The position numbers and the translations under genes are program-made. From Croceibacter atlanticus HTCC2559 (GTDB lineage Bacteria; Bacteroidota; Bacteroidia; Flavobacteriales; Flavobacteriaceae), in contig NC_014230.1 of NCBI RefSeq assembly GCF_000196315.1, forward strand, positions 1,446,001 through 1,510,000: a stretch of 64,000 nucleotides of DNA. Direction: 5' to 3'. The notes beneath the pieces are model-generated. The model did not search any database. It was given only the letters and a program-made list of their open reading frames with translations, and was not told where the DNA came from. Positions 1-64,000 of the stretch are shown here, piece by piece. Position 1 is the first letter of the stretch. Each line of letters starts with the position of its first letter.

Positions 1-273
1 AAAAACAATTTGATACTCTATCCAAGCCCAATACCAAGATGTTAAATAGAGTAGGAGCTTATGCTTGTTTTCAAAATACCTATAAATAGAGCTTTCGTTT
101 GAGTTTATCTTAAGTCCTAATTTTCTAAAAGTAAATGACTCAAAGCCAATTTCATTAATTAAAATGATACTGTGCTCCACGATACGCTTACCAAGATCTG
201 ATGTTTCGGGATCTTTTAAATACGTTTTATCGTTAACTTTTATTTGAAGTGTTTTTAGTAATTCCTTCATCAT
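1..273 (-). CDS. TetR/AcrR-family transcriptional regulator (5' part, cut by window edge)
   Basis: The first 91 codons of a gene that runs off the left edge. The product starts MMKELLKTLQ and has a helix-turn-helix region around residues 38-75 with the TetR-type pattern GFESFTFRKLG followed by SIYRYFENK, the recognition helix signature of this family. The C-terminal ligand-binding domain lies outside the window, so the effector cannot be guessed. Two ATG codons are adjacent (273 and 270) and either could start. A -7 box and a dyad sit just upstream, which suggests autoregulation. The family assignment is good; the role is unknown. Confidence 0.8.
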   Translation of the reverse strand, partial: MMKELLKTLQIKVNDKTYLKDPETSDLGKRIVEHSIILINEIGFESFTFRKLGLKINSNESSIYRYFENKHKLLLYLTSWYWAWIEYQIVF

Positions 274-287
274 GCATTAATTATACA

Positions 288-310
288 CAAATATAATAGT
301 AATACTATTA
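288..310 (-). promoter_or_regulatory. Promoter -7 box overlapping an operator-like dyad for the TetR gene
   Basis: On the minus strand 295-288 reads TATATTTG, a perfect Bacteroidota -7 element (TAnnTTTG), about 15 bases before the start codon of the TetR gene. Positions 294-310 form a dyad with 7-base arms (TAATAGT / ACTATTA) around AAT, touching the -7 box. TetR proteins commonly repress their own promoter by binding such dyads, so this is a candidate operator. No convincing -33 TTG was found. Confidence 0.5.
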
Positions 311-410
311 GTATGTATGTATTTTGCTATTAATTAACAGTTGTGTAACTTTTAATTTTGTGTTAATAAAGGGTTTAGCTTCTTGGCATGTAAATAGTAT
401 TAAAAATCAA

Positions 411-457
411 AAAAACCACCAACAAACACTGTATAAACAAGTGTTTGTTGATGGTTT
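411..457 (-). terminator. Rho-independent terminator after tRNA-Arg
   Basis: An inverted repeat pairs CAACAAACACT on the left with AGTGTTTGTTG on the right, with further pairing of ACCA and TGGT outside it. Read on the minus strand it ends in a T-run (the A-run at 411-415), directly downstream of the tRNA-Arg. Confidence 0.75.
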
Positions 458-468
458 TATTATAATTG

Positions 469-542
469 TGACCGCGAAGGGATTCAAACCCCCAACCCTC
501 AGAGCCGAAATCTGATGCGCTATTCAGTTGCGCCACGCGGCC
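469..542 (-). tRNA. tRNA-Arg (anticodon TCG)
   Basis: A 74-nt cloverleaf on the minus strand. The acceptor stem pairs GGCCGCG with CGCGGTC (one G-T pair), followed by the discriminator A; CCA is not encoded. The anticodon stem TCAGA/TCTGA encloses loop TTTCGGC, giving anticodon TCG, which reads CGA as arginine. The T arm carries GGTTTGAATCC. It lies about 40 bp downstream of the YqeY gene on the same strand and may be read from that transcript, as no separate promoter was seen. Confidence 0.93.
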
Positions 543-582
543 TTTTAAGTCTTAAAGTTCTTAGTGTTTAAAATTTTGGTAA

Positions 583-1032
583 TTACGCCAACTTAGATTT
601 AACTATTGTAGAAATAGTTTTACCATCTGCTTTTCCAGAAAGTTGACCACTAGCCATTCCCATTACTTTACCCATATCTGCCATAGAAGATGCGCCAGTT
701 TTTGCAATGATATCTTCAACAACTTTAGCAACTTCCTCTTCACTCATTTGCTCTGGTAAAAAGCTCTCAATAACTTTTGCCTGCTCTAATTCTGGTGCTG
801 CAAGGTCTTCTCTTCCTTGTTCTAGATAAATAGCGGCACTGTCTTTACGTTGTTTAACTAATTTTTGAAGCATTTTTAATTCTTGTTCTTCAGAAATTTC
901 TTCTTTAGAACCTGTTTCGGTTTGCGCTAACAGCAATGCCGATTTTATTGCACGAAGACTGGTTAAAGCGTTTTGATCTTTAGCCTTCATAGCTTCTTTC
1001 ATCTTCGTCATTACATCTGCAGATAAGCTCAT
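583..1032 (-). CDS. GatB/YqeY domain-containing protein
   Basis: 149 residues, the usual length for stand-alone YqeY proteins, which resemble the C-terminal tRNA-binding tail of GatB (amidotransferase subunit B). The N-terminal helical half (about 1-95) is rich in Lys, Glu and Gln. The C-terminal half contains ESFLPEQMSEEEV and the Gly/Met-rich MADMGKVMGMASGQLSGKADG segment typical of the family. The exact function is unproven. It follows ftsZ, from which it is separated by a terminator, and precedes the tRNA-Arg gene. Confidence 0.85.
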   Translation of the reverse strand: MSLSADVMTKMKEAMKAKDQNALTSLRAIKSALLLAQTETGSKEEISEEQELKMLQKLVKQRKDSAAIYLEQGREDLAAPELEQAKVIESFLPEQMSEEEVAKVVEDIIAKTGASSMADMGKVMGMASGQLSGKADGKTISTIVKSKLA

Positions 1033-1072
1033 AATTGTTTGTTTTAGATAGTGCGAATATAAGAAATAGGAG

Positions 1073-1107
1073 TCAAAAAAAATCCGCTTCTTGTGGGAAG
1101 CGGATTG
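1073..1107 (-). terminator. Rho-independent terminator closing the ftsZ end of the dcw cluster
   Basis: On the minus strand the arms AATCCGCTTC and GAAGCGGATT pair perfectly around a CCACAA loop and are followed by an eight-base T-run. It lies about 20 bp after the ftsZ stop codon, so it marks the end of the division and cell wall operon and separates it from the YqeY gene. Confidence 0.9.
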
Positions 1108-1127
1108 TTATATAATTAAGCAAACGC

Positions 1128-3128
1128 TTAATCTACATTGTCATGAAGAAAAGAGTTGTTACTGCGTAACGTAATTTCATCTTCATCTGTATTTAACGTT
1201 GTTCTTGAAAGTTTAGAGTCTTCTGGCTTACGCTCTAAATCTACACCTGCACGTTTATAAGCAGGTTGTTTTTCTATCTCGTCTATATGGTTTGTACTAC
1301 TTCTAAATTTGTAGTTAAACTCTTTCATCTTTGCTCTACGTTCTGCAGCTCTATCTATAAGGTCTTTAGAAATAGGTTGATTAAAAGGGTCTTCATCATT
1401 ATCATTTGGTGTAGTCTCTGGCGCTTTAACGGTTTTTGTTTCCATTCTTAAAGACTCCTCAACTTCCTCTACTTTCTTAGCAACAGGCTTAGCTTGTTCT
1501 AGTTCATCTTCTAAATCCATATAGTCATCTAAACTATAGCGAGTAGTTCCTCCAGATGTTGTTTCTGTAACTGGAATAATCTCTATAGATTCTTTAACCT
1601 CAATATTTCTTGCATTATTAGTGTCTTCAGTTAAATTAAAAACTACAGGCTCTTCGTGCTCTTCTTCAGCTTCAGGTTGTGTTTGAGCTGTCTCTTTAGA
1701 AGTGTTTATAGGAAAATCAAAAGAAAATGTAAATTGATCTTCTTCTTCAGTTTCTGTTGTAGTTGTTGAGTTCTTTACTTCTTCAGCATCAACTACGCGC
1801 ATATCTTTTATGTGATCTGTAGTTTCAACTATAATGAACTCTTCATCTTCTATGTGATTAGGCGCATCTAGAACCTCTTTAACTTCTTCATAGATTACGT
1901 CTATGTTTTTAATGCTGTTGGTTGTCTGTACTAAATCCATTTTTGGTTTAGCAGGCTCTGTAACATCATCTTCTAAAACGTGAACTATTTTAGTTGGTTT
2001 TGGTGGTTCTGGAGTTTCATTTACAACGGGCCGAGGCATTGTTGGAGTGCTTGTTTTCTTTGCACTTAAATCCTGTACTGCTTTTTGCTCGTCTTCTAAT
2101 GTGTGTATTATTTTTTTTGTTTCTGTATTAGAGATTTCATTTTGCTGTTCTGCATTAAAACCGGTTGCAATTATTGTTACAGAAACTGCATCTTCTAAAC
2201 TGTCATCTTCACCAACACCCATAATAATGTTAGCACCATGACCAGCTTCGTTTTGAATGTGTTCGTTTATTTCTCCAATTTCATCTAATGTAATTTCTTC
2301 TGTTCCAGAAACGATAAGTAGCAATACGTTTTTAGCACCAGAAATTTTATTGTCATTTAATAACGGAGAGTCTAAAGCTTTAGTAATAGCATCTTGAGCT
2401 CTAGAACCGCCAGAAGCTGTTGCAGATCCCATAATAGCCGTACCACTATTGCTTAATACTGTTTTAGCATCGCGCAAGTCAATGTTTTGCGTATAGTGAT
2501 GTGTTATTACCTCTGCAATACCTCGAGCTGCGGTTGCTAAGACTTCGTCTGCTTTAGAGAATCCAGCTTTAAAGCCTAGGTTACCATAAACTTCTCTAAG
2601 CTTATTGTTATTTATAATTATTAATGAGTCTACATTTCGGCGTAATTTTTCGACACCAATTTGTGCTTGCTCATTTCTCATTTTACCTTCAAACTGAAAC
2701 GGGATAGTTACAATACCTACGGTAAGAATATCCATTTCTTTAGCTTGTTTGGCAATAATTGGAGCAGCACCTGTTCCTGTACCACCACCCATTCCAGCAG
2801 TGATAAACAGCATTTTTGTGTTAGTGTCCAACATTTGTTTTATATCCTCAAAGCTTTCGATTGCAGCTTGTTCACCAACTTCTGGGTTAGCTCCTGCACC
2901 CAAACCTTCAGTTAGGGTAACTCCTAATTGAATTTTATTTGGAATGCTGCTGTTTTCTAATGCTTGAGCATCTGTATTAAAGATTACAAAGTCTACACCT
3001 TTAATACCTTGTTGAAACATATGGTTTATGGCATTGCTACCACCACCACCTACACCGATGACCTTAATAACGTTCGATTGGTTTTTAGGCAAATCGAATG
3101 CAATGTTTTCGAATTCTGTGCTACTCAT
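1128..3128 (-). CDS. ftsZ: Cell division protein FtsZ
   Basis: Tubulin-like GTPase that polymerises into the Z-ring at midcell. The GTPase core spans about residues 18-330, with the Rossmann start VIGVGGGGSNA (24-33) and the tubulin signature GGGTGTG (114-120). The protein is 666 residues against about 380-390 in E. coli. The excess is an acidic, Thr/Glu-rich, low-complexity linker (about 345-610) of the kind seen in Flavobacteriia. The tail ends ITLRSNNSFLHDNVD instead of the classical FtsA/ZipA-binding peptide. It is the last gene of the dcw operon, 62 bp after ftsA, and is followed by a strong terminator. Confidence 0.97.
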   Translation of the reverse strand: MSSTEFENIAFDLPKNQSNVIKVIGVGGGGSNAINHMFQQGIKGVDFVIFNTDAQALENSSIPNKIQLGVTLTEGLGAGANPEVGEQAAIESFEDIKQMLDTNTKMLFITAGMGGGTGTGAAPIIAKQAKEMDILTVGIVTIPFQFEGKMRNEQAQIGVEKLRRNVDSLIIINNNKLREVYGNLGFKAGFSKADEVLATAARGIAEVITHHYTQNIDLRDAKTVLSNSGTAIMGSATASGGSRAQDAITKALDSPLLNDNKISGAKNVLLLIVSGTEEITLDEIGEINEHIQNEAGHGANIIMGVGEDDSLEDAVSVTIIATGFNAEQQNEISNTETKKIIHTLEDEQKAVQDLSAKKTSTPTMPRPVVNETPEPPKPTKIVHVLEDDVTEPAKPKMDLVQTTNSIKNIDVIYEEVKEVLDAPNHIEDEEFIIVETTDHIKDMRVVDAEEVKNSTTTTETEEEDQFTFSFDFPINTSKETAQTQPEAEEEHEEPVVFNLTEDTNNARNIEVKESIEIIPVTETTSGGTTRYSLDDYMDLEDELEQAKPVAKKVEEVEESLRMETKTVKAPETTPNDNDEDPFNQPISKDLIDRAAERRAKMKEFNYKFRSSTNHIDEIEKQPAYKRAGVDLERKPEDSKLSRTTLNTDEDEITLRSNNSFLHDNVD

Positions 3129-3189
3129 AATTCAAATTTTTATTGTGTTATACTCCTTTTACTGAGCTTTTTTTATTCTTTTTCTTTTT

Positions 3190-4533
3190 TTATTCTGCGT
3201 TGTCTAGAAAATCCTTGAATTTATCTACCCATTTGTCAAAGAAATTTTTACGTTCCTTATGTTCTCTAACCAATTGCTCTGTCTCTTCAGACATAGGTTG
3301 GTCTTCGTAGGTATCATCCTGAGACTCTTCAACAACTTCCTCTTTTGCTACGAGAGGTTTCTTTTTGTTTTCTTCTAAACTATTCATAACAAGACCTACT
3401 GCTGTTGCATATTGTGGGCTTGTTAACTCTTTTTCATTATCATGAGCTAAATGCTCATTAGGAAATCCAATTCTGGTATCCATACCGGTAATGTACTCCA
3501 CTAATTGCTTAAGATGTTTAAGCTGCGCGCCACCACCAGTTAAGACAATTCCTGCAATTAATTTTTTCTTTTGCTCTTCGTGTCCATAATTCTTTATTTC
3601 CAAATACGCTTGCTCTATGATCTCTACCACTCGAGCGTGAATAATTTTGGACAAGTTTTTTAATGTAATTTCTTTTGGTTCACGACCTCTTAATCCTGGT
3701 ATTGAAACTATTTCATTATCCTTATTCTCTCCTGGCCACGCAGAACCAAACTTTATTTTTAATAACTCAGCTTGCTTTTCAATAATTGAGCAACCTTCTT
3801 TTATATCTTCTGTAATCACATTGCCTCCAAAAGGAATTACAGCTGTATGACGTATGATACCATCTTTAAAAATTGCTAAATCTGTAGTACCACCACCTAT
3901 ATCTATAAGTGCAACACCAGCTTCTTTTTCTTCTTGACTTAGCACTGCATTAGCAGATGCAAGAGGCTCAAGAGTTACTGTACTAAGTTCTAATCCTGAA
4001 CTTTTTACGCAACGTCCAATATTTCTTATTGATGCTACTTGACCTACAACAACATGAAAATTAGCTTCCAGACGACCGCCATACATTCCTATTGGCTCTT
4101 TAACTTCTGCTTGCCCATCTATTTTAAACTCTTGTGGTAGTACGTGAATTATTTCTTCTCCAGGAAGCATAACCAATTTATGTACTTGCCCACAAAGCTT
4201 TTCAATATCTTTTGAGTCTATAACTTCATCTGCGTTAGGTCTTGTTATGTAATCACTATGCTGTAGGCTGCGTATATGTTGTCCTGCAATACCAACAACA
4301 ACATCTTCAATCTTAAGACCGCTATCTGCCTGTGCTTCATCTACAGCTTGTTGTATACTCTGTATGGTTTGGGTAATGTTATTTACCACACCACGATGTA
4401 CACCTAAACTTTTAGAACGCCCAATACCGAGTATCTCTAACTTGCCATACTCATTGTGCTTACCAATCATAGCTACAATCTTGGTTGTTCCTATATCTAA
4501 TCCTACTGCAATATTGTCTTTTTCCATCATCAT
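3190..4533 (-). CDS. ftsA: Cell division protein FtsA
   Basis: Actin-like ATPase that tethers FtsZ filaments to the inner membrane and recruits later division proteins. The phosphate-1 loop GLDIGTTKIVAMIG lies at residues 11-24, and the second ATPase motif LIDIGGGTTDLAIF near the middle. The last residues (NFFDKWVDKFKDFLDNAE) form an amphipathic helix, the expected membrane-targeting sequence. A charged linker of about 45 residues precedes it. 447 residues, somewhat longer than the E. coli protein. Three consecutive Met codons open the ORF, so the start could be 4533, 4530 or 4527. It lies between ftsQ and ftsZ, as usual. Confidence 0.96.
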   Translation of the reverse strand: MMMEKDNIAVGLDIGTTKIVAMIGKHNEYGKLEILGIGRSKSLGVHRGVVNNITQTIQSIQQAVDEAQADSGLKIEDVVVGIAGQHIRSLQHSDYITRPNADEVIDSKDIEKLCGQVHKLVMLPGEEIIHVLPQEFKIDGQAEVKEPIGMYGGRLEANFHVVVGQVASIRNIGRCVKSSGLELSTVTLEPLASANAVLSQEEKEAGVALIDIGGGTTDLAIFKDGIIRHTAVIPFGGNVITEDIKEGCSIIEKQAELLKIKFGSAWPGENKDNEIVSIPGLRGREPKEITLKNLSKIIHARVVEIIEQAYLEIKNYGHEEQKKKLIAGIVLTGGGAQLKHLKQLVEYITGMDTRIGFPNEHLAHDNEKELTSPQYATAVGLVMNSLEENKKKPLVAKEEVVEESQDDTYEDQPMSEETEQLVREHKERKNFFDKWVDKFKDFLDNAE

Positions 4534-4545
4534 TCTATTTGATGT

Positions 4546-5265
4546 CTATTCCTTTTTTGTGCAAACTACCTGACTGCCAAACTGTAAGTTAACCTTACTA
4601 TACAGGTTCAATTTTTTGTCTTTTAAAGCTTTTTGATAAAATGCTTTAAGATTATTTACTTTACGATCTATATCTTCTATGTGTCCAAAATCAACTTCAA
4701 AATCTACATCTCTTAATTGTAGGTTGTAAGTACCTTTAGATGTTTTCTGAATTTCTGTAACGTGCTTAGTTAAAAACACATCTTTAGTAATATACTTTAA
4801 CAACGGAAACAGAACATCTATATCTTTTTCTGAAATGTGATACACAAGTGGTACACGAGCAGAGTGAAATTTAGATAGCGGCATGGTCTTGCCTTCTTCA
4901 TCTATGTAAAACGCTTTTTGATGAGACACTCTTGCTATTGGCTTACGTTGTTTAACTGTTACACCAAGTGTCCCATTTACAGTGAGATACACATCAGAAT
5001 CGGCAATCATGTCGTGATTGTCTATTCTATTTTCTACGTCTTTCAAAGCTATTGCTTCTTTAGAAGCGTTCTTAACCTTTTCGTTATTTTGTATCAACAA
5101 TTTATTAACGATTTCATGGGTAACATATAGATTTTCGTCATCCACAAAATTTATAGCTACATTGTTGATTTTTCGATTGTTATTGCGTTTCTCAGCAAAG
5201 CCAAATAGAAAGACTACCAAGGCCAAAACCAAAAATGTTTTTATGTAGTTCCAGTTAATCTTCAT
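4546..5265 (-). CDS. ftsQ: Cell division protein FtsQ/DivIB-like
   Basis: 239-residue bitopic membrane protein. A short cytoplasmic N-terminus is followed by one membrane segment (about residues 9-24, TFLVLALVVFLFGFA) and a periplasmic domain that would form the FtsQ/POTRA-like fold (DVYLTVNGTLGVTVKQRKPIARV). FtsQ links FtsL/FtsB-type proteins to the septal peptidoglycan synthase. Sequence conservation of FtsQ is low, so the call rests on topology, length and its place between murC and ftsA. The start overlaps the murC stop by 11 bp, indicating coupled translation. Confidence 0.88.
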   Translation of the reverse strand: MKINWNYIKTFLVLALVVFLFGFAEKRNNNRKINNVAINFVDDENLYVTHEIVNKLLIQNNEKVKNASKEAIALKDVENRIDNHDMIADSDVYLTVNGTLGVTVKQRKPIARVSHQKAFYIDEEGKTMPLSKFHSARVPLVYHISEKDIDVLFPLLKYITKDVFLTKHVTEIQKTSKGTYNLQLRDVDFEVDFGHIEDIDRKVNNLKAFYQKALKDKKLNLYSKVNLQFGSQVVCTKKE

Positions 5266-6610
5266 TACGCATTGCTTTAGTGACCTTTAAAATTTCTTCA
5301 CCTATGTCTCCAGCACCCATCATTGCTACAACTTCTGCAGATGTTGCTTTAACCTCTTTTATCAGATCTACCTTTCCAATTATTTTTTTGTTTGGATTAG
5401 CTATAAGTTTAAGTAATGCTTGAGACGTAATACCATCTATGGGTTCTTCTCTAGCAGGATATATATCTAATAGAACTACACTGTCAAACTTTGACAAGCT
5501 TTCTGCAAATTCATTTATAAAATCTCTTGTTCTGCTAAATAAATGTGGTTGGAAGACAGCTAATACCTTCTTATTTGGGTGCATTTCTCTTACCGCTTGA
5601 TTAACGGCATTTATTTCTGAAGGATGATGTGCATAGTCATCAATAATTGTTAGTTTCTCAGACTTTATTCTGTATGTAAAACGCCTTTGCACACCTTTAA
5701 ATGAGGCTAAAGCTTTGGTGAGACTGTTGCTTGGGGAAACAAAAGGTGCTGCTAATGCCAAAGCTGTAACCGCATTTTGTAGGTTGTGTTTTCCGGGTAA
5801 ATTAAACTCAAACCCTTTTATAATATTGTCTTGTAGTCTTAAGTTAAAACGATAAGAACCATCTTTAATTGTGATGTCTTCTGCTGTTATGTCTGCGTTG
5901 CCATCTACACTAATTGATATCCCTTTAAGTGGCAAGCCTTTAGCTAGAAAGACATTTGATTTATCTTTTACTAAATCTGCAAAGCCTTTAAATGTATGTG
6001 ATAACTCTTCTGCGCTACCATAGATATCTAAGTGATCTGCATCCATAGATGTTATTGCAATCTTATTTGGTGAAAGATGCATAAAAGATCTATCAAATTC
6101 ATCGGCTTCAACAACTATGGCATCTAAACCATCATTTATAAAATTAGTGTTGTAGTTTTCTGAAACACCTCCTAAAAATGCTGTAATATTTAATCCAGAA
6201 TCTTTTAAAAGATGGGCTAGGATAGAGGTTGTTGTTGTTTTACCGTGTGTTCCTGCAACGGCTAAGGTATTTTGGTTCTTTGTAACATCTCCTAAAACCT
6301 CTGCACGCTTCTTTACACTAAAGTTTTGTTCTTTAAAATAAACAAATTGCTCCTGAGATTTTGGGATAGCTGGAGTGTAAACAATTTGTGTAGTTTCCTT
6401 ATTTAAAAAGCCTTTTGGTACTGCAGATAATGATGCATTAAAAACTACAGGAATACCTTCGTTTTCTAAGGCTTTAGTCATACTTGACGGAGTTTTGTCG
6501 TATCCAGACACAGCAAACCCTCTTGCTTTAAAATAGCGCGCAAGACCACTCATACCAATACCACCGATACCGATAAAGAAATAATGTGTTATGTTGTTTT
6601 GAGTGTTCAT
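5255..6610 (-). CDS. murC: UDP-N-acetylmuramate--L-alanine ligase
   Basis: Cytoplasmic Mur ligase that adds L-Ala to UDP-MurNAc, the first amino acid of the peptidoglycan stem peptide. It shows the N-terminal UDP-binding motif GIGGIGMSGLA (14-24), the ATP-binding loop GTHGKTTT (120-127), and the C-terminal domain with DDYAHHPSEI. At 451 residues it is of normal length. It is 18 bp from murG and overlaps ftsQ by 11 bp, so it is part of the same transcript. Confidence 0.97.
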   Translation of the reverse strand: MNTQNNITHYFFIGIGGIGMSGLARYFKARGFAVSGYDKTPSSMTKALENEGIPVVFNASLSAVPKGFLNKETTQIVYTPAIPKSQEQFVYFKEQNFSVKKRAEVLGDVTKNQNTLAVAGTHGKTTTTSILAHLLKDSGLNITAFLGGVSENYNTNFINDGLDAIVVEADEFDRSFMHLSPNKIAITSMDADHLDIYGSAEELSHTFKGFADLVKDKSNVFLAKGLPLKGISISVDGNADITAEDITIKDGSYRFNLRLQDNIIKGFEFNLPGKHNLQNAVTALALAAPFVSPSNSLTKALASFKGVQRRFTYRIKSEKLTIIDDYAHHPSEINAVNQAVREMHPNKKVLAVFQPHLFSRTRDFINEFAESLSKFDSVVLLDIYPAREEPIDGITSQALLKLIANPNKKIIGKVDLIKEVKATSAEVVAMMGAGDIGEEILKVTKAMRNED

Positions 6611-6628
6611 TGTCTTTGCTGCTTTTTA

Positions 6629-7729
6629 CTACGCAGTATGATTAATTAAATGTTCAATTTCGTTTACAATATCTTTAGTTGCATTGGGCCTTGCTAGTTT
6701 TTTTATATTTTCTGAAAGCTTTGCTTGCATTGCTTCATCTTCTAAAAGATTTATAAATTGTCTTTTAAATTGCTCTTCCATTTCGCTTTCTTTCATAATT
6801 AAGCAAGCTTCTTCCACAGCTAATGCCATAGCATTTTTCATTTGATGATTTTCTGCTACGTTTGGAGAAGGAATTAAGATCACAGGTTTTCCTACGATAC
6901 AAAGCTCACTTACAGATCCTGCACCAGCACGGCTAATAATTATATCTGCTACACTATATGCTAGATCCATTCGGTTTATATACTCCTTCACTTGTAAACG
7001 TTTATTTTCTTCAAGCGTTTTATATTGTTCATAGTATAACTTACCAGTTTGCCAAATAACGTTTACACCTGTTTCCTCAAAATCTTTAGCGTGATTAGCT
7101 ATTAACTCATTTATACGCTTAGCACCAAGGCTTCCACCGAGAACTAATACTGTCTTTCTTGTTTCATCTAATTCAAAATGATCTATGCCTTCTGCTCTTT
7201 TTGAATCAAGATCTTTAATGTCTTGCCTAACAGGATTGCCAGTTTTTATAATTTTTTCTGCTGGAAAATACTTTTCCATATGGTCATAAGCCACACATAT
7301 TTTGTTAGCCTTATCTGCTAACCATTTATTGGTAATACCTGCGTAACTATTTTGTTCTTGTATAAGGGTAGGAATGTTCTTGCTATTTGCCATTTTAAGC
7401 AATGGCCCACTCGCAAAACCTCCTGTACCAATTACCACGTCAGGTTTAAATCTTTTTATAATGCTTCTACTTTTCCATAAACTAGACAATAGTTTGAATG
7501 GAAACATAAGATTTGTGAAGGTGAGTTTACGTTGTATACCACTTATCCAAAGTCCCTTGATATTGTAACCAGCGTTTGGAACTTTTTCCATTTCCATGCG
7601 GTCTTTAGCTCCTACAAATAGAAACTCTGCATCTGGGTAACGATTTTTCAATTCATTGGCAATTGCTATTGCAGGATATATATGTCCTCCAGTTCCGCCA
7701 CCTGATAATATGAATTTTAAGTTGCTCAT
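6629..7729 (-). CDS. murG: UDP-GlcNAc:lipid I GlcNAc transferase
   Basis: Family GT28 glycosyltransferase that converts lipid I to lipid II on the inner face of the membrane. The N-terminal G-loop [11 protein letters not shown] is at residues 10-20, a second Gly-rich loop GTGGFASGP near 100, and the donor-binding region [11 protein letters not shown] near 265-280. 366 residues, typical. Its start overlaps the ftsW stop by 4 bp, so it is likely translationally coupled to ftsW. Confidence 0.97.
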
Positions 7730-8913
7730 ATTGCTTCGCTTAAAATGTCTAATGGGTTATCACTTTCTTCGCTTTCCATTTGTTTAATGGCTTCACGTTT
7801 AGCACTTACACTCAATATTATTCCTAAGGATAAACACGTCATCCAAATAGATGTTCCACCACTACTAATTAGTGGCAAGGTTTGTCCTGTTACTGGAAAT
7901 AGCTCAACCGCTACTGCCATATTTATTAGTGCTTGAAAAATAATAGGTAAACCAACACCTATAACTACTAATTTTCCGAAAACTGAGTCTGCTTTTGTTG
8001 CGACTATAGTTAATCTAAACAGTAACAATAGGTATGCAATCATTACTCCAAAGGCTCCTATTAATCCAAGTTCTTCAACTATAATTGCATATATAAAATC
8101 TGATGAGGATTGAGGTAAAAAGTTTCGCTGTACACTCTTTCCTGCACCTGTTCCTGTAATGCCACCTGTTGCAATTGCAATTTTTGCTTTTTCTATTTGA
8201 TAAGCATCTGTATCATCATCACTTGTAAAGTTTTCAACTCTACTTATCCACGTATCTACACGGTTAGGGAAAACTCCTGGAAATGCTTTTGCAGATAAGA
8301 TAAATATGGTTAACATTACTAGTCCTATTCCTAAAATGACACCTAAATATTTTAAAGGATAACCACCTAAAAAAACAAGTACTACAACCATTGCAAAAAC
8401 AATAGCAGTAGTTGAAAAGTTAGCAGGAAGAATTAAGGCCAAGATTACAAATACAGGTAACCAAAGCGGTAAAAGGGTTTCTTTAAATGTTATGGCTTTG
8501 TTGTGTATTTTAGATAAATACCTTGCAACGTAAACCATTAAAACCACCGATGCTAACGTTGATGTTTGAAAACTTAAACCTCCAACATTAATCCATCTAC
8601 TAGCATTAGCACCATCTATAGTTGTGCCTTGCGCCATTGTGTATAACAAGAGCAGTATAACTACCGGAATCATTATGATAGATAAGCCTCTAAAAAATCG
8701 ATAAGGCACCTTATGTATAACGTACAGCAAGATGAAACCTAAGAAAAGGTGAGCGCCGTGCTTTAATAAATACTTAAACGTACTACCATCACCTTGTAGG
8801 TATGCCAAGTTGCTACTAGCACTATATACAGGTATAAACGAAAATATCGCTAATAACCCGACTATAGCCCAGATGAACTTATCACCTTTAAGATTTTGAA
8901 AAATACGTTTCAT
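7726..8913 (-). CDS. ftsW: Peptidoglycan glycosyltransferase FtsW (SEDS family)
   Basis: 395-residue polytopic membrane protein with about ten hydrophobic segments. SEDS hallmarks are [19 protein letters not shown], followed by [16 protein letters not shown], and the late motif [12 protein letters not shown]. FtsW is the septal glycosyltransferase that polymerises lipid II together with the class B PBP (here the ftsI product). Neighbours murD and murG support FtsW over RodA. The start at 8913 gives the expected short cytoplasmic N-terminus. Confidence 0.95.
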
Positions 8914-8932
8914 GTGTTGTGTTCTCTATGTT

Positions 8933-10270
8933 TTATAAAAGACGTACAGCCTCTTTAAATTGTCTTCCTCTGTCTTCGTAGTTTTTAAATAAATCAAAAC
9001 TTGCACACGCTGGTGATAATAACACAGCATCACCACGTTCACCAATTTTGTATGCAATCTTAATAGCTTCACTCATAGATTGAGTTTCAACCATAATATC
9101 TACGCAGTTATTAAAAGCTTTCAGTATTTTTTGATTGTCTACGCCAAGGCAGATTATTGCTTTAACCTTTTCATTCACCAAAGCGTTAAGCTGGCTGTAG
9201 TCATTTCCTTTGTCTACACCGCCAACTATCCAGATCGTATCGCTAGACATACTCTCTAATGCGTAAAACGTAGCATTTACGTTAGTGGCTTTAGAGTCGT
9301 TAATGTAGTTAACGTTATTAATTTTTAAAACGTGCTCCAAGCGGTGCTCTACACCTTGAAAATTAGCTAAACTTTCTCTAATAGTCTGTTTTCTAATTTT
9401 AAGCATTTTAGCAGCACTCGAAGATGCCATTGCGTTTTTCTGGTTATGTGTGCCTTTTAGGGCTAGTGAGTCAATTGGCATATGTATTTTGTTTTCGTCA
9501 ATGTTAATAATCAGTTCGTTGTGTTCTATGTAAGCGCCGTATTTCAATGATTTTGTAGTTGAAAATGGCACTAGTTTTGGTTGAATGGTATGTGCTTCTA
9601 AATAATCATTAATAGCTTCATTATCTGCATCATAAATTAAATAGTCATCATTTGTTTGATTCATTGTGATTCTAAATTTTGAAGCTACATACTTGCTAAA
9701 ATCATAATCATATCTATCTAAATGATCTGGTGTGATATTGGTGATAATTGCAATATGAGGTCTAAAATTCTTAATGTCATCTAACTGAAAACTACTAAGT
9801 TCTAATACATAATTTTCACTGGGACTTAGAGCAACTTGTTTTGCAAAACTGTCTCCTATGTTACCACCAACAGAAGCGTTTAAACCTCCTTCTTTTAAAA
9901 TATGATGTGTCCAACGTGTTACGGTTGTCTTGCCATTACTTCCAGTAATTCCAATAATTGTTGCATTTGTAAATTCTGAAGCAAATTCAATTTCAGAAAC
10001 TATAGCAACCTTGTTATCTTTTAGTTGTTTTATAATTGGCGCTTTGTCTGGAATACCAGGACTTTTCATTACCACATCTGCATTTAAAATTTTAGATGCT
10101 GTATGTTGGTTTTCTTCCCATTCAATCTCAAAATTTTCAAGAACGTCTTTATAGGTTTCAGTTATTTTACCGAAGTCTGAAACAAAGACTTCGTAATCTT
10201 TTTGTTTTGCCAGTATAGCTGTGCCAACGCCACTTTCTCCAGCACCAAGTATGGCAATCCTCTTAGCCAT
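8933..10270 (-). CDS. murD: UDP-N-acetylmuramoylalanine--D-glutamate ligase
   Basis: Mur ligase that adds D-Glu to UDP-MurNAc-L-Ala in the cytoplasm. The N-terminal nucleotide fold opens IAILGAGESGVG, the ATP-binding loop GSNGKTT lies at 110-116, the central metal and substrate region has NITPDHLDRY, and the C-terminal domain has NDSKATN. 445 residues, normal. It starts one base after the mraY stop codon and is 19 bp from ftsW. Confidence 0.97.
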   Translation of the reverse strand: MAKRIAILGAGESGVGTAILAKQKDYEVFVSDFGKITETYKDVLENFEIEWEENQHTASKILNADVVMKSPGIPDKAPIIKQLKDNKVAIVSEIEFASEFTNATIIGITGSNGKTTVTRWTHHILKEGGLNASVGGNIGDSFAKQVALSPSENYVLELSSFQLDDIKNFRPHIAIITNITPDHLDRYDYDFSKYVASKFRITMNQTNDDYLIYDADNEAINDYLEAHTIQPKLVPFSTTKSLKYGAYIEHNELIINIDENKIHMPIDSLALKGTHNQKNAMASSSAAKMLKIRKQTIRESLANFQGVEHRLEHVLKINNVNYINDSKATNVNATFYALESMSSDTIWIVGGVDKGNDYSQLNALVNEKVKAIICLGVDNQKILKAFNNCVDIMVETQSMSEAIKIAYKIGERGDAVLLSPACASFDLFKNYEDRGRQFKEAVRLL

Positions 10271-11503
10271 TTATCTTAATTTAAGTGTGACAATTGTTAT
10301 GACAGCTAATAAAATTCCTATAATCCAAAAGCGAACTACAATCTTGCTTTCGTGCTGTCCTTTTTTCTGATAATGATGGTGTAATGGACTCATTAGAAAA
10401 ATGCGCCTGCCTTCACCATATTTTTTTCTGGTGTATTTAAACCAGCCTACTTGCATTACTACAGATAGATTTTCAATTAAAAAGACACCACACAATACAG
10501 GTATTAATAATTCTTTTCGTGTAGCAATTGCTAATACTGCTATAATACCACCAATGGTTAAGCTTCCGGTATCTCCCATAAATACCTGTGCAGGAAATGT
10601 GTTGTACCATAAAAAACCGACTAATGCACCTGCAAATGCAGTAATAAACACTGTCATTTCACCAGTTCTTGGAATGTTCATGACGTTGAGGTAATCTGAA
10701 AAAATTATATTACCAGATACCCATGCAAACAACCCTAATGTGAGGACAATTATGGCAGAAGAGCCAGCTGCGAGACCATCTATACCATCTGTTAAGTTTG
10801 CACCATTAGATACAGCAGTTACAATAAAGATTACAATGGGTATAAATATTAACCACGCATATTTAGCATAACCAGGATCAATCCAAGTAATTAAATCGGC
10901 ATAATCAAACTCATTGTCTTTAAAGAAGGGAATAGTTGTCTTTTGTGACTTTTCTTCTTCCCTAAATTCTTGAGGTAAGTTTTGAGTTAGTAATTCTTGA
11001 GAATTCTTAGGGTTTACTACCTCTTGTTTTATGGTAATATCTGGATGAAAAAACATTGTTGCTCCAACAATAATTCCTAATCCTACTTGTCCTATAACTT
11101 TAAATTTGCCTTTTAAGCCTTCCTTATTTTTTTTGAAGGTTTTAATATAATCGTCTATAAAACCAATAGTTCCCATCCAAAGTGTGGTTACTATTAAGAG
11201 TATAACATAAATATTGTCTAATCGAGCTAATAGTACCACAGGTATTAACGTTGCAAGAATGATGATAAAACCACCCATTGTTGGCGTTCCTGCCTTTTCA
11301 GATTGCCCTTGTAACCCTAAATCTCTAACAGATTCGCCAACCTGTTTAGCTAATAGGTAGTTTATAATACGTTTACCATAAATAGTTGAGATAGCTAAAG
11401 ACATAAGGATAGCCATTGCTGCTCTAAATGAGATAAACCCAAATACTGAAGCTCCTGTAAGCTGAAATTCTGATTCTAGATATTCAAAAAGATAGTATAG
11501 CAT
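10271..11503 (-). CDS. mraY: Phospho-N-acetylmuramoyl-pentapeptide-transferase
   Basis: Integral membrane enzyme that transfers phospho-MurNAc-pentapeptide to undecaprenyl phosphate, giving lipid I. It has the catalytic Asp pair in [17 protein letters not shown] (117-118), the loop [12 protein letters not shown], the motif MGDTGSL, and the late His cluster [12 protein letters not shown]. About ten membrane segments. At 410 residues it is some 50 longer than E. coli MraY, owing to a hydrophilic insert around residues 155-205, typical of Bacteroidota. It shares one base with murE. Confidence 0.97.
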
Positions 11504-12963
11504 TAGTTATTCAGTTGTGTTAGTAGGGTTTTTACAATTTTAAAATCATCAAAGTCTGTACGTTCACCATTAATTTCTTGGTACGTTTCATGACCTTTTC
11601 CGGCTATTAGTATTATATCATTTTCTTTAGCAAATGAACAAGCCGTTTTTATGGCTTGTTTTCTGTCTGCTATCGAAAGTGTTTTTTTAAAGTGTTGTGG
11701 TTCAACTCCAGACTCTATAGCTTCTATAATTTTGTTTGGGTCTTCTGTACGAGGATTGTCACTAGTAAAAATAACTTTGGTGCTTAATACTGAAGCTATA
11801 TGACCCATTTTAGGACGTTTAGTAGCATCTCTATCTCCACCACAACCAACTACAGTAATAAGCTCTTCATTTTTAGTGCGGATGGCATTTATGGTTTCCA
11901 GAACATTTTTTAAAGCGTCTGGTGTATGTGCGTAATCTACAATTGCTGTAATCTTATTTTTAATAAGGTATTGAAAGCGTCCATTTACAGATTCTAACTC
12001 ACTTATTAACCGAAGGGACTCCATTGTTTGCATACCTAATAACTCTGTAGTAGCAAAGATTGCCAAGAGATTATAGGCATTAAAATTACCTATGAGTTTG
12101 CTCCATAGTTCGTTGTTATTCAGCTTTAATAATAAACCGCTAAATTGATTCTCTAATATCTGCGCCTTATAATCTGCTATAGATTTTAACGCGTAGGTCT
12201 GTTTTTTAGCCTTTGTATTTTGAAGCATTACCATACCATTCTTATCATCTGCATTGGTAAGTGCAAAAGCAGAAGATGGTAACTCATCGAAGAATTTTTT
12301 CTTAACATCCCGATATTCAGCAAATGTGCTATGGTAATCTAGATGGTCGTGAGATAGGTTAGTAAAAATACCACCAGTAAATTTTAATCCAGTTGTGCGG
12401 TGTTGAGCAATTCCATGAGAACTAACCTCCATAAAACAGTACTCACAGCCAATATCTGTCATTTTAGACAGATACTTGTTTATCGTTAATGAGTCTGGTG
12501 TAGTATGTGTTGCTTTATGCTCAATATTGCCCACCATTATTTTAACTGTAGAAAGTAAACCAACCTTGAAGCCTGCTTTAGTATAAAGTTGATAGAGTAG
12601 TGAAGCAATAGTGGTCTTGCCATTTGTACCCGTAACACCTACTAATTGTAAATTCTCTGAAGGATTTTCATAAAAATTAGATGCCATAAACGCCAAAGCC
12701 TGTTGTGCATTCTGAACCTTAACATATGTAACACCGTTAACGGTGTCTTTTGGGAGTTCCTCACAAACAATAGCAATTGCACCTTGATTTACTGCATTCT
12801 TAATATACTCATGGCCGTCTGACACTGTGCCACGCGTTGCTACAAAGACATCATTAAGTGATACTTTTCTAGAATCGAACTCAACATTTGTTATGGCTAC
12901 GTTTGTATTACCAATCACTTTGTTAATAGATACTCTATATAATATGTCTTTTAGTGTAATCAA
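11503..12963 (-). CDS. murE: UDP-N-acetylmuramoyl-L-alanyl-D-glutamate--2,6-diaminopimelate ligase
   Basis: Mur ligase that adds the third residue of the stem peptide. ATP-binding loop GTNGKTT at 112-118, central motif [10 protein letters not shown], and DNPRTEDP in the C-terminal domain. DNPR is the motif that goes with meso-diaminopimelate as substrate, so DAP-type peptidoglycan is inferred. 486 residues, normal. It overlaps the PBP gene by 4 bp and mraY by 1 bp. Confidence 0.96.
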
Positions 12964-14948
12964 CTTAATATGAGGGTTATGGTTTGGTTAGGAGTTAGTT
13001 TTGTGCCTTTGTTAACCGATTGAGATTTTACAGAGCCAGTACCGCTTATTTGAACACGCATTCCCATATTTTCTAATAAGGAAACGGCATCCATAGCTGG
13101 CAAGCCTCTTAAATCTGGCATTATGGTTTTATATGTTTGGGCAGTCTTGTAATAGCTGTTGTATTCTTCTTCTACAGAGGTGTGTTGTACATTTATAGTT
13201 TCAACCTCATCTGTTACAGGAGTGTCTGTATAAATCTTTTGGGCTATAGTTTTAAAAACAGGCGCAGCTACAATGTTACCGTAGTAGCCAATTTCTTTTT
13301 TAGGTTTATGTATAACTACGATGCAAGAATACTTAGGATCTTCTGCAGGAAAGTATCCAGCAAAAGAAGATATATACTGTCCTGGTTTTTTCCAATATTC
13401 AACTTGACACGTACCGGTTTTACCAGCCATTGAAAAACGTTCTTCGTAAATATTATCTGCAGTACCTCTTATGACAGTGTTCTCCATCATTTCTTGTACT
13501 TGTTTAGCGGTTTCCTTAGAGCAAATACTTTTATTTATTACCTCTCTATGGTGTTCCTCAACTGTCTTATCCCATTCTTTTATGGCCTTTATAAATCTTG
13601 GTTTTACCATTTCACCATCATTTGCAATCGCATTGTAAAATGTAAGTGTTTGTAATGGTGTCATAGATACTCCGTAGCCAAAAGCCATCCAAGGTAATGT
13701 TGTACCGTACCAATTCTTATCATCTGGACTTGGTAATATTGGAGCGCCTTCACCTTTTATTTCTAAGCCTAATTTTTTGTCAAGTCCCATATTCCTAAGT
13801 CTGTTAATAAAGCGCTTAGGGTTATCCTTGTAGTTTTGATAAATGAATTTTGAAAATGCTGTGTTAGAAGACAATTCAAAAGCTCTTGCAACTGAAATTT
13901 TTCCGTAGCCACCCCATTTTGAATCGTATACAGTACGGTCGTAATACTTAATTCTTCCTTTTTCCGTATCAACTACAGTTGAAGAATCGATAACTTTATC
14001 TTCTAAAGCAGCAACAACTGCCATTAATTTAAATGTAGATCCAGGTTCGTGAGACTCACCAACAGCATAATTTAACTTTTCGTAGTACTTGCCAGAGCTT
14101 GTACGGCCAAGGTTAGACATAGCTTTTATCTCTCCTGTTTTTGTTTCCATAACCACAACAGTACCGTGATCTGCTTCAAACTTTTCTAATTGCCCTAAAA
14201 GCGCATGATGTGCTATGTCTTGTATGTTTACATCAATAGTCGAAATAACATCCATACCATCACGCGGTTCTACCTCGTTGGCATCGCTAATAGGTTTCCA
14301 TTGGTTTTTAGCTATCTTTTGTTTTAGCCTTCTACCTTCTTTACCTCTTAAATAAGGACCGAATGCGCCTTCTAATCCTACTCGAGTGTAATAGCCTTTT
14401 TCATCTACACGTTCATAGCCAACCGTGCGTTCTGCCATTTTTCCTAATGGATGTTCTCTAACAGTTCTTTGCTCAGAAATAAAACCACCTTTAAATGCGC
14501 CAAGTTTAAATAGCGGAAAGTTCTTTACTTTAATATAATCTGAATAGCCAAGGTTTCTGGCCACTAAATAATACCTGTTTTTATTTGCTCTAGCCTTTCT
14601 TAAGTTGGTGCTGTAATACGATGCTGGCTTACCAAAAAGTTTAGAAAGTTCCTGAGAAAGATCATTTACATTAGCTTCAAAGACATCTTGTTTTACAGTT
14701 ACTGCATCGAACCTAATGTCATATTTAGGGACAGATGTGGCTAGTAAATTACCATTGGCGTCATATAGATTACCTCTGTTTGCTGGTATAATAAAATTCT
14801 TTGTGGTTTTCTTTTCTGCAAGATCCTTGTATTTGTCACCTTCAATAAATTGAATGTTGAGAAGTTTCAACGCGACAAGGATAGCAAAGATGAACATACA
14901 TCCTGCTACAAAATATAATCGGTTTAATATGTTCTTTTCATTTGTCAT
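12960..14948 (-). CDS. ftsI: Class B penicillin-binding protein with PASTA domain (FtsI/PBP3 type)
   Basis: Septal peptidoglycan transpeptidase. One N-terminal membrane anchor (about 11-30), a dimerisation/pedestal domain (about 50-210), and a transpeptidase domain with the three penicillin-binding motifs: STFK (304-307, nucleophile Ser304), SSN (360-362) and KTGT (510-513). A C-terminal PASTA domain (about 598-662, starting MPDLRGLPAMDAV) is present; E. coli FtsI lacks it, but it is usual in Bacteroidota and Gram-positive relatives. 662 residues. Position between ftsL-like and murE confirms the division role. Confidence 0.95.
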   Translation of the reverse strand: MTNEKNILNRLYFVAGCMFIFAILVALKLLNIQFIEGDKYKDLAEKKTTKNFIIPANRGNLYDANGNLLATSVPKYDIRFDAVTVKQDVFEANVNDLSQELSKLFGKPASYYSTNLRKARANKNRYYLVARNLGYSDYIKVKNFPLFKLGAFKGGFISEQRTVREHPLGKMAERTVGYERVDEKGYYTRVGLEGAFGPYLRGKEGRRLKQKIAKNQWKPISDANEVEPRDGMDVISTIDVNIQDIAHHALLGQLEKFEADHGTVVVMETKTGEIKAMSNLGRTSSGKYYEKLNYAVGESHEPGSTFKLMAVVAALEDKVIDSSTVVDTEKGRIKYYDRTVYDSKWGGYGKISVARAFELSSNTAFSKFIYQNYKDNPKRFINRLRNMGLDKKLGLEIKGEGAPILPSPDDKNWYGTTLPWMAFGYGVSMTPLQTLTFYNAIANDGEMVKPRFIKAIKEWDKTVEEHHREVINKSICSKETAKQVQEMMENTVIRGTADNIYEERFSMAGKTGTCQVEYWKKPGQYISSFAGYFPAEDPKYSCIVVIHKPKKEIGYYGNIVAAPVFKTIAQKIYTDTPVTDEVETINVQHTSVEEEYNSYYKTAQTYKTIMPDLRGLPAMDAVSLLENMGMRVQISGTGSVKSQSVNKGTKLTPNQTITLILS

Positions 14949-14956
14949 ATTTACCT

Positions 14957-15274
14957 TTAGTCTCTTGCCTTCACTTTAATTTTATAAGGCGGCGTTAATG
15001 AAGGTTTAATTTCTCTGCCTGCCATTTTCCTTGTTACGGTACTCTCCATTTTCATATCCATTAATTTAGAGCGACCATCTACAAATTCACTTCTTAACTC
15101 TCTTACCTCATTATTGAGTTTAGCTATAGTATGAACTTTGCGTTCTGCACTATGAGAGCTAGCAATCATTACAATTGCTAAAACTGTACAGAACAGGATA
15201 AACTGCCAGTTCTTAATGGCATCATCGTTTATTAAAAACGTTCCTTTTAATATGTCATACATTTTGTTACTCAT
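14957..15274 (-). CDS. FtsL-like cell division protein
   Basis: 105-residue bitopic protein: a cytoplasmic N-terminus, one membrane segment (about 24-40, FILFCTVLAIVMIASS), then a short periplasmic helix with heptad-like spacing (KLNNEVRELRSEF), and a basic tail. This is the layout of FtsL, the small coiled-coil partner of FtsQ and FtsB. Sequence identity across FtsL families is very low, so the call rests on topology and position between rsmH and ftsI. Confidence 0.82.
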   Translation of the reverse strand: MSNKMYDILKGTFLINDDAIKNWQFILFCTVLAIVMIASSHSAERKVHTIAKLNNEVRELRSEFVDGRSKLMDMKMESTVTRKMAGREIKPSLTPPYKIKVKARD

Positions 15275-15297
15275 AACTCTATCTCTCGGTCTTTAAA

Positions 15298-16194
15298 TTA
15301 AAGACGCTCTGCAACCCTTAATTTTGCACTACGTGCTCTATTATTAGTTGCTATTTCTTTAGCATTGGGTACTATTAGTTTTCCAACTTTCTTAAATGGA
15401 ACCTCTATATTTCCATAAAAATCCTTTTCAGGCTCACCTTCAAACAAACCGCTTCTTATATAGCGTTTTACTAAGCGGTCTTCTAACGAATGATAGGAGA
15501 TAAGACTTAAGCGACCTCCAGTAGTAAGCATATCTTCGGTTTGTTTTAAAAATTCTTTTAAAACTTCTAATTCTTGGTTAACCTCTATCCTTATTGCTTG
15601 GTATATTTGGGCTAACATTTTGTGCTCCTTACCGCGCGGTAAAAAACTATTTATAACCTCCTTTAAGTGTTCACTTGTTTCAATAGGCGTATCTTTCCTT
15701 GCGCCATAAATTGCACGAGCTAACTTAGGTGCGTTTCTTAACTCTCCATATTGAGACAACACTTGTCTTAATTTTCCTTCTTCGTAGGTGTTTACCACCT
15801 CATAAGCACTAAGTGCATCATTTTGATTCATCCTCATGTCAAGCCTACTGTCAAACCTGGTTGAAAAACCTCGCTCTGCGACATCAAATTGATGAGACGA
15901 TACTCCAAAGTCTCCAAGAATTCCATCTACAGTTTTGTAACCTTGAACACGGACAAAACGTTTAGCGTATCTAAAATTTTGTGGTATAAGTGTAAACCTG
16001 TCATCTTCCAGTGCATTTTCTAAAGCATCTTGATCTTGGTCGAATGCAAATAATTTTCCGTTAGGACCAAGTCTGTTTAAGATTTCTTTACTGTGACCAC
16101 CACCACCAAATGTGACATCAACATATACACCATCTGGCTTAATGTTGAGACCATCTACGGTTTCGTGTAGTAAAACTGGGTTATGATATTCCAT
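15298..16194 (-). CDS. rsmH: 16S rRNA (cytosine1402-N4)-methyltransferase
   Basis: SAM-dependent enzyme (formerly MraW) that methylates C1402 in the ribosomal P site. N-terminal YHNPVLLHETVDGL, SAM-binding motif DVTFGGGGHSKEIL (26-39), then GDFGVSSHQFD and the late ISYHSLEDRLVK. 298 residues, normal. It overlaps mraZ by 14 bp, so the two are co-translated, as in most bacteria that have both. Confidence 0.97.
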   Translation of the reverse strand: MEYHNPVLLHETVDGLNIKPDGVYVDVTFGGGGHSKEILNRLGPNGKLFAFDQDQDALENALEDDRFTLIPQNFRYAKRFVRVQGYKTVDGILGDFGVSSHQFDVAERGFSTRFDSRLDMRMNQNDALSAYEVVNTYEEGKLRQVLSQYGELRNAPKLARAIYGARKDTPIETSEHLKEVINSFLPRGKEHKMLAQIYQAIRIEVNQELEVLKEFLKQTEDMLTTGGRLSLISYHSLEDRLVKRYIRSGLFEGEPEKDFYGNIEVPFKKVGKLIVPNAKEIATNNRARSAKLRVAERL

Positions 16195-16648
16195 CTTCTT
16201 CGTCTTGTCCCATTACTTCTTCAGCTAAATCGGCAAAATCACCTGTAGCATCTTCAATGGCAGTTTCATATTTATCTTTATCCCAAATCTCCACAATATT
16301 AATAGCAGAGTTTAAGACAATCTCTTTAGTGATTCCTGCAAAACCTAATAGGTCTTTAGGGATAAGTAATCTTCCATTAGCATCTACTTCCACAGTTTTT
16401 ACACCAGCTGTAAAACGACGAATGAAATCATTGTTTTTCTTACGGAAACGGTTAAGCTTATTCACTTTTGCCATCATGGCATTCCACTCTTCCATAGGAT
16501 AAAGCTCTAAACATGGCTCGAAAACAGAACGTTTTATGACAAAGCCATCCTGAAGCAACGGCAAAAGTTGCTTCTTTAGGGCAGCAGGAACCATTAAGCG
16601 CCCTTTGCTATCTGCCTTACATTCATATGTTCCGATGAGATTTACCAC
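16181..16648 (-). CDS. mraZ: Transcriptional regulator MraZ
   Basis: 155 residues with two SpoVT/AbrB-type domains (about 5-50 and 78-120). Each carries the swapped-hairpin pattern, seen as ECKADSKGRLMVPAALKK and VEVDANGRLLIPKDLLGF. MraZ forms a ring-shaped oligomer that binds direct repeats in front of the dcw operon and controls it. The start is GTG at 16648, since the first codons read GTG GTA AAT, and there is no upstream in-frame ATG. A set of GTGGT repeats lies about 36-62 bp upstream (see the MraZ box entry). Confidence 0.96.
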   Translation of the reverse strand: MVNLIGTYECKADSKGRLMVPAALKKQLLPLLQDGFVIKRSVFEPCLELYPMEEWNAMMAKVNKLNRFRKKNNDFIRRFTAGVKTVEVDANGRLLIPKDLLGFAGITKEIVLNSAINIVEIWDKDKYETAIEDATGDFADLAEEVMGQDEEDGIS

Positions 16649-16683
16649 GTCTTAAACTATAACTTCAAAAATATAAAAATTAT

Positions 16684-16709
16684 TACCACATTTTACCACT
16701 TTTTACCAC
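16684..16709 (-). promoter_or_regulatory. Candidate MraZ box: three direct repeats with 10-bp period
   Basis: On the minus strand GTGGTA occurs at 16709-16704, 16699-16694 and 16689-16684, exactly 10 bp apart, with A-rich spacers. MraZ is known in other bacteria to bind GTGG-type direct repeats spaced one helical turn apart upstream of its own gene. A fourth copy of GTGGTAA coincides with the mraZ start codon (16648-16642). No separate -7 box was recognised in 16710-16860. Confidence 0.7.
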
Positions 16710-16940
16710 ATTGTTAATAAGTTGTCTGTGTTTTATTGATGTAAATTTGATTAAACACCTGTTAAAATGCTGTATTGCAGTTTGTTGAAAAGCTATTAAC
16801 ATAGGGTTGATAAGTGGGAGGTGAAACTGGAAATATCTCAAAATCAGACATTATGCTAAACTTTCTCAACTCAAAAAACAAGTAGCGCCTCGAATTGCAC
16901 AGAATGCGTATATTTGCCACTTCTAACTGCGATATTATTA
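16710..16940 (+). promoter_or_regulatory. Divergent intergenic region with a plus-strand promoter
   Basis: This stretch lies between divergent mraZ and the hydrolase gene. Positions 16909-16916 read TATATTTG, a perfect Bacteroidota -7 box, placed 25 bp before the ATG at 16941. No TTG was found at ideal -33 spacing (the nearest, 16895-16897, is too close). The minus-strand promoter of the dcw operon should also lie here but was not recognised. Confidence 0.55.
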
Positions 16941-17705
16941 ATGGATAACCAACTTAAAACTGAAGGAAAATTTGAATACCTAGAGATTGGAGAAGGCACG
17001 CCAATTATCATTCTGCATGGATTGATGGGAGGCTTGAGCAACTTTGAAGGTGTTCAGAACTATTTTCCAGACAAAGGTTATAAAGTGGTGATACCACAGC
17101 TGCCGCTATACTCTATGCCTATCCTTAAAACTAAGGTGAGTAAGTTTACAGACTTTATAAAAGAGTTTATAGATTTTAAAGGTTATAAGGAAGTGATATT
17201 GCTTGGTAATTCTTTAGGAGGTCATATAGCTTTATTGGCAACCAAACTTTATCCTGAAAAAATTAAAGCTTTAGTTATAACTGGTAGCTCTGGGCTTTAT
17301 GAAAGTGCTATGGGTGAAAGTTACCCGAAACGTGGTGATTATGAGTACATAAAAGCGAAAGCTGAAAATGTATTTTATGATCCTAAAGTGGCAACAAAAG
17401 AAATTGTTGATGAGGTTTATGCTGTTGTAAATGACCGTAATAAACTTATTAGGACTTTAGCAATTGCTAAAAGTGCAATACGTCACAATATGGCTAAAGA
17501 TTTACCAAATATGACGACTCCTACGTGTATTATTTGGGGAAAAAACGATAATGTTACGCCACCTGAAGTAGCTGTCGATTTTAATAAACTATTACCAGAT
17601 TCTGATTTATTTTGGATAGATAAATGCGGTCACGCTGCTATGATGGAGCACCCAGATGAATTTAATAGTATTTTAAACTCTTGGTTAGAAGCGCGTAAGT
17701 TTTAA
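16941..17705 (+). CDS. Alpha/beta hydrolase
   Basis: 254-residue hydrolase of the alpha/beta fold. It shows the oxyanion-hole region LHGLMGG (25-31), the nucleophile elbow GNSLGG (89-94, Ser91), an Asp in WGKNDNVTP and a His in CGHAAMMEHP, so the catalytic triad is complete. The substrate is unknown. The reading frame extends upstream to a TTG at 16914, but that codon lies inside the TATATTTG promoter box, so the ATG at 16941 is chosen. It lies 48 bp upstream of engB. Confidence 0.85.
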   Translation: MDNQLKTEGKFEYLEIGEGTPIIILHGLMGGLSNFEGVQNYFPDKGYKVVIPQLPLYSMPILKTKVSKFTDFIKEFIDFKGYKEVILLGNSLGGHIALLATKLYPEKIKALVITGSSGLYESAMGESYPKRGDYEYIKAKAENVFYDPKVATKEIVDEVYAVVNDRNKLIRTLAIAKSAIRHNMAKDLPNMTTPTCIIWGKNDNVTPPEVAVDFNKLLPDSDLFWIDKCGHAAMMEHPDEFNSILNSWLEARKF

Positions 17706-17753
17706 TTCTTAAATTAAAACACATCTGTTTCAATATCTAGAACGTTCTGAATC

Positions 17754-18362
17754 ATGAAGATAAATACTGCCAAATTCGTAATTAGCAATAGTGATGTTGA
17801 TAAATGTCCTCAAGACAAGCTTCCTGAATATGCTTTTATAGGAAGAAGTAATGTGGGTAAATCATCATTAATAAACATGATGACCAATAATAAAAAGTTG
17901 GCAAAAACTTCTAGTACTCCAGGAAAGACACAGCTTATAAACCATTTTATAATTAATGATGAATGGTATTTGGTAGATTTGCCAGGTTATGGTTATGCAA
18001 GAACCAGTAAGAAGACTAAAAAAGTATTCCAGAAGTTTATTACAGATTACTTTGTAAAACGATCACAGCTTGTTTGTGCATTTGTTCTTGTAGACAGTAG
18101 ACACGCGCCCCAAAAAATTGATTTAGAATTTATGGAGTGGCTCGGTACGAACTCAATTCCGTTTGCTATAATCTTTACCAAAACAGATAAGCTTAAGAAG
18201 GGTGAATGGGACCGAAATTTTAAAGTTTATAGTTCAAAAATGATGGAAACCTGGGCAGAAATGCCAGAGTATTTTACCACCAGTTCTTTACACAAAACAG
18301 GTGCTGAAGAGGTTTTAGAGTATATTGATACCATAAATGAAAGCTTAAAAACCCAAAGTTAA
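17754..18362 (+). CDS. engB: Ribosome biogenesis GTPase EngB/YsxC
   Basis: 202-residue GTPase of the TrmE-Era-EngA-EngB family, needed for 50S subunit assembly. It has the P-loop GRSNVGKSS (30-38), switch/G3 DLPGYGYA, and G4 FTKTDK. Length is normal. The upstream 48 bp contain a 10-bp palindrome AGAACGTTCT (17739-17748), which may be chance. The gene is convergent with gldC. Confidence 0.96.
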
Positions 18363-18384
18363 GTTTATAAGCTAGCTTACTATA

Positions 18385-18720
18385 TTACTCTTTTTTAAGT
18401 TCAAGTTTTTCAGCAAAGTAATCACAGAAATCTTTCATAGTAGCTGTCATCTTCTCATCTTGTGTAGCTCTGTTAAATGTATCACTCATTGCTACTAATG
18501 TTTGGTGAAAGAATTTTTTCATTTCATCTACAGGCATATCTTTTGTCCATAAATCTATACGAAGTGTTTCTTGTTGTTTACTATCCCAAATACTAAGCAG
18601 CATTGCTTTAGCTTCTTCATCTTTAACACCACCATCTTCAGCTGTCCAATTCAGGGATTCTGGTACGTGATTTTCATCAACCTCTACTTGTATATTAATA
18701 TTTGATACTTTGTTAGCCAT
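18385..18720 (-). CDS. gldC: Gliding motility protein GldC
   Basis: 111-residue soluble protein resembling GldC of Flavobacterium. It starts MANKVSNINIQVEVDENHVPESL and contains GGVKDEEAKAMLLSIWDSKQQETLRIDLWTKDM-type core residues, of which only the pattern is quoted. In Flavobacterium johnsoniae GldC helps gliding but is less critical than GldB. Here, as there, it follows gldB directly, with stop and start adjoining at 18720. Confidence 0.9.
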   Translation of the reverse strand: MANKVSNINIQVEVDENHVPESLNWTAEDGGVKDEEAKAMLLSIWDSKQQETLRIDLWTKDMPVDEMKKFFHQTLVAMSDTFNRATQDEKMTATMKDFCDYFAEKLELKKE

Positions 18721-19682
18721 TATTTCTTTGGTTTGTATTTTGAAGTTTTAAAAATTGTTTCAGCATCTGTAATAAGTAGCTTTTTTAAGCTTACAGGATG
18801 TTTGTCCATATATTGTTTTACAATTTGCCAGCCTATATACTGGCCTAATTTACTAGGACTTTCAGCATCTAATTGAAGATAAAATTTGGAAAAAGGACCT
18901 TCGTTTATAAAGCGTTCCTGTAATTTATTACTTGTTTTGTATATAAGTTCCTTTTCAATAAAATACCTCCAAATTTGTTCCTCGTTATCTAACGCCCATT
19001 GATAGTCTTCTTTAGAATAGCCTATTTTCTCATTAGGATTTGTACAAGGTAAAAAAACATCTTGCAAGTAAAGTAACTTACCGTAATATACCATCTGTGC
19101 TAAAAATGTTCGGCTAGTTGGTCTGGGTACTAATTGATTTGCATATTCTTGAGCAATGTTTGGGACAATTTGTGCTTTCCTAAAATTGTCTTTTAAATAC
19201 TCCTGAATTCCTACATAAAAACGATGGTCTGTGCCTAAATAATTATCTAGAGCAATTAAAAGCAAACGGTCTGCAACAATAACTTTATTTCTGTAATCAA
19301 CATCAGATGTGACAGTTATTACAGTTGGTTTCTTAAATTCAGGGAAGTGGTATTTAATATGTTTAAATAAAGTGCTTATATCATTAGTCTCTTCAATAAA
19401 ATCTGGAAAGGTCTTAATAACTTCAGACTCAAGCTCATTTTGTAAAGTGTCATTAATTTTGTTTACCCAAATGCTATCTGGAACACGAGATGAAAACAGT
19501 TCAGGAAATGCTGTTTTTAGTTGTGGTAAATCTTCTGTAGTTGCTTCAGCAAAAGCTTTGTCAAATCTTACAACTTCAACATCCATTGGTATATTGGAGA
19601 TATCTTTATTAACAGTGCAATCTGTATTACAAGACACAACTATGAAAAGTAAGATTATAAGGGATGTTAGTTTTGTTTTCAT
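18720..19682 (-). CDS. gldB: Gliding motility lipoprotein GldB
   Basis: 320-residue lipoprotein: signal peptide MKTKLTSLIILLFIVVSC with lipobox Cys18. GldB is required for gliding and is thought to act with the type IX secretion/motility apparatus in the cell envelope. The reading frame is open back to 19871, but that part lacks a signal and overlaps the divergent nadE, so the Met at 19682 is chosen. A -7 box CAAAGGTA (minus TACCTTTG, 19712-19719) lies 30 bp upstream and supports it. gldB and gldC form a two-gene operon beside nadE. Confidence 0.93.
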   Translation of the reverse strand: MKTKLTSLIILLFIVVSCNTDCTVNKDISNIPMDVEVVRFDKAFAEATTEDLPQLKTAFPELFSSRVPDSIWVNKINDTLQNELESEVIKTFPDFIEETNDISTLFKHIKYHFPEFKKPTVITVTSDVDYRNKVIVADRLLLIALDNYLGTDHRFYVGIQEYLKDNFRKAQIVPNIAQEYANQLVPRPTSRTFLAQMVYYGKLLYLQDVFLPCTNPNEKIGYSKEDYQWALDNEEQIWRYFIEKELIYKTSNKLQERFINEGPFSKFYLQLDAESPSKLGQYIGWQIVKQYMDKHPVSLKKLLITDAETIFKTSKYKPKK

Positions 19683-19711
19683 TCCTAAGTTCAATGACTT
19701 ATTTTTGTTTG

Positions 19712-19719
19712 CAAAGGTA
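19712..19719 (-). promoter_or_regulatory. Promoter -7 box for gldB-gldC
   Basis: Minus strand reads TACCTTTG, matching TAnnTTTG, 30 bp upstream of the proposed gldB start at 19682. No good -33 TTG at the expected spacing. Confidence 0.45.
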
Positions 19720-19844
19720 CAAATTGAGTTATAGTTTAGATATGAAGACTTATGCTTTTCGTTGTTTAAATTTTCTTGATTTTTAATCTTTTCTAATAAT
19801 TTGAAAATAAAATGCTTAGGCACTATAATATTTAAAATAAACCT

Positions 19845-20636
19845 ATGAAATCTCAAAAAGTAATAGACCATATTGTAAACTGGTTAAAAGATTATGCAAT
19901 TAACGCGAAACAAGATGGTTTTGTTGTAGGTGTAAGTGGCGGAATAGACTCTGCAGTAACGTCTACACTTTGTGCAATGACAGGTTTAAGAACATTATGT
20001 GTTGAAATGCCAATTCACCAAGCACCAAGCCAGGTTACCAGAGCGCAAGAGCATATTGCACAACTAAAAAATAGATTTGCAAATGTTACCAATGTAGAGG
20101 TGAACCTTACAGAGACTTTTGAGACTCTTAAAACAGGATTGCCCGCTGCAGAACCAAGTGATCAACTTGATTTAACCCTAGCCAATGTTAGAGCTAGGTT
20201 ACGAATGACTACATTGTATTATTTTGCAGGATTACACAGGTATTTAGTAGCAGGTACAGGAAATAAAGTTGAAGATTTTGGTGTAGGTTTTTATACAAAG
20301 TATGGTGATGGCGGCGTAGACTTAAGCCCTATTGCAGATTTGTTGAAAAGCGAAGTTTATGAGATAGCTGAGTTGTTAGGAGTTCAAAATTCTATTATGG
20401 TAGCAAAACCAACAGATGGCTTATATGGTGACAGTAGAAGTGATGAAGACCAAATTGGTGCTAATTACGACGAGTTAGAATGGGCTATGGAAATGAAAGA
20501 ATCCGGAAAAACTACTGATGACTTTGTAGGAAGACAGAAAGAGGTTTTTGATATCTATTCACGATATAATAGGAACAATCTTCATAAAATGTTGCCAATT
20601 CCAGTTTGTGAAATTCCCTTACATCTAAAAAATTAG
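19845..20636 (+). CDS. nadE: NAD(+) synthase, ammonia-dependent
   Basis: 263-residue N-type ATP pyrophosphatase that amidates nicotinic acid adenine dinucleotide to NAD+. It has the PP-loop SGGIDSA (31-37) and the conserved stretch GTGNKVEDFGVGFYTKYGDG. No N-terminal glutaminase domain is present, so ammonia should be the donor. The C-terminal part (EDQIGANYDELEWAM) is standard. Its start region overlaps only the rejected N-terminal extension of gldB. The two genes are divergent. Confidence 0.95.
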   Translation: MKSQKVIDHIVNWLKDYAINAKQDGFVVGVSGGIDSAVTSTLCAMTGLRTLCVEMPIHQAPSQVTRAQEHIAQLKNRFANVTNVEVNLTETFETLKTGLPAAEPSDQLDLTLANVRARLRMTTLYYFAGLHRYLVAGTGNKVEDFGVGFYTKYGDGGVDLSPIADLLKSEVYEIAELLGVQNSIMVAKPTDGLYGDSRSDEDQIGANYDELEWAMEMKESGKTTDDFVGRQKEVFDIYSRYNRNNLHKMLPIPVCEIPLHLKN

Positions 20637-20727
20637 CACTTTATCGATTAGATTTAATTTCATTAGTAGGATTTATTTACAACGTTTTTATTGCAGCTTT
20701 ATTTGTGAGATCCTAAAGCCACGTTAA

Positions 20728-21360
20728 ATGAAGAATGTTTTAATTGCTGATGCACATCCTATTGTTATTAAAGGATTAGCTAGCATTTTAAAAAAAGATG
20801 AAGCTTATAAAATTGTAGCAAAATCTAATGATGAAAATGAACTTAAGAACCATATAAGCTTAAAGTCTCCAGATATTATTATTATGGATATAGATATGCC
20901 AAACTCAAGTGGTTTATCTATAATAAAAACCCTAAAACAAAATAATCCAGAGGTTAGAATAATAATTTTTAGCCACCAGCCAGAAGAGTTATATGCATTA
21001 AGTGCAATACGATTTGGTGCTTCGGGTTACATAAACAAAAGCAAGTCTTTAAAGAAAATTAAAACAGCTATAGATCAGGTTGCTAGAGGTGGCATTTATT
21101 TAAGTAAGTTTATAAGCGAAAAAATATCTTCTAAATCTAGCTCTAAAACAGGTGTCGTTTCTAAATATAGAGCTCTTTCAAGTAGAGAGATTGAGGTGCT
21201 TAATTTTATCTCAAAAGGTTTAAAGAATAAAGATATTGCTGAAATGCTAAAAATTAATGAGAAAACAGTGAGTACCTATAAAACACGTTTGCAAAAAAAG
21301 CTAAATGTAGATAGTGTCGCTGGATTAATTAAGCAGTCTAAAATGTTGGAGCTTTCCTAA
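20728..21360 (+). CDS. Response regulator transcription factor, NarL/FixJ (LuxR) type
   Basis: 210 residues. The receiver domain (1-120) has acidic Asp8, the likely phosphorylated Asp54 in IIMDIDMP, and Lys in INKSKS. A LuxR-type HTH (about 145-205) shows LSSREIEVLNFISKGLKNK and INEKTVSTYKTRL. No histidine kinase is adjacent, so it is an orphan regulator with unknown signal. It is convergent with dnaG, from which it is separated by the inserted gene described below. Confidence 0.92.
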   Translation: MKNVLIADAHPIVIKGLASILKKDEAYKIVAKSNDENELKNHISLKSPDIIIMDIDMPNSSGLSIIKTLKQNNPEVRIIIFSHQPEELYALSAIRFGASGYINKSKSLKKIKTAIDQVARGGIYLSKFISEKISSKSSSKTGVVSKYRALSSREIEVLNFISKGLKNKDIAEMLKINEKTVSTYKTRLQKKLNVDSVAGLIKQSKMLELS

Positions 21361-21577
21361 AGATTTTTAACTAGGTTGCAAGTAACGGATTTGTGTATGA
21401 AACGTAGCGTGTAAAAAGGCATTAACTTTTCGGATTAACACAAATCAAATTTTTCTTATTATCTTTTTCCCTCAATAATCCAAATTTAAAAATTTAGTAA
21501 TCTTAAAAAAGTGCCTGAAACATTAGATTAAGAACAAATTGCCCTATTGTTTTATACGTTGTAGTGGCACTTTATTT
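21361..21577. other. Intergenic region with a large imperfect stem-loop beside an inserted gene
   Basis: Between the response regulator and the metalloprotease-like gene. Arms GATTTGTGT (21388-21396) and ACACAAATC (21438-21446) pair perfectly around 41 nt that include AAAA/TTTT pairing. The right end (21552-21570) is one arm of the inverted repeat that bounds the next gene. No ORF or RNA family was recognised. It could be a recombination site or a remnant of the insertion; this is not proven. Confidence 0.4.
21552..21570 (+). repeat. Left inverted repeat of a one-gene insertion
   Basis: TTATACGTTGTAGTGGCAC at 21552-21570 matches, in opposite orientation, the sequence at 22298-22317 (whose reverse complement is TTATAGCCTTGTTGTGGCAC). 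They share 17 positions with one gap and two mismatches. The pair encloses only the HEYGH membrane protein gene. Confidence 0.55.
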
Positions 21578-22291
21578 TTACGATATTAATTCCGGGCCGA
21601 TTATATTCATCCACAAAATAAATCCGATAATTCCACCTATAAATCCACTTAATATAAATGTCAATCTAATTTTATTCGGAATGATTTTAAAGATAACAAA
21701 TATTGATATTAGCAATCCAAGTAATCCCAATATAATTGGAAAAGTGCCTGACCATATTTCAAATCCTTGAGAGATATTTTTTTCGTCGCCACCAAACCAA
21801 GTTCCATTTGGTGAAATGATTTCATGACCAATTGACATTGCAAGATTAAAAAATTCTCTTAACCAAAATAAAGACAAGAAAACAGCCAGCCAATCAATTA
21901 TTTTCAATCCATTTTGATGTATTTGTTTTCTGCGCCAAATTAATATTATCAAGCCTATAATTCCTGTAAATATTGTTTGTAAAGGTCCACTAATGGTTAT
22001 TAGAAGTCCGTTTGATTTTAATGTTTCAATTCCAGTTTCGTATTCAGTCCGCTTTTCAAAATTAAGATTATTCTTTATTTCAGTTTCGTACTTGTTATAA
22101 ATTTGGATTAGTTTATCATTTAATTCGCTGCTATCATAGTTCATACTTCCGTAATGCAGAGTAGTTTCATAGCCTAAAATTTTGGCTGCAGTTATATGAC
22201 CGTATTCGTGACTTACTGTTCCGATTGCAGTAAACAAAATGAATGCAAGCGAGAAAATTATAAGATTTTTAATGTCTATTCGGATGTTCAT
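21578..22291 (-). CDS. Membrane protein with HEYGH zinc motif (M50-like putative metalloprotease)
   Basis: 237 residues from the Met at 22291. The frame also allows a start at 22309, but that lies in the terminal inverted repeat. The first membrane helix runs into HEYGH (28-32), the HExxH zinc-binding pattern of site-2/M50 proteases, in SHEYGHITAAKILGY. Four to five further hydrophobic segments follow (about 92-115, 128-150, 178-200, 205-230). A clear second M50 motif (NxxPxxxxDG) was not found, so catalytic activity is uncertain. It is bounded by inverted repeats and interrupts an otherwise convergent pair, consistent with recent acquisition. Confidence 0.65.
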   Translation of the reverse strand: MNIRIDIKNLIIFSLAFILFTAIGTVSHEYGHITAAKILGYETTLHYGSMNYDSSELNDKLIQIYNKYETEIKNNLNFEKRTEYETGIETLKSNGLLITISGPLQTIFTGIIGLIILIWRRKQIHQNGLKIIDWLAVFLSLFWLREFFNLAMSIGHEIISPNGTWFGGDEKNISQGFEIWSGTFPIILGLLGLLISIFVIFKIIPNKIRLTFILSGFIGGIIGFILWMNIIGPELIS

Positions 22292-22297
22292 TTTAAT

Positions 22298-22317
22298 GTG
22301 CCACAACAAGGCTATAA
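22298..22317 (-). repeat. Right inverted repeat, overlapping the dnaG stop codon
   Basis: Positions 22298-22317 mirror 21552-21570. The dnaG terminal codons (GTC TTA TAG on the minus strand) lie inside this arm, so the boundary of the insertion falls at the end of dnaG. Confidence 0.55.
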
Positions 22318-24285
22318 GACTCTATTTAGTTTTTGAGACAATAAAAGTTCTAGTCCTTTATAATCCATGGTATCTTGAAGTATTTCACTGTTATCCTGTT
22401 CTGAGTCGGCATTTTTTAAACTGCTCATAAGTTCAGAAATTTGAAGTTTTACCAAATGTTGCCTAAGCGATAATATGGTTTCGCTAACAAGCTGGGCAAT
22501 ACTTTCTTTCTTATCTCTAACAAAAATTTCTTTACGCTCCCAATCATGCAAAACGTGTTGTTCATCATCCATAAGGATAGAGGTTACTTCTTTAGCTTGT
22601 TCTGGGTCTATCTCATTAATGAACGCATCAATTTTAAGCTCAGATTCTAAGTTGAGTTTGCTAATAATAAGATTATAAAGTGTCTGGAAATTTGAATTAG
22701 CGAAAGCAATTTCATCTTCCTGAAGATCAAGATAAATTTTTTCGAACACCTTTAGTTTTTGAGTATCTGCTTCAAGTTTAGGGTGGCCATCATCATCTTC
22801 TGTTAAATACAGTTCTTCAAAATCATCTTCTAAAGTTCCGTATAATAAAAGGAGGCTAATAATAGTTCGCTCTAATTCATATAGCCTATTAATAACAACT
22901 TTTTGCTGCTCTGGTTCTTTTACAACCTCAAAAGACTGCTTGTAGCTTTTGCCTTGGTTTTTTTTTGAATTGTCTTTGGTTTCTTTTGCAGAGAGTTGTG
23001 CTAGAGACGAGAATAAGACTTCTTCAGAAATATCCATTATTCTGGAAGTTTCTTTTATATAAATCTCACGTTGTATAGGTTCTGGTATTTTAGAAATACT
23101 AGTAACCATATCTCTAATTAGTCCTGCTTTTTTTACAGGATCATTTTTAGAGTCTTCAATAAGAAGAGATGCTTTAAAATTAATAAAATCCTTTGCGTTT
23201 TCTTCTAAGTATAGTAAAAGGTCTTCTTCGGTATTGTTTTTGGCAAAGCTATCTGGGTCTTCACCGTCTGGAAAGGTACACACCTTTACGTTCATGCCTT
23301 GCTCCAAGATTAAATCTATACCTCTTATAGAGGCACGCATTCCTGCAGCATCACCATCAAAAAGGACTGTTATATTTTTGGTGAGTCTGTTTATGAGTCT
23401 TATTTGCTCTGGTGTGAGCGCAGTACCAGAAGAAGATACCACATTTTTAATACCACTTTGGTTAAATTGAATGACATCTGTATAACCTTCAACTAAGTAG
23501 CAATTATCTTCTTTAGCAATGGTTTGCTTAGCATTGTAAATACCATACAATACTTTACTTTTATCATAAACCTCACTTTGTGGTGAGTTTAAATACTTTG
23601 CAGCTTTTTTGTTATTATTATCCAGTATACGACCGCCAAATCCTAAAACCCTACCAGACATAGAGCGAATAGGAAACATGACTCTACCTTTAAATCTGTC
23701 AAATTGCTTTTCTTCTTTTACAATTGTAAGCCCTGTTTTTTCTAAGAACTCTAATTGATAGCCTTTCTTAATTGCTTCAGTAGTAAAAGCTTCCCAAGAA
23801 TCTGGTGAGTACCCTAATTGAAATGTGTTAATGGTATCTTCGCTAAAACCGCGCTCCTTAAAATAACTAAGGCCAATAGCTTTGCCTTCATCGGTTTTGG
23901 TAAGCATATTGTTAAAGTAATCTTTGGCAAATTCATTTGCCAAATACATACTTTCTTTTTCACTTGCTTGTTCTTTCTCTTCGTCTGTGCGCTCTGTTTC
24001 TTCTACTTCTATGCCATACTTATTAGCTAAATACTTTATGGCTTCTGGATAGGAGAAGTGCTCGTGCTCCATTAAAAAAGTAACCACGCTTCCTCCTTTA
24101 CCACTTGAAAAATCTTTCCATATTTGTTTTACAGGAGATACCATAAAACTTGGTGAGCGCTCGTCTGTAAATGGGCTTAAGCCTTTAAAATTAGAGCCAG
24201 ACTTTTTAAGTTGCACAAAATCACCTATAACCTCTTCTACACGAGCGGTTTCAAATACTTGGGCTATGGTATTTTGTGAAATCAA
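22312..24285 (-). CDS. dnaG: DNA primase DnaG, with degenerate zinc-finger
   Basis: 657-residue primase that makes RNA primers for replication. The N-terminal zinc domain is recognisable (FKGLSPFTDERSPSFMVSP, 33-51) but all four ligands of the usual C-x2-H...C-x2-C set are replaced (Ser37, Thr40, Asp58, Ser61). The TOPRIM catalytic core is intact: LVEGYTDVIQF (Glu266) and LFDGDAAGM (Asp310, Asp312). The C-terminal helicase-interaction part (about 450-657) is divergent and Glu-rich. The loss of zinc ligands looks like a lineage trait, not decay, since the rest is well preserved. Confidence 0.95.
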   Translation of the reverse strand: MISQNTIAQVFETARVEEVIGDFVQLKKSGSNFKGLSPFTDERSPSFMVSPVKQIWKDFSSGKGGSVVTFLMEHEHFSYPEAIKYLANKYGIEVEETERTDEEKEQASEKESMYLANEFAKDYFNNMLTKTDEGKAIGLSYFKERGFSEDTINTFQLGYSPDSWEAFTTEAIKKGYQLEFLEKTGLTIVKEEKQFDRFKGRVMFPIRSMSGRVLGFGGRILDNNNKKAAKYLNSPQSEVYDKSKVLYGIYNAKQTIAKEDNCYLVEGYTDVIQFNQSGIKNVVSSSGTALTPEQIRLINRLTKNITVLFDGDAAGMRASIRGIDLILEQGMNVKVCTFPDGEDPDSFAKNNTEEDLLLYLEENAKDFINFKASLLIEDSKNDPVKKAGLIRDMVTSISKIPEPIQREIYIKETSRIMDISEEVLFSSLAQLSAKETKDNSKKNQGKSYKQSFEVVKEPEQQKVVINRLYELERTIISLLLLYGTLEDDFEELYLTEDDDGHPKLEADTQKLKVFEKIYLDLQEDEIAFANSNFQTLYNLIISKLNLESELKIDAFINEIDPEQAKEVTSILMDDEQHVLHDWERKEIFVRDKKESIAQLVSETILSLRQHLVKLQISELMSSLKNADSEQDNSEILQDTMDYKGLELLLSQKLNRVL

Positions 24286-24315
24286 GAGTTAAAAATTTAA
24301 GTAGTACAAACATAG

Positions 24316-24353
24316 AAAAACCCTTCAGGTTTTAGAAGACTTGAAGGGTTTTT
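24316..24353 (-). terminator. Rho-independent terminator
   Basis: Arms AAAAACCCTTCA (24316-24327) and TGAAGGGTTTTT (24342-24353) pair perfectly around 14 nt. Read on the minus strand it ends in a T-run and closes the outer-membrane barrel gene before dnaG. Confidence 0.85.
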
Positions 24354-24383
24354 AATTCATAATAACTGGCTAAAACATTGCTT

Positions 24384-25475
24384 TTAAAAATCTATTCTCA
24401 ATCCAATTGAGAAGTCGTTTTGTTGTAATGTGCTATCTGTAAACGTATCATTTAAACCATATTTTGCATAAAGGCTAAATCCGCCATAACCTGCATATGC
24501 ACTAAGACCATAAACAAAGTCTGTGGTGTTAAAATCTCTTTTTTCTTTAGTCTTAACGCGATCACCATCTACTTTATATTTTAGTTTTTGCATACTACCA
24601 ATATTAAATCCGCCATAACCACCAATACCAAATTTCACTTTATGTAGTGTGTTGTAGCTTGTTACACCGTTTTCAATGGTTTTCTTGGATGGTCCAAATT
24701 CAAAAAATAAGGGTACAACAAGATTGGTGAGTCTTAATTCAGATTTATCTAGGTCTTCAGAAAACTCTACGATGTTGTTTTGGTTACCATCAACCACAAA
24801 ATAATTGTTGTCGTCTAAGCTATATGTGTTCCAAACAAATGATAACCCATATTTAAATCTTAAAAAGTTTGTATTCTTAAAGACTCTTGTGTTCCAGGAA
24901 ATTCCTAATTCGAAAGATCCAGAATCTGAAGCGTCGTATGGTGAATTTGATAAAGATTGGTCGTTAACACTACTGTACATAAAACTAGTGGCAAGAACAA
25001 ATTCTGAAAAGGTGCGAACATCATGATGAGTGGTGTCTTTTACTTTATTGTTGTTTTTATACTGTATTCCAAATACACGTGTGTTGTCGTCTCTATCTAA
25101 AGTGCCAAGGCCAATGCTTAAGGTGTAGCCGTTGTCTTTTAAAGTATCGTTTGCAATCCCATTACGTTCTATAAGCGCAATTTTATTTGCAATTATTGTT
25201 TTTCTATTTTCAATATTAAGAGCTCTGCGCTCTGCAGCTTCTTGTTTTAATTTTATAGATTCATCTTGAGTTATCTCACCATCTTCATAGCGCTTCATGA
25301 TGGCTTCAATTTCAACTCTTAATGCTTCTTTTTCCTCATTTTCAATAATTTCTTTTTCAGCATTTAAAAGTGCGATGGTCTCTTTTACCTTTTGTGGCTG
25401 CTCTGTCTCTTGTGCTGTTACAAATTGGACAAAGGTCAGGCTAATCGCTAACGCGATGAAAGTCATGGTTTTCAT
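24384..25475 (-). CDS. Outer-membrane beta-barrel protein with N-terminal coiled coil
   Basis: 363 residues with a signal peptide (MKTMTFIALAISLTFVQFVTA, cleavage near 21). Residues about 28-100 are charged and helical (EKEIIENEEKEALRVEIEAI), likely a periplasmic coiled coil. The rest (about 115-363) has alternating hydrophobic strands (LSIGLGTLDR, LRFKYGLSFVWN, FSIGLRIDF) and ends in Phe, as outer-membrane barrels do. No specific family was recognised. It lies downstream of the ECF sigma factor and its partner, so it may belong to their regulon. Confidence 0.65.
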   Translation of the reverse strand: MKTMTFIALAISLTFVQFVTAQETEQPQKVKETIALLNAEKEIIENEEKEALRVEIEAIMKRYEDGEITQDESIKLKQEAAERRALNIENRKTIIANKIALIERNGIANDTLKDNGYTLSIGLGTLDRDDNTRVFGIQYKNNNKVKDTTHHDVRTFSEFVLATSFMYSSVNDQSLSNSPYDASDSGSFELGISWNTRVFKNTNFLRFKYGLSFVWNTYSLDDNNYFVVDGNQNNIVEFSEDLDKSELRLTNLVVPLFFEFGPSKKTIENGVTSYNTLHKVKFGIGGYGGFNIGSMQKLKYKVDGDRVKTKEKRDFNTTDFVYGLSAYAGYGGFSLYAKYGLNDTFTDSTLQQNDFSIGLRIDF

Positions 25476-25552
25476 AATGGTTTAGGTTTTAAGTTTTATG
25501 TAGGCTACTCTAACTTGGCGTTAAAATAGCCCGACATAAGTTTGATTGATGA

Positions 25553-26323
25553 TTAAAATTTTTGTGCTCTGGTCACTACTGAAGATTTTACTTCTTCTAA
25601 GCCAGATTTAATTACTGTAAATACTTTTTCTCTAAAAGTTCTCTCAACTTGAATTTCTGCATCACTAAGCAGTGCGCTTGGGTCTACACTTAAGTTTTCG
25701 TTTTTCATCTTGTTAGCGTTTCTTGCACTTGCAGCTTTAAGAAGGTTTTCTATATGCTCATCTGTAAGCTCATTGTTTAAAGCAATATCTTCACTTACCT
25801 CTTCAAATTGAAATTTAGGTTCTTGTAATGCGATTTCAGTAAGTGCTTCTGTTTCATTAACTATTGAACTTTCTTTAGATTGTTTGGTAGTGTTAGGGTT
25901 TCGAGGTTCGTTAATAGCGATATCATACTTTTGAGAAGCTTTAGGTTTAGATTGCGTTGAAACTTTTTTAGTATTAGTGTTAATTGTTGGTGTAATGGTA
26001 GTCTCTTCGGCTATTGTTGTAGCTTCCTTGCTTTCTTTATAACTATCAGTTGTTTTAGTTTTGCCATCTTGTTCATTTACAGTAGTTTTAACAATATTAT
26101 GTTCTGTGGAAACAGTATTGTTGGTTGAGTTGAAAAACGTGGTAGCTAAAAATACCAATCCAGCAAAGCTTGCTGCAACACCCATCCAAAGCCAAATTGG
26201 CGATTTCTTTTTTGAGCTATCATCTAATTGAGAACTTAATGCATCCCAACTTTTTGAACTCGGCTCAATACGTCTCTTTTCTAAAGACTCCTTTATATGT
26301 TCTTCAAATTTAATTGGTGCCAT
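25553..26323 (-). CDS. Membrane-anchored partner of the ECF sigma factor (putative anti-sigma factor)
   Basis: 256 residues. A soluble N-terminus (about 1-42, PIKFEEHIKESLEKRRIEPS), one membrane segment (about 43-64), then a low-complexity Thr/Lys/Glu-rich periplasmic part with no recognised domain. It overlaps the upstream sigma gene by 14 bp, and a single-pass protein encoded right after an ECF sigma is usually its anti-sigma factor. The family assignment is from context and topology; no zinc anti-sigma motif is visible. Confidence 0.6.
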   Translation of the reverse strand: MAPIKFEEHIKESLEKRRIEPSSKSWDALSSQLDDSSKKKSPIWLWMGVAASFAGLVFLATTFFNSTNNTVSTEHNIVKTTVNEQDGKTKTTDSYKESKEATTIAEETTITPTINTNTKKVSTQSKPKASQKYDIAINEPRNPNTTKQSKESSIVNETEALTEIALQEPKFQFEEVSEDIALNNELTDEHIENLLKAASARNANKMKNENLSVDPSALLSDAEIQVERTFREKVFTVIKSGLEEVKSSVVTRAQKF

Positions 26324-26873
26324 AACTGGTCTGTTTTGTAGTGTTTAATTGTTCTTGAAGCATTTTTCGTGCTTTAAACAATTGTGATTTTGATGTCCCT
26401 TGGCTAATTTTTAGTAATTCTGCTATCTCTTGATGTTTGTAACCTTCAACAGCATAAAGAATAAAAACGGCTTTGTAACCTTCTGGTAGCTGGTCTATCA
26501 TACTTTGAATGTGGGTAACATGCAAATCGCTTTCAATAGGATCTATACTATTTTGAGACTCTGTACTCATATCCTCAGAAAACTTTAACTTGTCTTGCTT
26601 TCTTAAAAAAGAAATTGCTTCACGCACCATAATCTTTCTTATCCAACCTTCAAAACTGCCTTCATTTTTAAAACTGCTTAAGTTGTTAAACACCTTAAAA
26701 AATCCTTTTAACATCACATCTTCTGCAAATTGTAAGTCTTTAATGTACTGTCTGCAAACACTAAGCATTTTAGGAGCGTGCTTCTCATACAGGTGTTTTT
26801 GAGCACCACGATGATTGCGCATCGCTTTTTCTATAAGTTGTGTTTCATTTTTAAACAGTGTAATGACTTTCAT
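26310..26873 (-). CDS. RNA polymerase ECF sigma factor
   Basis: 187-residue sigma-70 family protein. Region 2 (about 25-95) includes YIKDLQFAEDVMLKGFFKVF and FEGWIRKIMVREAISFLRK. Region 4 (about 125-180) includes LPEGYKAVFILYAVEGYKHQEIAELLKIS, shown here only as a landmark spanning 130-158, followed by SQLFKARKMLQEQL. It is first of a probable three-gene set with the membrane partner and the barrel protein. The signal is unknown; envelope stress is a reasonable guess from the neighbours. Confidence 0.92.
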   Translation of the reverse strand: MKVITLFKNETQLIEKAMRNHRGAQKHLYEKHAPKMLSVCRQYIKDLQFAEDVMLKGFFKVFNNLSSFKNEGSFEGWIRKIMVREAISFLRKQDKLKFSEDMSTESQNSIDPIESDLHVTHIQSMIDQLPEGYKAVFILYAVEGYKHQEIAELLKISQGTSKSQLFKARKMLQEQLNTTKQTSYGTN

Positions 26874-26938
26874 ACGTGCTGTGATTGGTTTCTATTTATA
26901 TAGACGCGAGATGTTTTAAAAAGGTTGCCTGAAGGTAT

Positions 26939-26975
26939 AAAAAAACCCGAAGATTTTTTGTAAAACCTTCGGGTT
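26939..26975 (-). terminator. Rho-independent terminator after the acyl-CoA dehydrogenase
   Basis: Arms AACCCGAAG (26944-26952) and CTTCGGGTT (26967-26975) pair perfectly. On the minus strand the hairpin ends in a seven-base T-run (A-run 26939-26945). Confidence 0.88.
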
Positions 26976-26997
26976 GTAGTATTTATATTGAAAAATA

Positions 26998-28140
26998 TTA
27001 GTCTCTAAGTATGCTTCTAGAGATTACAATTTTCTGTATTTCTGAAGTTCCTTCGTAAATCTGAGTAATTTTTGCATCACGCATTAAACGCTCAACGTGA
27101 TATTCTTTTACAAAACCATTACCACCGTGAATCTGTACAGCCTCAACAGTAGTTTCCATAGCTACACGAGATGCGTAAAGTTTTGCCATAGCAGAAGAAA
27201 GATCGTAGTTATCACCATTGTCTTTATCTTTTGCAGCTTTCATTACTAACAGACGAGCAGCCTCAATCTCTGTGTGCATATCTGCTAACTTAAACGCAAT
27301 TGCTTGGTGATTCATGATCTTAGTACCAAACGTTTCACGCTCTTTACTATATTTTTTAGCTAACTCATAAGCACCAGATGCAATACCTAAAGCCTGAGCA
27401 GCTATACCAATACGACCACCAGATAATGTTTTCATGGCAAACTTAAAACCGAAGCCGTCTTCACCAATCCTGTTTTCCTTTGGTACTTTTACATCGTTAA
27501 AGTTAAGTGTGTGCGTATCACTTCCTCTAATACCTAACTTATCTTCTTTAGGACCAACTTCAAAACCTTCCCATCCTTTTTCAACGATAAAAGCATTAAT
27601 TCCTTTGTGTCCTTTGTCTTTGTCTGTTTGCGCTATAACTAAGTAATAGTCTGCAGAGCCACCATTTGTTATCCAGTTTTTAGTACCATTTAGTAAATAG
27701 TGATCACCTTTATCTATAGCAGTTGTGCGTTGTGATGTAGCATCACTACCAGCTTCTGGCTCGCTCAAACAAAATGCACCAAGTTTTTCACCGGTTGCTA
27801 ATTTTGTAAGATATTTTTCTTTTTGCTCTTCATTGGCATAAGATTGTAGGCCATAACAAACTAAAGAGTTGTTTACAGAAACAATTACAGAACAAGACGC
27901 ATCTATTTTAGATAACTCTTCCATAACTAACACGTAAGAAACAGTATCCATACCGCCACCGCCGTATTTAGGATCTACCATCATTCCTAAAAAGCCAAGT
28001 TCTCCCATCTTCTTTACTTGTTCTTTAGGGAATTCCTGTTTGTTATCACGTTCTATTACGCCAGGTAGTAATTCCTGTTTTGCAAAATCGCGAGCAGCAT
28101 CGCGAATCATTAGGTGTTCTTCGGTAAGTTTAAAATCCAT
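26998..28140 (-). CDS. Acyl-CoA dehydrogenase
   Basis: 380-residue FAD enzyme for the first step of fatty or branched acyl-CoA beta-oxidation. The N-terminal helical domain begins MDFKLTEEHLMIRDAARDFA. FAD/substrate motifs AFCLSEPEAGSDATS and NGTKNWITNGG lie mid-chain, and the C-terminal QIYEGTSEIQ holds the usual catalytic Glu. It most resembles short-chain (butyryl-type) dehydrogenases, but chain-length preference cannot be read here. It stands alone, with its own promoter (28166-28196) and terminator. Confidence 0.92.
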   Translation of the reverse strand: MDFKLTEEHLMIRDAARDFAKQELLPGVIERDNKQEFPKEQVKKMGELGFLGMMVDPKYGGGGMDTVSYVLVMEELSKIDASCSVIVSVNNSLVCYGLQSYANEEQKEKYLTKLATGEKLGAFCLSEPEAGSDATSQRTTAIDKGDHYLLNGTKNWITNGGSADYYLVIAQTDKDKGHKGINAFIVEKGWEGFEVGPKEDKLGIRGSDTHTLNFNDVKVPKENRIGEDGFGFKFAMKTLSGGRIGIAAQALGIASGAYELAKKYSKERETFGTKIMNHQAIAFKLADMHTEIEAARLLVMKAAKDKDNGDNYDLSSAMAKLYASRVAMETTVEAVQIHGGNGFVKEYHVERLMRDAKITQIYEGTSEIQKIVISRSILRD

Positions 28141-28165
28141 TGATTTTTAGTTTTAAAAAGGATTG

Positions 28166-28196
28166 CAAAGATAGGTTTTCGCAAACGTTTTCTCAA
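28166..28196 (-). promoter_or_regulatory. Promoter of the acyl-CoA dehydrogenase gene
   Basis: Minus strand: -7 box TATCTTTG (28173-28166) with a TTG at 28196-28194, 20 bp apart, which fits the Bacteroidota consensus TTG-N17-23-TAnnTTTG. It lies 26 bp upstream of the start codon. Confidence 0.7.
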
Positions 28197-28219
28197 AATT
28201 GTATATTACTTTTACGCAT

Positions 28220-29296
28220 ATGGCAAAACAAGAGTATAAAGTTTTAGGAGTTATGAGTGGAACCTCGCTAGATGGTGTAGATATTGCACTTGTAACTTTA
28301 ACGAAAACTAATGTATGGAGTTTTAAAATTAACACAGCTACTACTATACCTTATCCAGATAATTGGCAGACAAAACTAAAAGAAGCTATATCATATAAAG
28401 CTAAAGATATGGAGACTTTAAATACCTCTTATGCAGTTTACCTTTCTGAGATTATAAATAAATTTATAGCTAAAAATACTTTAGAGGGAATTGATGCCGT
28501 TTGTTCTCATGGTCATACAATTAAGCACGAGCCAAATAACGGTTATACCTTACAAATAGGGAACTTACAATATTTAGCAACACAGCTAAACAAAACTGTT
28601 GTTTGCGATTTTAGGGTTCAAGATGTTAAATTTGGAGGCCAAGGCGCACCACTTGTGCCAATAGGAGATAGGTTATTGTTTAAAAGCTATGACTATTGTC
28701 TTAATTTAGGAGGTTTTGCTAATGTTTCTCAAGAAGTAAACGACGTTCGTTTGGCTTATGATATATGTCCTGTAAATACAGTTCTTAACTTTTACGCAAA
28801 TATAAAAGGGTTGCCTTATGATGATAATGGCAAAATTGCTTCACAGCATCCTGTAAACACAAAATTGCTTAATGAGTTAAATGCACTTTCATTTTATGAT
28901 AAAAGACCACCAAAATCTCTTGGTTTAGAATGGGTAAATCATACTATACTGCCGATTATTGAAAGTTATAATATTTCTACAGAAGAAAAGATTGCAACCT
29001 TTACAGAGCATTGTGCACAGCAAATAGGTAAATCTTTAAACAATACCAAAACATCAACTAATAGTCTAGATGTTTTAGTCACTGGTGGTGGTGCTTTTAA
29101 TGGTTGGCTAATAGATAGAATTTCAAATCACTGCAACTCAAAACTGCATTTACCAGATGATGAATTAATAAATTACAAAGAGGCATTGGTGTTTGCGTTG
29201 TTAGGAGTTTTAAGAATTCGCAATGAAATTAATGTTTTATCGAGTGTAACAGGTGCTTCAACAGACCATTCTTCAGGAATAATTTTCAACCCTTAA
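28220..29296 (+). CDS. anmK: Anhydro-N-acetylmuramic acid kinase
   Basis: 358-residue ASKHA-fold kinase that opens and phosphorylates 1,6-anhydro-MurNAc, giving MurNAc-6-phosphate in peptidoglycan recycling. N-terminal phosphate loop VMSGTSLDGVDIAL (about 11-24); also CSHGHTIKHEP, NLGGFANVS and the second nucleotide motif LVTGGGAFNGWL. The ATG at 28220 is preferred over an in-frame codon at 28199. It is divergent from the dehydrogenase. Confidence 0.95.
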   Translation: MAKQEYKVLGVMSGTSLDGVDIALVTLTKTNVWSFKINTATTIPYPDNWQTKLKEAISYKAKDMETLNTSYAVYLSEIINKFIAKNTLEGIDAVCSHGHTIKHEPNNGYTLQIGNLQYLATQLNKTVVCDFRVQDVKFGGQGAPLVPIGDRLLFKSYDYCLNLGGFANVSQEVNDVRLAYDICPVNTVLNFYANIKGLPYDDNGKIASQHPVNTKLLNELNALSFYDKRPPKSLGLEWVNHTILPIIESYNISTEEKIATFTEHCAQQIGKSLNNTKTSTNSLDVLVTGGGAFNGWLIDRISNHCNSKLHLPDDELINYKEALVFALLGVLRIRNEINVLSSVTGASTDHSSGIIFNP

Positions 29297-29314
29297 AAAA
29301 GTATTAAATTGTAA

Positions 29315-29342
29315 TTGCAGAGCCTCCAGTTTTTTATATTTG
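29315..29342 (+). promoter_or_regulatory. Promoter of the amino-acid dehydrogenase gene
   Basis: TTG at 29315-29317 and TATATTTG at 29335-29342, separated by 17 bp, match the Bacteroidota consensus fully. The start codon follows at 29361. Confidence 0.75.
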
Positions 29343-29360
29343 TAATCCTAATCCAACTTA

Positions 29361-30587
29361 ATGAAAGAGCTCCTCGATTTATACGAAAACAAATCTCCAG
29401 AAATAGTCTTTAATTGGAATGACCCAGAAACCGAAGCAGAAGGTTGGGTTGTTATTAACTCACTTCGCGGCGGTGCCGCAGGTGGCGGAACAAGAATGCG
29501 TGAAGGCTTAGATATGAATGAAGTGTTATCTCTTGCAAAAACTATGGAGGTGAAGTTTACAGTGTCTGGACCAGCAATTGGTGGTGCAAAATCTGGTATA
29601 AACTTTAATCCTAATGATCCTCGTAAGAAAGGAGTCTTAGAACGTTGGTATAAAGCAGTATCTCCTTTACTTAAAAGTTATTATGGAACAGGTGGCGACC
29701 TTAATGTAGATGAAATTCACGAAGTAATTCCTATTACAGAAGAGTGTGGTGTTTGGCATCCGCAGGAAGGTGTTTTTTCTGGACATTTTCAACCAACAGA
29801 AGCAGATAAAATTAACCGCATTGGCCAATTGCGTCAAGGTGTGATAAAAGTATTGGAAAACCCTGAGGTTTCTCCAGATGTCTCTAGGAAATATACTGTT
29901 GCAGATATGATAACAGGTTATGGTGTTGCAGAAGCTGTGCATCATTATTATAATATTTATGGTGGCGATATAAAAGGAAAACGCGCCGTTGTGCAAGGTT
30001 TTGGAAATGTAGGGTCTGCTGCTGCTTATTACTTGTCTCAAATGGGAGCTAAAGTTGTAGGTATAATTGATCGTGTTGGTGGTCTTATTAATGAGGATGG
30101 TTTTTCTTTTGAAGAGATTAAAGAGCTATTCTTAACCAAACAAGGTAACACGATTTCTCATCCAGATCTTATTTCATTTGAAGAGATGAATGAGCGTATT
30201 TGGTCTTTAGAAACAGAGATATTTGCACCTTGTGCAGCATCTCGATTAATAACTCAGGATCAGATTTCAAGTATGATTGAAACAGGATTAGAAGTAATAT
30301 CTTGTGGAGCAAATGTTCCGTTTGCAGACAAAGAAATTTTCTTTGGTCCAATAATGGAATTTACAGATAGTCGTGTAAGTGTAATTCCAGACTTTATCTC
30401 TAATTGTGGTATGGCTCGAGTATTTGCATATTTTATGGAACGTAGAGTGCAGATGACAGATGAAGCAATTTTTAATGATACATCTATGACGATTAAAAAT
30501 GCTATTCAAAATACATTTGATAATAATAGTAATAAAACAAATATTAGTAAAACTGCTTTTGAGCTAGCATTGAAACAGCTCGTATAA
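29361..30587 (+). CDS. Glu/Leu/Phe/Val family dehydrogenase
   Basis: 408-residue NAD(P)-dependent amino-acid dehydrogenase. The substrate domain has GGAAGGGTRMREGLDMNE and the catalytic Lys region SGPAIGGAKSGINF. The nucleotide domain has the Gly-rich turn VQGFGNVGSAAAYYL. Other landmarks are GTGGDLNVDE and ISCGANVPFADKE. Sequence alone does not settle whether glutamate or a branched/aromatic amino acid is the substrate. It has its own promoter and is followed after 19 bp by nhaD, so the two may be co-transcribed. Confidence 0.9.
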   Translation: MKELLDLYENKSPEIVFNWNDPETEAEGWVVINSLRGGAAGGGTRMREGLDMNEVLSLAKTMEVKFTVSGPAIGGAKSGINFNPNDPRKKGVLERWYKAVSPLLKSYYGTGGDLNVDEIHEVIPITEECGVWHPQEGVFSGHFQPTEADKINRIGQLRQGVIKVLENPEVSPDVSRKYTVADMITGYGVAEAVHHYYNIYGGDIKGKRAVVQGFGNVGSAAAYYLSQMGAKVVGIIDRVGGLINEDGFSFEEIKELFLTKQGNTISHPDLISFEEMNERIWSLETEIFAPCAASRLITQDQISSMIETGLEVISCGANVPFADKEIFFGPIMEFTDSRVSVIPDFISNCGMARVFAYFMERRVQMTDEAIFNDTSMTIKNAIQNTFDNNSNKTNISKTAFELALKQLV

Positions 30588-30606
30588 TTAACTACACAAT
30601 TTATTT

Positions 30607-31977
30607 ATGGAATCTATAATTATTCTTGTTTTCGCAATAGGATACCTCTCAATTACTTTAGAACACCCCTTAAAATTAGATAAAACTGTACCAGCATTAA
30701 TTATGGCCGCAATTATGTGGGCTTTGTTAGCCGTTGGTTTTACAAGCGGTTGGTTTAACGTGGTAGATACGCATGAAAATGTTTTTAGCTTTTTAGGTAT
30801 GGATCATCACATAGCCGAAGAAGGTTTTAATAACGCTCTCTTACACCATTTAGGTAAAACAGCAGAAATACTAGTCTTTCTTATTGGTGCAATGACAATT
30901 GTTGAAATTATTGACCTTCACAGAGGTTTTGAAATTTTAAAAGGTGCAGTTAAAACAAAAAAGAAAAGAAAATTACTCTGGATAATAGGTATTCTTGCAT
31001 TTATCTTATCTGCAATTATAGATAACCTTACTGCAACTATTGTATTAATTACATTATTAAGAAAACTTGTTTATAACCGTGACGAGCGTCTTTGGTTTGC
31101 AGGTATGGTTGTAATTGCTGCCAATGCTGGTGGTGCTTGGTCTCCTATTGGAGATGTTACAACAACTATGTTATGGATTGCAGATAAAGTCTCTGCTCTA
31201 GGTCTTATAGAGTATATCGTTATACCATCTATAATTTGTTTTGTAGTACCGTTTTTTATCGCTTCACTTCTTCCAGTATTCAAAGGAGATATTTATTTTG
31301 ATGTTAATGAAGATAAGGAGACAGAACGTTTATTAAGTAGTAAGACAATGTTGTTCTTAGGTTTAGGAGCAATTGTTTCTGTGCCTGTGTTTAAAACACT
31401 TACTCACTTACCACCTTATATGGGAATGATGCTTGCTTTAGGTGTAGTTTGGTTGGTATCAGAATACATTCATCCGGAAGAAGACTTTACGCAAGAACGT
31501 AGAAAACAATATTCTGCGCACAAGGCATTAAGTAGGATTGAGATTTCATCTATATTATTCTTCTTAGGAATACTTATGGCTGTAGCTGCTTTAGAGACTT
31601 TAGTTTATGGTACTATTGGCGGAGAAGAAGTAGGAACACTAAGATATTTAGCAGAAGTACTACAAAGTGCTATACCAAATCAAGATGTTGTAGTAATGAT
31701 GTTGGGTGTGTTCTCTGCAATTATAGATAACGTACCGTTAGTTGCAGCTTCAATGGGTATGTATACAGCACCAATGGATGCACAATTGTGGCACTTTATT
31801 GCTTACTCGGCAGGAACTGGTGGTAGTATGCTAATTATTGGTTCTGCTGCAGGTGTTGCAGCAATGGGAATGGAGAAAATTGATTTCATCTGGTACCTTA
31901 AGAAAATTGCTTGGTTAGCAGCTGTAGGTTTTGTAGCAGGTGCAATTGCATTCTTGTTTATTGAAAACTATTTCTAG
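30607..31977 (+). CDS. nhaD: Na+/H+ antiporter NhaD
   Basis: 456-residue polytopic membrane protein of the ion transporter superfamily, with about 12 hydrophobic segments. NhaD landmarks: SAIIDNLTATIVLITLL in the first half, AANAGGAWSPIGDVTTTMLW, and the mirrored FSAIIDNVPLVAASMGM in the second. It exports sodium against protons, which fits a marine or saline habitat. Confidence 0.93.
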   Translation: MESIIILVFAIGYLSITLEHPLKLDKTVPALIMAAIMWALLAVGFTSGWFNVVDTHENVFSFLGMDHHIAEEGFNNALLHHLGKTAEILVFLIGAMTIVEIIDLHRGFEILKGAVKTKKKRKLLWIIGILAFILSAIIDNLTATIVLITLLRKLVYNRDERLWFAGMVVIAANAGGAWSPIGDVTTTMLWIADKVSALGLIEYIVIPSIICFVVPFFIASLLPVFKGDIYFDVNEDKETERLLSSKTMLFLGLGAIVSVPVFKTLTHLPPYMGMMLALGVVWLVSEYIHPEEDFTQERRKQYSAHKALSRIEISSILFFLGILMAVAALETLVYGTIGGEEVGTLRYLAEVLQSAIPNQDVVVMMLGVFSAIIDNVPLVAASMGMYTAPMDAQLWHFIAYSAGTGGSMLIIGSAAGVAAMGMEKIDFIWYLKKIAWLAAVGFVAGAIAFLFIENYF

Positions 31978-32026
31978 ACAATTTTTAAACCCAATCTACG
32001 TTTACTAACAAACTGAATACATAACT

Positions 32027-32713
32027 ATGTCATATACATTTCAAGATGCAGCACAAGATTTAGAACCTGTTGCAGAAGAAAAAACACTTTCTCTACTAGA
32101 CTTATTGTTTAGTGGAGGTATGGCAGGAAGTATTATAATAGGCGTCTTATTTGTCCTCTTATTTGCTGCTGTCTATATATACTTTGAGCGTTTATTTGCA
32201 ATTAAAGCAGCCTCTAAAACAGATAAAAATTTTATGCACCAAATACGTGATAACGTTGCCGGTGGTAACATTGAAGCTGCTAAAATAAGATGTGCTCAAG
32301 AAAACTCTCCAGTAGCAAGATTAACAGCTAAAGGAATTTCGAGAATAGGAAGTCCTTTAGAAGATATTAATACAGCAATAGAAAATGCTGGAAGGCTTGA
32401 GGTTTACAAATTAGAGAAAAATGTAAGTGTTCTCGCAACTATTGCAGGAGCTGCACCTATGATTGGATTTTTAGGTACGGTAATAGGTATGGTTTTAGCA
32501 TTTCACCAATTAGCAACTAGCAGTGGTCAAGCAGAAATGGGTAACCTTGCAGAAGGAATTTATACCGCTATGACAACTACAGTAGCTGGTCTTATTGTTG
32601 GTATTATAGCGTATATTGGATATAACCACTTAGTGGTAAAAACAGATAAAGTTGTACACCAGATGGAAGCAACAGCTGTTGATTTCCTTGACCTGCTAAA
32701 CGAACCTGCTTAA
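32027..32713 (+). CDS. exbB: MotA/TolQ/ExbB proton channel family protein
   Basis: 228-residue inner-membrane protein with three membrane segments (about 34-55, 138-160, 178-200). The conserved region ATIAGAAPMIGFLGTVIGMVLAF-like (quoted to 20: ATIAGAAPMIGFLGTVIGMV) lies in the second segment. It forms the proton channel that drives TonB. It is followed one base later by exbD and then a TonB-type protein, so ExbB is preferred over TolQ. Confidence 0.92.
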   Translation: MSYTFQDAAQDLEPVAEEKTLSLLDLLFSGGMAGSIIIGVLFVLLFAAVYIYFERLFAIKAASKTDKNFMHQIRDNVAGGNIEAAKIRCAQENSPVARLTAKGISRIGSPLEDINTAIENAGRLEVYKLEKNVSVLATIAGAAPMIGFLGTVIGMVLAFHQLATSSGQAEMGNLAEGIYTAMTTTVAGLIVGIIAYIGYNHLVVKTDKVVHQMEATAVDFLDLLNEPA

Positions 32714-32714
32714 T

Positions 32715-33113
32715 ATGAATTTACGCGGAAGAAATAAAGTAAGTCCAGAATTCAGTATGTCGTCTATGACAGATATTGTGTTCTTGCTATTAGTGTTCTT
32801 TTTATTAACCAGTCCACAGATAACACCAGAAGCTTTAGATTTAATCTTGCCTAAAGCTAAAGGTAAAACTACAAACGTTCAGAATGTATCTGTAAGCATT
32901 AATAAGGAACTTCAAATTTATGTAGATAAGGAACGTGTTACTACAAGTAACTTAGAACAAACCTTAAAATCTAGATTAAGTGGTGTAGAGGATCCTACAA
33001 TTATATTAAGAGCAGAAGAAGGTGTGCCTATTGAAAAGGCAGTTAATGTTATGGATATTGCAAACCGAAACAAATACAAAATTGTTTTGGCTGTTAGACC
33101 AAATGAAAACTAG
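32715..33113 (+). CDS. exbD: Biopolymer transporter ExbD
   Basis: 132-residue protein with one N-terminal membrane helix (about 20-38). It holds the essential Asp in SMTDIVFLLLVFFLLTSP (Asp20) and a periplasmic domain with VSINKELQIYVDKERV. ExbD is the partner of ExbB in the proton channel. It follows exbB by one base. Confidence 0.93.
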   Translation: MNLRGRNKVSPEFSMSSMTDIVFLLLVFFLLTSPQITPEALDLILPKAKGKTTNVQNVSVSINKELQIYVDKERVTTSNLEQTLKSRLSGVEDPTIILRAEEGVPIEKAVNVMDIANRNKYKIVLAVRPNEN

Positions 33114-33124
33114 TTAAAAGACGT

Positions 33125-33991
33125 ATGAGCTTTATAGAAACAAAACATGAAAAGAAATCTTTGGCAATTACTGTCATAATTCATGTTGCGCTCATATTAC
33201 TGTTGTTATTTTTCGGGTTTACTTATCTAGATCCGCCACCAGAAAACGGTATAGCGGTTAATTTTGGAACGAGTAGTGTAGGTCAAGGAGATGTGCAACC
33301 TACAGAACCTGTAAAATCTGCCCCTAAAAACACGTCACAACCAACACCGCCAGAGCCTCAACAAAAAACTCCAGAAATTAAGGAAGAAGTTGTAACTCAA
33401 GATAACTCAGATGCTCCAGTAATCGATAAAACTGAAGATAAGAAAGAGGTTAAGAAAGTTGAGAAGCCGGTAGAAAAACCAAAAAAACAAACTCCAGTTG
33501 AAAAACCTGTAGAAAAGGTAGAACCAGTTAAGAAACCAGATCCAAAGCCAGATAAGTCTACTACAGATGCATTAAGTAGTATCTTAAATGGACCTAAGAA
33601 AGATGGTACTCAAAATGGAGGAGAAGGTAATGACAATCAAGCTGGAGATAAAGGCGATCCTAATGGAGACCCTAATGCTAAATCTTATTATGGCAATGGT
33701 AAGGGTTTAGATGGCGATGGTAATTATAGGTTAGGTGGTCGTAAAGCCCTAAATAAGAAAAAATTTGTTCAAGATTGTAATGAGTCTGGTATTGTTGTGG
33801 TTAAGATTGAAGTAGATAGAAACGGTAATGTTATAAAAGCAACGCCAGGTGTAAAAGGAACTACAAACAGTGCTTCTTGCCTGACAGAGCCTGCTAAACG
33901 TGCTGCGCTTGCAACGCGTTTTAATAGCGATAATAAAGCACCTACTACTCAGGTAGGAACTATTATTTATGAGTTTAAGCTAAGTGAGTAA
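33125..33991 (+). CDS. tonB: TonB-like energy transducer
   Basis: 288 residues. One N-terminal membrane helix (about 14-32, ITVIIHVALILLLLFFGF) is followed by a Pro/Lys/Glu-rich linker of about 120 residues with repeated VEKPVEK. A Gly/Asp-rich stretch (about 165-200) leads to a C-terminal domain (about 205-288) with VVVKIEVDRNGNVIKATPG and TTQVGTIIYEFKLSE. It would span the periplasm and energise outer-membrane receptors. It closes the exbB-exbD-tonB operon. Confidence 0.88.
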   Translation: MSFIETKHEKKSLAITVIIHVALILLLLFFGFTYLDPPPENGIAVNFGTSSVGQGDVQPTEPVKSAPKNTSQPTPPEPQQKTPEIKEEVVTQDNSDAPVIDKTEDKKEVKKVEKPVEKPKKQTPVEKPVEKVEPVKKPDPKPDKSTTDALSSILNGPKKDGTQNGGEGNDNQAGDKGDPNGDPNAKSYYGNGKGLDGDGNYRLGGRKALNKKKFVQDCNESGIVVVKIEVDRNGNVIKATPGVKGTTNSASCLTEPAKRAALATRFNSDNKAPTTQVGTIIYEFKLSE

Positions 33992-34064
33992 ATAACTACT
34001 GTTTTTTAGTTGATCAAATTTAATTCTTTAATATTTTTCTTTCAATTTTAAGTGTTTAAAGTGG

Positions 34065-34091
34065 TTGGTAATTAGTCGCGTTGTATCTTTG
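34065..34091 (+). promoter_or_regulatory. Promoter of the copper-related cluster
   Basis: TTG at 34065-34067 and TATCTTTG at 34084-34091, 16 bp apart, close to the Bacteroidota consensus. It lies 16 bp before the GTG start at 34108, so it should drive the small protein, mbnP-like, mbnH-like and barrel genes. Confidence 0.65.
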
Positions 34092-34107
34092 CTAAAATCA
34101 CATTTAG

Positions 34108-34494
34108 GTGCGCAATAAAGCATTTGTTTTTATCCTCTTTTTATGCTTTGCTATTAAGCCGATGTATTATATGGGTCAGTACTCATATTATCAGCTTAAT
34201 ATAGATTATATTATTGAAACCTATTGTGTAAATAAAGACAAGCCAGTATTGCAATGTAATGGTAAATGTCACCTCTCTAAACAACTTGATTTAGCATCAA
34301 CAACAGATTCAGAGTCTAATGAAGGTGCCATCAATTTAGTTTCAGAGTCTTTTTTTCCAGTCTACTTTCAATCCAATGACAATGTAACTTTTAATGATTC
34401 TAATTTTTCATTTAAAAGTACTTTTAATCATTATTATTTAAACAGATACATCTTCGAAAACAAAAAGAGACTGTTTAGACCTCCAATTTCATAA
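34108..34494 (+). CDS. Small membrane-associated Cys protein upstream of the MbnP gene
   Basis: 128 residues from a GTG start. A hydrophobic N-terminus (about 5-22, AFVFILFLCFAIKPMYYM) serves as signal or anchor, followed by a segment with three Cys: ETYCVNKDKPVLQCNGKCHL. The rest is polar and ends with a basic tail. No enzyme domain was recognised. The C-x9-C-x3-CH arrangement suggests binding of a metal such as copper, and its place at the head of the MbnP/MbnH cluster agrees, but this is inference. Confidence 0.6.
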   Translation: MRNKAFVFILFLCFAIKPMYYMGQYSYYQLNIDYIIETYCVNKDKPVLQCNGKCHLSKQLDLASTTDSESNEGAINLVSESFFPVYFQSNDNVTFNDSNFSFKSTFNHYYLNRYIFENKKRLFRPPIS

Positions 34495-34570
34495 GTTTTA
34501 AAATACAACTGTAATTTACAAGGCTTTGGGCGCTTGCCATTAATAGTGCCTTTATTTTAAAACTAAACAC

Positions 34571-35368
34571 ATGAAAAATTTAAAAATAGCATTACTCTTA
34601 ATGCTAAGTATCTCTATTATATCTTGTTCTGATGACGATGATTCCTCAGAAAATCTTTCAGGACAAACAGGAAATTTAATTATAAAATTTGATAACGGTT
34701 ATGGCGATCAAGATTTCATTTTTGGTACAGAATACCAAAAATCTAATGATGAGTCTTTTAAATTAGAAACGCTAAAATACATAGTAAGTAACATAAGCTT
34801 AGAAGATGAAATAGGTAATGTTTACGAATACCCATTTAACGAAAATATTTTTATTGTAGATGAAGCAAATGCAAATGCAGCTGGTGAAATTTGGATTATG
34901 TTAGAAGATATTCCTGCAGCAAATTACACAAATGTATCATTTGGGGTTGGTGTAGATCAAGATCGTTATGCAATGGGTGCAGAAGGGCAAGGTGAATTTT
35001 TAGAAACTGCAGATGAAGCTGGTATGCTTTGGTCTTGGGCAACAGGATTTAAATTTATAAGAATGGATGGCTCTTTTTCTTCAAGTTCTATTACAAATGA
35101 TGATTTAAATGTTCATATGGGTAGCGTTGGTACATCTTTAGATAACTATAGAGCAGTGTCTTTATCTTTCCCTAATACTGTATTGGTAAGAACAGAGACG
35201 CAACCAGAAATTCACATAAAGTCTGACATTTCTAAAGTGTTTGATGGTTCTACTTCTGTTAATTTAATGGATGGTTATAATCAAGTTCACGTAGATCCAG
35301 AAACAACTGCTGTAGTTGCCAATAACATCATGACGATGTTTGAGGTGCATCACGTTCATAATAATTAA
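34571..35368 (+). CDS. MbnP family protein (putative copper-binding lipoprotein)
   Basis: 265-residue lipoprotein: signal MKNLKIALLLMLSISIISC, lipobox Cys19, followed by an Asp/Ser-rich linker. The domain begins NLIIKFDNGYGDQDF and contains LETLKYIVSNISLED, GVGVDQDRYAMGA and the aromatic stretch MLWSWATGFKFIRMDG, all typical of the MbnP family. The end has His-rich EVHHVHNN, a possible metal site. In characterised cases MbnP works with the di-haem protein MbnH in periplasmic copper binding and tryptophan oxidation. MbnH-like and barrel genes follow. Confidence 0.85.
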   Translation: MKNLKIALLLMLSISIISCSDDDDSSENLSGQTGNLIIKFDNGYGDQDFIFGTEYQKSNDESFKLETLKYIVSNISLEDEIGNVYEYPFNENIFIVDEANANAAGEIWIMLEDIPAANYTNVSFGVGVDQDRYAMGAEGQGEFLETADEAGMLWSWATGFKFIRMDGSFSSSSITNDDLNVHMGSVGTSLDNYRAVSLSFPNTVLVRTETQPEIHIKSDISKVFDGSTSVNLMDGYNQVHVDPETTAVVANNIMTMFEVHHVHNN

Positions 35369-35383
35369 TACTGTATTGTTTGT

Positions 35384-35468
35384 GTAGCTAAATAATTTTT
35401 TGATTTAAGCTACTTCACATTTTTAGTAATGGTAATGCTGTGCGTATTTATTTAAGTACAGCATTGCC
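35384..35468 (+). promoter_or_regulatory. Two consecutive hairpins between the mbnP-like and mbnH-like genes
   Basis: Hairpin 1 pairs GTAGCTAAAT (35384-35393) with ATTTAAGCTAC (35403-35413), one-base bulge. Hairpin 2 pairs GGTAATGCTGT (35431-35441) with ACAGCATTGCC (35458-35468), one G-T pair, 16-nt loop. Neither has a T-run directly after it, so these are not clear terminators. They may control mRNA processing or stability within the operon. Confidence 0.45.
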
Positions 35469-35525
35469 AAATTATAAATTTACTTGAATGTGAAACAAGT
35501 TATATGGAACAAAACAGTTTATGTT

Positions 35526-36566
35526 ATGAAGTATTTATGTATGCTAATTATAGTTCTGCTATTTTCATCTTGTGCTAAAGATGATGCTATAGAGTATAGT
35601 CCTACACCAATAAATTTAGAAATACCATCTAATTTTCCGCCATTAGTTTATGCTATTGAAAATAATCCTTTAACAGAAGAAGGTTTTCAGTTAGGGAAGT
35701 CTTTGTTTTATGAAGGAAAATTGTCATCAAATAATTCTATTCCGTGTGCATTTTGTCACGAACAAGCATTTGCATTTACTCATCACGGCCACAATGTTAG
35801 TCATGGTGTAGATGGTGGTATTGGAATAAGAAACTCTCAGCCTATTCAAAACTTAGTATTTCAATCTGAATTTACCTGGGATGGTGCAGCTACTCATTTA
35901 GATTTACAACCTATAATACCTATTACTAGTGAGGTTGAAATGAATGAAAGCTTAAGCAATGTTGTTGAAAAACTAAAAGCAGACGCTTATTACAGGTCTG
36001 CTTTTGCCTTGGCTTTTGAAGAAGGAGAGATCAATGGAGAAAATTTGCTTAAAGCACTATCGCAATTCATGGTGATGATGGTTTCAACCAACTCTAAGTA
36101 TGATAGGATGATACGACAAGAAGGTAACGAAACCTTTTCAGTTTTAGAAAATGATGGCTTGGTAACGTTCCAACAAAAATGCACTTCTTGTCACGCTACA
36201 GATTTATTTACAGACCAATCATACAGAAATAATGGGCTTTCGGTAAATCCACAAGTAGATGATAAAGGCAGGTATAACGTTTTTCAAAACCCAGATGATC
36301 TGTATAAGTTTAAAGTTCCTAGTTTAAGAAATGTGGAGCATTCTTTTCCTTATATGCACGACGGTCGTTTTGAAACTTTAGAAGCTGTTGTAAATTTTTA
36401 TGATAATGGCCTTACAGATAACGGCAATGTAGATCCTTTGTTAGTTTCTGAAAATGGCAGTTTGGGAATACCACTTACAGATTACGAAAAGCAAAGTTTA
36501 GTAGCTTTTTTAAAAACACTTACAGATAATGAATTTTTACAAAATGAAAGATTTTCAGATTTCTAA
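35526..36566 (+). CDS. Di-haem cytochrome c peroxidase family protein (MbnH-like)
   Basis: 346 residues from the ATG at 35526, which gives a lipoprotein signal MKYLCMLIIVLLFSSC (Cys16). A TTG at 35484 would add 14 residues. Two c-type haem motifs are seen: CAFCH (74-78) and CTSCH (219-223). Also MHDGRFETLEAVVNFY near the end, typical of the CcpA/MauG superfamily. MbnH proteins form a high-valent di-iron state and oxidise a Trp in MbnP. Adjacency to the MbnP gene favours MbnH over a hydrogen-peroxide-scavenging CcpA. The next gene overlaps it by 23 bp. Confidence 0.85.
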   Translation: MKYLCMLIIVLLFSSCAKDDAIEYSPTPINLEIPSNFPPLVYAIENNPLTEEGFQLGKSLFYEGKLSSNNSIPCAFCHEQAFAFTHHGHNVSHGVDGGIGIRNSQPIQNLVFQSEFTWDGAATHLDLQPIIPITSEVEMNESLSNVVEKLKADAYYRSAFALAFEEGEINGENLLKALSQFMVMMVSTNSKYDRMIRQEGNETFSVLENDGLVTFQQKCTSCHATDLFTDQSYRNNGLSVNPQVDDKGRYNVFQNPDDLYKFKVPSLRNVEHSFPYMHDGRFETLEAVVNFYDNGLTDNGNVDPLLVSENGSLGIPLTDYEKQSLVAFLKTLTDNEFLQNERFSDF

Positions 36567-37569
36567 AATATCAATACTACTTTTAGTTTTTACTCTAAGT
36601 ATTGTAACACAACTCAGAGCTAAAGAATTATGTAAAGGCAGAAAAACGACTATTCCGAAATTTGGATTAACACTACTAGAAGAAGACTGCGATTTATGTG
36701 GGTGTACCACTAGTAGTGGTAGTTCTGCATTTGGAGATTTAAGCATGTCTAATTTTATTGGTGTGAGATACATTTATCAGCAATACGAATCTCGCAATGG
36801 TATATTTGAAAACTCGCCAACTAGTGACGAGCATTTTAATACGTATCAAATTTGGGGTAGGGTGCCAATTAGTAAAAATATATTTTTAAATGCTGTGATA
36901 CCATATCAAGATTTAAGACGAAATTTTGATGATAGAAGCGAGCACTTAAATGGTTTAGGAGATGTGAATATTACAGGATTTTACCAATTTAAATTTTATA
37001 AAAAAGAAGAAAACACTAACGATAATGAGGAAAATTATGCGTGGTCTGATACTAGAGAGTTATCAAATCATACCTTAAATATTGGTTTGGGAGTAAAGCT
37101 GCCAACAGGTGAGTTTGAAGAAGAATTAGCAGATAAAGTAAATCCAGGTTTTCAAGTTGGAACAGGTAGTTGGGATGTATATCCTATTGTAATGTATGGA
37201 TATTCAAATAACAATTTAGGTTTTACTACAACCATCGCCTATTATTTTAAATCGGAAAATAAGAACGAATATAAATTTGGAAACCAATTAAGCTATTCAA
37301 CAACTATGTATTATACGCTTTTAAGGAATGAAAAGGCTATTAAGCCATTTCTGGGTCTATCTGGAGATGTTTTTGATTCAATAGAACAATTTGGGGAGAC
37401 TTTAGTAAATACAGATGGCTCAATATTTAATGGAGCAGTTGGTATGGAGTATGCAACAGGCAAAATATTATTAGGCGCAAAATATACACAGCCGTTATAT
37501 CAAGATTTATTTAATGGAAATGTTAAGTCTAAATCTCAAATAGCATTATATCTTAATTTTTCAATTTAA
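36544..37569 (+). CDS. Outer-membrane beta-barrel protein with N-terminal Cys cluster (putative transporter)
   Basis: 341 residues from the ATG at 36544. Signal peptide about 1-24 (ISKISILLLVFTLSIVTQ...). The mature N-terminus has a Cys cluster EEDCDLCGCTTSSGS (C-x2-C-x-C) and an earlier Cys in KELCKGRK. The remainder is alternating beta strands (FIGVRYIYQQYES, LNIGLGVKLPTGEFE) ending in LYLNFSI, as for outer-membrane barrels. Overlap with the MbnH-like gene by 23 bp implies co-translation. A role in copper or metal passage is inferred from the cluster, not shown. Confidence 0.7.
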   Translation: MKDFQISKISILLLVFTLSIVTQLRAKELCKGRKTTIPKFGLTLLEEDCDLCGCTTSSGSSAFGDLSMSNFIGVRYIYQQYESRNGIFENSPTSDEHFNTYQIWGRVPISKNIFLNAVIPYQDLRRNFDDRSEHLNGLGDVNITGFYQFKFYKKEENTNDNEENYAWSDTRELSNHTLNIGLGVKLPTGEFEEELADKVNPGFQVGTGSWDVYPIVMYGYSNNNLGFTTTIAYYFKSENKNEYKFGNQLSYSTTMYYTLLRNEKAIKPFLGLSGDVFDSIEQFGETLVNTDGSIFNGAVGMEYATGKILLGAKYTQPLYQDLFNGNVKSKSQIALYLNFSI

Positions 37570-37574
37570 TTAAT

Positions 37575-37617
37575 AAAGGTGTTACTGTAAGTTTTAAGTT
37601 TACAGTACACCTTTTTT
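37575..37617. terminator. Bidirectional terminator between the barrel gene and amt
   Basis: Arms AAAGGTGTTACTGTAA (37575-37590) and TTACAGTACACCTTT (37600-37614) pair with one bulged base. T-runs exist on both strands, and it lies between convergent genes. Confidence 0.85.
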
Positions 37618-38899
37618 ATATTCTCTCACCATGTTGCGAATTGTCTAGACCGCGTTCTTCTTGATCTTCCCTTACTCTAACTGGTAAAACTAAATCTACA
37701 ATTTTATAGATAAGCAAACTACCTCCGAAAACACCTATAGAAACGAGTATTAAGGCAATTAGATGAAACATAAAAGTTTCTGTCTCTCCATAAATTAAAC
37801 CCACATCCTTTGCAAGAACTCCTGTTAAAATCATACCGACAATACCTCCAACTCCATGACTAGGAAATACATCTAGTGTGTCATCAATATTACATTGTTT
37901 CTGTACTTGAATAGCAATATTACTTATAACCGCAGCAAAGAAACCAATGAAAATACTTTGACCTAAATTAACAAAACCTGCCGCTGGTGTTATAGCAACT
38001 AAACCTACAATTGCTCCAATACATGCACCAATAGCAGACATTTTTTTATTAAGCATGCGGTCTAAAAAAATCCAAGTAATCATACTTGTTGCAGAAGCCA
38101 AGTTTGTGTTTGCAAATGCTATTACAGCATCTATGTTAGCACCTAGCGCAGAGCCGGCATTAAAGCCAAACCAACCAAACCAAAGTAATCCTGTTCCTAA
38201 TATTACAAATGGGATGTTTGCTGGCTCTTCAATCATTTTTTTGCGTTTTCCTAAATATATTGCACCGGCAAGTGCAGCTAATCCAGCAGAAAGGTGGACT
38301 ACTGTACCTCCAGCAAAATCTAACACTCCCCAATTCCTCAGCAAACCTTCTGGATGCCAAGTCATATGTGCTAATGGACAGTAAATAAATAATGAAAATA
38401 ATATCATTATTAAAATGTAGCTTCTAAACCTTATGCGCTCTGCAAAACTTCCAGTTATTAATGCAGGAGCAATGATTGCAAATTTTAATTGAAATAATGC
38501 GAACAATAAAAATGGTATTGTTGATGAAAAGTCAGGGTTGGGTGAAAGCGTAACGTTATTAAAATTAAAGTAAGTAAAAGGATTACCTATAATACCATGG
38601 TAGCTCTCTCCAAATGCTAGGCTAAAGCCTATAAACACCCAAAGAACACTCATCACTCCTAAAGCAACAAAACTTTGTAACATTGTGGAGATAACATTTT
38701 TTCTATTGACTAAACCTCCGTAAAAAAAAGCTAATCCTGGCGTCATTAATAATACAAATGCACTAGCTACAATCATCCAAGCAGTATCTCCAGTATCAAT
38801 ACTGTAATTAGTAGATTCAATAAATGTGTATTCAGCACTACAGATTAGACTAATAATGACAATTACAGTCAATATTATAAAGTTTAATTTTTTACTCAT
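37616..38899 (-). CDS. amt: Ammonium transporter
   Basis: 427 residues. N-terminal signal-like segment, then 11 membrane segments of the Amt/Rh fold: AWMIVASAFVLLMTPGLAFFYGG, then HMTWHPEGLL, FAGGTVVHLSAGLAAL (conserved His), and the late FPSHGVGGIVGMI with the second pore His. It imports NH4+/NH3. No glnK/PII gene is adjacent, which is less usual. A perfect dyad lies 38 bp upstream. Confidence 0.94.
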   Translation of the reverse strand: MSKKLNFIILTVIVIISLICSAEYTFIESTNYSIDTGDTAWMIVASAFVLLMTPGLAFFYGGLVNRKNVISTMLQSFVALGVMSVLWVFIGFSLAFGESYHGIIGNPFTYFNFNNVTLSPNPDFSSTIPFLLFALFQLKFAIIAPALITGSFAERIRFRSYILIMILFSLFIYCPLAHMTWHPEGLLRNWGVLDFAGGTVVHLSAGLAALAGAIYLGKRKKMIEEPANIPFVILGTGLLWFGWFGFNAGSALGANIDAVIAFANTNLASATSMITWIFLDRMLNKKMSAIGACIGAIVGLVAITPAAGFVNLGQSIFIGFFAAVISNIAIQVQKQCNIDDTLDVFPSHGVGGIVGMILTGVLAKDVGLIYGETETFMFHLIALILVSIGVFGGSLLIYKIVDLVLPVRVREDQEERGLDNSQHGERI

Positions 38900-39098
38900 G
38901 ATAATTATTTTTTATAAAAATATACATTTAAAATAATTACCCCTATAAAATATAGGGGTAAAAATAAATATTTACTGAATAAATAATAATTAACCCTTAA
39001 AAATAATGGGTATTTAATAATGATATTGTTTTAAGTATTTATTTTGTAATAACTGTAATTTTCAATAATCTTCTTAATTTTACTTAAAATTTAAGCTG
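38900..39098. promoter_or_regulatory. Divergent amt-folC region with a perfect dyad
   Basis: Arms TTACCCCTATA (38937-38947) and TATAGGGGTAA (38951-38961) pair perfectly around AAA. The dyad starts 38 bp upstream of the amt start codon and 138 bp from folC. A weaker ACCC/GGGT pair lies at about 38994-39011. The rest is very AT-rich. It looks like a repressor or activator site of amt; a terminator is less likely because no gene ends there. Confidence 0.5.
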
Positions 39099-40313
39099 TT
39101 GAATTATAAAGAAACTACTGATTGGTTATTTAAGCAATTACCAATGTATCAAAATCAAGGAGAGTCAGCATATAAAGCGAACCTTGATAATATTGTGATA
39201 CTAGATGAGTATTTAGATTTTCCTCATCGTAATTTTAAATCTATACATGTAGCAGGAACTAATGGTAAAGGGTCTACGAGCCATATGTTGGCTTCAGTTT
39301 TTCAAGAAGCTGGTTATAAAGTTGGTTTGTATACATCTCCGCATTTAAAAGATTTTAGAGAGCGGATAAAAATAAATGGAGAAGTTATAAGTGAGTGTGA
39401 AGTAGTTGATTTTGTAAAAGTAAACAGAAATTTTTTTGAAGAAAATAATCTTTCTTTTTTTGAAATGACAGTTGGTATGGCATTCGACTATTTTTCTAAT
39501 CAAAAAGTAGATATTGCCATTATAGAAGTTGGGTTAGGTGGAAGATTAGATAGTACAAACATTATAACTCCAGAATTATCTATAATAACAAACATAAGCT
39601 TAGATCATACTAAATTTTTAGGGACTACTTTAGAGAGTATTGCAAAAGAAAAGTCTGGAATTATCAAATCTAATATTCCAGTGGTAATTGGTCAGGCTGA
39701 TTATAAGTTGAGATTGGTATTTAATGAGGTTGCTAAGAAAAATAATGCTGAGATAATATTTACTGAAGATTTTAGATTTAAAAATTTAGAGTCTGATTTA
39801 CTAGGAGATTATCAAGTCTTTAATATGAAAACTGTTCAGACAGCTTTTAAAATACTTCAAGAATCTTGGGATTTAAAGCCAGTCCATTTAAAAGAAGGTC
39901 TATTAAAAACTGTTGCAAATACAAGTTTGCTTGGAAGGTGGCAAAAACTTAGCGAAAACCCTTTAGTTTTTTGCGATACAGCGCATAATGAAGAAGGCTT
40001 AAAAATAGTAATATCACAATTAAAAAAGTTTGAATACGCAACATTGCATATTATATTGGGAGTAGTTAATGACAAAGATTTAAACAAGTTACTTCCAATA
40101 TTTCCTAAAGATGCAAAATATTATTTTTCTAAACCTAATGTCCCAAGAGGCTTAAATGAAACTGAGTTAAAAAATAGAGCAAAACATTTTCAACTTTTAG
40201 GAAATAGTTATACCTCGGTTAGTAAAGCTTTAAGTGCTTCAAAGTTAGAGGCTAAAAAAAATGATTTAATATTTATTGGTGGTAGTACGTTTACTGTGGC
40301 AGAAATAATTTAA
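39099..40313 (+). CDS. folC: Folylpolyglutamate synthase / dihydrofolate synthase
   Basis: 404-residue Mur-ligase-like enzyme that makes dihydrofolate and adds glutamates to folates. ATP loop AGTNGKGSTSHML (near 51-63), then YTSPHLKDFRERI, EVGLGGRLDSTN and ITNISLDHTKFLG. It starts with TTG at 39099: the family's conserved opening (Y-x-E-T-x-x-W-L) is encoded by codons 3-10, and the first ATG (39144) would remove it. It is followed by tRNA-Val. Confidence 0.93.
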   Translation: MNYKETTDWLFKQLPMYQNQGESAYKANLDNIVILDEYLDFPHRNFKSIHVAGTNGKGSTSHMLASVFQEAGYKVGLYTSPHLKDFRERIKINGEVISECEVVDFVKVNRNFFEENNLSFFEMTVGMAFDYFSNQKVDIAIIEVGLGGRLDSTNIITPELSIITNISLDHTKFLGTTLESIAKEKSGIIKSNIPVVIGQADYKLRLVFNEVAKKNNAEIIFTEDFRFKNLESDLLGDYQVFNMKTVQTAFKILQESWDLKPVHLKEGLLKTVANTSLLGRWQKLSENPLVFCDTAHNEEGLKIVISQLKKFEYATLHIILGVVNDKDLNKLLPIFPKDAKYYFSKPNVPRGLNETELKNRAKHFQLLGNSYTSVSKALSASKLEAKKNDLIFIGGSTFTVAEII

Positions 40314-40333
40314 TTTTTTTTTGAAAAAACATT

Positions 40334-40362
40334 TTGACAATTGTAAAATAAACTTATATTTG
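40334..40362 (+). promoter_or_regulatory. Promoter of tRNA-Val
   Basis: TTG at 40334-40336 (in TTGACA) and TATATTTG at 40355-40362, 18 bp apart, a full match to the Bacteroidota vegetative consensus. The tRNA begins 18 bp later. Confidence 0.85.
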
Positions 40363-40379
40363 CATCCGCTTACAGAGCA

Positions 40380-40454
40380 GGGCGCATAGCTCAGTTGGTT
40401 CAGAGCACTTGGTTTACACCCAAGGGGTCGGGGGTTCGAATCCCTCTGCGCCCA
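40380..40454 (+). tRNA. tRNA-Val (anticodon TAC)
   Basis: 75-nt cloverleaf. Acceptor stem GGGCGCA/TGCGCCC with discriminator A; CCA is not encoded. Anticodon stem CTTGG/CCAAG with loop TTTACAC gives anticodon TAC, reading GTA as valine. T arm GGTTCGAATCC. It is a single-gene unit with its own promoter and terminator. Confidence 0.95.
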
Positions 40455-40461
40455 CAGAATT

Positions 40462-40495
40462 AAAAAAAACCACATCGAAAGATGTGGTTTTTTTA
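40462..40495 (+). terminator. Rho-independent terminator of tRNA-Val
   Basis: Arms AAACCACATC (40467-40476) and GATGTGGTTT (40481-40490) around a GAAA tetraloop, followed by T-run. A-run on the other side makes it usable for the convergent TonB receptor gene too. Confidence 0.92.
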
Positions 40496-40517
40496 GTTTT
40501 ATAAACGTTTAATTTTT

Positions 40518-42983
40518 CTAGAGTCTCATTCCGAGTTTTAAATTAAAAATTCTAGGTGTTAAAAAATTTGGAATTGCAAATTGCTGTTGTGTGCTAGCAT
40601 CTCTTACAAATGTATTTGTTATTGAATTTTGAACATCGAATATGTTGAAGATTTCAAAACCAAGAGTAAGTTCCTTAAAAGGGTGTAGCCAATGACCTTT
40701 ACTGAAAGTTTTATTTTGATCTGCAAGTACATAGAATATCCCTAGATCTGCCCTTTTATAGTCTCTTAGACGGGTTTGAAAATCATAAGGGTCTGCGTAG
40801 TTGGGAGAGCCTCCAGGTAGTCCTGTATTGTAAACTAAGTTTAAATACATTTTTAAACTTGGTATTCTTGGAACATAATCTTGAAGTAATACGCCAAACT
40901 TTAAACGTTGATCTGTAGGCCTTGCAATATAGCCTCGGTCATTTATGTTCTCTTCAGTTTTAAGGTACCCAAAACTAACCCAACTTTCTGTGCCAGGAAC
41001 AAACTCACCGTTTAAGCGCATATCTAACCCATAAGCATATGCTTTTGCATTATTATTAGCTGCATACCTTATCCTTACGTTTTCAACTGTGTATGGGTTT
41101 ACATCTGTAATACTCTTATAGTAAAGTTCGCTTACAAGTTTAAATGGGCGGTTCCAGAGCTTAAAGCTATAGTCATTACCTAATACTAAGTGAACACTCT
41201 GTTGTGCTTTTACATTTGGTCTTACAGTCCCTGTAGAGTCTCGAAGCTCTCTATAGAAAGGAGGTTGATGATATAGTCCTCCTGAAATTCTAAATATCAT
41301 ATCCTTTTCCCAATCGGGCTTAACGGCAAATTGTGCTCTAGGACTTATCACTGCTTGGCTTTCGGTTGTGTTTGTTAGGTTGTCATTAACAGTCCATTGG
41401 TGTGCTCTAATACCAAGGTTGTAAAAGATTTCAGTATTACCTATTACAGTTTTGTTGCCATATTGTGCGTATGCTTGTATCCTATCAATCTGTGTTTCGT
41501 TAAATGCTCTCACACTTGAGTAAGGTGTTAAAGGTGCGTCAAAAGCTTGATATGGTTGGTCGTTTGCAAAGTCTGAAAAGGGTGGTCTTATTGAAAAGCC
41601 AGCAGAGTCTACTACTTCGTACTCTTGTTGTCTGTCTCTAATATCTTCATGAGTATACTTGATACCATAATCTATTAAGTGATCATTGATAGAGATTGTT
41701 CCTTTATGCTCTAAGTTGAAAATTAATGCATCAAGATCATTTCTTGCATGTGTAAGCTGTGATCCGGCTGCTCTGGTAAACTCAACCTCGCCTAAATCTT
41801 CGCTCCCAATATCAGTATTAGGAACACCTAATCTATATTCTGCAAATATGTCAAAATGTTCTTGTTCTTGGGTGTTATAGGTTGAGGCAATGAGTTTTGC
41901 GGTATAATTGTCTGAAACGTCATATGTAGCTTTGAGCGCTCCAAAATAGGTTTCGTAGCGATCTTCTTCTTGACCATCGTAAAATACAACTAATGCTAAA
42001 GGGTCTTGCAGCGTCCCGAAATTGGTTTGTCTAGCTTGAGGCTCAAAATTGTAATCATTAACTGAAACATTACCTAAAAAGCCCAATTCAAATTTATCTG
42101 TTACTCTGTAGCTAAGAAATGTTTGAGCATCAGCAAATCCTGCTCTGTAATTAGTCTCCGTTTCTCTGGAGTTAACAAATAATCCATTGTCTCTATATCT
42201 TAATCCTACAATGCCTGAAAATTTATCATCTTTTGAAATTCCTTCAACAGAAATACTTCCACCTAATAAAGAGGCTTCTAAAGATGCTCCGAAATCTACA
42301 GGTCTTCTGTAGGTAATATCTAATACAGAAGATAATTTGTCTCCATACTTTGCTTGAAAGCCTCCTGCTGAAAATTCAACATTTCTTACTAAATCTGTAT
42401 TCACGAAAGAGAGACCTTCTTGTTGTCCGCTTCTAATTAAAAATGGTCTATAAACTTCAATTTCGTTTACATAAACTAAGTTTTCATCATAATTACCGCC
42501 TCGCACAGCATATTGTGTAGATAGCTCATTATTATTGCTTACACCTGGTAAAAGTTTAAGTAAAGTCTCTACACCTGCGTTAGCTCCAGGAATTTTTCGA
42601 ATAGTTTCTGGTGCTAAGGTAACAATACCTTCAACACGTTGACGCTGTCCGGTTTTAATGATGACTTCAGAAATTTGCTCAATGTCTGTTTTAAAGAGTG
42701 GATTAAATTCATAAATATCTCCACTAGTTAAATTAACAGTGATTTTAATGTTTTTAAATCCAACGTGAGAATACGTAATTTCTACATCTTGGTTTGATGG
42801 AATTTTTAAACTATAAGTTCCGTTTATGTCGGTTTCTGTTCCATTATTACTAGAGCTAATGTTTACTCCTAAAATTGGTGTTTTGGCATCATCTAAAATA
42901 ATACCTTGAACGGTTGCGGTTTGAGCAGATACTTGGTATAAAAAACAAGTAAAAAGCACATAAAATAGGGTAGATTTTTTCAA
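40518..42983 (-). CDS. TonB-dependent receptor
   Basis: 821 residues. Signal peptide (about 1-20), then a carboxypeptidase-regulatory-like beta-sandwich (about 22-100, VQGIILDDAKTPILGVNIS). A plug domain follows (about 115-235, IRKIPGANAGVETLLKLLPG and YAVRGGNYDENLVYVNEIEV), then a 22-strand-type barrel ending in FNLKLGMRL. It imports an unknown substrate in an energy-dependent way. No SusD-like gene is adjacent, so polysaccharide uptake is not indicated. It follows the M23 peptidase gene by 6 bp. Confidence 0.9.
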   Translation of the reverse strand: MKKSTLFYVLFTCFLYQVSAQTATVQGIILDDAKTPILGVNISSSNNGTETDINGTYSLKIPSNQDVEITYSHVGFKNIKITVNLTSGDIYEFNPLFKTDIEQISEVIIKTGQRQRVEGIVTLAPETIRKIPGANAGVETLLKLLPGVSNNNELSTQYAVRGGNYDENLVYVNEIEVYRPFLIRSGQQEGLSFVNTDLVRNVEFSAGGFQAKYGDKLSSVLDITYRRPVDFGASLEASLLGGSISVEGISKDDKFSGIVGLRYRDNGLFVNSRETETNYRAGFADAQTFLSYRVTDKFELGFLGNVSVNDYNFEPQARQTNFGTLQDPLALVVFYDGQEEDRYETYFGALKATYDVSDNYTAKLIASTYNTQEQEHFDIFAEYRLGVPNTDIGSEDLGEVEFTRAAGSQLTHARNDLDALIFNLEHKGTISINDHLIDYGIKYTHEDIRDRQQEYEVVDSAGFSIRPPFSDFANDQPYQAFDAPLTPYSSVRAFNETQIDRIQAYAQYGNKTVIGNTEIFYNLGIRAHQWTVNDNLTNTTESQAVISPRAQFAVKPDWEKDMIFRISGGLYHQPPFYRELRDSTGTVRPNVKAQQSVHLVLGNDYSFKLWNRPFKLVSELYYKSITDVNPYTVENVRIRYAANNNAKAYAYGLDMRLNGEFVPGTESWVSFGYLKTEENINDRGYIARPTDQRLKFGVLLQDYVPRIPSLKMYLNLVYNTGLPGGSPNYADPYDFQTRLRDYKRADLGIFYVLADQNKTFSKGHWLHPFKELTLGFEIFNIFDVQNSITNTFVRDASTQQQFAIPNFLTPRIFNLKLGMRL

Positions 42984-42989
42984 CAGGAT

Positions 42990-44696
42990 TTAGTTTTTTC
43001 TAAAGAAGGTACTTTCAAAAGTAGTACTATTTCCAACATTATCTGTGACTATCACTTGTAATTTGTTTTCAGTTTCGGTGACAACTCCATCTTCAAAACT
43101 ATGAGTTAATGTGCCTTTTTTGTAATTGTATTCGGTAAGAATGTATTTCCCGTTAACTGTAGCGTGATAATTTTTTATACCGGAACCTTTATCTTCAATT
43201 TTTAGCCTTAAGGTTGTGTTGTTGCTAATCCATTTTTCATTGGAGAAATTTAAAGCCTTAATTTCTGGGGCAATAGTATCTTCAACAAGTGTGTATATTC
43301 CAAATGTTCTAGTTTTTGTGGTAAACCTAGCTCCTTTCTTGTATGTTGATACATATGATGGATTTTTATAATAACCATATAATCTTGCTATGTATAATTT
43401 CTTACGATCTTCTGGACTGTATTTTTCTACATCAAAACCTATGGTGATATTTTTATGAATAGGAGTGTTGTCTTCGTGAAAGTGAATACTGTCACCAACA
43501 AATTTTATATTTAAATAGGTGTCTTCATAAAGAGCGTTAGATGGTATATAAACATCAATTCCTTTTTCCTCGAAAGCTGTTGCTTCATCTGCATCTACAA
43601 AATATGGAGTAGTTTTAATGTCTTTTGGTTTAATGCTTGCGTAAGTTTCGCCTTCTATTGGGATTCTAACAATCCTTTCATTTCCTGAAAAATCACTTAC
43701 AATAATTGTATAAGTAAAAGAATGCTCATCTGTAATAGATAAATACCCGTTGTTTTCTAAATTTTTATAAACACTAAGAGGATTGTTTTCTTGAACAAAA
43801 AGCATTTGTACTCTGCTCTTGTAATCTTTGAAATATTCATAATCTATCATTCTGTTTAGATAGCGTGTTTCTGAGAAGCTAAACCTGTCCATTTGTATAG
43901 AGAAGTTTGGGTTGCCGTTTATTTGAGTGTCAATTTTATAAATACCATTTTTATTTGGAGCATAATCTTGTCTGTCTACAGTAGAAATACCAAACCCTAA
44001 ATTACCGCAAGCCTTAATTTTTTCTGCAGTATAACTGCCATCTTGTTGAGGAATAAGTCTTAATTTTTGTTTGTTGGCATCTCCATTTACATGGCTATTA
44101 TCATCTTGAGGATATACCCATAAACTATTTATAATTGGAGCCGTCGTGTCTTTAATGTCGATATTAAACAGCATAGGATTCATTGGTCTGCTATTGTCAT
44201 CTCTTATTTCAAAATGCAAATGAGGACCACCACTACTTCCAGAATTTCCAGAGAAAGCTATGAGTTCTCCTTGTTGAACATTAAGTTCTGTAGATGTAGG
44301 GAAAACTTCTATCTCATAACTTTGCTTCTCATATTGCCTCTTTTTTATGTAGGCTTCAATTTTTGGTGAAAATCTTTGTAAATGAGCATAAACGGTAGAG
44401 TAGCCGTTAGGGTGTGTGATGTAAAGTGCCTTTCCGTAGCCGTAATGTGAAATTTTAATTCTAGAAATATAACCTTCAGCTGAAGCTAATACATCATAAC
44501 CTTCTTTTTGAAGTGTTTTAATATCCATACCACTGTGAAAATGATTAGATCTTAATTCTCCAAAGGTCCCAGATAATTTTAAATCAATATTTAAGGGATT
44601 AGAAAAATACTCTGTTGGAACTACAGGTTGTGCAGCTACGCCATTTGTGATAAAATAACAAATGAATAGACTTAGGAAAAATTGTTTTGTCATCAT
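42990..44696 (-). CDS. M23 family metallopeptidase
   Basis: 568 residues. Signal peptide (about 1-22), then an LytM/M23 domain (about 45-180) with zinc-site residues in HSGMDIKT (first His and Asp) and GGPHLHFEIRDD (HxH). Also the interior VLASAEGYISRIKISHYGYG. The C-terminal 380 residues are beta-rich and of unknown fold. It likely cuts peptidoglycan cross-links in the periplasm. A -7-like box (minus TACGTTTG, 44723-44730) lies 27 bp upstream. It is co-oriented with the TonB receptor. Confidence 0.9.
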   Translation of the reverse strand: MMTKQFFLSLFICYFITNGVAAQPVVPTEYFSNPLNIDLKLSGTFGELRSNHFHSGMDIKTLQKEGYDVLASAEGYISRIKISHYGYGKALYITHPNGYSTVYAHLQRFSPKIEAYIKKRQYEKQSYEIEVFPTSTELNVQQGELIAFSGNSGSSGGPHLHFEIRDDNSRPMNPMLFNIDIKDTTAPIINSLWVYPQDDNSHVNGDANKQKLRLIPQQDGSYTAEKIKACGNLGFGISTVDRQDYAPNKNGIYKIDTQINGNPNFSIQMDRFSFSETRYLNRMIDYEYFKDYKSRVQMLFVQENNPLSVYKNLENNGYLSITDEHSFTYTIIVSDFSGNERIVRIPIEGETYASIKPKDIKTTPYFVDADEATAFEEKGIDVYIPSNALYEDTYLNIKFVGDSIHFHEDNTPIHKNITIGFDVEKYSPEDRKKLYIARLYGYYKNPSYVSTYKKGARFTTKTRTFGIYTLVEDTIAPEIKALNFSNEKWISNNTTLRLKIEDKGSGIKNYHATVNGKYILTEYNYKKGTLTHSFEDGVVTETENKLQVIVTDNVGNSTTFESTFFRKN

Positions 44697-44722
44697 AAAA
44701 ATCTGTTCAGCTAAATATAAGA

Positions 44723-44730
44723 CAAACGTA
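44723..44730 (-). promoter_or_regulatory. Promoter -7 box for the M23 peptidase gene
   Basis: Minus strand TACGTTTG matches TAnnTTTG, 27 bp before the start codon at 44696. No TTG at -33 was found. Confidence 0.45.
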
Positions 44731-44999
44731 GTAAACCTTGGCTAATTGTGTAAATTTTTAGATTTAAGTACTGTTTTTTATGTTGAAATAAGTAAAACAA
44801 TTTTAATACTATTAAATGCGCTTTATTTAAAATTGGAAAGCAAAATTTACCCGTATTCCTCGAGAGGTGAAAAAGCAAACTTTAAAATATTAACTTTTAA
44901 TAATTGTAAAAATTTAAGTTGTAAATAAGTCTATGAAACCATTGGCTTATTCAATCCAGTTACATAAATTTGTAAGGATAAGCATAAGTAAAGGCGTGT
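44731..44999 (+). promoter_or_regulatory. Intergenic region holding the promoter of the coiled-coil/zapA operon
   Basis: TTG at 44942-44944 and TAAATTTG at 44965-44972, 20 bp apart, match the Bacteroidota promoter consensus. The start codon is at 45000. The remaining roughly 200 bp are AT-rich with no ORF or RNA recognised. Confidence 0.7.
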
Positions 45000-45290
45000 A
45001 TGAGTAATTTGGTGAAACTTGTTGAAGCTTTGGAAGATAAGATTGGCAAGTTGGTAGAAAAACAAAGCCAAAGCACTCATAAAATTGCGAAACTGGAACG
45101 TGATTTAGAGCTTTCAGGAGCAGAAGTAAATAATTTGCAGAAGCACATAGAAGCTTTAGAGGCAAAAAACCAGACGTTAAAAACCGCTAATGCTATGCTG
45201 GGCAGTAATGAGTACAAGAAAGAAACGAAGCTTAAGATTAACAGCCTAATGCGGGAAATAGATCAATGTATCGTTCAGCTTTCTGAATAA
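45000..45290 (+). CDS. Small coiled-coil protein encoded before zapA
   Basis: 96 residues. It begins MSNLVKLVEALEDKIGKLVEK and is nearly all heptad-patterned helix (about 3-65), with LERDLELSGAEVNNLQKHIE. No known domain beyond coiled coil. Because zapA follows after 10 bp, it is likely a division-related partner, analogous in layout to ZapB, but homology to ZapB is not shown. Confidence 0.75.
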   Translation: MSNLVKLVEALEDKIGKLVEKQSQSTHKIAKLERDLELSGAEVNNLQKHIEALEAKNQTLKTANAMLGSNEYKKETKLKINSLMREIDQCIVQLSE

Positions 45291-45300
45291 ATAAAAGGCT

Positions 45301-45591
45301 ATGGCCGACAAACTGAAAATAAAATTATCTATAGCAGATAGAGTTTATCCAATGTCGATAAACCCTAAGCAGGAAGAGGCGTTAAGAAAAGCCACGAAGA
45401 GTATAGAGCAAATGATTAAGCAGTTTGAGCAAAATTATGCAGTAAGAGATAAGCAAGATGTATTAGCAATGTGTGCGTTGCAGTTTGCATCTAAGACTGT
45501 ACAGATGACCATAGACGACCAAGGTGAGGTTGCAGAAATAGAAGACAAATTGAAAAACTTGAACCTCTTTCTGGAACAACAATTAACCTAA
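45301..45591 (+). CDS. zapA: Cell division protein ZapA
   Basis: 96 residues, the usual ZapA length. The N-terminal globular part has KIKLSIADRVYPMSINPKQE. The C-terminal helix (about 35-95) includes the AMCALQFASK stretch and ends in a coiled coil. ZapA cross-links FtsZ filaments. It lies between the coiled-coil gene and the 6S-type RNA, a neighbourhood known from proteobacteria too, where zapA precedes ssrS. Confidence 0.92.
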   Translation: MADKLKIKLSIADRVYPMSINPKQEEALRKATKSIEQMIKQFEQNYAVRDKQDVLAMCALQFASKTVQMTIDDQGEVAEIEDKLKNLNLFLEQQLT

Positions 45592-45614
45592 CATTACGTT
45601 CTTTAAAATAAACA

Positions 45615-45792
45615 AGCATTACTGCCTGTGTTAGCAACCTTTTTGATAAACTTAACAATCAATTATTTGAAAAGGGTAAGTTTTAATTGTAAAAACAAGC
45701 CGTCTTAGAACGGAAGTTTGATCAGTTATGTAGCCCTAAACTTTATTATTTATGAAGTTTATACAAAACCAATGCTAATACAGGCTTTTTTT
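45615..45792 (+). ncRNA. ssrS: 6S-type RNA (ssrS-like) between zapA and rny
   Basis: A non-coding stretch of about 175 nt closed by a 12-bp stem: GCCTGTGTTAGC (45624-45635) pairs with GCTAATACAGGC (45774-45785), one G-T pair, followed by a seven-base T-run. Inside are a CCGT/ACGG hairpin (in GCCGTCTTAGAACGGAAG) and a hairpin AAACTT/AAGTTT on the 3' side. A long closing stem, open centre and 3'-side hairpin are the layout of 6S RNA, which mimics an open promoter and traps RNA polymerase. The place after zapA supports it. The exact 5' end is uncertain. Confidence 0.75.
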
Positions 45793-45847
45793 ATACCGTA
45801 AACTGAAATGATTTTTCATAAACGGGTTTTTATTTAAACATACATAT

Positions 45848-47416
45848 ATGAGCACTACAATACTTTACTTTACCATTATTGGCGTTATAGGCGTTGCAAT
45901 TGGGTATATCATTGCTAAAATGATAGAAAGATCTGCATCATCTAAGATCATTACAGATGCAGAAAAATCTGCAGCTACGATCATAAAAGATGCTAAAACA
46001 GAAGGCGAAAGCATAAAGAAAGATAAAATACTTCAAGCTAAAGAAAAGTTTATCGAGCTAAAATCTGAGCACGAAAAAGTAATAAACAGTAGAGAGAAAA
46101 AAATGTCTGATGCCGAGAAACGCACCAGAGATAAAGAGTCTAAAATTTCTAGTGAATTAGGTAGAAATAAAAAACTAAATTCAGAATTAGATGATAAGCT
46201 AAAAGACTACAACCATCGTATAGACTACCTAGAAAAGAAGCAGGCAGAAATAGATAAAGTACACACTCAAAAAGTACAACAGTTAGAGGTAATAAGTGGC
46301 CTTTCTGCAGATGATGCTAAGGACCAACTTATGGAATCTTTAAAGGAAACAGCCAAGACAGATGCAATGGCTATGATCCAAAATACTATTGAAGATGCCA
46401 AGATGACTGCCCAACAAGAAGCTAAGAAAATTGTAATAAATACAATACAACGTATAGGTACAGAAGAAGCAATAGATAATTGCGTGTCTGTATTTAACTT
46501 AGAGAGTGACGATGTAAAAGGACGTATTATTGGTCGTGAAGGACGTAATATTCGTGCTATTGAAGCTGCAACAGGAGTAGAGATTATTGTAGATGACACT
46601 CCAGAAGCTATAATACTTTCTTGTTTTGATTCTGTGCGAAGAGAAGTAGCTAGATTATCACTTCATAAATTGGTAACAGATGGAAGAATTCACCCAGCAC
46701 GAATTGAAGAGGTTGTTAAGAAAACACGTAAAGCAATTGATGAAGAGATTATCGAAGTAGGTAAACGCACAGTAATCGATTTAGGTATTCACGGTCTACA
46801 TCCAGAACTTATTAAAATGGTAGGACGTATGAAATACCGTTCGTCTTACGGTCAAAACTTATTACAACACTCAAGAGAGGTTGCAAAACTTTGTGGTGTT
46901 ATGGCTGCAGAGCTTGGGGTTAACGCAAAACTTGCTAAACGTGCAGGATTATTACACGATATAGGTAAGGTTCCAGAAACAGAAATGGAAACACCACACG
47001 CTATTTTAGGTATGGAAATGGCTCAGAAATATGGAGAGAAAGATGATGTGTGTAACGCTATTGGAGCTCACCATGATGAAATAGAAATGAAATCTCTATT
47101 ATCTCCAATAATTCAAGTGTGTGATGCTATTAGTGGTGCAAGACCAGGCGCGAGAAGACAGGTATTAGATTCTTATATACAACGTCTTAAAGACTTGGAA
47201 GATATAGCATTTGGGTTTACAGGTGTAAAGAAAGCTTATGCTATACAAGCTGGACGCGAGCTTCGTGTTATTGTAGAAAGCGAAAAAGTAAATGATGATA
47301 AAGCTTCAAACTTATCTTTTGAAATTTCTCAGAAAATACAAACAGATATGACGTATCCAGGACAAGTTAAAGTAACTGTTATACGTGAAACACGCGCAGT
47401 AAATATTGCTAAATAA
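45848..47416 (+). CDS. rny: Ribonuclease Y
   Basis: 522 residues. N-terminal membrane anchor (about 5-25), then a long coiled coil (about 30-180). A KH domain has [19 protein letters not shown] (near 218-236). An HD domain has [21 protein letters not shown] and AHHDEIEM. RNase Y starts mRNA decay by endonucleolytic cleavage at the membrane. It follows the 6S-type RNA by about 55 bp. Confidence 0.96.
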
Positions 47417-47454
47417 ATACGCATAACTTCTTAAAGATCTTTTAAAACCAGTTT

Positions 47455-48228
47455 ATGAACAGTCGAAAAGATCAATTAAAAGCATTAGATCGGTTATTAA
47501 CCATAATGGATGAATTGCGAGAGCAATGTCCTTGGGATAAGAAACAGACTATGCAAAGCTTAAGACATCTTACTATAGAGGAGACTTACGAGCTTGGCGA
47601 TGCTATTTTAGATAACGATTTAGACGAGGTAAAGAAAGAGTTAGGAGATGTGCTTTTACACATTGTTTTCTATTCTAAAATAGGCAGTGAAACTAAAGAT
47701 TTTGATATTGCAGATGTAGCCAACTCAATTTGTGATAAATTAATAGATAGGCATCCGCATATTTATGGAGATGTTAAGGTAGAGAACGAAGAAGATGTTA
47801 AACGAAATTGGGAAAATTTAAAGCTTAAAGAAGGTAAGACTAGTGTGTTAGAAGGTGTGCCTAAATCTTTACCAGCTTTAGTTAAAGCAAGTCGAATTCA
47901 AGATAAGGTTTCAGGTGTAGGGTTTGACTGGGAAGAACCACAACAAGTGTTTGAAAAACTCAAAGAAGAACTTGAAGAACTGCAACACGAAGTAACCGAA
48001 GACAATCAAGATCTTATAGAAGCTGAATTTGGCGATGTTTTATTCTCAATGATTAACTACGCCAGATTTTTAAAAGTAAACCCAGAAAACGCATTAGAGC
48101 GTACTAATAAGAAATTTATTAAACGTTTTCAATACCTAGAACAAAAAGCCAAGCAACAAGGGAAAGCACTTGCAGATATGACCTTGACTGAAATGGATGT
48201 GTATTGGAACGAGGCTAAGATGCTTTAA
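47455..48228 (+). CDS. mazG: Nucleoside triphosphate pyrophosphohydrolase MazG
   Basis: 257 residues with two MazG domains. The first has LREQCPWDKKQTMQSLRHLT and EETYELGDAILDNDLDEVKKE (about 15-80), the second EELEELQHEV and EAEFGDVLFSMINYARF (about 165-215). It hydrolyses NTPs and dNTPs to the monophosphate and is thought to clean the pool of aberrant nucleotides. It lies 38 bp after rny. Confidence 0.94.
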   Translation: MNSRKDQLKALDRLLTIMDELREQCPWDKKQTMQSLRHLTIEETYELGDAILDNDLDEVKKELGDVLLHIVFYSKIGSETKDFDIADVANSICDKLIDRHPHIYGDVKVENEEDVKRNWENLKLKEGKTSVLEGVPKSLPALVKASRIQDKVSGVGFDWEEPQQVFEKLKEELEELQHEVTEDNQDLIEAEFGDVLFSMINYARFLKVNPENALERTNKKFIKRFQYLEQKAKQQGKALADMTLTEMDVYWNEAKML

Positions 48229-48292
48229 CATTAACGCTGCATTAACTACTGTTCGCTTTGTTACTTATTATCTTTAAGGAAACATTACTAAG

Positions 48293-48451
48293 ATGAGCGA
48301 TTTAAAAAGAAAAAATTTAGTGGACAAAGAACCTGCAGATATGCATGGTGAAGATGGTATTAGGTTTACAGAGTCACAAAAAGCTAAGAAAGAACAAAAA
48401 GAGCGTGAAGACGAAACTTTAAAAACTTCTTTAAAGAAAAATAAAAAGTAA
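48293..48451 (+). CDS. Small basic/acidic ORF of 52 residues, unknown
   Basis: ATG at 48293, stop at 48449-48451, preceded by AAGGA at about 48276-48280. The product starts MSDLKRKNLVDKEPADMHGE and is highly charged (KAKKEQKEREDE), with no hydrophobic core. It is probably unstructured or a nucleic-acid-binding tail. It ends 2 bp before the convergent methyltransferase stop. Not recognised; could be spurious, though the AAGGA and fit between neighbours argue for it. Confidence 0.6.
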   Translation: MSDLKRKNLVDKEPADMHGEDGIRFTESQKAKKEQKEREDETLKTSLKKNKK

Positions 48452-48453
48452 TT

Positions 48454-49098
48454 TTAAGTAGTAAACGTAATGAGTTTAGAAGTGATATCTACACTTTTAA
48501 AATTATAATGTGATGCTATCCATTTTAGCGTGGTTGGTGTGTAAAAAAACACATGTGTTTTGTCATTCTTATACCACCAATTCTCAAAATTTATACTGTC
48601 TTTTAAGAGTCCTGTTTTACAATAAAGCTTTGCATCTTCCTTTAGAAGATTATGTAATAAGGTAAACTCATTTTTGGGAGAGTTAAAGTGCTCTATAACT
48701 TCACAACAAAAAATATAAGCATAATTACGTTTTAAGGGTTTGTTTAAGGCCTTAAAATAGGGATCATATAATGTAAGGTTGTAACCTTTCTCCTTAAGTA
48801 ACTTAGCAATAACAGGTCCTGTGCCACAACCAAAGTCTAAACCATTATCTATTGGTTTAAAATCTCTTATTACAGCATTTACTATTGGTTGTACAAAGTC
48901 CTGATAACCTTTGTCATTCACATCGTTGTCGTGCTCTAAATAACGTTGTTTTTCTTCTTGTGGTGTAAGCTGAAACTCTTTTGAAAGATGCACTCCATCA
49001 CAATTAGAGCATTTATAATAACGCCTATTTAAAGCTTCAGAATATAAAAACACCTTACCATCACAAAGTGGACAGGTAAGGTGTTTTGTCGGTATCAT
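48454..49098 (-). CDS. Class I SAM-dependent methyltransferase with N-terminal zinc ribbon
   Basis: 214 residues. A zinc ribbon lies at the N-terminus (CPLC and CSNC, about 9-35). A Rossmann methyltransferase domain starts with GLDFGCGTGPVIAKLL (about 87-102), then LTLYDPYF and FCCEVIEHF. The substrate is unknown. It lies 15 bp after the DUF349 gene on the same strand, so the two are likely co-transcribed. Confidence 0.8.
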   Translation of the reverse strand: MIPTKHLTCPLCDGKVFLYSEALNRRYYKCSNCDGVHLSKEFQLTPQEEKQRYLEHDNDVNDKGYQDFVQPIVNAVIRDFKPIDNGLDFGCGTGPVIAKLLKEKGYNLTLYDPYFKALNKPLKRNYAYIFCCEVIEHFNSPKNEFTLLHNLLKEDAKLYCKTGLLKDSINFENWWYKNDKTHVFFYTPTTLKWIASHYNFKSVDITSKLITFTT

Positions 49099-49113
49099 AA
49101 TGGAAATTAACTT

Positions 49114-51315
49114 TTAAAGCTGTCTTAGCTTTTTAAGTTTAGCTTTCCACATTTCAAGTTCTTCCTTGTGCTTATTAATGTTTTTATGAACATCTTGAAC
49201 CATAGGATTGTCATCTGGCACGTGTTGGAAAAAGCCTAAGTTGTTTTCAAGTTGAGCAATTTCTGCAGTAGTTTCATCTACTTTCTTTCTTATAAAGTAA
49301 GATTCTTTTTCAATACTACGATCATCATTTGCGTCTTCTAATGCTTGTAATCTACTTTCGTATTTGAGCATTTCTTGTTTCTTACGGCTTATATCTAAAT
49401 CGCCAAATAAATCATCTAGAGCTTTATTAAACTTACCTTCAATAAATCGTTTATTATGAGGCACTTGGCCTAAAGCTTTCCAAGCCTCTATTTGATCTTT
49501 AATGATTTTCAGCTTTTCTTCTGGACTGCCTTCTAGTTTAAGTTCTTTAACTTGATCTAGCATTTCCTTCTTCTTATCAAATGCTTCAAAAAGCTCAGCA
49601 TTTTCAGCTTTTCTTTCTTTGTGCATATTATCAAAGTAGTGGTTGCAAGCGGTCTTAAACTGCTTCCAGATCTTATCAGAATCTTTTCTAGGAACGTGTC
49701 CTATTTTTTTCCAATCGTTCTGTATTTTCTTCATTAAAGGTGTAACGGTTTTAAAGTCGTCACTATCCTTATTGTCTTCAGCAATTTTTATAAGTTCTTT
49801 TTTCTTTTCAAGATTATCATATTGCTCTTGTTTTTGGTTTTTGTAAAACGCGTTTTTGTTACGGTTAAATTGTCTTACAGTTTTCTTAAACCTATCCCAA
49901 GTATCCTGATTTTTCTCTCTAGGTACTTTACCTGCTTTAAAGAAAGCTTCTCTTAAAGCTTCTACTTTTTTAATTTTTTTCTGAACAGAACCGTGAGATT
50001 TTACTTCATCATTTGCAATTTCTGCAATTTGAGCAATAATTTCATTTTTCTTCTCCAGGTTTTTTTCAAAATCCTTTTCTAGTTCAGAATAATGAGCTTG
50101 CCTGTTATCATGTATGGTTTTAGTTAAGGCGCTAAACTTATCCCAAATTACATCTCTATGTTCTTTGGCTACAGGACCAATGTCTTCTTTCCACATTTTA
50201 TGAAGCATTTGCAATTCTCTAAATGCTCTGTTTACATTTGTTTCTTTTGCAAGCTCTTCTGCACGAGAAATAACTTTTAGCTTTTGCTCTAAATTGTGTT
50301 TAAAATCTAGGTCTCTAAATTCACGATCTAAATGAAGGAAATCGTAAAAGTTTTCTACGTGGTGGTGATAGTTGTTCCAAACTAAGTTGTACTTGTCTCT
50401 AGGTATAGGACCAGCTTGTCTCCAACGTTCCTGTAATTTTTTAAAGTCATTAAAGTTTGAGTGCATGTCGTTTCCAACACCAATCATATTCTTTAGTTCT
50501 TCAATAATAGCCTCACGTTTCTTAAGGTTTTCTGTAAGATCACGCTTAAGTTGTTTGTAATGATTGTTTCGCTTTTCACGATAATCAAAATAAACAGAAT
50601 CAAATTTCTTTTTAATTGGCGTTACGTAATGAAAGTCTATAATGTTACCGCCTTCTTCTAAGAACTCTTCTTTTTTCTGCTCAGACTCTTCATCAAACTT
50701 GTTGTTAAACTCAGTTCTAATCTCGTCTACGTGCTCTTTTATTGCTTGTACTTTCTCGTTTTTAAGGAGTGTTTCTAGCTCTTTAACTAGATCTTCTTGA
50801 GAAAGTTCTTCATAATTCTTCTTTTCAATATCATGACGTTCTCCAGTGCTTTCATCTTCACTATCTTCTGCTACAGCATTATCTACTTCTTCTTGGGCAT
50901 CTCTTGGAGTTTTAGAACTAGCTTCGGCAACCATTGCGTCTTCATGATCTGTATCATCCTCAGAATTTTTAGATGTTGAGCTAGATTCTGAAGGTTTCTC
51001 AGACTCTTCGACCATTGCATCTTCGTGTGCAGTATCATTTGCTTCCTCTACATTAACCGCTTTGTTTGTGCCTTTGGCAGTAGTTGGGTTTTGTTGAGGT
51101 GTTTCATCTTCATCATCAGACTCAGAGATTACAGAAGTATCTTTCTTTTCAGACTTATCTTCGCGCTCTGCTACAATGCTTTTTTCTAAATCACTTTGGT
51201 CTTCTGGCGTTTCAACAAGTTGGTCTGCAGGTTCTGTAGGAACTTCTTTTGAAGTTGAGGCAGTCTCATTTTGTTGTTGCTCTTCGTGTTCTGGAGTGTG
51301 TTCTTTGTCAGACAT
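49114..51315 (-). CDS. DUF349 domain-containing protein
   Basis: 733 residues from the ATG at 51315 (a TTG at 51324 is also in frame). The first about 165 residues are acidic and Ser/Glu-rich with a short internal duplication (TAHEDAMVEES and TDHEDAMVAEAS). From about 170 come five to six DUF349 units, each a helical pair with a W motif such as RWRQAGPIPRDK, EDIGPVAKEHRD, FFKAGKVPREK, DWKKIGHVPRKD and WKALGQVPHNK. The function of DUF349 is unproven. It is near aroE. Confidence 0.88.
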   Translation of the reverse strand: MSDKEHTPEHEEQQQNETASTSKEVPTEPADQLVETPEDQSDLEKSIVAEREDKSEKKDTSVISESDDEDETPQQNPTTAKGTNKAVNVEEANDTAHEDAMVEESEKPSESSSTSKNSEDDTDHEDAMVAEASSKTPRDAQEEVDNAVAEDSEDESTGERHDIEKKNYEELSQEDLVKELETLLKNEKVQAIKEHVDEIRTEFNNKFDEESEQKKEEFLEEGGNIIDFHYVTPIKKKFDSVYFDYREKRNNHYKQLKRDLTENLKKREAIIEELKNMIGVGNDMHSNFNDFKKLQERWRQAGPIPRDKYNLVWNNYHHHVENFYDFLHLDREFRDLDFKHNLEQKLKVISRAEELAKETNVNRAFRELQMLHKMWKEDIGPVAKEHRDVIWDKFSALTKTIHDNRQAHYSELEKDFEKNLEKKNEIIAQIAEIANDEVKSHGSVQKKIKKVEALREAFFKAGKVPREKNQDTWDRFKKTVRQFNRNKNAFYKNQKQEQYDNLEKKKELIKIAEDNKDSDDFKTVTPLMKKIQNDWKKIGHVPRKDSDKIWKQFKTACNHYFDNMHKERKAENAELFEAFDKKKEMLDQVKELKLEGSPEEKLKIIKDQIEAWKALGQVPHNKRFIEGKFNKALDDLFGDLDISRKKQEMLKYESRLQALEDANDDRSIEKESYFIRKKVDETTAEIAQLENNLGFFQHVPDDNPMVQDVHKNINKHKEELEMWKAKLKKLRQL

Positions 51316-51429
51316 ATCTTTCAATGTTATGGGTCGTTATCCTAAACTCGTTTCAGGATTTTAAAAATCGTCTTTAAGTCTGAAAGATAGTAACAATTAT
51401 GAGGACAATCAAATTCCTAACAGGAATCA

Positions 51430-52164
51430 CTAGCTATTCCAAATTTCCCAAGATTTTTCTGCTTGGAACTCTAGCATTTTAAGTCCGTTTACTATCGTTG
51501 CTCCTTTAGATTTTCCTTGTTTAAGAAATGCTGTTTCTGAAGGATTGTAAATAAGATCGAACATTATATGTTTCTCTGAAATACCCTCATAAGGTATCTG
51601 AGGTTTTTGTTGAATATTAGGATGCGTTCCTAACGGTGTGCAGTTAATAATTAATGTATAATCTCTAACAATATCTTCGTCTAGATTATGATAGCTCATT
51701 TCATTAAAATCTGGATTTCTAGACACAAAAACATAATTAATACCTAGCTTTTTTAAGCTATAAGCAATAGCTTTTGATGCGCCGCCAGTACCTAGTATTA
51801 AAGCCTTTTTATGGTGTGCTTTTAGGTGTGGTTTTAAAGCTTTAGTAAAACCATAAAAGTCTGTGTTATGGCCAATACTTTTACCGTCTTCAAATTTAAC
51901 AGTGTTTACAGCACCAATGTTTACAGCATCTTCCTGTAATTCATCTAAGTAAGGTATTATACTTTCTTTATAGGGAATTGTGATATTTATACCAGAAATT
52001 TGAGCACTAGGATTTAGTATAGTTGTTACCAATTCTATGTTTTGAAAATCAAAATTTTCATAGGTAGCATTTAAATCTTCAGCTTTAAATTTTTCAGAAA
52101 AATAGCCTCTTGAAAATGAGTAGTCTATATCTTTTCCTAATAATCCGAATTTACGAGTCTTCAT
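51430..52164 (-). CDS. aroE: Shikimate dehydrogenase
   Basis: 244 residues from the Met at 52164 (the frame extends to 52176). N-terminal substrate domain with GLLGKDIDYSFSRGYF and ISGINITIPYKESI (catalytic Lys). NADP domain with ALILGTGGASKAIAYSL. It reduces 3-dehydroshikimate to shikimate in the aromatic amino acid route. It overlaps the DUF368 gene by about 14 bp. Confidence 0.94.
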   Translation of the reverse strand: MKTRKFGLLGKDIDYSFSRGYFSEKFKAEDLNATYENFDFQNIELVTTILNPSAQISGINITIPYKESIIPYLDELQEDAVNIGAVNTVKFEDGKSIGHNTDFYGFTKALKPHLKAHHKKALILGTGGASKAIAYSLKKLGINYVFVSRNPDFNEMSYHNLDEDIVRDYTLIINCTPLGTHPNIQQKPQIPYEGISEKHIMFDLIYNPSETAFLKQGKSKGATIVNGLKMLEFQAEKSWEIWNS

Positions 52165-53179
52165 ATGTTGGAGCATTTAATTTTCCATACCAATCTAAAG
52201 CGAGAACAATACCTAAGCCAATAAGTACAAATAAAACAGCAAGCCAAGTATGTCCTGCGTTAAAATCTGGCCAATATCTTTGGTAGCCTTCAATAATAGG
52301 ATTGTTATTTATATCGTAAAGTGGTTGTCCATCTTTACCTACCTTAAGAATCTTGTCTTTCCAAGGCCAGACTACACCTAAAGATCCAGTTATAAACCCA
52401 ATAATTACAGCAAAGGTTTCATTTTTATAGCTTTTTAAAACGAATCCTAATATATAAGCCCAACTCACTAACCCTACTAAAGAACCTGCGAGGAAAACAA
52501 AGAAAATCTTGAGGAGATGCACGCGTTCTGGCATATTTACAAAAGAAAAATCGAGCTGTAAAATATCTGCGACAGTTAAGTTTATAGCATTTACAGAGTC
52601 TACCAGCAATAAGACATAGTTGCCAATTAAAATTAAGATGAAAGAGCCAGAAAGACCAGGTAATGTCATACCAGAAACCCCTAAAATTCCACAGAAGAAT
52701 ACAAAAAGAAGGTTGTCATTTTCTGTTGCTGGACTTAAAAAGGAAATACCAACACCTGTAATTATGCCTAAAAGCAAAAAGCCTATGTTCTTCTTAGACC
52801 AGTCATCATAGTCTTTAGCAATGTAATAAATTGAGCCTATTATCATTCCAAAAAAACCTGACCAAACTAATATCTCATAGTGCTTAATTAAATAATCTAA
52901 TAAGATAGAAATGCTGAAATAACTTATGATGATACCAAATAATAGAGGCATCATAAAACTACCATTGGTGTATCTATGAAAACTTTTAAACCTTCCGTTT
53001 ATAAAAAGCTTAAATGCATTTTTATCAAACTTTTGAAGCGTATATATAAACTCTTCGTAAAAGCCTACTACAAAGGCAACAATACCACCAGAGACGCCAG
53101 GAACTTTATTTGCCGCACCCATTCCTAAGCCTTTTAAGACTAGGAAAAATTGATCCGTAAAGCTACGTTTGTTATGCAT
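52151..53179 (-). CDS. DUF368 membrane protein, second of a tandem pair
   Basis: 342-residue polytopic membrane protein with about nine hydrophobic segments. Family landmarks MGAANKVPGVSGGIVAFVVG and SGMTLPGLSGSFILILIGNY. It is a clear paralogue of the next gene (VPGVSGG and LPGISGAFILVLLGAY there). DUF368 proteins have been linked to polyprenyl-phosphate lipid translocation in some bacteria, which would fit cell envelope biogenesis here, but this is inference. It overlaps its twin by 8 bp and aroE by 14 bp. Confidence 0.85.
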   Translation of the reverse strand: MHNKRSFTDQFFLVLKGLGMGAANKVPGVSGGIVAFVVGFYEEFIYTLQKFDKNAFKLFINGRFKSFHRYTNGSFMMPLLFGIIISYFSISILLDYLIKHYEILVWSGFFGMIIGSIYYIAKDYDDWSKKNIGFLLLGIITGVGISFLSPATENDNLLFVFFCGILGVSGMTLPGLSGSFILILIGNYVLLLVDSVNAINLTVADILQLDFSFVNMPERVHLLKIFFVFLAGSLVGLVSWAYILGFVLKSYKNETFAVIIGFITGSLGVVWPWKDKILKVGKDGQPLYDINNNPIIEGYQRYWPDFNAGHTWLAVLFVLIGLGIVLALDWYGKLNAPTYEDS

Positions 53180-54095
53180 TGGCTTGTTGAGTTGCTACAC
53201 GCTCTAAGATAAGAATTAATAAAAATCCTGCAACCATTAGGAGTAAGGCAAATATAAGTTGAGGGTCGCCATCAAAATGTTGTGGTAAGACAGATTGCTC
53301 TCTAATAACCATGTCTTTATCTCCAACAGTTACTGTTTCCAGAATTTCTTTCCAAGGCCATATTTTATTTAAAGAACCTGTTATAAAACCTGTTAACACA
53401 GCAAGTGTGACAGCTTTGTATTTTAAGAATAACCACTTTAAGACTCTTGAAAAAGACAGTAATCCTACAACTGCGCCAACTGCAACAATACCTATAGTCT
53501 TAAAATCGAAATCGTGTATAGCCTCACTAATTGTTTTGTACGCTCCTAAAAGCACTAATATAAAAGCTCCAGAGATTCCTGGTAATATCATAGCGCATAC
53601 TGCAATAGCACCAGCAATAAATAAGAAAAAAGGTGATTGTGTTCCTGTAATAGGAGGTAAGGTTGTAATGTAAAAAGCAACAGCTGCTCCCAATACTAAT
53701 GCTGTAATTATTTTTGCATTCCATTTAGGTATTTGCTTTCCTACAAACCAAATACTTGCTATAACTAAGCCAAAGAAAAATGACCAAATTAAAATAGGGT
53801 GATTTTCTAGTAAATAATTTGCTAAACGCATTACTGTAAATACACTAATGGCAATGCCTAAAAATAATGCAATTATAAAATTACCGTTTGCTTTTTTCCA
53901 CATAGAGGAGAAGCCAAACTCTCGCCATTCTTTAAGTAATCCTAAATTAATACCACTAATGGTAGTTACCAATTCTTCATATATGCCAGAAATAAAAGCA
54001 ATGGTACCACCAGAAACTCCAGGTACAACATCTGCTGCACCCATAGCAATTCCTTTTAAGGATATAAGTGCATAGTCTTTAAAATTGCGCTCCAT
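53172..54095 (-). CDS. DUF368 membrane protein, first of a tandem pair
   Basis: 307-residue polytopic membrane protein. Motifs GAADVVPGVSGGTIAFISG, CAMILPGISGAFILVLLGAY and GFITGSLNKIWPWKE. The last motif recurs in the twin as GFITGSLGVVWPWKD. The pair probably arose by duplication. 51 bp after the TPR gene, same strand. Confidence 0.87.
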   Translation of the reverse strand: MERNFKDYALISLKGIAMGAADVVPGVSGGTIAFISGIYEELVTTISGINLGLLKEWREFGFSSMWKKANGNFIIALFLGIAISVFTVMRLANYLLENHPILIWSFFFGLVIASIWFVGKQIPKWNAKIITALVLGAAVAFYITTLPPITGTQSPFFLFIAGAIAVCAMILPGISGAFILVLLGAYKTISEAIHDFDFKTIGIVAVGAVVGLLSFSRVLKWLFLKYKAVTLAVLTGFITGSLNKIWPWKEILETVTVGDKDMVIREQSVLPQHFDGDPQLIFALLLMVAGFLLILILERVATQQANA

Positions 54096-54146
54096 AATAG
54101 TAAGTTAGTTGCACAAAAATAGACAATTGGTTAAGTAAGTAAAGGA

Positions 54147-55538
54147 CTAAGGGATATAAATCTTAATAACGTCTTTTACAGATTTTCGCTGAAAAACCAT
54201 TGGGAATAATTCTTCAATTATAATATGGTATTCTGGGTCTATCTTAAGGCCGTTATTTAAATGAAAATAACCTTTTTCACCTTCATTTAACAAGAAATGT
54301 AATCCAGATAATCTGTATTCAATTTCTGCTGTATCCGGATAAAACTCTTCAGCTTGTAATAGATTATTAATAGCTACATTATATTCACCAAGATTTATAA
54401 GTATGTCACAACGTGTAATCCAAGTTTCTAGCTCATAGTTTCCAAGCTCTAAAGATTTTCTGTAACCACGCTCTGCTTCTTCATAAAATTTTAGACGGTT
54501 GTTTATTTTAGCATAACGCTTCCAGTAAAGAACATTGTCTTCGTCTATATCTATAGCTTTATTTATAAAATAAAGTGCTTTTTGATAGTCTAACTTTTTA
54601 AGATATTGGTCTGTTAAAGCAATCCAGCCTTTGTCTAATAACGGATCTTCATGTACACATTTAGTAAAATGTTGCAAGGCAAGATCATCTGCGCCTAGTT
54701 TTTCAAAACATCTACCAATTCTAAGATATGCAAATGCAGTTGGGTCATCTAGCTCTAAAGTAATTCTGTAGTTTTCTATAGCTTCATTATAACGCTTAAG
54801 TTTTTCTAAAACTTTACCTTTTTCAAGATAAGCGCCTATAAAAGTATCGTCACTAATTATAGCAAAATCATAAGCAGTTAATGCCTTTTCATAATCCTTA
54901 TCATCAAAATACTGTTTTCCTAACTGGTGCCACGCAACCTCACAATATGGGTTGGTGTTTAGGTACATACTTAGATAGTCGATTGCTTCTTTACGTTGAT
55001 TTAAAAAATCGAAACAATACACAATATTATATAACGATGCATAATCTTCTTCATCTTGCTCAAGACACTTCATAAAGCTAAACTTGGCATTTTCATAATC
55101 TTCCATAAAGAGATGTTCCATGCCTATTAAAGAATATACATCGGCTTCATCTAAAGTTAGCTCTAATGCTGTTTCCAGCATTTCTATAGCTTTTTTATGA
55201 TTGTCTTGTTTGCTGAAGATATTAGCTTTCTGAATGAAAATCTCTTCGTTTGTAGGTTCTAAAAGGTACAACTCGCTCAAAATTTCATTGGCGCGATCTA
55301 ACTTATTTTCAAAAACTAAAACTTCAACTTTATGAAGCTTAAGATTTATTGATGATGGGTGCTGGCTAAGCCCTAACTTAATAGCACGCTTAGCTAGGCC
55401 AATTTTACCCATTTCCAGGTAGTGGCTTATAATGTTCTCAAATTCATCTGCATCAAAGAATAAGACATCATTGGTCTTAAGCATTGATTCAAATTTATCG
55501 AGCGAGAAATTATGGTCTTCATTATGGCTTAATTGCAT
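54147..55538 (-). CDS. Tetratricopeptide repeat protein
   Basis: 463 residues, cytoplasmic by lack of signal. About ten TPR units, e.g. AIEMLETALELTLDEADVYSLIG, EKALTAYDFAIISDDTFIGA and AIENYRITLELDDPTAFAYLR, shown as landmarks of 20 or so residues. Acidic, Leu-rich helices throughout. It should serve as a protein-interaction scaffold; partner unknown. It lies between the aminotransferase and DUF368 genes. Confidence 0.85.
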   Translation of the reverse strand: MQLSHNEDHNFSLDKFESMLKTNDVLFFDADEFENIISHYLEMGKIGLAKRAIKLGLSQHPSSINLKLHKVEVLVFENKLDRANEILSELYLLEPTNEEIFIQKANIFSKQDNHKKAIEMLETALELTLDEADVYSLIGMEHLFMEDYENAKFSFMKCLEQDEEDYASLYNIVYCFDFLNQRKEAIDYLSMYLNTNPYCEVAWHQLGKQYFDDKDYEKALTAYDFAIISDDTFIGAYLEKGKVLEKLKRYNEAIENYRITLELDDPTAFAYLRIGRCFEKLGADDLALQHFTKCVHEDPLLDKGWIALTDQYLKKLDYQKALYFINKAIDIDEDNVLYWKRYAKINNRLKFYEEAERGYRKSLELGNYELETWITRCDILINLGEYNVAINNLLQAEEFYPDTAEIEYRLSGLHFLLNEGEKGYFHLNNGLKIDPEYHIIIEELFPMVFQRKSVKDVIKIYIP

Positions 55539-55627
55539 AGCGTTCAGATTTGCATTCCTACTTAAATAAAGTTATAAATCTATCTTACGGGCACTTGCTG
55601 ATTTGCGTATTGTTTTCAACAAAGTAA

Positions 55628-56824
55628 TTAACAAGATTTATTATTAGACTTTACACTATTTAGAATGTCAATAATAATGCCACAGCCTTTCTTGATTTCT
55701 TCTTCTGAAATTGTAAGTGGCGGAGATATTCTAAGTGCCTTATTTTCAAATAGTAACCAAAACAAAATAAGTCCTTTTTCCTGACACGCCAAGATGACTT
55801 CTGAAGCTATTTCAGCAGATGGTAATATTGGTGCTAACATTAATCCAGAGCCTCTTATTTCTGAAATTAATGGGTGTTTTAATAGCTTTCTGAAGAGTTT
55901 TTCCTTCTTTAAAGCTTCTTGCATAAGGTTTGTTTCTGTAATTTCCTGCAAGGTTGCAAGTGCAGAAGCCGCAATAACAGGATTACCACCAAATGTTGTA
56001 ATATGACCTAATTTAGGGTTGTCACTTAGTAAATCCATTAATGAGTTTGATGCGGTAAATGCCCCAATAGGTAGGCCGCCACCCATACCTTTTCCCATTA
56101 CTACAATATCTGGTACGACATTAAAATTCTGAAAGCCAAAAAGAGTTCCGGTACGACCAAATCCTGGTTGAATTTCATCTAGAATTAAAAGTGCGCCAAC
56201 TGTTTTACAGCGATCTTTTACTTTTTTTAAATAATCGTTTTTCGGAAGAATAAATCCAGCACCGCCTTGTATGGTCTCTAATATAACACACGCCGTTTTA
56301 TCACTAATTTTTGAAAGATGTTCCTCGTTATTAAATTCAATAAAATTCACATCTTCAATTAAAGGTTTAAATGGAGCAGTGCGCTCTTCAATATCCATTA
56401 AACTTAAAGAACCCATTGTATTACCATGGTATGCTTTATGTGCAGCGATAATTTCTGTTCTTCCTGTAGCTCTTCTAGCTAGTTTTAATGCGCCCTCAAT
56501 AGCTTCTGTGCCTGAGTTTACCAAGTAAGTTTTATTTAATGATTTTGGTAAGTTTTTAGCCAGGAGTTTAGATAGTTTTACTGCAGGTTCTTGAGCATAT
56601 TCCCCATAAACCATAACATGTAAATACTTTTCTAGTTGTGCTTTAATTGCATTAATAACTCGTGGATGCCTATGGCCTAAACTGCAGGCAGAAACTCCAG
56701 CAACAAAATCTAAATAGGCTTTATTGTTGGTGTCATAAATGTAAGATCCTTCTGCATAGCTAACTTCTAATGCTAAAGGATGCGGAGTGGTTTGTGCTTG
56801 GTAAGTAATGAAATCATCTTTCAT
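55628..56824 (-). CDS. Class III pyridoxal-phosphate aminotransferase
   Basis: 398 residues. Landmarks: VSACSLGHRHPRV near the start, NSGTEAIEGALKLARRATG (PLP phosphate region), LDEIQPGFGRTG, and the Schiff-base Lys in VMGKGMGGGLPIGAF. Close to the acetylornithine/ornithine or aspartate aminotransferase-like branch. Its substrate cannot be set from sequence; no arginine-synthesis genes are adjacent. It is between OstA-like and TPR genes. Confidence 0.88.
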   Translation of the reverse strand: MKDDFITYQAQTTPHPLALEVSYAEGSYIYDTNNKAYLDFVAGVSACSLGHRHPRVINAIKAQLEKYLHVMVYGEYAQEPAVKLSKLLAKNLPKSLNKTYLVNSGTEAIEGALKLARRATGRTEIIAAHKAYHGNTMGSLSLMDIEERTAPFKPLIEDVNFIEFNNEEHLSKISDKTACVILETIQGGAGFILPKNDYLKKVKDRCKTVGALLILDEIQPGFGRTGTLFGFQNFNVVPDIVVMGKGMGGGLPIGAFTASNSLMDLLSDNPKLGHITTFGGNPVIAASALATLQEITETNLMQEALKKEKLFRKLLKHPLISEIRGSGLMLAPILPSAEIASEVILACQEKGLILFWLLFENKALRISPPLTISEEEIKKGCGIIIDILNSVKSNNKSC

Positions 56825-56861
56825 AGCTTATAATAATGGTTATGCAAAATTGGCAGAAATG

Positions 56862-58652
56862 CTAATTGTCTTCCTTAGTTAAGCCTTGCGGGTCTAGTAA
56901 GGGCTTTGCATTTGGAGTTATTGTTTGCTTAGGATTTTTTAATAAATCCTTTTTAAGTTTTGGAGCTGTAATGATGCTGTCTTGAGCTTTGTTCTGTAAT
57001 GTCTCTGGCTTTAGTCTGGAGTTTTCATTTAATAGAAGCTCATCATCTTCATCCCGTTCTTCAAAGAATGCTTTTTCTTCTGTAGGCAAAGGGATACCTT
57101 TTATTTTAACAAGTTCTAAAGGTGCTTCGCCTTTAAATAAATCTTCTTTTGTAATTAATTGTTCTGTACCTCGCCAATTAAAACCGGTCAATTTTTTTTC
57201 TACATCTGGTTTATTTAGGTCTGGATTAATGGTGCCATCTATCTGTTTATAGTAATACACATCAACAATTTCTCTGTTTTCCATAAGTATGGAGATTGAT
57301 GATGCCAATGTGTTATTTAAACCGATTAGCTCTTTTTGCTCGTTTCTTAAATAATAGATGGTTTCTGTATTCTTGAGTACATCAACTTGGTATAAATCGT
57401 TATCATCATTAAACAACCCAATAAGTTCTTTACCTTTTACTTGGTTGTAACCTTCAATAGAATCTTTCTGAATCATAAACGCATTATTAAAAACCTTTAA
57501 GGTGTCTAGCGTTTCTGTCTTAGGATTATTAAGTAGGTGTATAGTGTCTCCGGTAAGTTGACTATTGCTTGACCAGAGTACAGGATTTCCAAGCATTTTT
57601 GTGAGACCTGTCTTTTGTTGTATATGGACACTGTCACACTTTCCACTCATATTGCTTTTAAAAAGCCGTGTATCATAAAAGCCTCTTATAACTCTGTTTT
57701 CTGGCTTTCCAGTAATCATAAGCGTATCGCTATGTATATATACAGAATCTTTGTCCTGTACAGTTATAGCTAATGCTCTTTTTGTTATAAATACAGAATC
57801 TTTATCTCTAAAAACTTCTGCATAATGTCCCTTTATAATGCTTTGGTTAGCGGTATCTGTAACTTTAATGTTATTAGTGGCAGATGCAAAATTCTTTGCG
57901 CGATCAAAAAACAAGCTGTCGCCTTCTAATTTCCGATTATCATAATCTATCTGAGAATTTTTAACAAAATATCCAGTATCGCCTCTTGTGTCATAAAAAC
58001 CACGTTCACAGTAAACTGTACTTGTTTCGCTTTCGATAGTAGATTCACCGTACAAGTATGCGTGACCAGACTTTGTATAAAAATCTAACTGCTCACTATT
58101 AATAACGTATTCTGGATTGTTTACCACAACATCCCTTTTAAAAGAATATTTGTCAAGCTCCATATAATAGCGCCCAATTTTACTGGTAATGGTACTTGCA
58201 GTATCTCTAACGGTACCACCACTTCTGTAAAAAGCTTGCTGTTTTGTACGGTCAAAAAACAAAGAATCTGTGGTTAAAGTTTGTGATGGTGTGGAAAGCC
58301 TAACACCAGTACTTGCAAAAGCAAACTTGGTATTGCCATTATACTCGGCATAGGTACTATTCATATTAACCGTGTCGCCTTGTTTGATCCTTACATTTCC
58401 ATAAGCTTTAAAGAAATTGTCTTCTTTATAAAACACTGCTTGGTCACACCAAACATCTATACCTTCGTGTAAGAAATGAACTTGTTCTTTTACTTTTGAT
58501 AAAATTAATGCGCCAGGATATTTAACTTCATCAATTAATGTTCTGTTTGCAGTATAATCTATCTTACTGTCTTTTATAGTGTCTTGTTCTTGCCCATACG
58601 TGTATTGCAAGGTTAACAGTGCTATGAGAAGTATATATTTAAGCGTTTTCAA
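56862..58652 (-). CDS. OstA-like protein (LptA/LptD-N type)
   Basis: 596 residues. Signal peptide (about 1-20), then a long beta-jellyroll region (about 35-330) of OstA/LptA type with YGNVRIKQGDTVNMNS, YKEDNFFKAYG and LYGESTIESETS. The rest is less clear and ends with a charged, Pro-rich tail. OstA/LptA domains carry lipopolysaccharide across the periplasm. Without an LptD barrel here, a periplasmic bridging role is likely. It is the first gene of the block that continues to DUF349. Confidence 0.8.
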   Translation of the reverse strand: MKTLKYILLIALLTLQYTYGQEQDTIKDSKIDYTANRTLIDEVKYPGALILSKVKEQVHFLHEGIDVWCDQAVFYKEDNFFKAYGNVRIKQGDTVNMNSTYAEYNGNTKFAFASTGVRLSTPSQTLTTDSLFFDRTKQQAFYRSGGTVRDTASTITSKIGRYYMELDKYSFKRDVVVNNPEYVINSEQLDFYTKSGHAYLYGESTIESETSTVYCERGFYDTRGDTGYFVKNSQIDYDNRKLEGDSLFFDRAKNFASATNNIKVTDTANQSIIKGHYAEVFRDKDSVFITKRALAITVQDKDSVYIHSDTLMITGKPENRVIRGFYDTRLFKSNMSGKCDSVHIQQKTGLTKMLGNPVLWSSNSQLTGDTIHLLNNPKTETLDTLKVFNNAFMIQKDSIEGYNQVKGKELIGLFNDDNDLYQVDVLKNTETIYYLRNEQKELIGLNNTLASSISILMENREIVDVYYYKQIDGTINPDLNKPDVEKKLTGFNWRGTEQLITKEDLFKGEAPLELVKIKGIPLPTEEKAFFEERDEDDELLLNENSRLKPETLQNKAQDSIITAPKLKKDLLKNPKQTITPNAKPLLDPQGLTKEDN

Positions 58653-58753
58653 CTAAAAGTAAATTTTGTGTAAAAGTAACGAAAAAGACACTGTAACATT
58701 GCCTATTGTGTATTTTGATATAAATACGAATTACAAGCTATTGAGTTACAAAA

Positions 58754-58790
58754 TAAAAAAAGCCCTCAATCCTAAAATTGAAGGCTTTTC
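58754..58790 (-). terminator. Terminator of the surface repeat protein gene
   Basis: Paired arms AGCC..TCAAT (58761-58770) and ATTGA.GGCT (58777-58786) around CCTAAA, with an A-run before (58754-58761) that reads as T-run on the minus strand. It ends the 58810 gene. Confidence 0.82.
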
Positions 58791-58809
58791 TAGAGTCAAT
58801 GAAAGTTGA

Positions 58810-61566
58810 TTATTTTTTCTTAATAGCTTCAACTTCGGCTTTAAGTTTTTCTATTTCCTTTTGTTGTGCTATAATATGCAAGTATAATTCTTCTATCTTC
58901 TCTAAGCTTTGTACAGCAAGTTCAGATAAATTAATGGTCATATTATTGTCTTTAACTTCTTTATAAGATGTCACACCAGGTAGATGGTTGTTTTCTTTTA
59001 CAAACTCTTCTACAGTCTTTAAAGATGTAAAGTTGTAATCTTCTTTTATAGTAGAAGTACCTTTATAATAATTTTGAAATACATAATCCGGATACGTTTG
59101 TGTAGCAGAGATAAAGGTATCTGCTTTTACATTACCGCCAGTTGCATCTATACGTTCTGTAGGCGTTTCTACACCAAATCCAAATAGATTGGCATCCAAA
59201 TCTCCATAAATACTATTTCCTATATTTAATTGGTTACTTATAATAGCACCTGTGCCATTTGTTCCGGCACCTATAAAGATATTGTTACTTCCTTCAGTTA
59301 CATTTCCACCAGCAAATCTTCCTAAGGCAACATTATTAACACCTGTTGTATTTGAAAACATTGCAGCATATCCAACTCCAGTATTATTATTAGAGTTTAT
59401 AGAGTTTAAAGCAAAACTACCAACGGCAATATTAAAAGACCCGCTTGTACTTTCACTATATGCAGCAAAACCTACTGCTGTATTTAGGTCTCCAGTACCG
59501 TGATTTTGCATGGCAAAGGAACCTAGTGCAGCGTTGCTGCTTCCTTCGCTTTCTTTCATACTGTCTACGCCTATTGATGTATTATCATTACCTGCAGTGC
59601 CATTTTCCATAGATCCTGCACCTACTGCAGTATTTCTTGCGCCACCTATATTAAGTCTTAATACTCCTTGACCTAGTCCTGTGTTAAAATCACCCGAAGT
59701 TTTTTCTGCCATAACAGCTGTACCAACACCAACATTACCAATAGCACCTGTAATTTGACCCAATGCACCACCTTGTCCTATAGCAACATTGTCGCCAGCT
59801 GTAGTAGCACTACCGAGAGCAAATTCACCAAAGGCTAAATTGTTACCGCCATCTGTTAAGTTTAACATAGCCTCATTTCCTATAGCGTAGTTTGTGAAAC
59901 TTGATGCGGTAGCAACTGCTAGAGCATTTATACCAATACCTATTTGTCTTGAACCTTGGGCTTCTCGCATTGCCTCATATCCAAGTGCTAAGTTACCAAA
60001 GCCATCACTATTACCTCTAAGTGCTCTTACTCCAAAACCAGTATTTTCACTTCCAGTAGTATTTGATTCTAATGCTGTAAAACCTGCTGCTGTGTTCGCA
60101 TTACCTGTTGTATTAGCGGCTTGAGTCCTTCTTCCTAAAGCTACATTTTCATTTCCTTCGGTATTATCTACAAGAGCTTCTACACCAACAGCTACATTTG
60201 AGTTTCCAGAGCTTGTGTTTCGCAATGCAGCTGCGCCAACAGCAGTGTTATCTATAGAGCTGGTAGATAACGCTAATGCGTCTATGCCAATAGCAACATT
60301 TGCATTACCATCTATATTTGCGTTTAGGGTGTTACCACCAATAGCAACGTTATCGTTTCCAGTTGTATTACTCCTTAAGGAGTTATTTCCCAATGCGACA
60401 TTAGAATTTCCTTCGGTATTAGCAGCCATTGCTTCAGTACCTATACCCACATTATCTTCACCTGTGGTATTTCCAACTAGTGCTATAAGACCGATACCAA
60501 CATTGCGCTCACCTGAGGTATTATTTTCTAATGCGCTTCCTCCAATTCCAACGTTAAACTGTCCTGTTGTTGTCAATCTAAGTGTATTAGGACCAACGCC
60601 GACATTACCATTTGCTTCAGTTGCTGTAGAAAGTGATTGATTACCAACAGCCACATTATCATTTCCTATAGTATTAGAGCCTAAAGTGTTTCCACCAATA
60701 GCAACATTATTAAAACCTTCTGTATTATTGCTCAGAGCAACAACACCTAAGGCTACATTGTCACCGCCAGTTGTGTTGCTTGTCATAGCGTTATTTCCTA
60801 AAGCTATGTTATTTTGTCCTGTGGTATTTTGAGACAATGCCACTTGCCCTAATCCAATATTTTGATTTCCAGATGTGTTTGCTGAAAGCACATTGTCACC
60901 AATTGCAATATTAAATTGTCCTGTATTAACAGGTAAAGTCCCATTACCTATGGCTACATTAGACGTTCCTGTTGAGCCAGCACCTAATGCATTATTTCCT
61001 AATCCGATATTTTGATCCTCAAACCTTGCAACTTGTACGTTATTACGCTTTAAGATAAGGTCTTGATCATTTGTTGAGCCTAGAAAGTCTATAGCTTCAT
61101 CAATAGTATTACCTTGTAGTGTCCAGTCTGAACTCATGCTATTGGAACTACCAGATACAGATGCATATTTTGCATAAGGGACACTAAGAAGTCTGCTAGA
61201 ACCTACTAGAGTGTAGTTTGTGCCACCACTAGGATCTGTCTCTGTAGTTACAAAATGAGACGCATTGCCCCAATCTATTACGCTAAAATCTCCAGATACT
61301 ACTGTCCCTTCACTAATGATGAGAGAGATTAAGCCAACGTCTGATGTAGTGACAGTGTGAGTTTCTTGATATACTAATGGTCCACTAGTAGATCCTTCAT
61401 AAATACCAACTCTAATAGATACGTTTTGGTTGTCTATTGGAAGTCCATCTGTATCTCTAATGATAGACTGGTAGCTGAAACCTTCATTATTTTGCGCTAT
61501 TGCAAATGAAGAAGTAAGCATAATAGCTACTAGAGCTAATGCTGAAAAAATGTAGTTAATTTTCAT
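58810..61566 (-). CDS. Large surface protein with about 35 YadA-head-like 17-residue repeats
   Basis: 918 residues. Signal peptide about 1-24. An N-terminal domain (about 25-140) has FSYQSIIRDTDGLPIDNQNV and SRLLSVPYAKYA, common to flavobacterial surface proteins. From about 185 to 785 there are about 35 copies of a 17-residue unit of the form x-x-N-V-A-I-G-x-x-A-L-x-x-N-T-x-G, which is the head repeat of YadA-type adhesins. A short tail-fibre-like segment follows (KENNHLPGVTSYKEV). A C-terminal coiled coil ends it (LEKIEELYLHIIAQQKEIEK). It is probably an adhesin or trimeric fibre. How it reaches the surface is unclear, because no T9SS tail is seen. Confidence 0.8.
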   Translation of the reverse strand: MKINYIFSALALVAIMLTSSFAIAQNNEGFSYQSIIRDTDGLPIDNQNVSIRVGIYEGSTSGPLVYQETHTVTTSDVGLISLIISEGTVVSGDFSVIDWGNASHFVTTETDPSGGTNYTLVGSSRLLSVPYAKYASVSGSSNSMSSDWTLQGNTIDEAIDFLGSTNDQDLILKRNNVQVARFEDQNIGLGNNALGAGSTGTSNVAIGNGTLPVNTGQFNIAIGDNVLSANTSGNQNIGLGQVALSQNTTGQNNIALGNNAMTSNTTGGDNVALGVVALSNNTEGFNNVAIGGNTLGSNTIGNDNVAVGNQSLSTATEANGNVGVGPNTLRLTTTGQFNVGIGGSALENNTSGERNVGIGLIALVGNTTGEDNVGIGTEAMAANTEGNSNVALGNNSLRSNTTGNDNVAIGGNTLNANIDGNANVAIGIDALALSTSSIDNTAVGAAALRNTSSGNSNVAVGVEALVDNTEGNENVALGRRTQAANTTGNANTAAGFTALESNTTGSENTGFGVRALRGNSDGFGNLALGYEAMREAQGSRQIGIGINALAVATASSFTNYAIGNEAMLNLTDGGNNLAFGEFALGSATTAGDNVAIGQGGALGQITGAIGNVGVGTAVMAEKTSGDFNTGLGQGVLRLNIGGARNTAVGAGSMENGTAGNDNTSIGVDSMKESEGSSNAALGSFAMQNHGTGDLNTAVGFAAYSESTSGSFNIAVGSFALNSINSNNNTGVGYAAMFSNTTGVNNVALGRFAGGNVTEGSNNIFIGAGTNGTGAIISNQLNIGNSIYGDLDANLFGFGVETPTERIDATGGNVKADTFISATQTYPDYVFQNYYKGTSTIKEDYNFTSLKTVEEFVKENNHLPGVTSYKEVKDNNMTINLSELAVQSLEKIEELYLHIIAQQKEIEKLKAEVEAIKKK

Positions 61567-61576
61567 AATAATAAAT

Positions 61577-62062
61577 TTATCGTTTAACGATTCTTGTTAT
61601 TTTTATGGGGCTGTTGTTTTCTAAAAGTTGAAGAATGTAAATACCACTTGAGAGGTAATCCATTTGCAAGGTTGTACGTTCTGCTGTTATAGTGTTTGCA
61701 GAGATTTGTTTTCCTAAAGTATCGTATAGTTTATAAGACAGATTAGAGTCCCATTGCTTAATTTCCAAATGCACGCTATTGTTTGTTGGGTTAGGATAAA
61801 TGGAAGTTTCCAAAGCTAAAGGGTTGTTTTCTTCTGTGCTTAAAACCTCTATAAATAAAGGTTGCTGCACACCTTGAACTTCTTGTGTGTTTGCAGAGGC
61901 ATTTTCAAGGTAAAAAACTTGCCCAATACTAGCTGTCTGTAAAATGTCATTTTGTGGTGGCGAATTAATTGCAGCAGCATTAATTGAGGTTTGTGCAAAG
62001 AGCGGAATAGTAAGTAAGCTCAAGAACAATAACCACAGATAGGTTTTGATGTTGATTTTCAT
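61577..62062 (-). CDS. Small T9SS type A sorting-domain protein
   Basis: 161 residues. Signal peptide about 1-24 (WLLFLSLLTIPLFAQ). Short mature part with GQVFYLENASANTQEVQGVQ. A C-terminal Por-type sorting domain (about 85-161) opens SIYPNPTNNSVHLEI and ends in GIYILQLLENN...KITRIVKR, the pattern that directs secretion by the type IX system. It is 10 bp upstream of the repeat protein gene, so the two are co-transcribed. Confidence 0.85.
   Translation of the reverse strand: MKINIKTYLWLLFLSLLTIPLFAQTSINAAAINSPPQNDILQTASIGQVFYLENASANTQEVQGVQQPLFIEVLSTEENNPLALETSIYPNPTNNSVHLEIKQWDSNLSYKLYDTLGKQISANTITAERTTLQMDYLSSGIYILQLLENNSPIKITRIVKR

Positions 62063-64000
<1,938 letters not shown>

Follow-up and report, generated by a model that had tools for sequence, protein, structure and literature searches.

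The window, a stretch of 64,000 nucleotides from Croceibacter atlanticus HTCC2559 (contig NC_014230.1 of assembly GCF_000196315.1, positions 1,446,001 to 1,510,000), carries four genes in one operon: a small Cys-containing open reading frame (ORF), MbnP, a di-haem MbnH-like gene and an outer-membrane barrel with a C-x2-C-x-C motif (Table 1). The four ORFs were found at the coordinates given in the initial annotation, and two of its observations, the C-x9-C-x3-CH motif of the small protein (ORF 34108-34494) and the overlap of the mbnH and barrel genes, hold.

Table 1. Features of the operon and its leader region (positions within the window)
Feature	Coordinates	Strand	Evidence
Bacteroidota-type -7 promoter box TATCTTTG before leader	34084..34091	+	sequence
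Small leader ORF (128 aa) with hydrophobic N-terminal helix, then C-x9-C-x3-CH, a poorly conserved middle part and RPPIS before the stop	34108..34494	+	
Codons C40 to H55, proposed copper-sensing motif	34225..34272	+	three Cys invariant in 115/115 homologs
Pro-Pro codons CCT CCA, then two sense codons and stop; proposed ribosome pause site	34480..34485	+	
5' stem arm AGTTTTAAAATA, starts on leader's stop codon	34494..34505	+	
3' stem arm TATTTTAAAACT, last paired base -7 from mbnP start	34553..34564	+	covariation
MbnP family lipoprotein, WSW motif, acidic SDDDD from lipid Cys on	34571..35368	+	PF20243 E 8e-45
MbnH-like di-haem MauG-family lipoprotein, two CxxCH	35526..36566	+	PF03150 (CCP_MauG) E 3.9e-50
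Outer-membrane beta-barrel, CDLCGC at residues 49-54, overlaps mbnH	36544..37569	+	AlphaFold2, Foldseek

The conserved order of the four genes exceeds chance. A strong barrel match is present in 21 of 149 genomes of the same family; mbnH adjoins the barrel gene in all 21, and MbnP and the small gene lie upstream of it in 20 of the 20 genomes with unbroken contigs. The same order recurs in other families of the phylum (loci L271, L273 and L280). A lack of co-occurrence, one of the outcomes that was to count against the proposal of a four-gene module, is not what the genomes display. Judged by sequence, the four genes appear to form a genuine operon that is conserved and linked to copper. Queries with a single leader sequence found no match within 6 kb of 51 of 78 MbnP loci in the family, among them a second MbnP-MbnH pair in the C. 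atlanticus genome.

The marks of MbnP include a Trp oxidised to kynurenine and bound copper. The window's protein scores 153.5 bits against PF20243 (cut-off 27) and 52.6 bits (E 4e-14) against TIGR04052, below the equivalog cut-off of 140. The neighbouring ORF spans 35484-36566, and its lipoprotein signal places the likely start at ATG 35526. It encodes a di-haem MauG-type enzyme beside mbnP, as MbnH does, and is named MbnH-like because its TIGR04039 score (214.3 bits, E 2.3e-63) lies under the equivalog cut-off of 362.85. The two genes resemble the known MbnP/MbnH pair in that a WxW lipoprotein adjoins a di-haem MauG-like enzyme (PF20243, PF03150), and differ from it in falling under both NCBIfam equivalog cut-offs and in having a leader and a CxxCxC barrel as further operon members. 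MbnP and MbnH outside methanobactin operons were previously known: pairs far beyond methanobactin producers, with roles unknown, have been described (PMC3621798), and MbnPH-like genes behind copper leaders have been noted (PMC9426467).

The window's barrel has no Pfam family above cut-off. AlphaFold2 predicts its structure with a pTM of 0.74, and the best Foldseek matches of the model, and thus its closest solved folds, are FapF and a COG4313 channel. Unlike FapF and the PF13557 (COG4313) channels, it carries CxxCxC near its mature N-terminus, and its identity to the best 20 structures is 12-14%; PF13557-type barrels behind other leaders match it distantly by HMM. The three Cys of the motif are invariant in 20/20 aligned sequences (the window's own counted). 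The motif had been assigned to the mature N-terminus itself; it is present, near that terminus rather than at it, within a low-confidence stretch of the model (residues 26-64).

The small ORF starts with a GTG immediately behind an in-frame TAG, and its motif reads C40-x9-C50-x3-C54-H. An identity as a known metal protein is unsupported, since the window's protein has no Pfam or NCBIfam family above curated cut-off. Members of its family occur across the phylum, in 119 of 296 genomes. The set analysed consists of 117 matches with E up to 1.6e-4 among the matches listed, from 89 genomes and 112 stretches; CxxxC was unreadable at L062 and L149 (contig end, early stop), and L118, which is cut by a contig end, and L126 were excluded from alignment A1. 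Mean column identity of the alignment is 27%, and the only invariant residues are the three Cys and the Pro-Pro just before the stop (113/113 aligned). Mostly Tyr, His or Gln follows the third Cys. Among these 113 members, the best Pfam match is DUF6769 (three members, E 0.0022) and one NCBIfam match is a CzcI-like protein (E 0.0077); DUF6769, searched directly in 60 genomes, gave nothing over cut-off, and its weak matches lie away from leaders. AlphaFold2 predicts an N-terminal helix (residues 2-30), which may serve as a signal anchor instead of being cleaved off, and no confident fold beyond it (pTM 0.33).

The C-terminal Pro-Pro is the second hallmark of the family. Of 117 homologs, 114 carry it close to the C-terminus and three are truncated by a contig end or early stop; it stands two to five residues ahead of the stop in 105 of the 114. 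A second, named set (the best 80 of 308) overlaps the first: nine of its contigs equal in length contigs of G063, G029, G017, G010, G015, G090, G109, G097 and G076. In the partly overlapping set of barrel operons, all 77 leaders have Pro-Pro in their last 15 residues (one of these loci, L261, has no MbnH match). Of 20 leaders taken from the phylum's other families, 19 have it within 14 residues of the end, and the Cys pattern was not found in two (L283, L287). A chance C-terminus is rejected, as only 1 of 358 control proteins has such a Pro-Pro. All four Pro codons are used, which argues that the amino acids are what is selected. The distance from the Cys motif to the Pro-Pro is narrow, at 64-74 positions (63-73 residues between; mean 68.4, s.d. 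2.3). The preceding residue varies (H, P, K, R, Q, E or Y); RAPP, RGPP and RAGP are absent from all 113 leaders, so the strength of any arrest is uncertain.

Transcription appears to begin ahead of the small gene. TAnnTTTG, the consensus of the Bacteroidota -7 box, precedes 86 of 114 small ORFs at a distance of up to 80 nt (the window's own counted), against 292 of 5619 downstream stretches. Among leader loci, only 1 of 95 gaps (up to 200 nt) behind the leader contains such a box.

Base pairing in the RNA is possible, in many mbnP operons, between the stop codon of the leader and nucleotides immediately ahead of the mbnP start. The arms covary: across 59 non-redundant leader-mbnP gaps the mean anchored stem is 6.05 versus 4.47, and 0 of 20,000 permutations were as high. 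The permutation and control tests searched the stem's 3' end only at -3 to -12 of the start; with that end allowed anywhere within 34 nt, positions -4 to -11 relative to the mbnP start held the ends of 28 of the 30 stems of at least 8 (3 of 77 loci, L194, L231 and L261, gave no such start). MbnP-MbnH gaps and other gene pairs were both flat (p 0.26 and 0.53), which rejects a general trait of AT-rich gaps, and leader gaps to non-MbnP genes gave p 0.0006; in the energy and control tests, starts of non-mbnP genes were those of the longest open frame. An anchored stem of at least 7 is found in only 23 of the 59 leader-mbnP gaps and in 10 of 77 gaps that separate a leader from a gene other than mbnP, and only 17 of 104 leader gaps rank in the best 5% of a wider energy test. 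An intrinsic terminator in the leader-mbnP gap is rejected: the sole terminator-like site in 33950-37700 lies inside the barrel gene, and such sites are no commoner there than in shuffles. A search for known RNA families returned only two matches, to microRNA models and below gathering score. Neither the stop-codon-anchored stem nor the leader's C-terminal Pro-Pro had been picked up in the initial annotation.

Two known copper leaders share much of this architecture. CruR of Bordetella pertussis (bp2923, DUF2946) is likewise a small, predicted exported product of a first gene, in which a Cys motif is combined with Pro-Pro near the C-terminus, and its homologs head TonB receptor and PepSY operons, some with MbnPH-like genes (PMC9426467). 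CruR has CXXC and RAPP with 45 residues between, a 162-nt gap, Rho termination as its output and a mostly proteobacterial distribution, whereas the Bacteroidota leaders have C-x9-C-x3-C, xPP, 63-73 residues between and, in many mbnP operons, a stop-anchored stem. They also fall outside the DUF2946/CruR family, with CxxxC instead of CXXC, no RAPP and no DUF2946 match: DUF2946 is absent among 25 of the 36 Pfam families listed for 113 leaders at E up to 1, and a direct search with PF11162 in 60 genomes gave none over cut-off and two weak matches, not at leader places.

CutF of Rhodobacter capsulatus and CutF-like proteins share CxxxC, a Pro-Pro within 15 residues of the C-terminus and a length under 150 aa, and their N-terminal export signal may have its counterpart in the predicted helix of the leader; CutF also has a stem between leader and next gene (PMC9973294). 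The definition of a CutF-like protein (shorter than 150 aa, Pro-Pro among the last 15 residues, a gene on the same strand no more than 1,000 nt away; PMC9973294) covers the window's leader, with its 128 aa, two residues after Pro-Pro and same-strand mbnP 76 nt away. Since 19% of the 5,334 proteins in CutF-like list D are from Bacteroidota (PMC9973294), the family may already be counted there. In CutF, however, the stem hides a Shine-Dalgarno sequence, the spacing is 45, the gene controlled encodes a multicopper oxidase and expression is switched on by copper, the opposite sign to that proposed below; the CutF C-terminus alone gave no stalling in a LepB assay (PMC9973294). RAPP/RGPP arrest uORFs are also C-terminal Pro-Pro leaders ahead of metal genes, unlike the present ones in their arrest motifs, and a survey names Bacteroidota among the groups without copper-related members (PMC12992588). 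Judged by title, the papers listed on copper or leaders in Bacteroidota did not treat this subject.

We consider it likely that the operon is a surface copper-scavenging module, made up of two lipoproteins (MbnP and MbnH-like) and an outer-membrane channel, set by a CruR/CutF-like copper-sensing leader encoded by the first gene. The suggestion that the four genes are a copper pathway gains from their co-occurrence and from a stronger copper context, because TonB receptors, PepSY_TM and YtkA-like proteins and cytochrome bd (cydAB) lie behind the same small gene elsewhere, as do PF13557 barrels; it changes for the first gene, which, from its sequence features, is most likely a regulatory leader rather than a metal-handling part. 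The leader would be translated immediately downstream of the promoter, with its N-terminal helix directing insertion via the Sec pathway. With a ribosome at the Pro-Pro, the Cys triad, 64-74 positions away, would be far enough out to have just emerged from the translocon into the periplasm. In the absence of copper, the ribosome would pause there, covering the stop codon and with it the stem's foot, so that the stem could not close and the mbnP start would stay open. When present, copper would bind the triad and release the pause; once the ribosome left, the stem would close over the bases just ahead of the mbnP start and translation would drop.

Whether the leaders form a large class of copper-sensing arrest peptides of Bacteroidota's own, apart from the DUF2946/RAPP peptides, is finely balanced. 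Cytochrome bd needs no copper, and such a class would govern both copper scavenging, through MbnP/MbnH/CxxCxC barrel operons and TonB receptors, and the swap to this oxidase. In mbnP operons its output would be an AU-rich stem with its foot on the leader's stop codon and its second arm stopping a few nucleotides short of the next start, allowing Pro-Pro pausing to keep that start open directly. The switch would suit a phylum without Shine-Dalgarno sequences in which initiation is tuned by mRNA structure (PMC6847099). If correct, this would name a likely sensor and regulator of genes for copper acquisition throughout a phylum surveyed as lacking copper-related RAPP/RGPP leaders, tie MbnP/MbnH outside methanobactin operons to a copper response, add the conserved CxxCxC channel as a likely partner, and reduce the switch to directly testable parts: three Cys, two Pro and two 12-nt arms.

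A variant of this output, compatible with a copper leader, is Rho-dependent termination in the gap as in CruR, with the stem secondary. Many gaps, chiefly before non-mbnP genes, have no stop-anchored stem; the covarying mbnP-class stems, with their ends held close to the start, and the shortness of many pre-mbnP gaps (57-82 nt) make this a somewhat unlikely alternative. It is improbable that the leader senses another metal, redox or export state. CutF-like families do include Ni/Co-linked members (PMC9973294), Cys pairs can also read redox, and an FNR-like palindrome lies upstream of 42 of 114 leaders, but the downstream MbnP, bd oxidase and YtkA-like genes point to copper. A non-copper task for MbnP and MbnH, such as surface redox or protein modification, with the barrel moving something else, would fit the breadth of MbnP-MbnH pairs and the channel folds nearest the barrel; we regard it as equally improbable, given the copper-linked leader family and its other targets and the WxW motif retained by 77 of the 78 MbnP proteins in the named set. 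Least probable is a small protein that itself works in the periplasm as a copper chaperone, or in the membrane as a Cys protein, and passes the metal on to MbnP or the barrel, its Pro-Pro being structural: the invariant Cys with their Tyr, His or Gln neighbour, the full-length open frame and the copper-type genes beside it in the loci typed would suit such a protein, but its low conservation between Cys motif and Pro-Pro at a nearly fixed distance, the lack of a confident predicted fold, its first place before unrelated products and the covarying stem anchored on its stop codon would not.

The initial annotation had proposed a four-gene copper module. Judged from sequence, the module is a true, conserved operon whose copper link is supported by genomic context, but its first gene is best read, by analogy with CutF and CruR, as an arrest leader that senses copper and belongs to a separate family of Bacteroidota. 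All four open reading frames lie where they had been placed when coordinates are re-read from the sequence; the MbnP and MbnH identities hold by Pfam match and motif, and the barrel carries the cysteine cluster claimed for it (table below). Both the MbnP and MbnH-like scores fall below the NCBIfam equivalog cut-offs in profile comparison.

Features of the operon and its putative leader, in window coordinates
Feature	Position	Strand	Evidence or remark
Small Cys ORF (putative leader)	34108-34494	+	sequence
Stem 5' arm, AGTTTTAAAATA	34494-34505	+	starts on leader stop codon
Stem 3' arm, TATTTTAAAACT	34553-34564	+	last base at -7 from mbnP start
MbnP	34571-35368	+	PF20243, E 8e-45; WSW motif
MbnH-like, di-haem MauG-type	35484-36566 (ORF)	+	PF03150, E 3.9e-50; both CxxCH sites
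Barrel with CDLCGC	36544-37569	+	sequence

A single-sequence query with the small protein (E up to 0.1) hits 97 of 149 same-family genomes, and a leader profile matches 119 of 296 phylum-wide. Of 117 leader ORFs (E up to 1.6e-4) read from 112 stretches, 114 carry Pro-Pro 2 to 14 residues before the stop; of the remainder, two run into a contig end and one has an early stop. By comparison, Pro-Pro falls within the last 16 residues in 1 of 358 other proteins of the same loci. All four Pro codons are used at this site. In a 113-leader alignment the only invariant residues are C40, C50, C54, P125 and P126, with G52, K53 and L56 nearly so, and the last Cys is separated from the first Pro by 64-74 positions (mean 68.4, s.d. 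2.3). Of the distant leaders, from 20 loci in 20 other families, 19 have Pro-Pro no more than 14 residues from the end and 18 show the Cys pattern. Because the metal-like motif, the C-terminal Pro-Pro and the distance between them are all fixed, the protein looks like a nascent-chain sensor. AlphaFold2 gives one confident helix at its N-terminus and no confident fold beyond (pTM 0.33). That the gene is a copper-responsive cis-acting leader is a reading held with good, though not high, confidence; rival readings overlap, and the confidence in each is not meant to add up to certainty. Paired leader ORFs lie close together at five loci (L066, L072, L079, L108 and L134), with an ORF of about 145 residues between them in L072, L079 and L108. 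Weak, below-cut-off DUF6769 matches in 144-157-residue frames of same-family genomes (G016:C147:4871-5275, G042:C8:51173-51586 and others), at places other than the known leader loci, might be further leader-like small proteins.

In Bordetella pertussis, CruR is a DUF2946 upstream ORF with CXXC and RAPP separated by 45 residues, and MbnPH-like genes are present in operons with CruR homologs (PMC9426467). CutF combines CxxxC with a Pro-rich end, and a stem precedes the gene that follows it (PMC9973294). Since 19% of the 5,334 entries in the CutF-like list are Bacteroidota, the present family may already have been counted there, and the accessible text of that paper yielded no description of it (PMC9973294). 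A RAPP/RGPP uORF survey lists Bacteroidota among groups without copper-related ones (PMC12992588); another survey found leaders ending in Pro upstream of secDF in Bacteroidota (PMC10987492). RAPP/RGPP-type motifs occur in 0 of 113 members of the Bacteroidota family, and DUF2946 matched no leader, either among the matches listed for the 113 members or in a direct search of 60 genomes. The open-licence literature searched yielded no description of the present putative Bacteroidota copper leader.

The gap between leader and mbnP contains two arms, AGTTTTAAAATA being the reverse complement of TATTTTAAAACT; in relatives the arm sequences differ and the pairing is kept. Across 59 leader-mbnP gaps, made non-redundant by an 80% filter that lowers relatedness but leaves some, the anchored stem averages 6.05 pairs versus 4.47 when arms are re-paired among species, a mean reached in 0 of 20,000 permutations. 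With the 3' end free within 34 nt, 30 of 75 gaps can form a stem of at least 8 pairs, against 11.5% of non-cognate pairs; in 28 of these 30 stems the end falls at -4 to -11 from the mbnP start. Across 23 stems of at least 7 pairs, counting from the stop, pair positions 4-12 and 14 show more than one Watson-Crick type. The same test is null for MbnP-MbnH gaps (p 0.26, n=49) and other gene pairs (p 0.53, n=128), and positive for leader gaps to genes other than mbnP (p 0.0006, n=77). A wider duplex-energy test of 104 leader gaps is also positive, more weakly (mean rank 0.37 vs 0.5 expected; 17 in the best 5%). A stem of at least 7 pairs is present in 23 of the 59 gaps between leader and mbnP and in 10 of the 77 between leader and another gene, so over half of the gaps lack a clear stem. 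Inside the window's stem (34518-34552), ACAAGGC...GCTTGCC and an inner hairpin are kept in 8 of 8 aligned close relatives while the outer arms change. Another hairpin, of 11 pairs by eye with one G-U, lies just 5' of mbnH (35431-35468).

In the proposed switch, a ribosome would pause on CCT CCA (34480-34485) and, by usual footprints, extend past the stop codon into the beginning of the 5' arm; the stem would then stay open and leave the mbnP start accessible. Once a ribosome terminates, the stem could close. In this operon the stem is somewhat favored as the principal output. Copper would release the pause, turning the genes on during copper shortage, a sign chosen because of the CruR precedent and the kinds of genes found downstream. 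Copper as repressor is, by analogy, fairly likely, although in CutF the sign is reversed.

TAnnTTTG, the Bacteroidota -7 box, occurs in the 80 nt preceding the small ORF at 86 of 114 loci, against 292 of 5619 control windows; of the gaps downstream of the ORF, just 1 of 95 contains it. Transcription therefore most likely begins with the small ORF as first gene. At 37 of these 86 loci (e.g., L076, L080, L100) the box ends only 4-5 nt before the chosen leader start, and because of this spacing these mRNAs may be leaderless. The first gene behind the leader is TonB-size in 49 cases, YtkA-size in 23, MbnP-size in 20, barrel-size in 14 and other in 7. Domain typing, which covered representatives, finds TonB receptors (one with PepSY_TM next), YtkA-like proteins (some below cut-off) and PF13557 barrels. 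One leader directly heads cydA-cydB by Pfam (L133:2649-5064); cytochrome bd is an oxidase without copper. This gene set fits copper limitation. In L130, cydA-cydB, by sequence likeness, also follow a leader, after a barrel and a 146-residue gene. TGAY-N4..6-RTCA, an FNR/CRP-like palindrome, occurs within 110 nt upstream of 42 of 114 leaders (L041-L152), versus 91 of 4821 control windows: 27/49 before TonB-size, 12/23 YtkA-size and 3/20 MbnP-size genes. This enrichment hints at additional control of many copper TonB operons by oxygen or nitrogen oxides.

The four genes co-occur across Flavobacteriaceae, as the module proposal implied. The barrel query matches 22 of 149 same-family genomes, 21 strongly; the weak match (G018) is a different barrel type adjoining a leader. 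An mbnH gene adjoins the barrel in all 21, and MbnP and the small gene lie upstream in 20 of 20 with an unbroken contig. The small gene and barrel accompany 20 of 78 MbnP loci in this set; seven have the small gene 800-6000 nt off but lack the barrel, and at the other 51 neither gene lies within reach. Those seven run leader, YtkA-like gene, TonB-receptor-size gene, MbnP (L064 typed by domain, with weak matches). The best 80 of 308 barrel relatives in named genomes (9 match contigs of the first set in length, so the two sets overlap) include Ulvibacter, Mangrovimonas, Lacinutrix, Winogradskyella, Polaribacter, Tenacibaculum and Flavobacterium, with MbnH in 79, MbnP in 78 and the small gene in 77; the three loci lacking it (L192, L200, L256) have a contig end upstream. 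Among 20 loci of other families, Bacteroidota per named records, L271, L273 and L280 show the complete order, and in L268, L270 and L283 the barrel model is the sole match.

MbnP and MbnH outside methanobactin producers are already published (PMC3621798). The MbnH-like protein likely starts at ATG 35526, giving a lipoprotein signal. Acidic residues, as in Bacteroidota export signals, follow the lipid cysteines of both proteins, which suggests surface lipoproteins. The barrel is predicted as such, and its Cys cluster falls near the N-terminus, where the model has low confidence; its best solved folds are FapF and a COG4313 channel (12-14% identity), and C49, C52 and C54 are invariant in 20 of 20 aligned sequences. 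It may serve as a channel for copper or a copper ligand. A second barrel type, distantly related to the window's barrel and with a RPDGHAPISVMGDH-like start, follows leaders in L057, L063, L068, L074, L085, L115, L128, L130 and others. Directly upstream of the operon, on the same strand (32027-33991), lie an ExbB-type gene (PF01618) and, by eye, ExbD-like and TonB-like ORFs, the last matching no Pfam family. A second MbnP-MbnH pair in the window's genome (L153:7357-9214; G000:C1 near 1007458), with no match to the same leader and barrel queries, is followed by Fe-S_biosyn (SufA-like) and SUFBD (SufB-like) genes.
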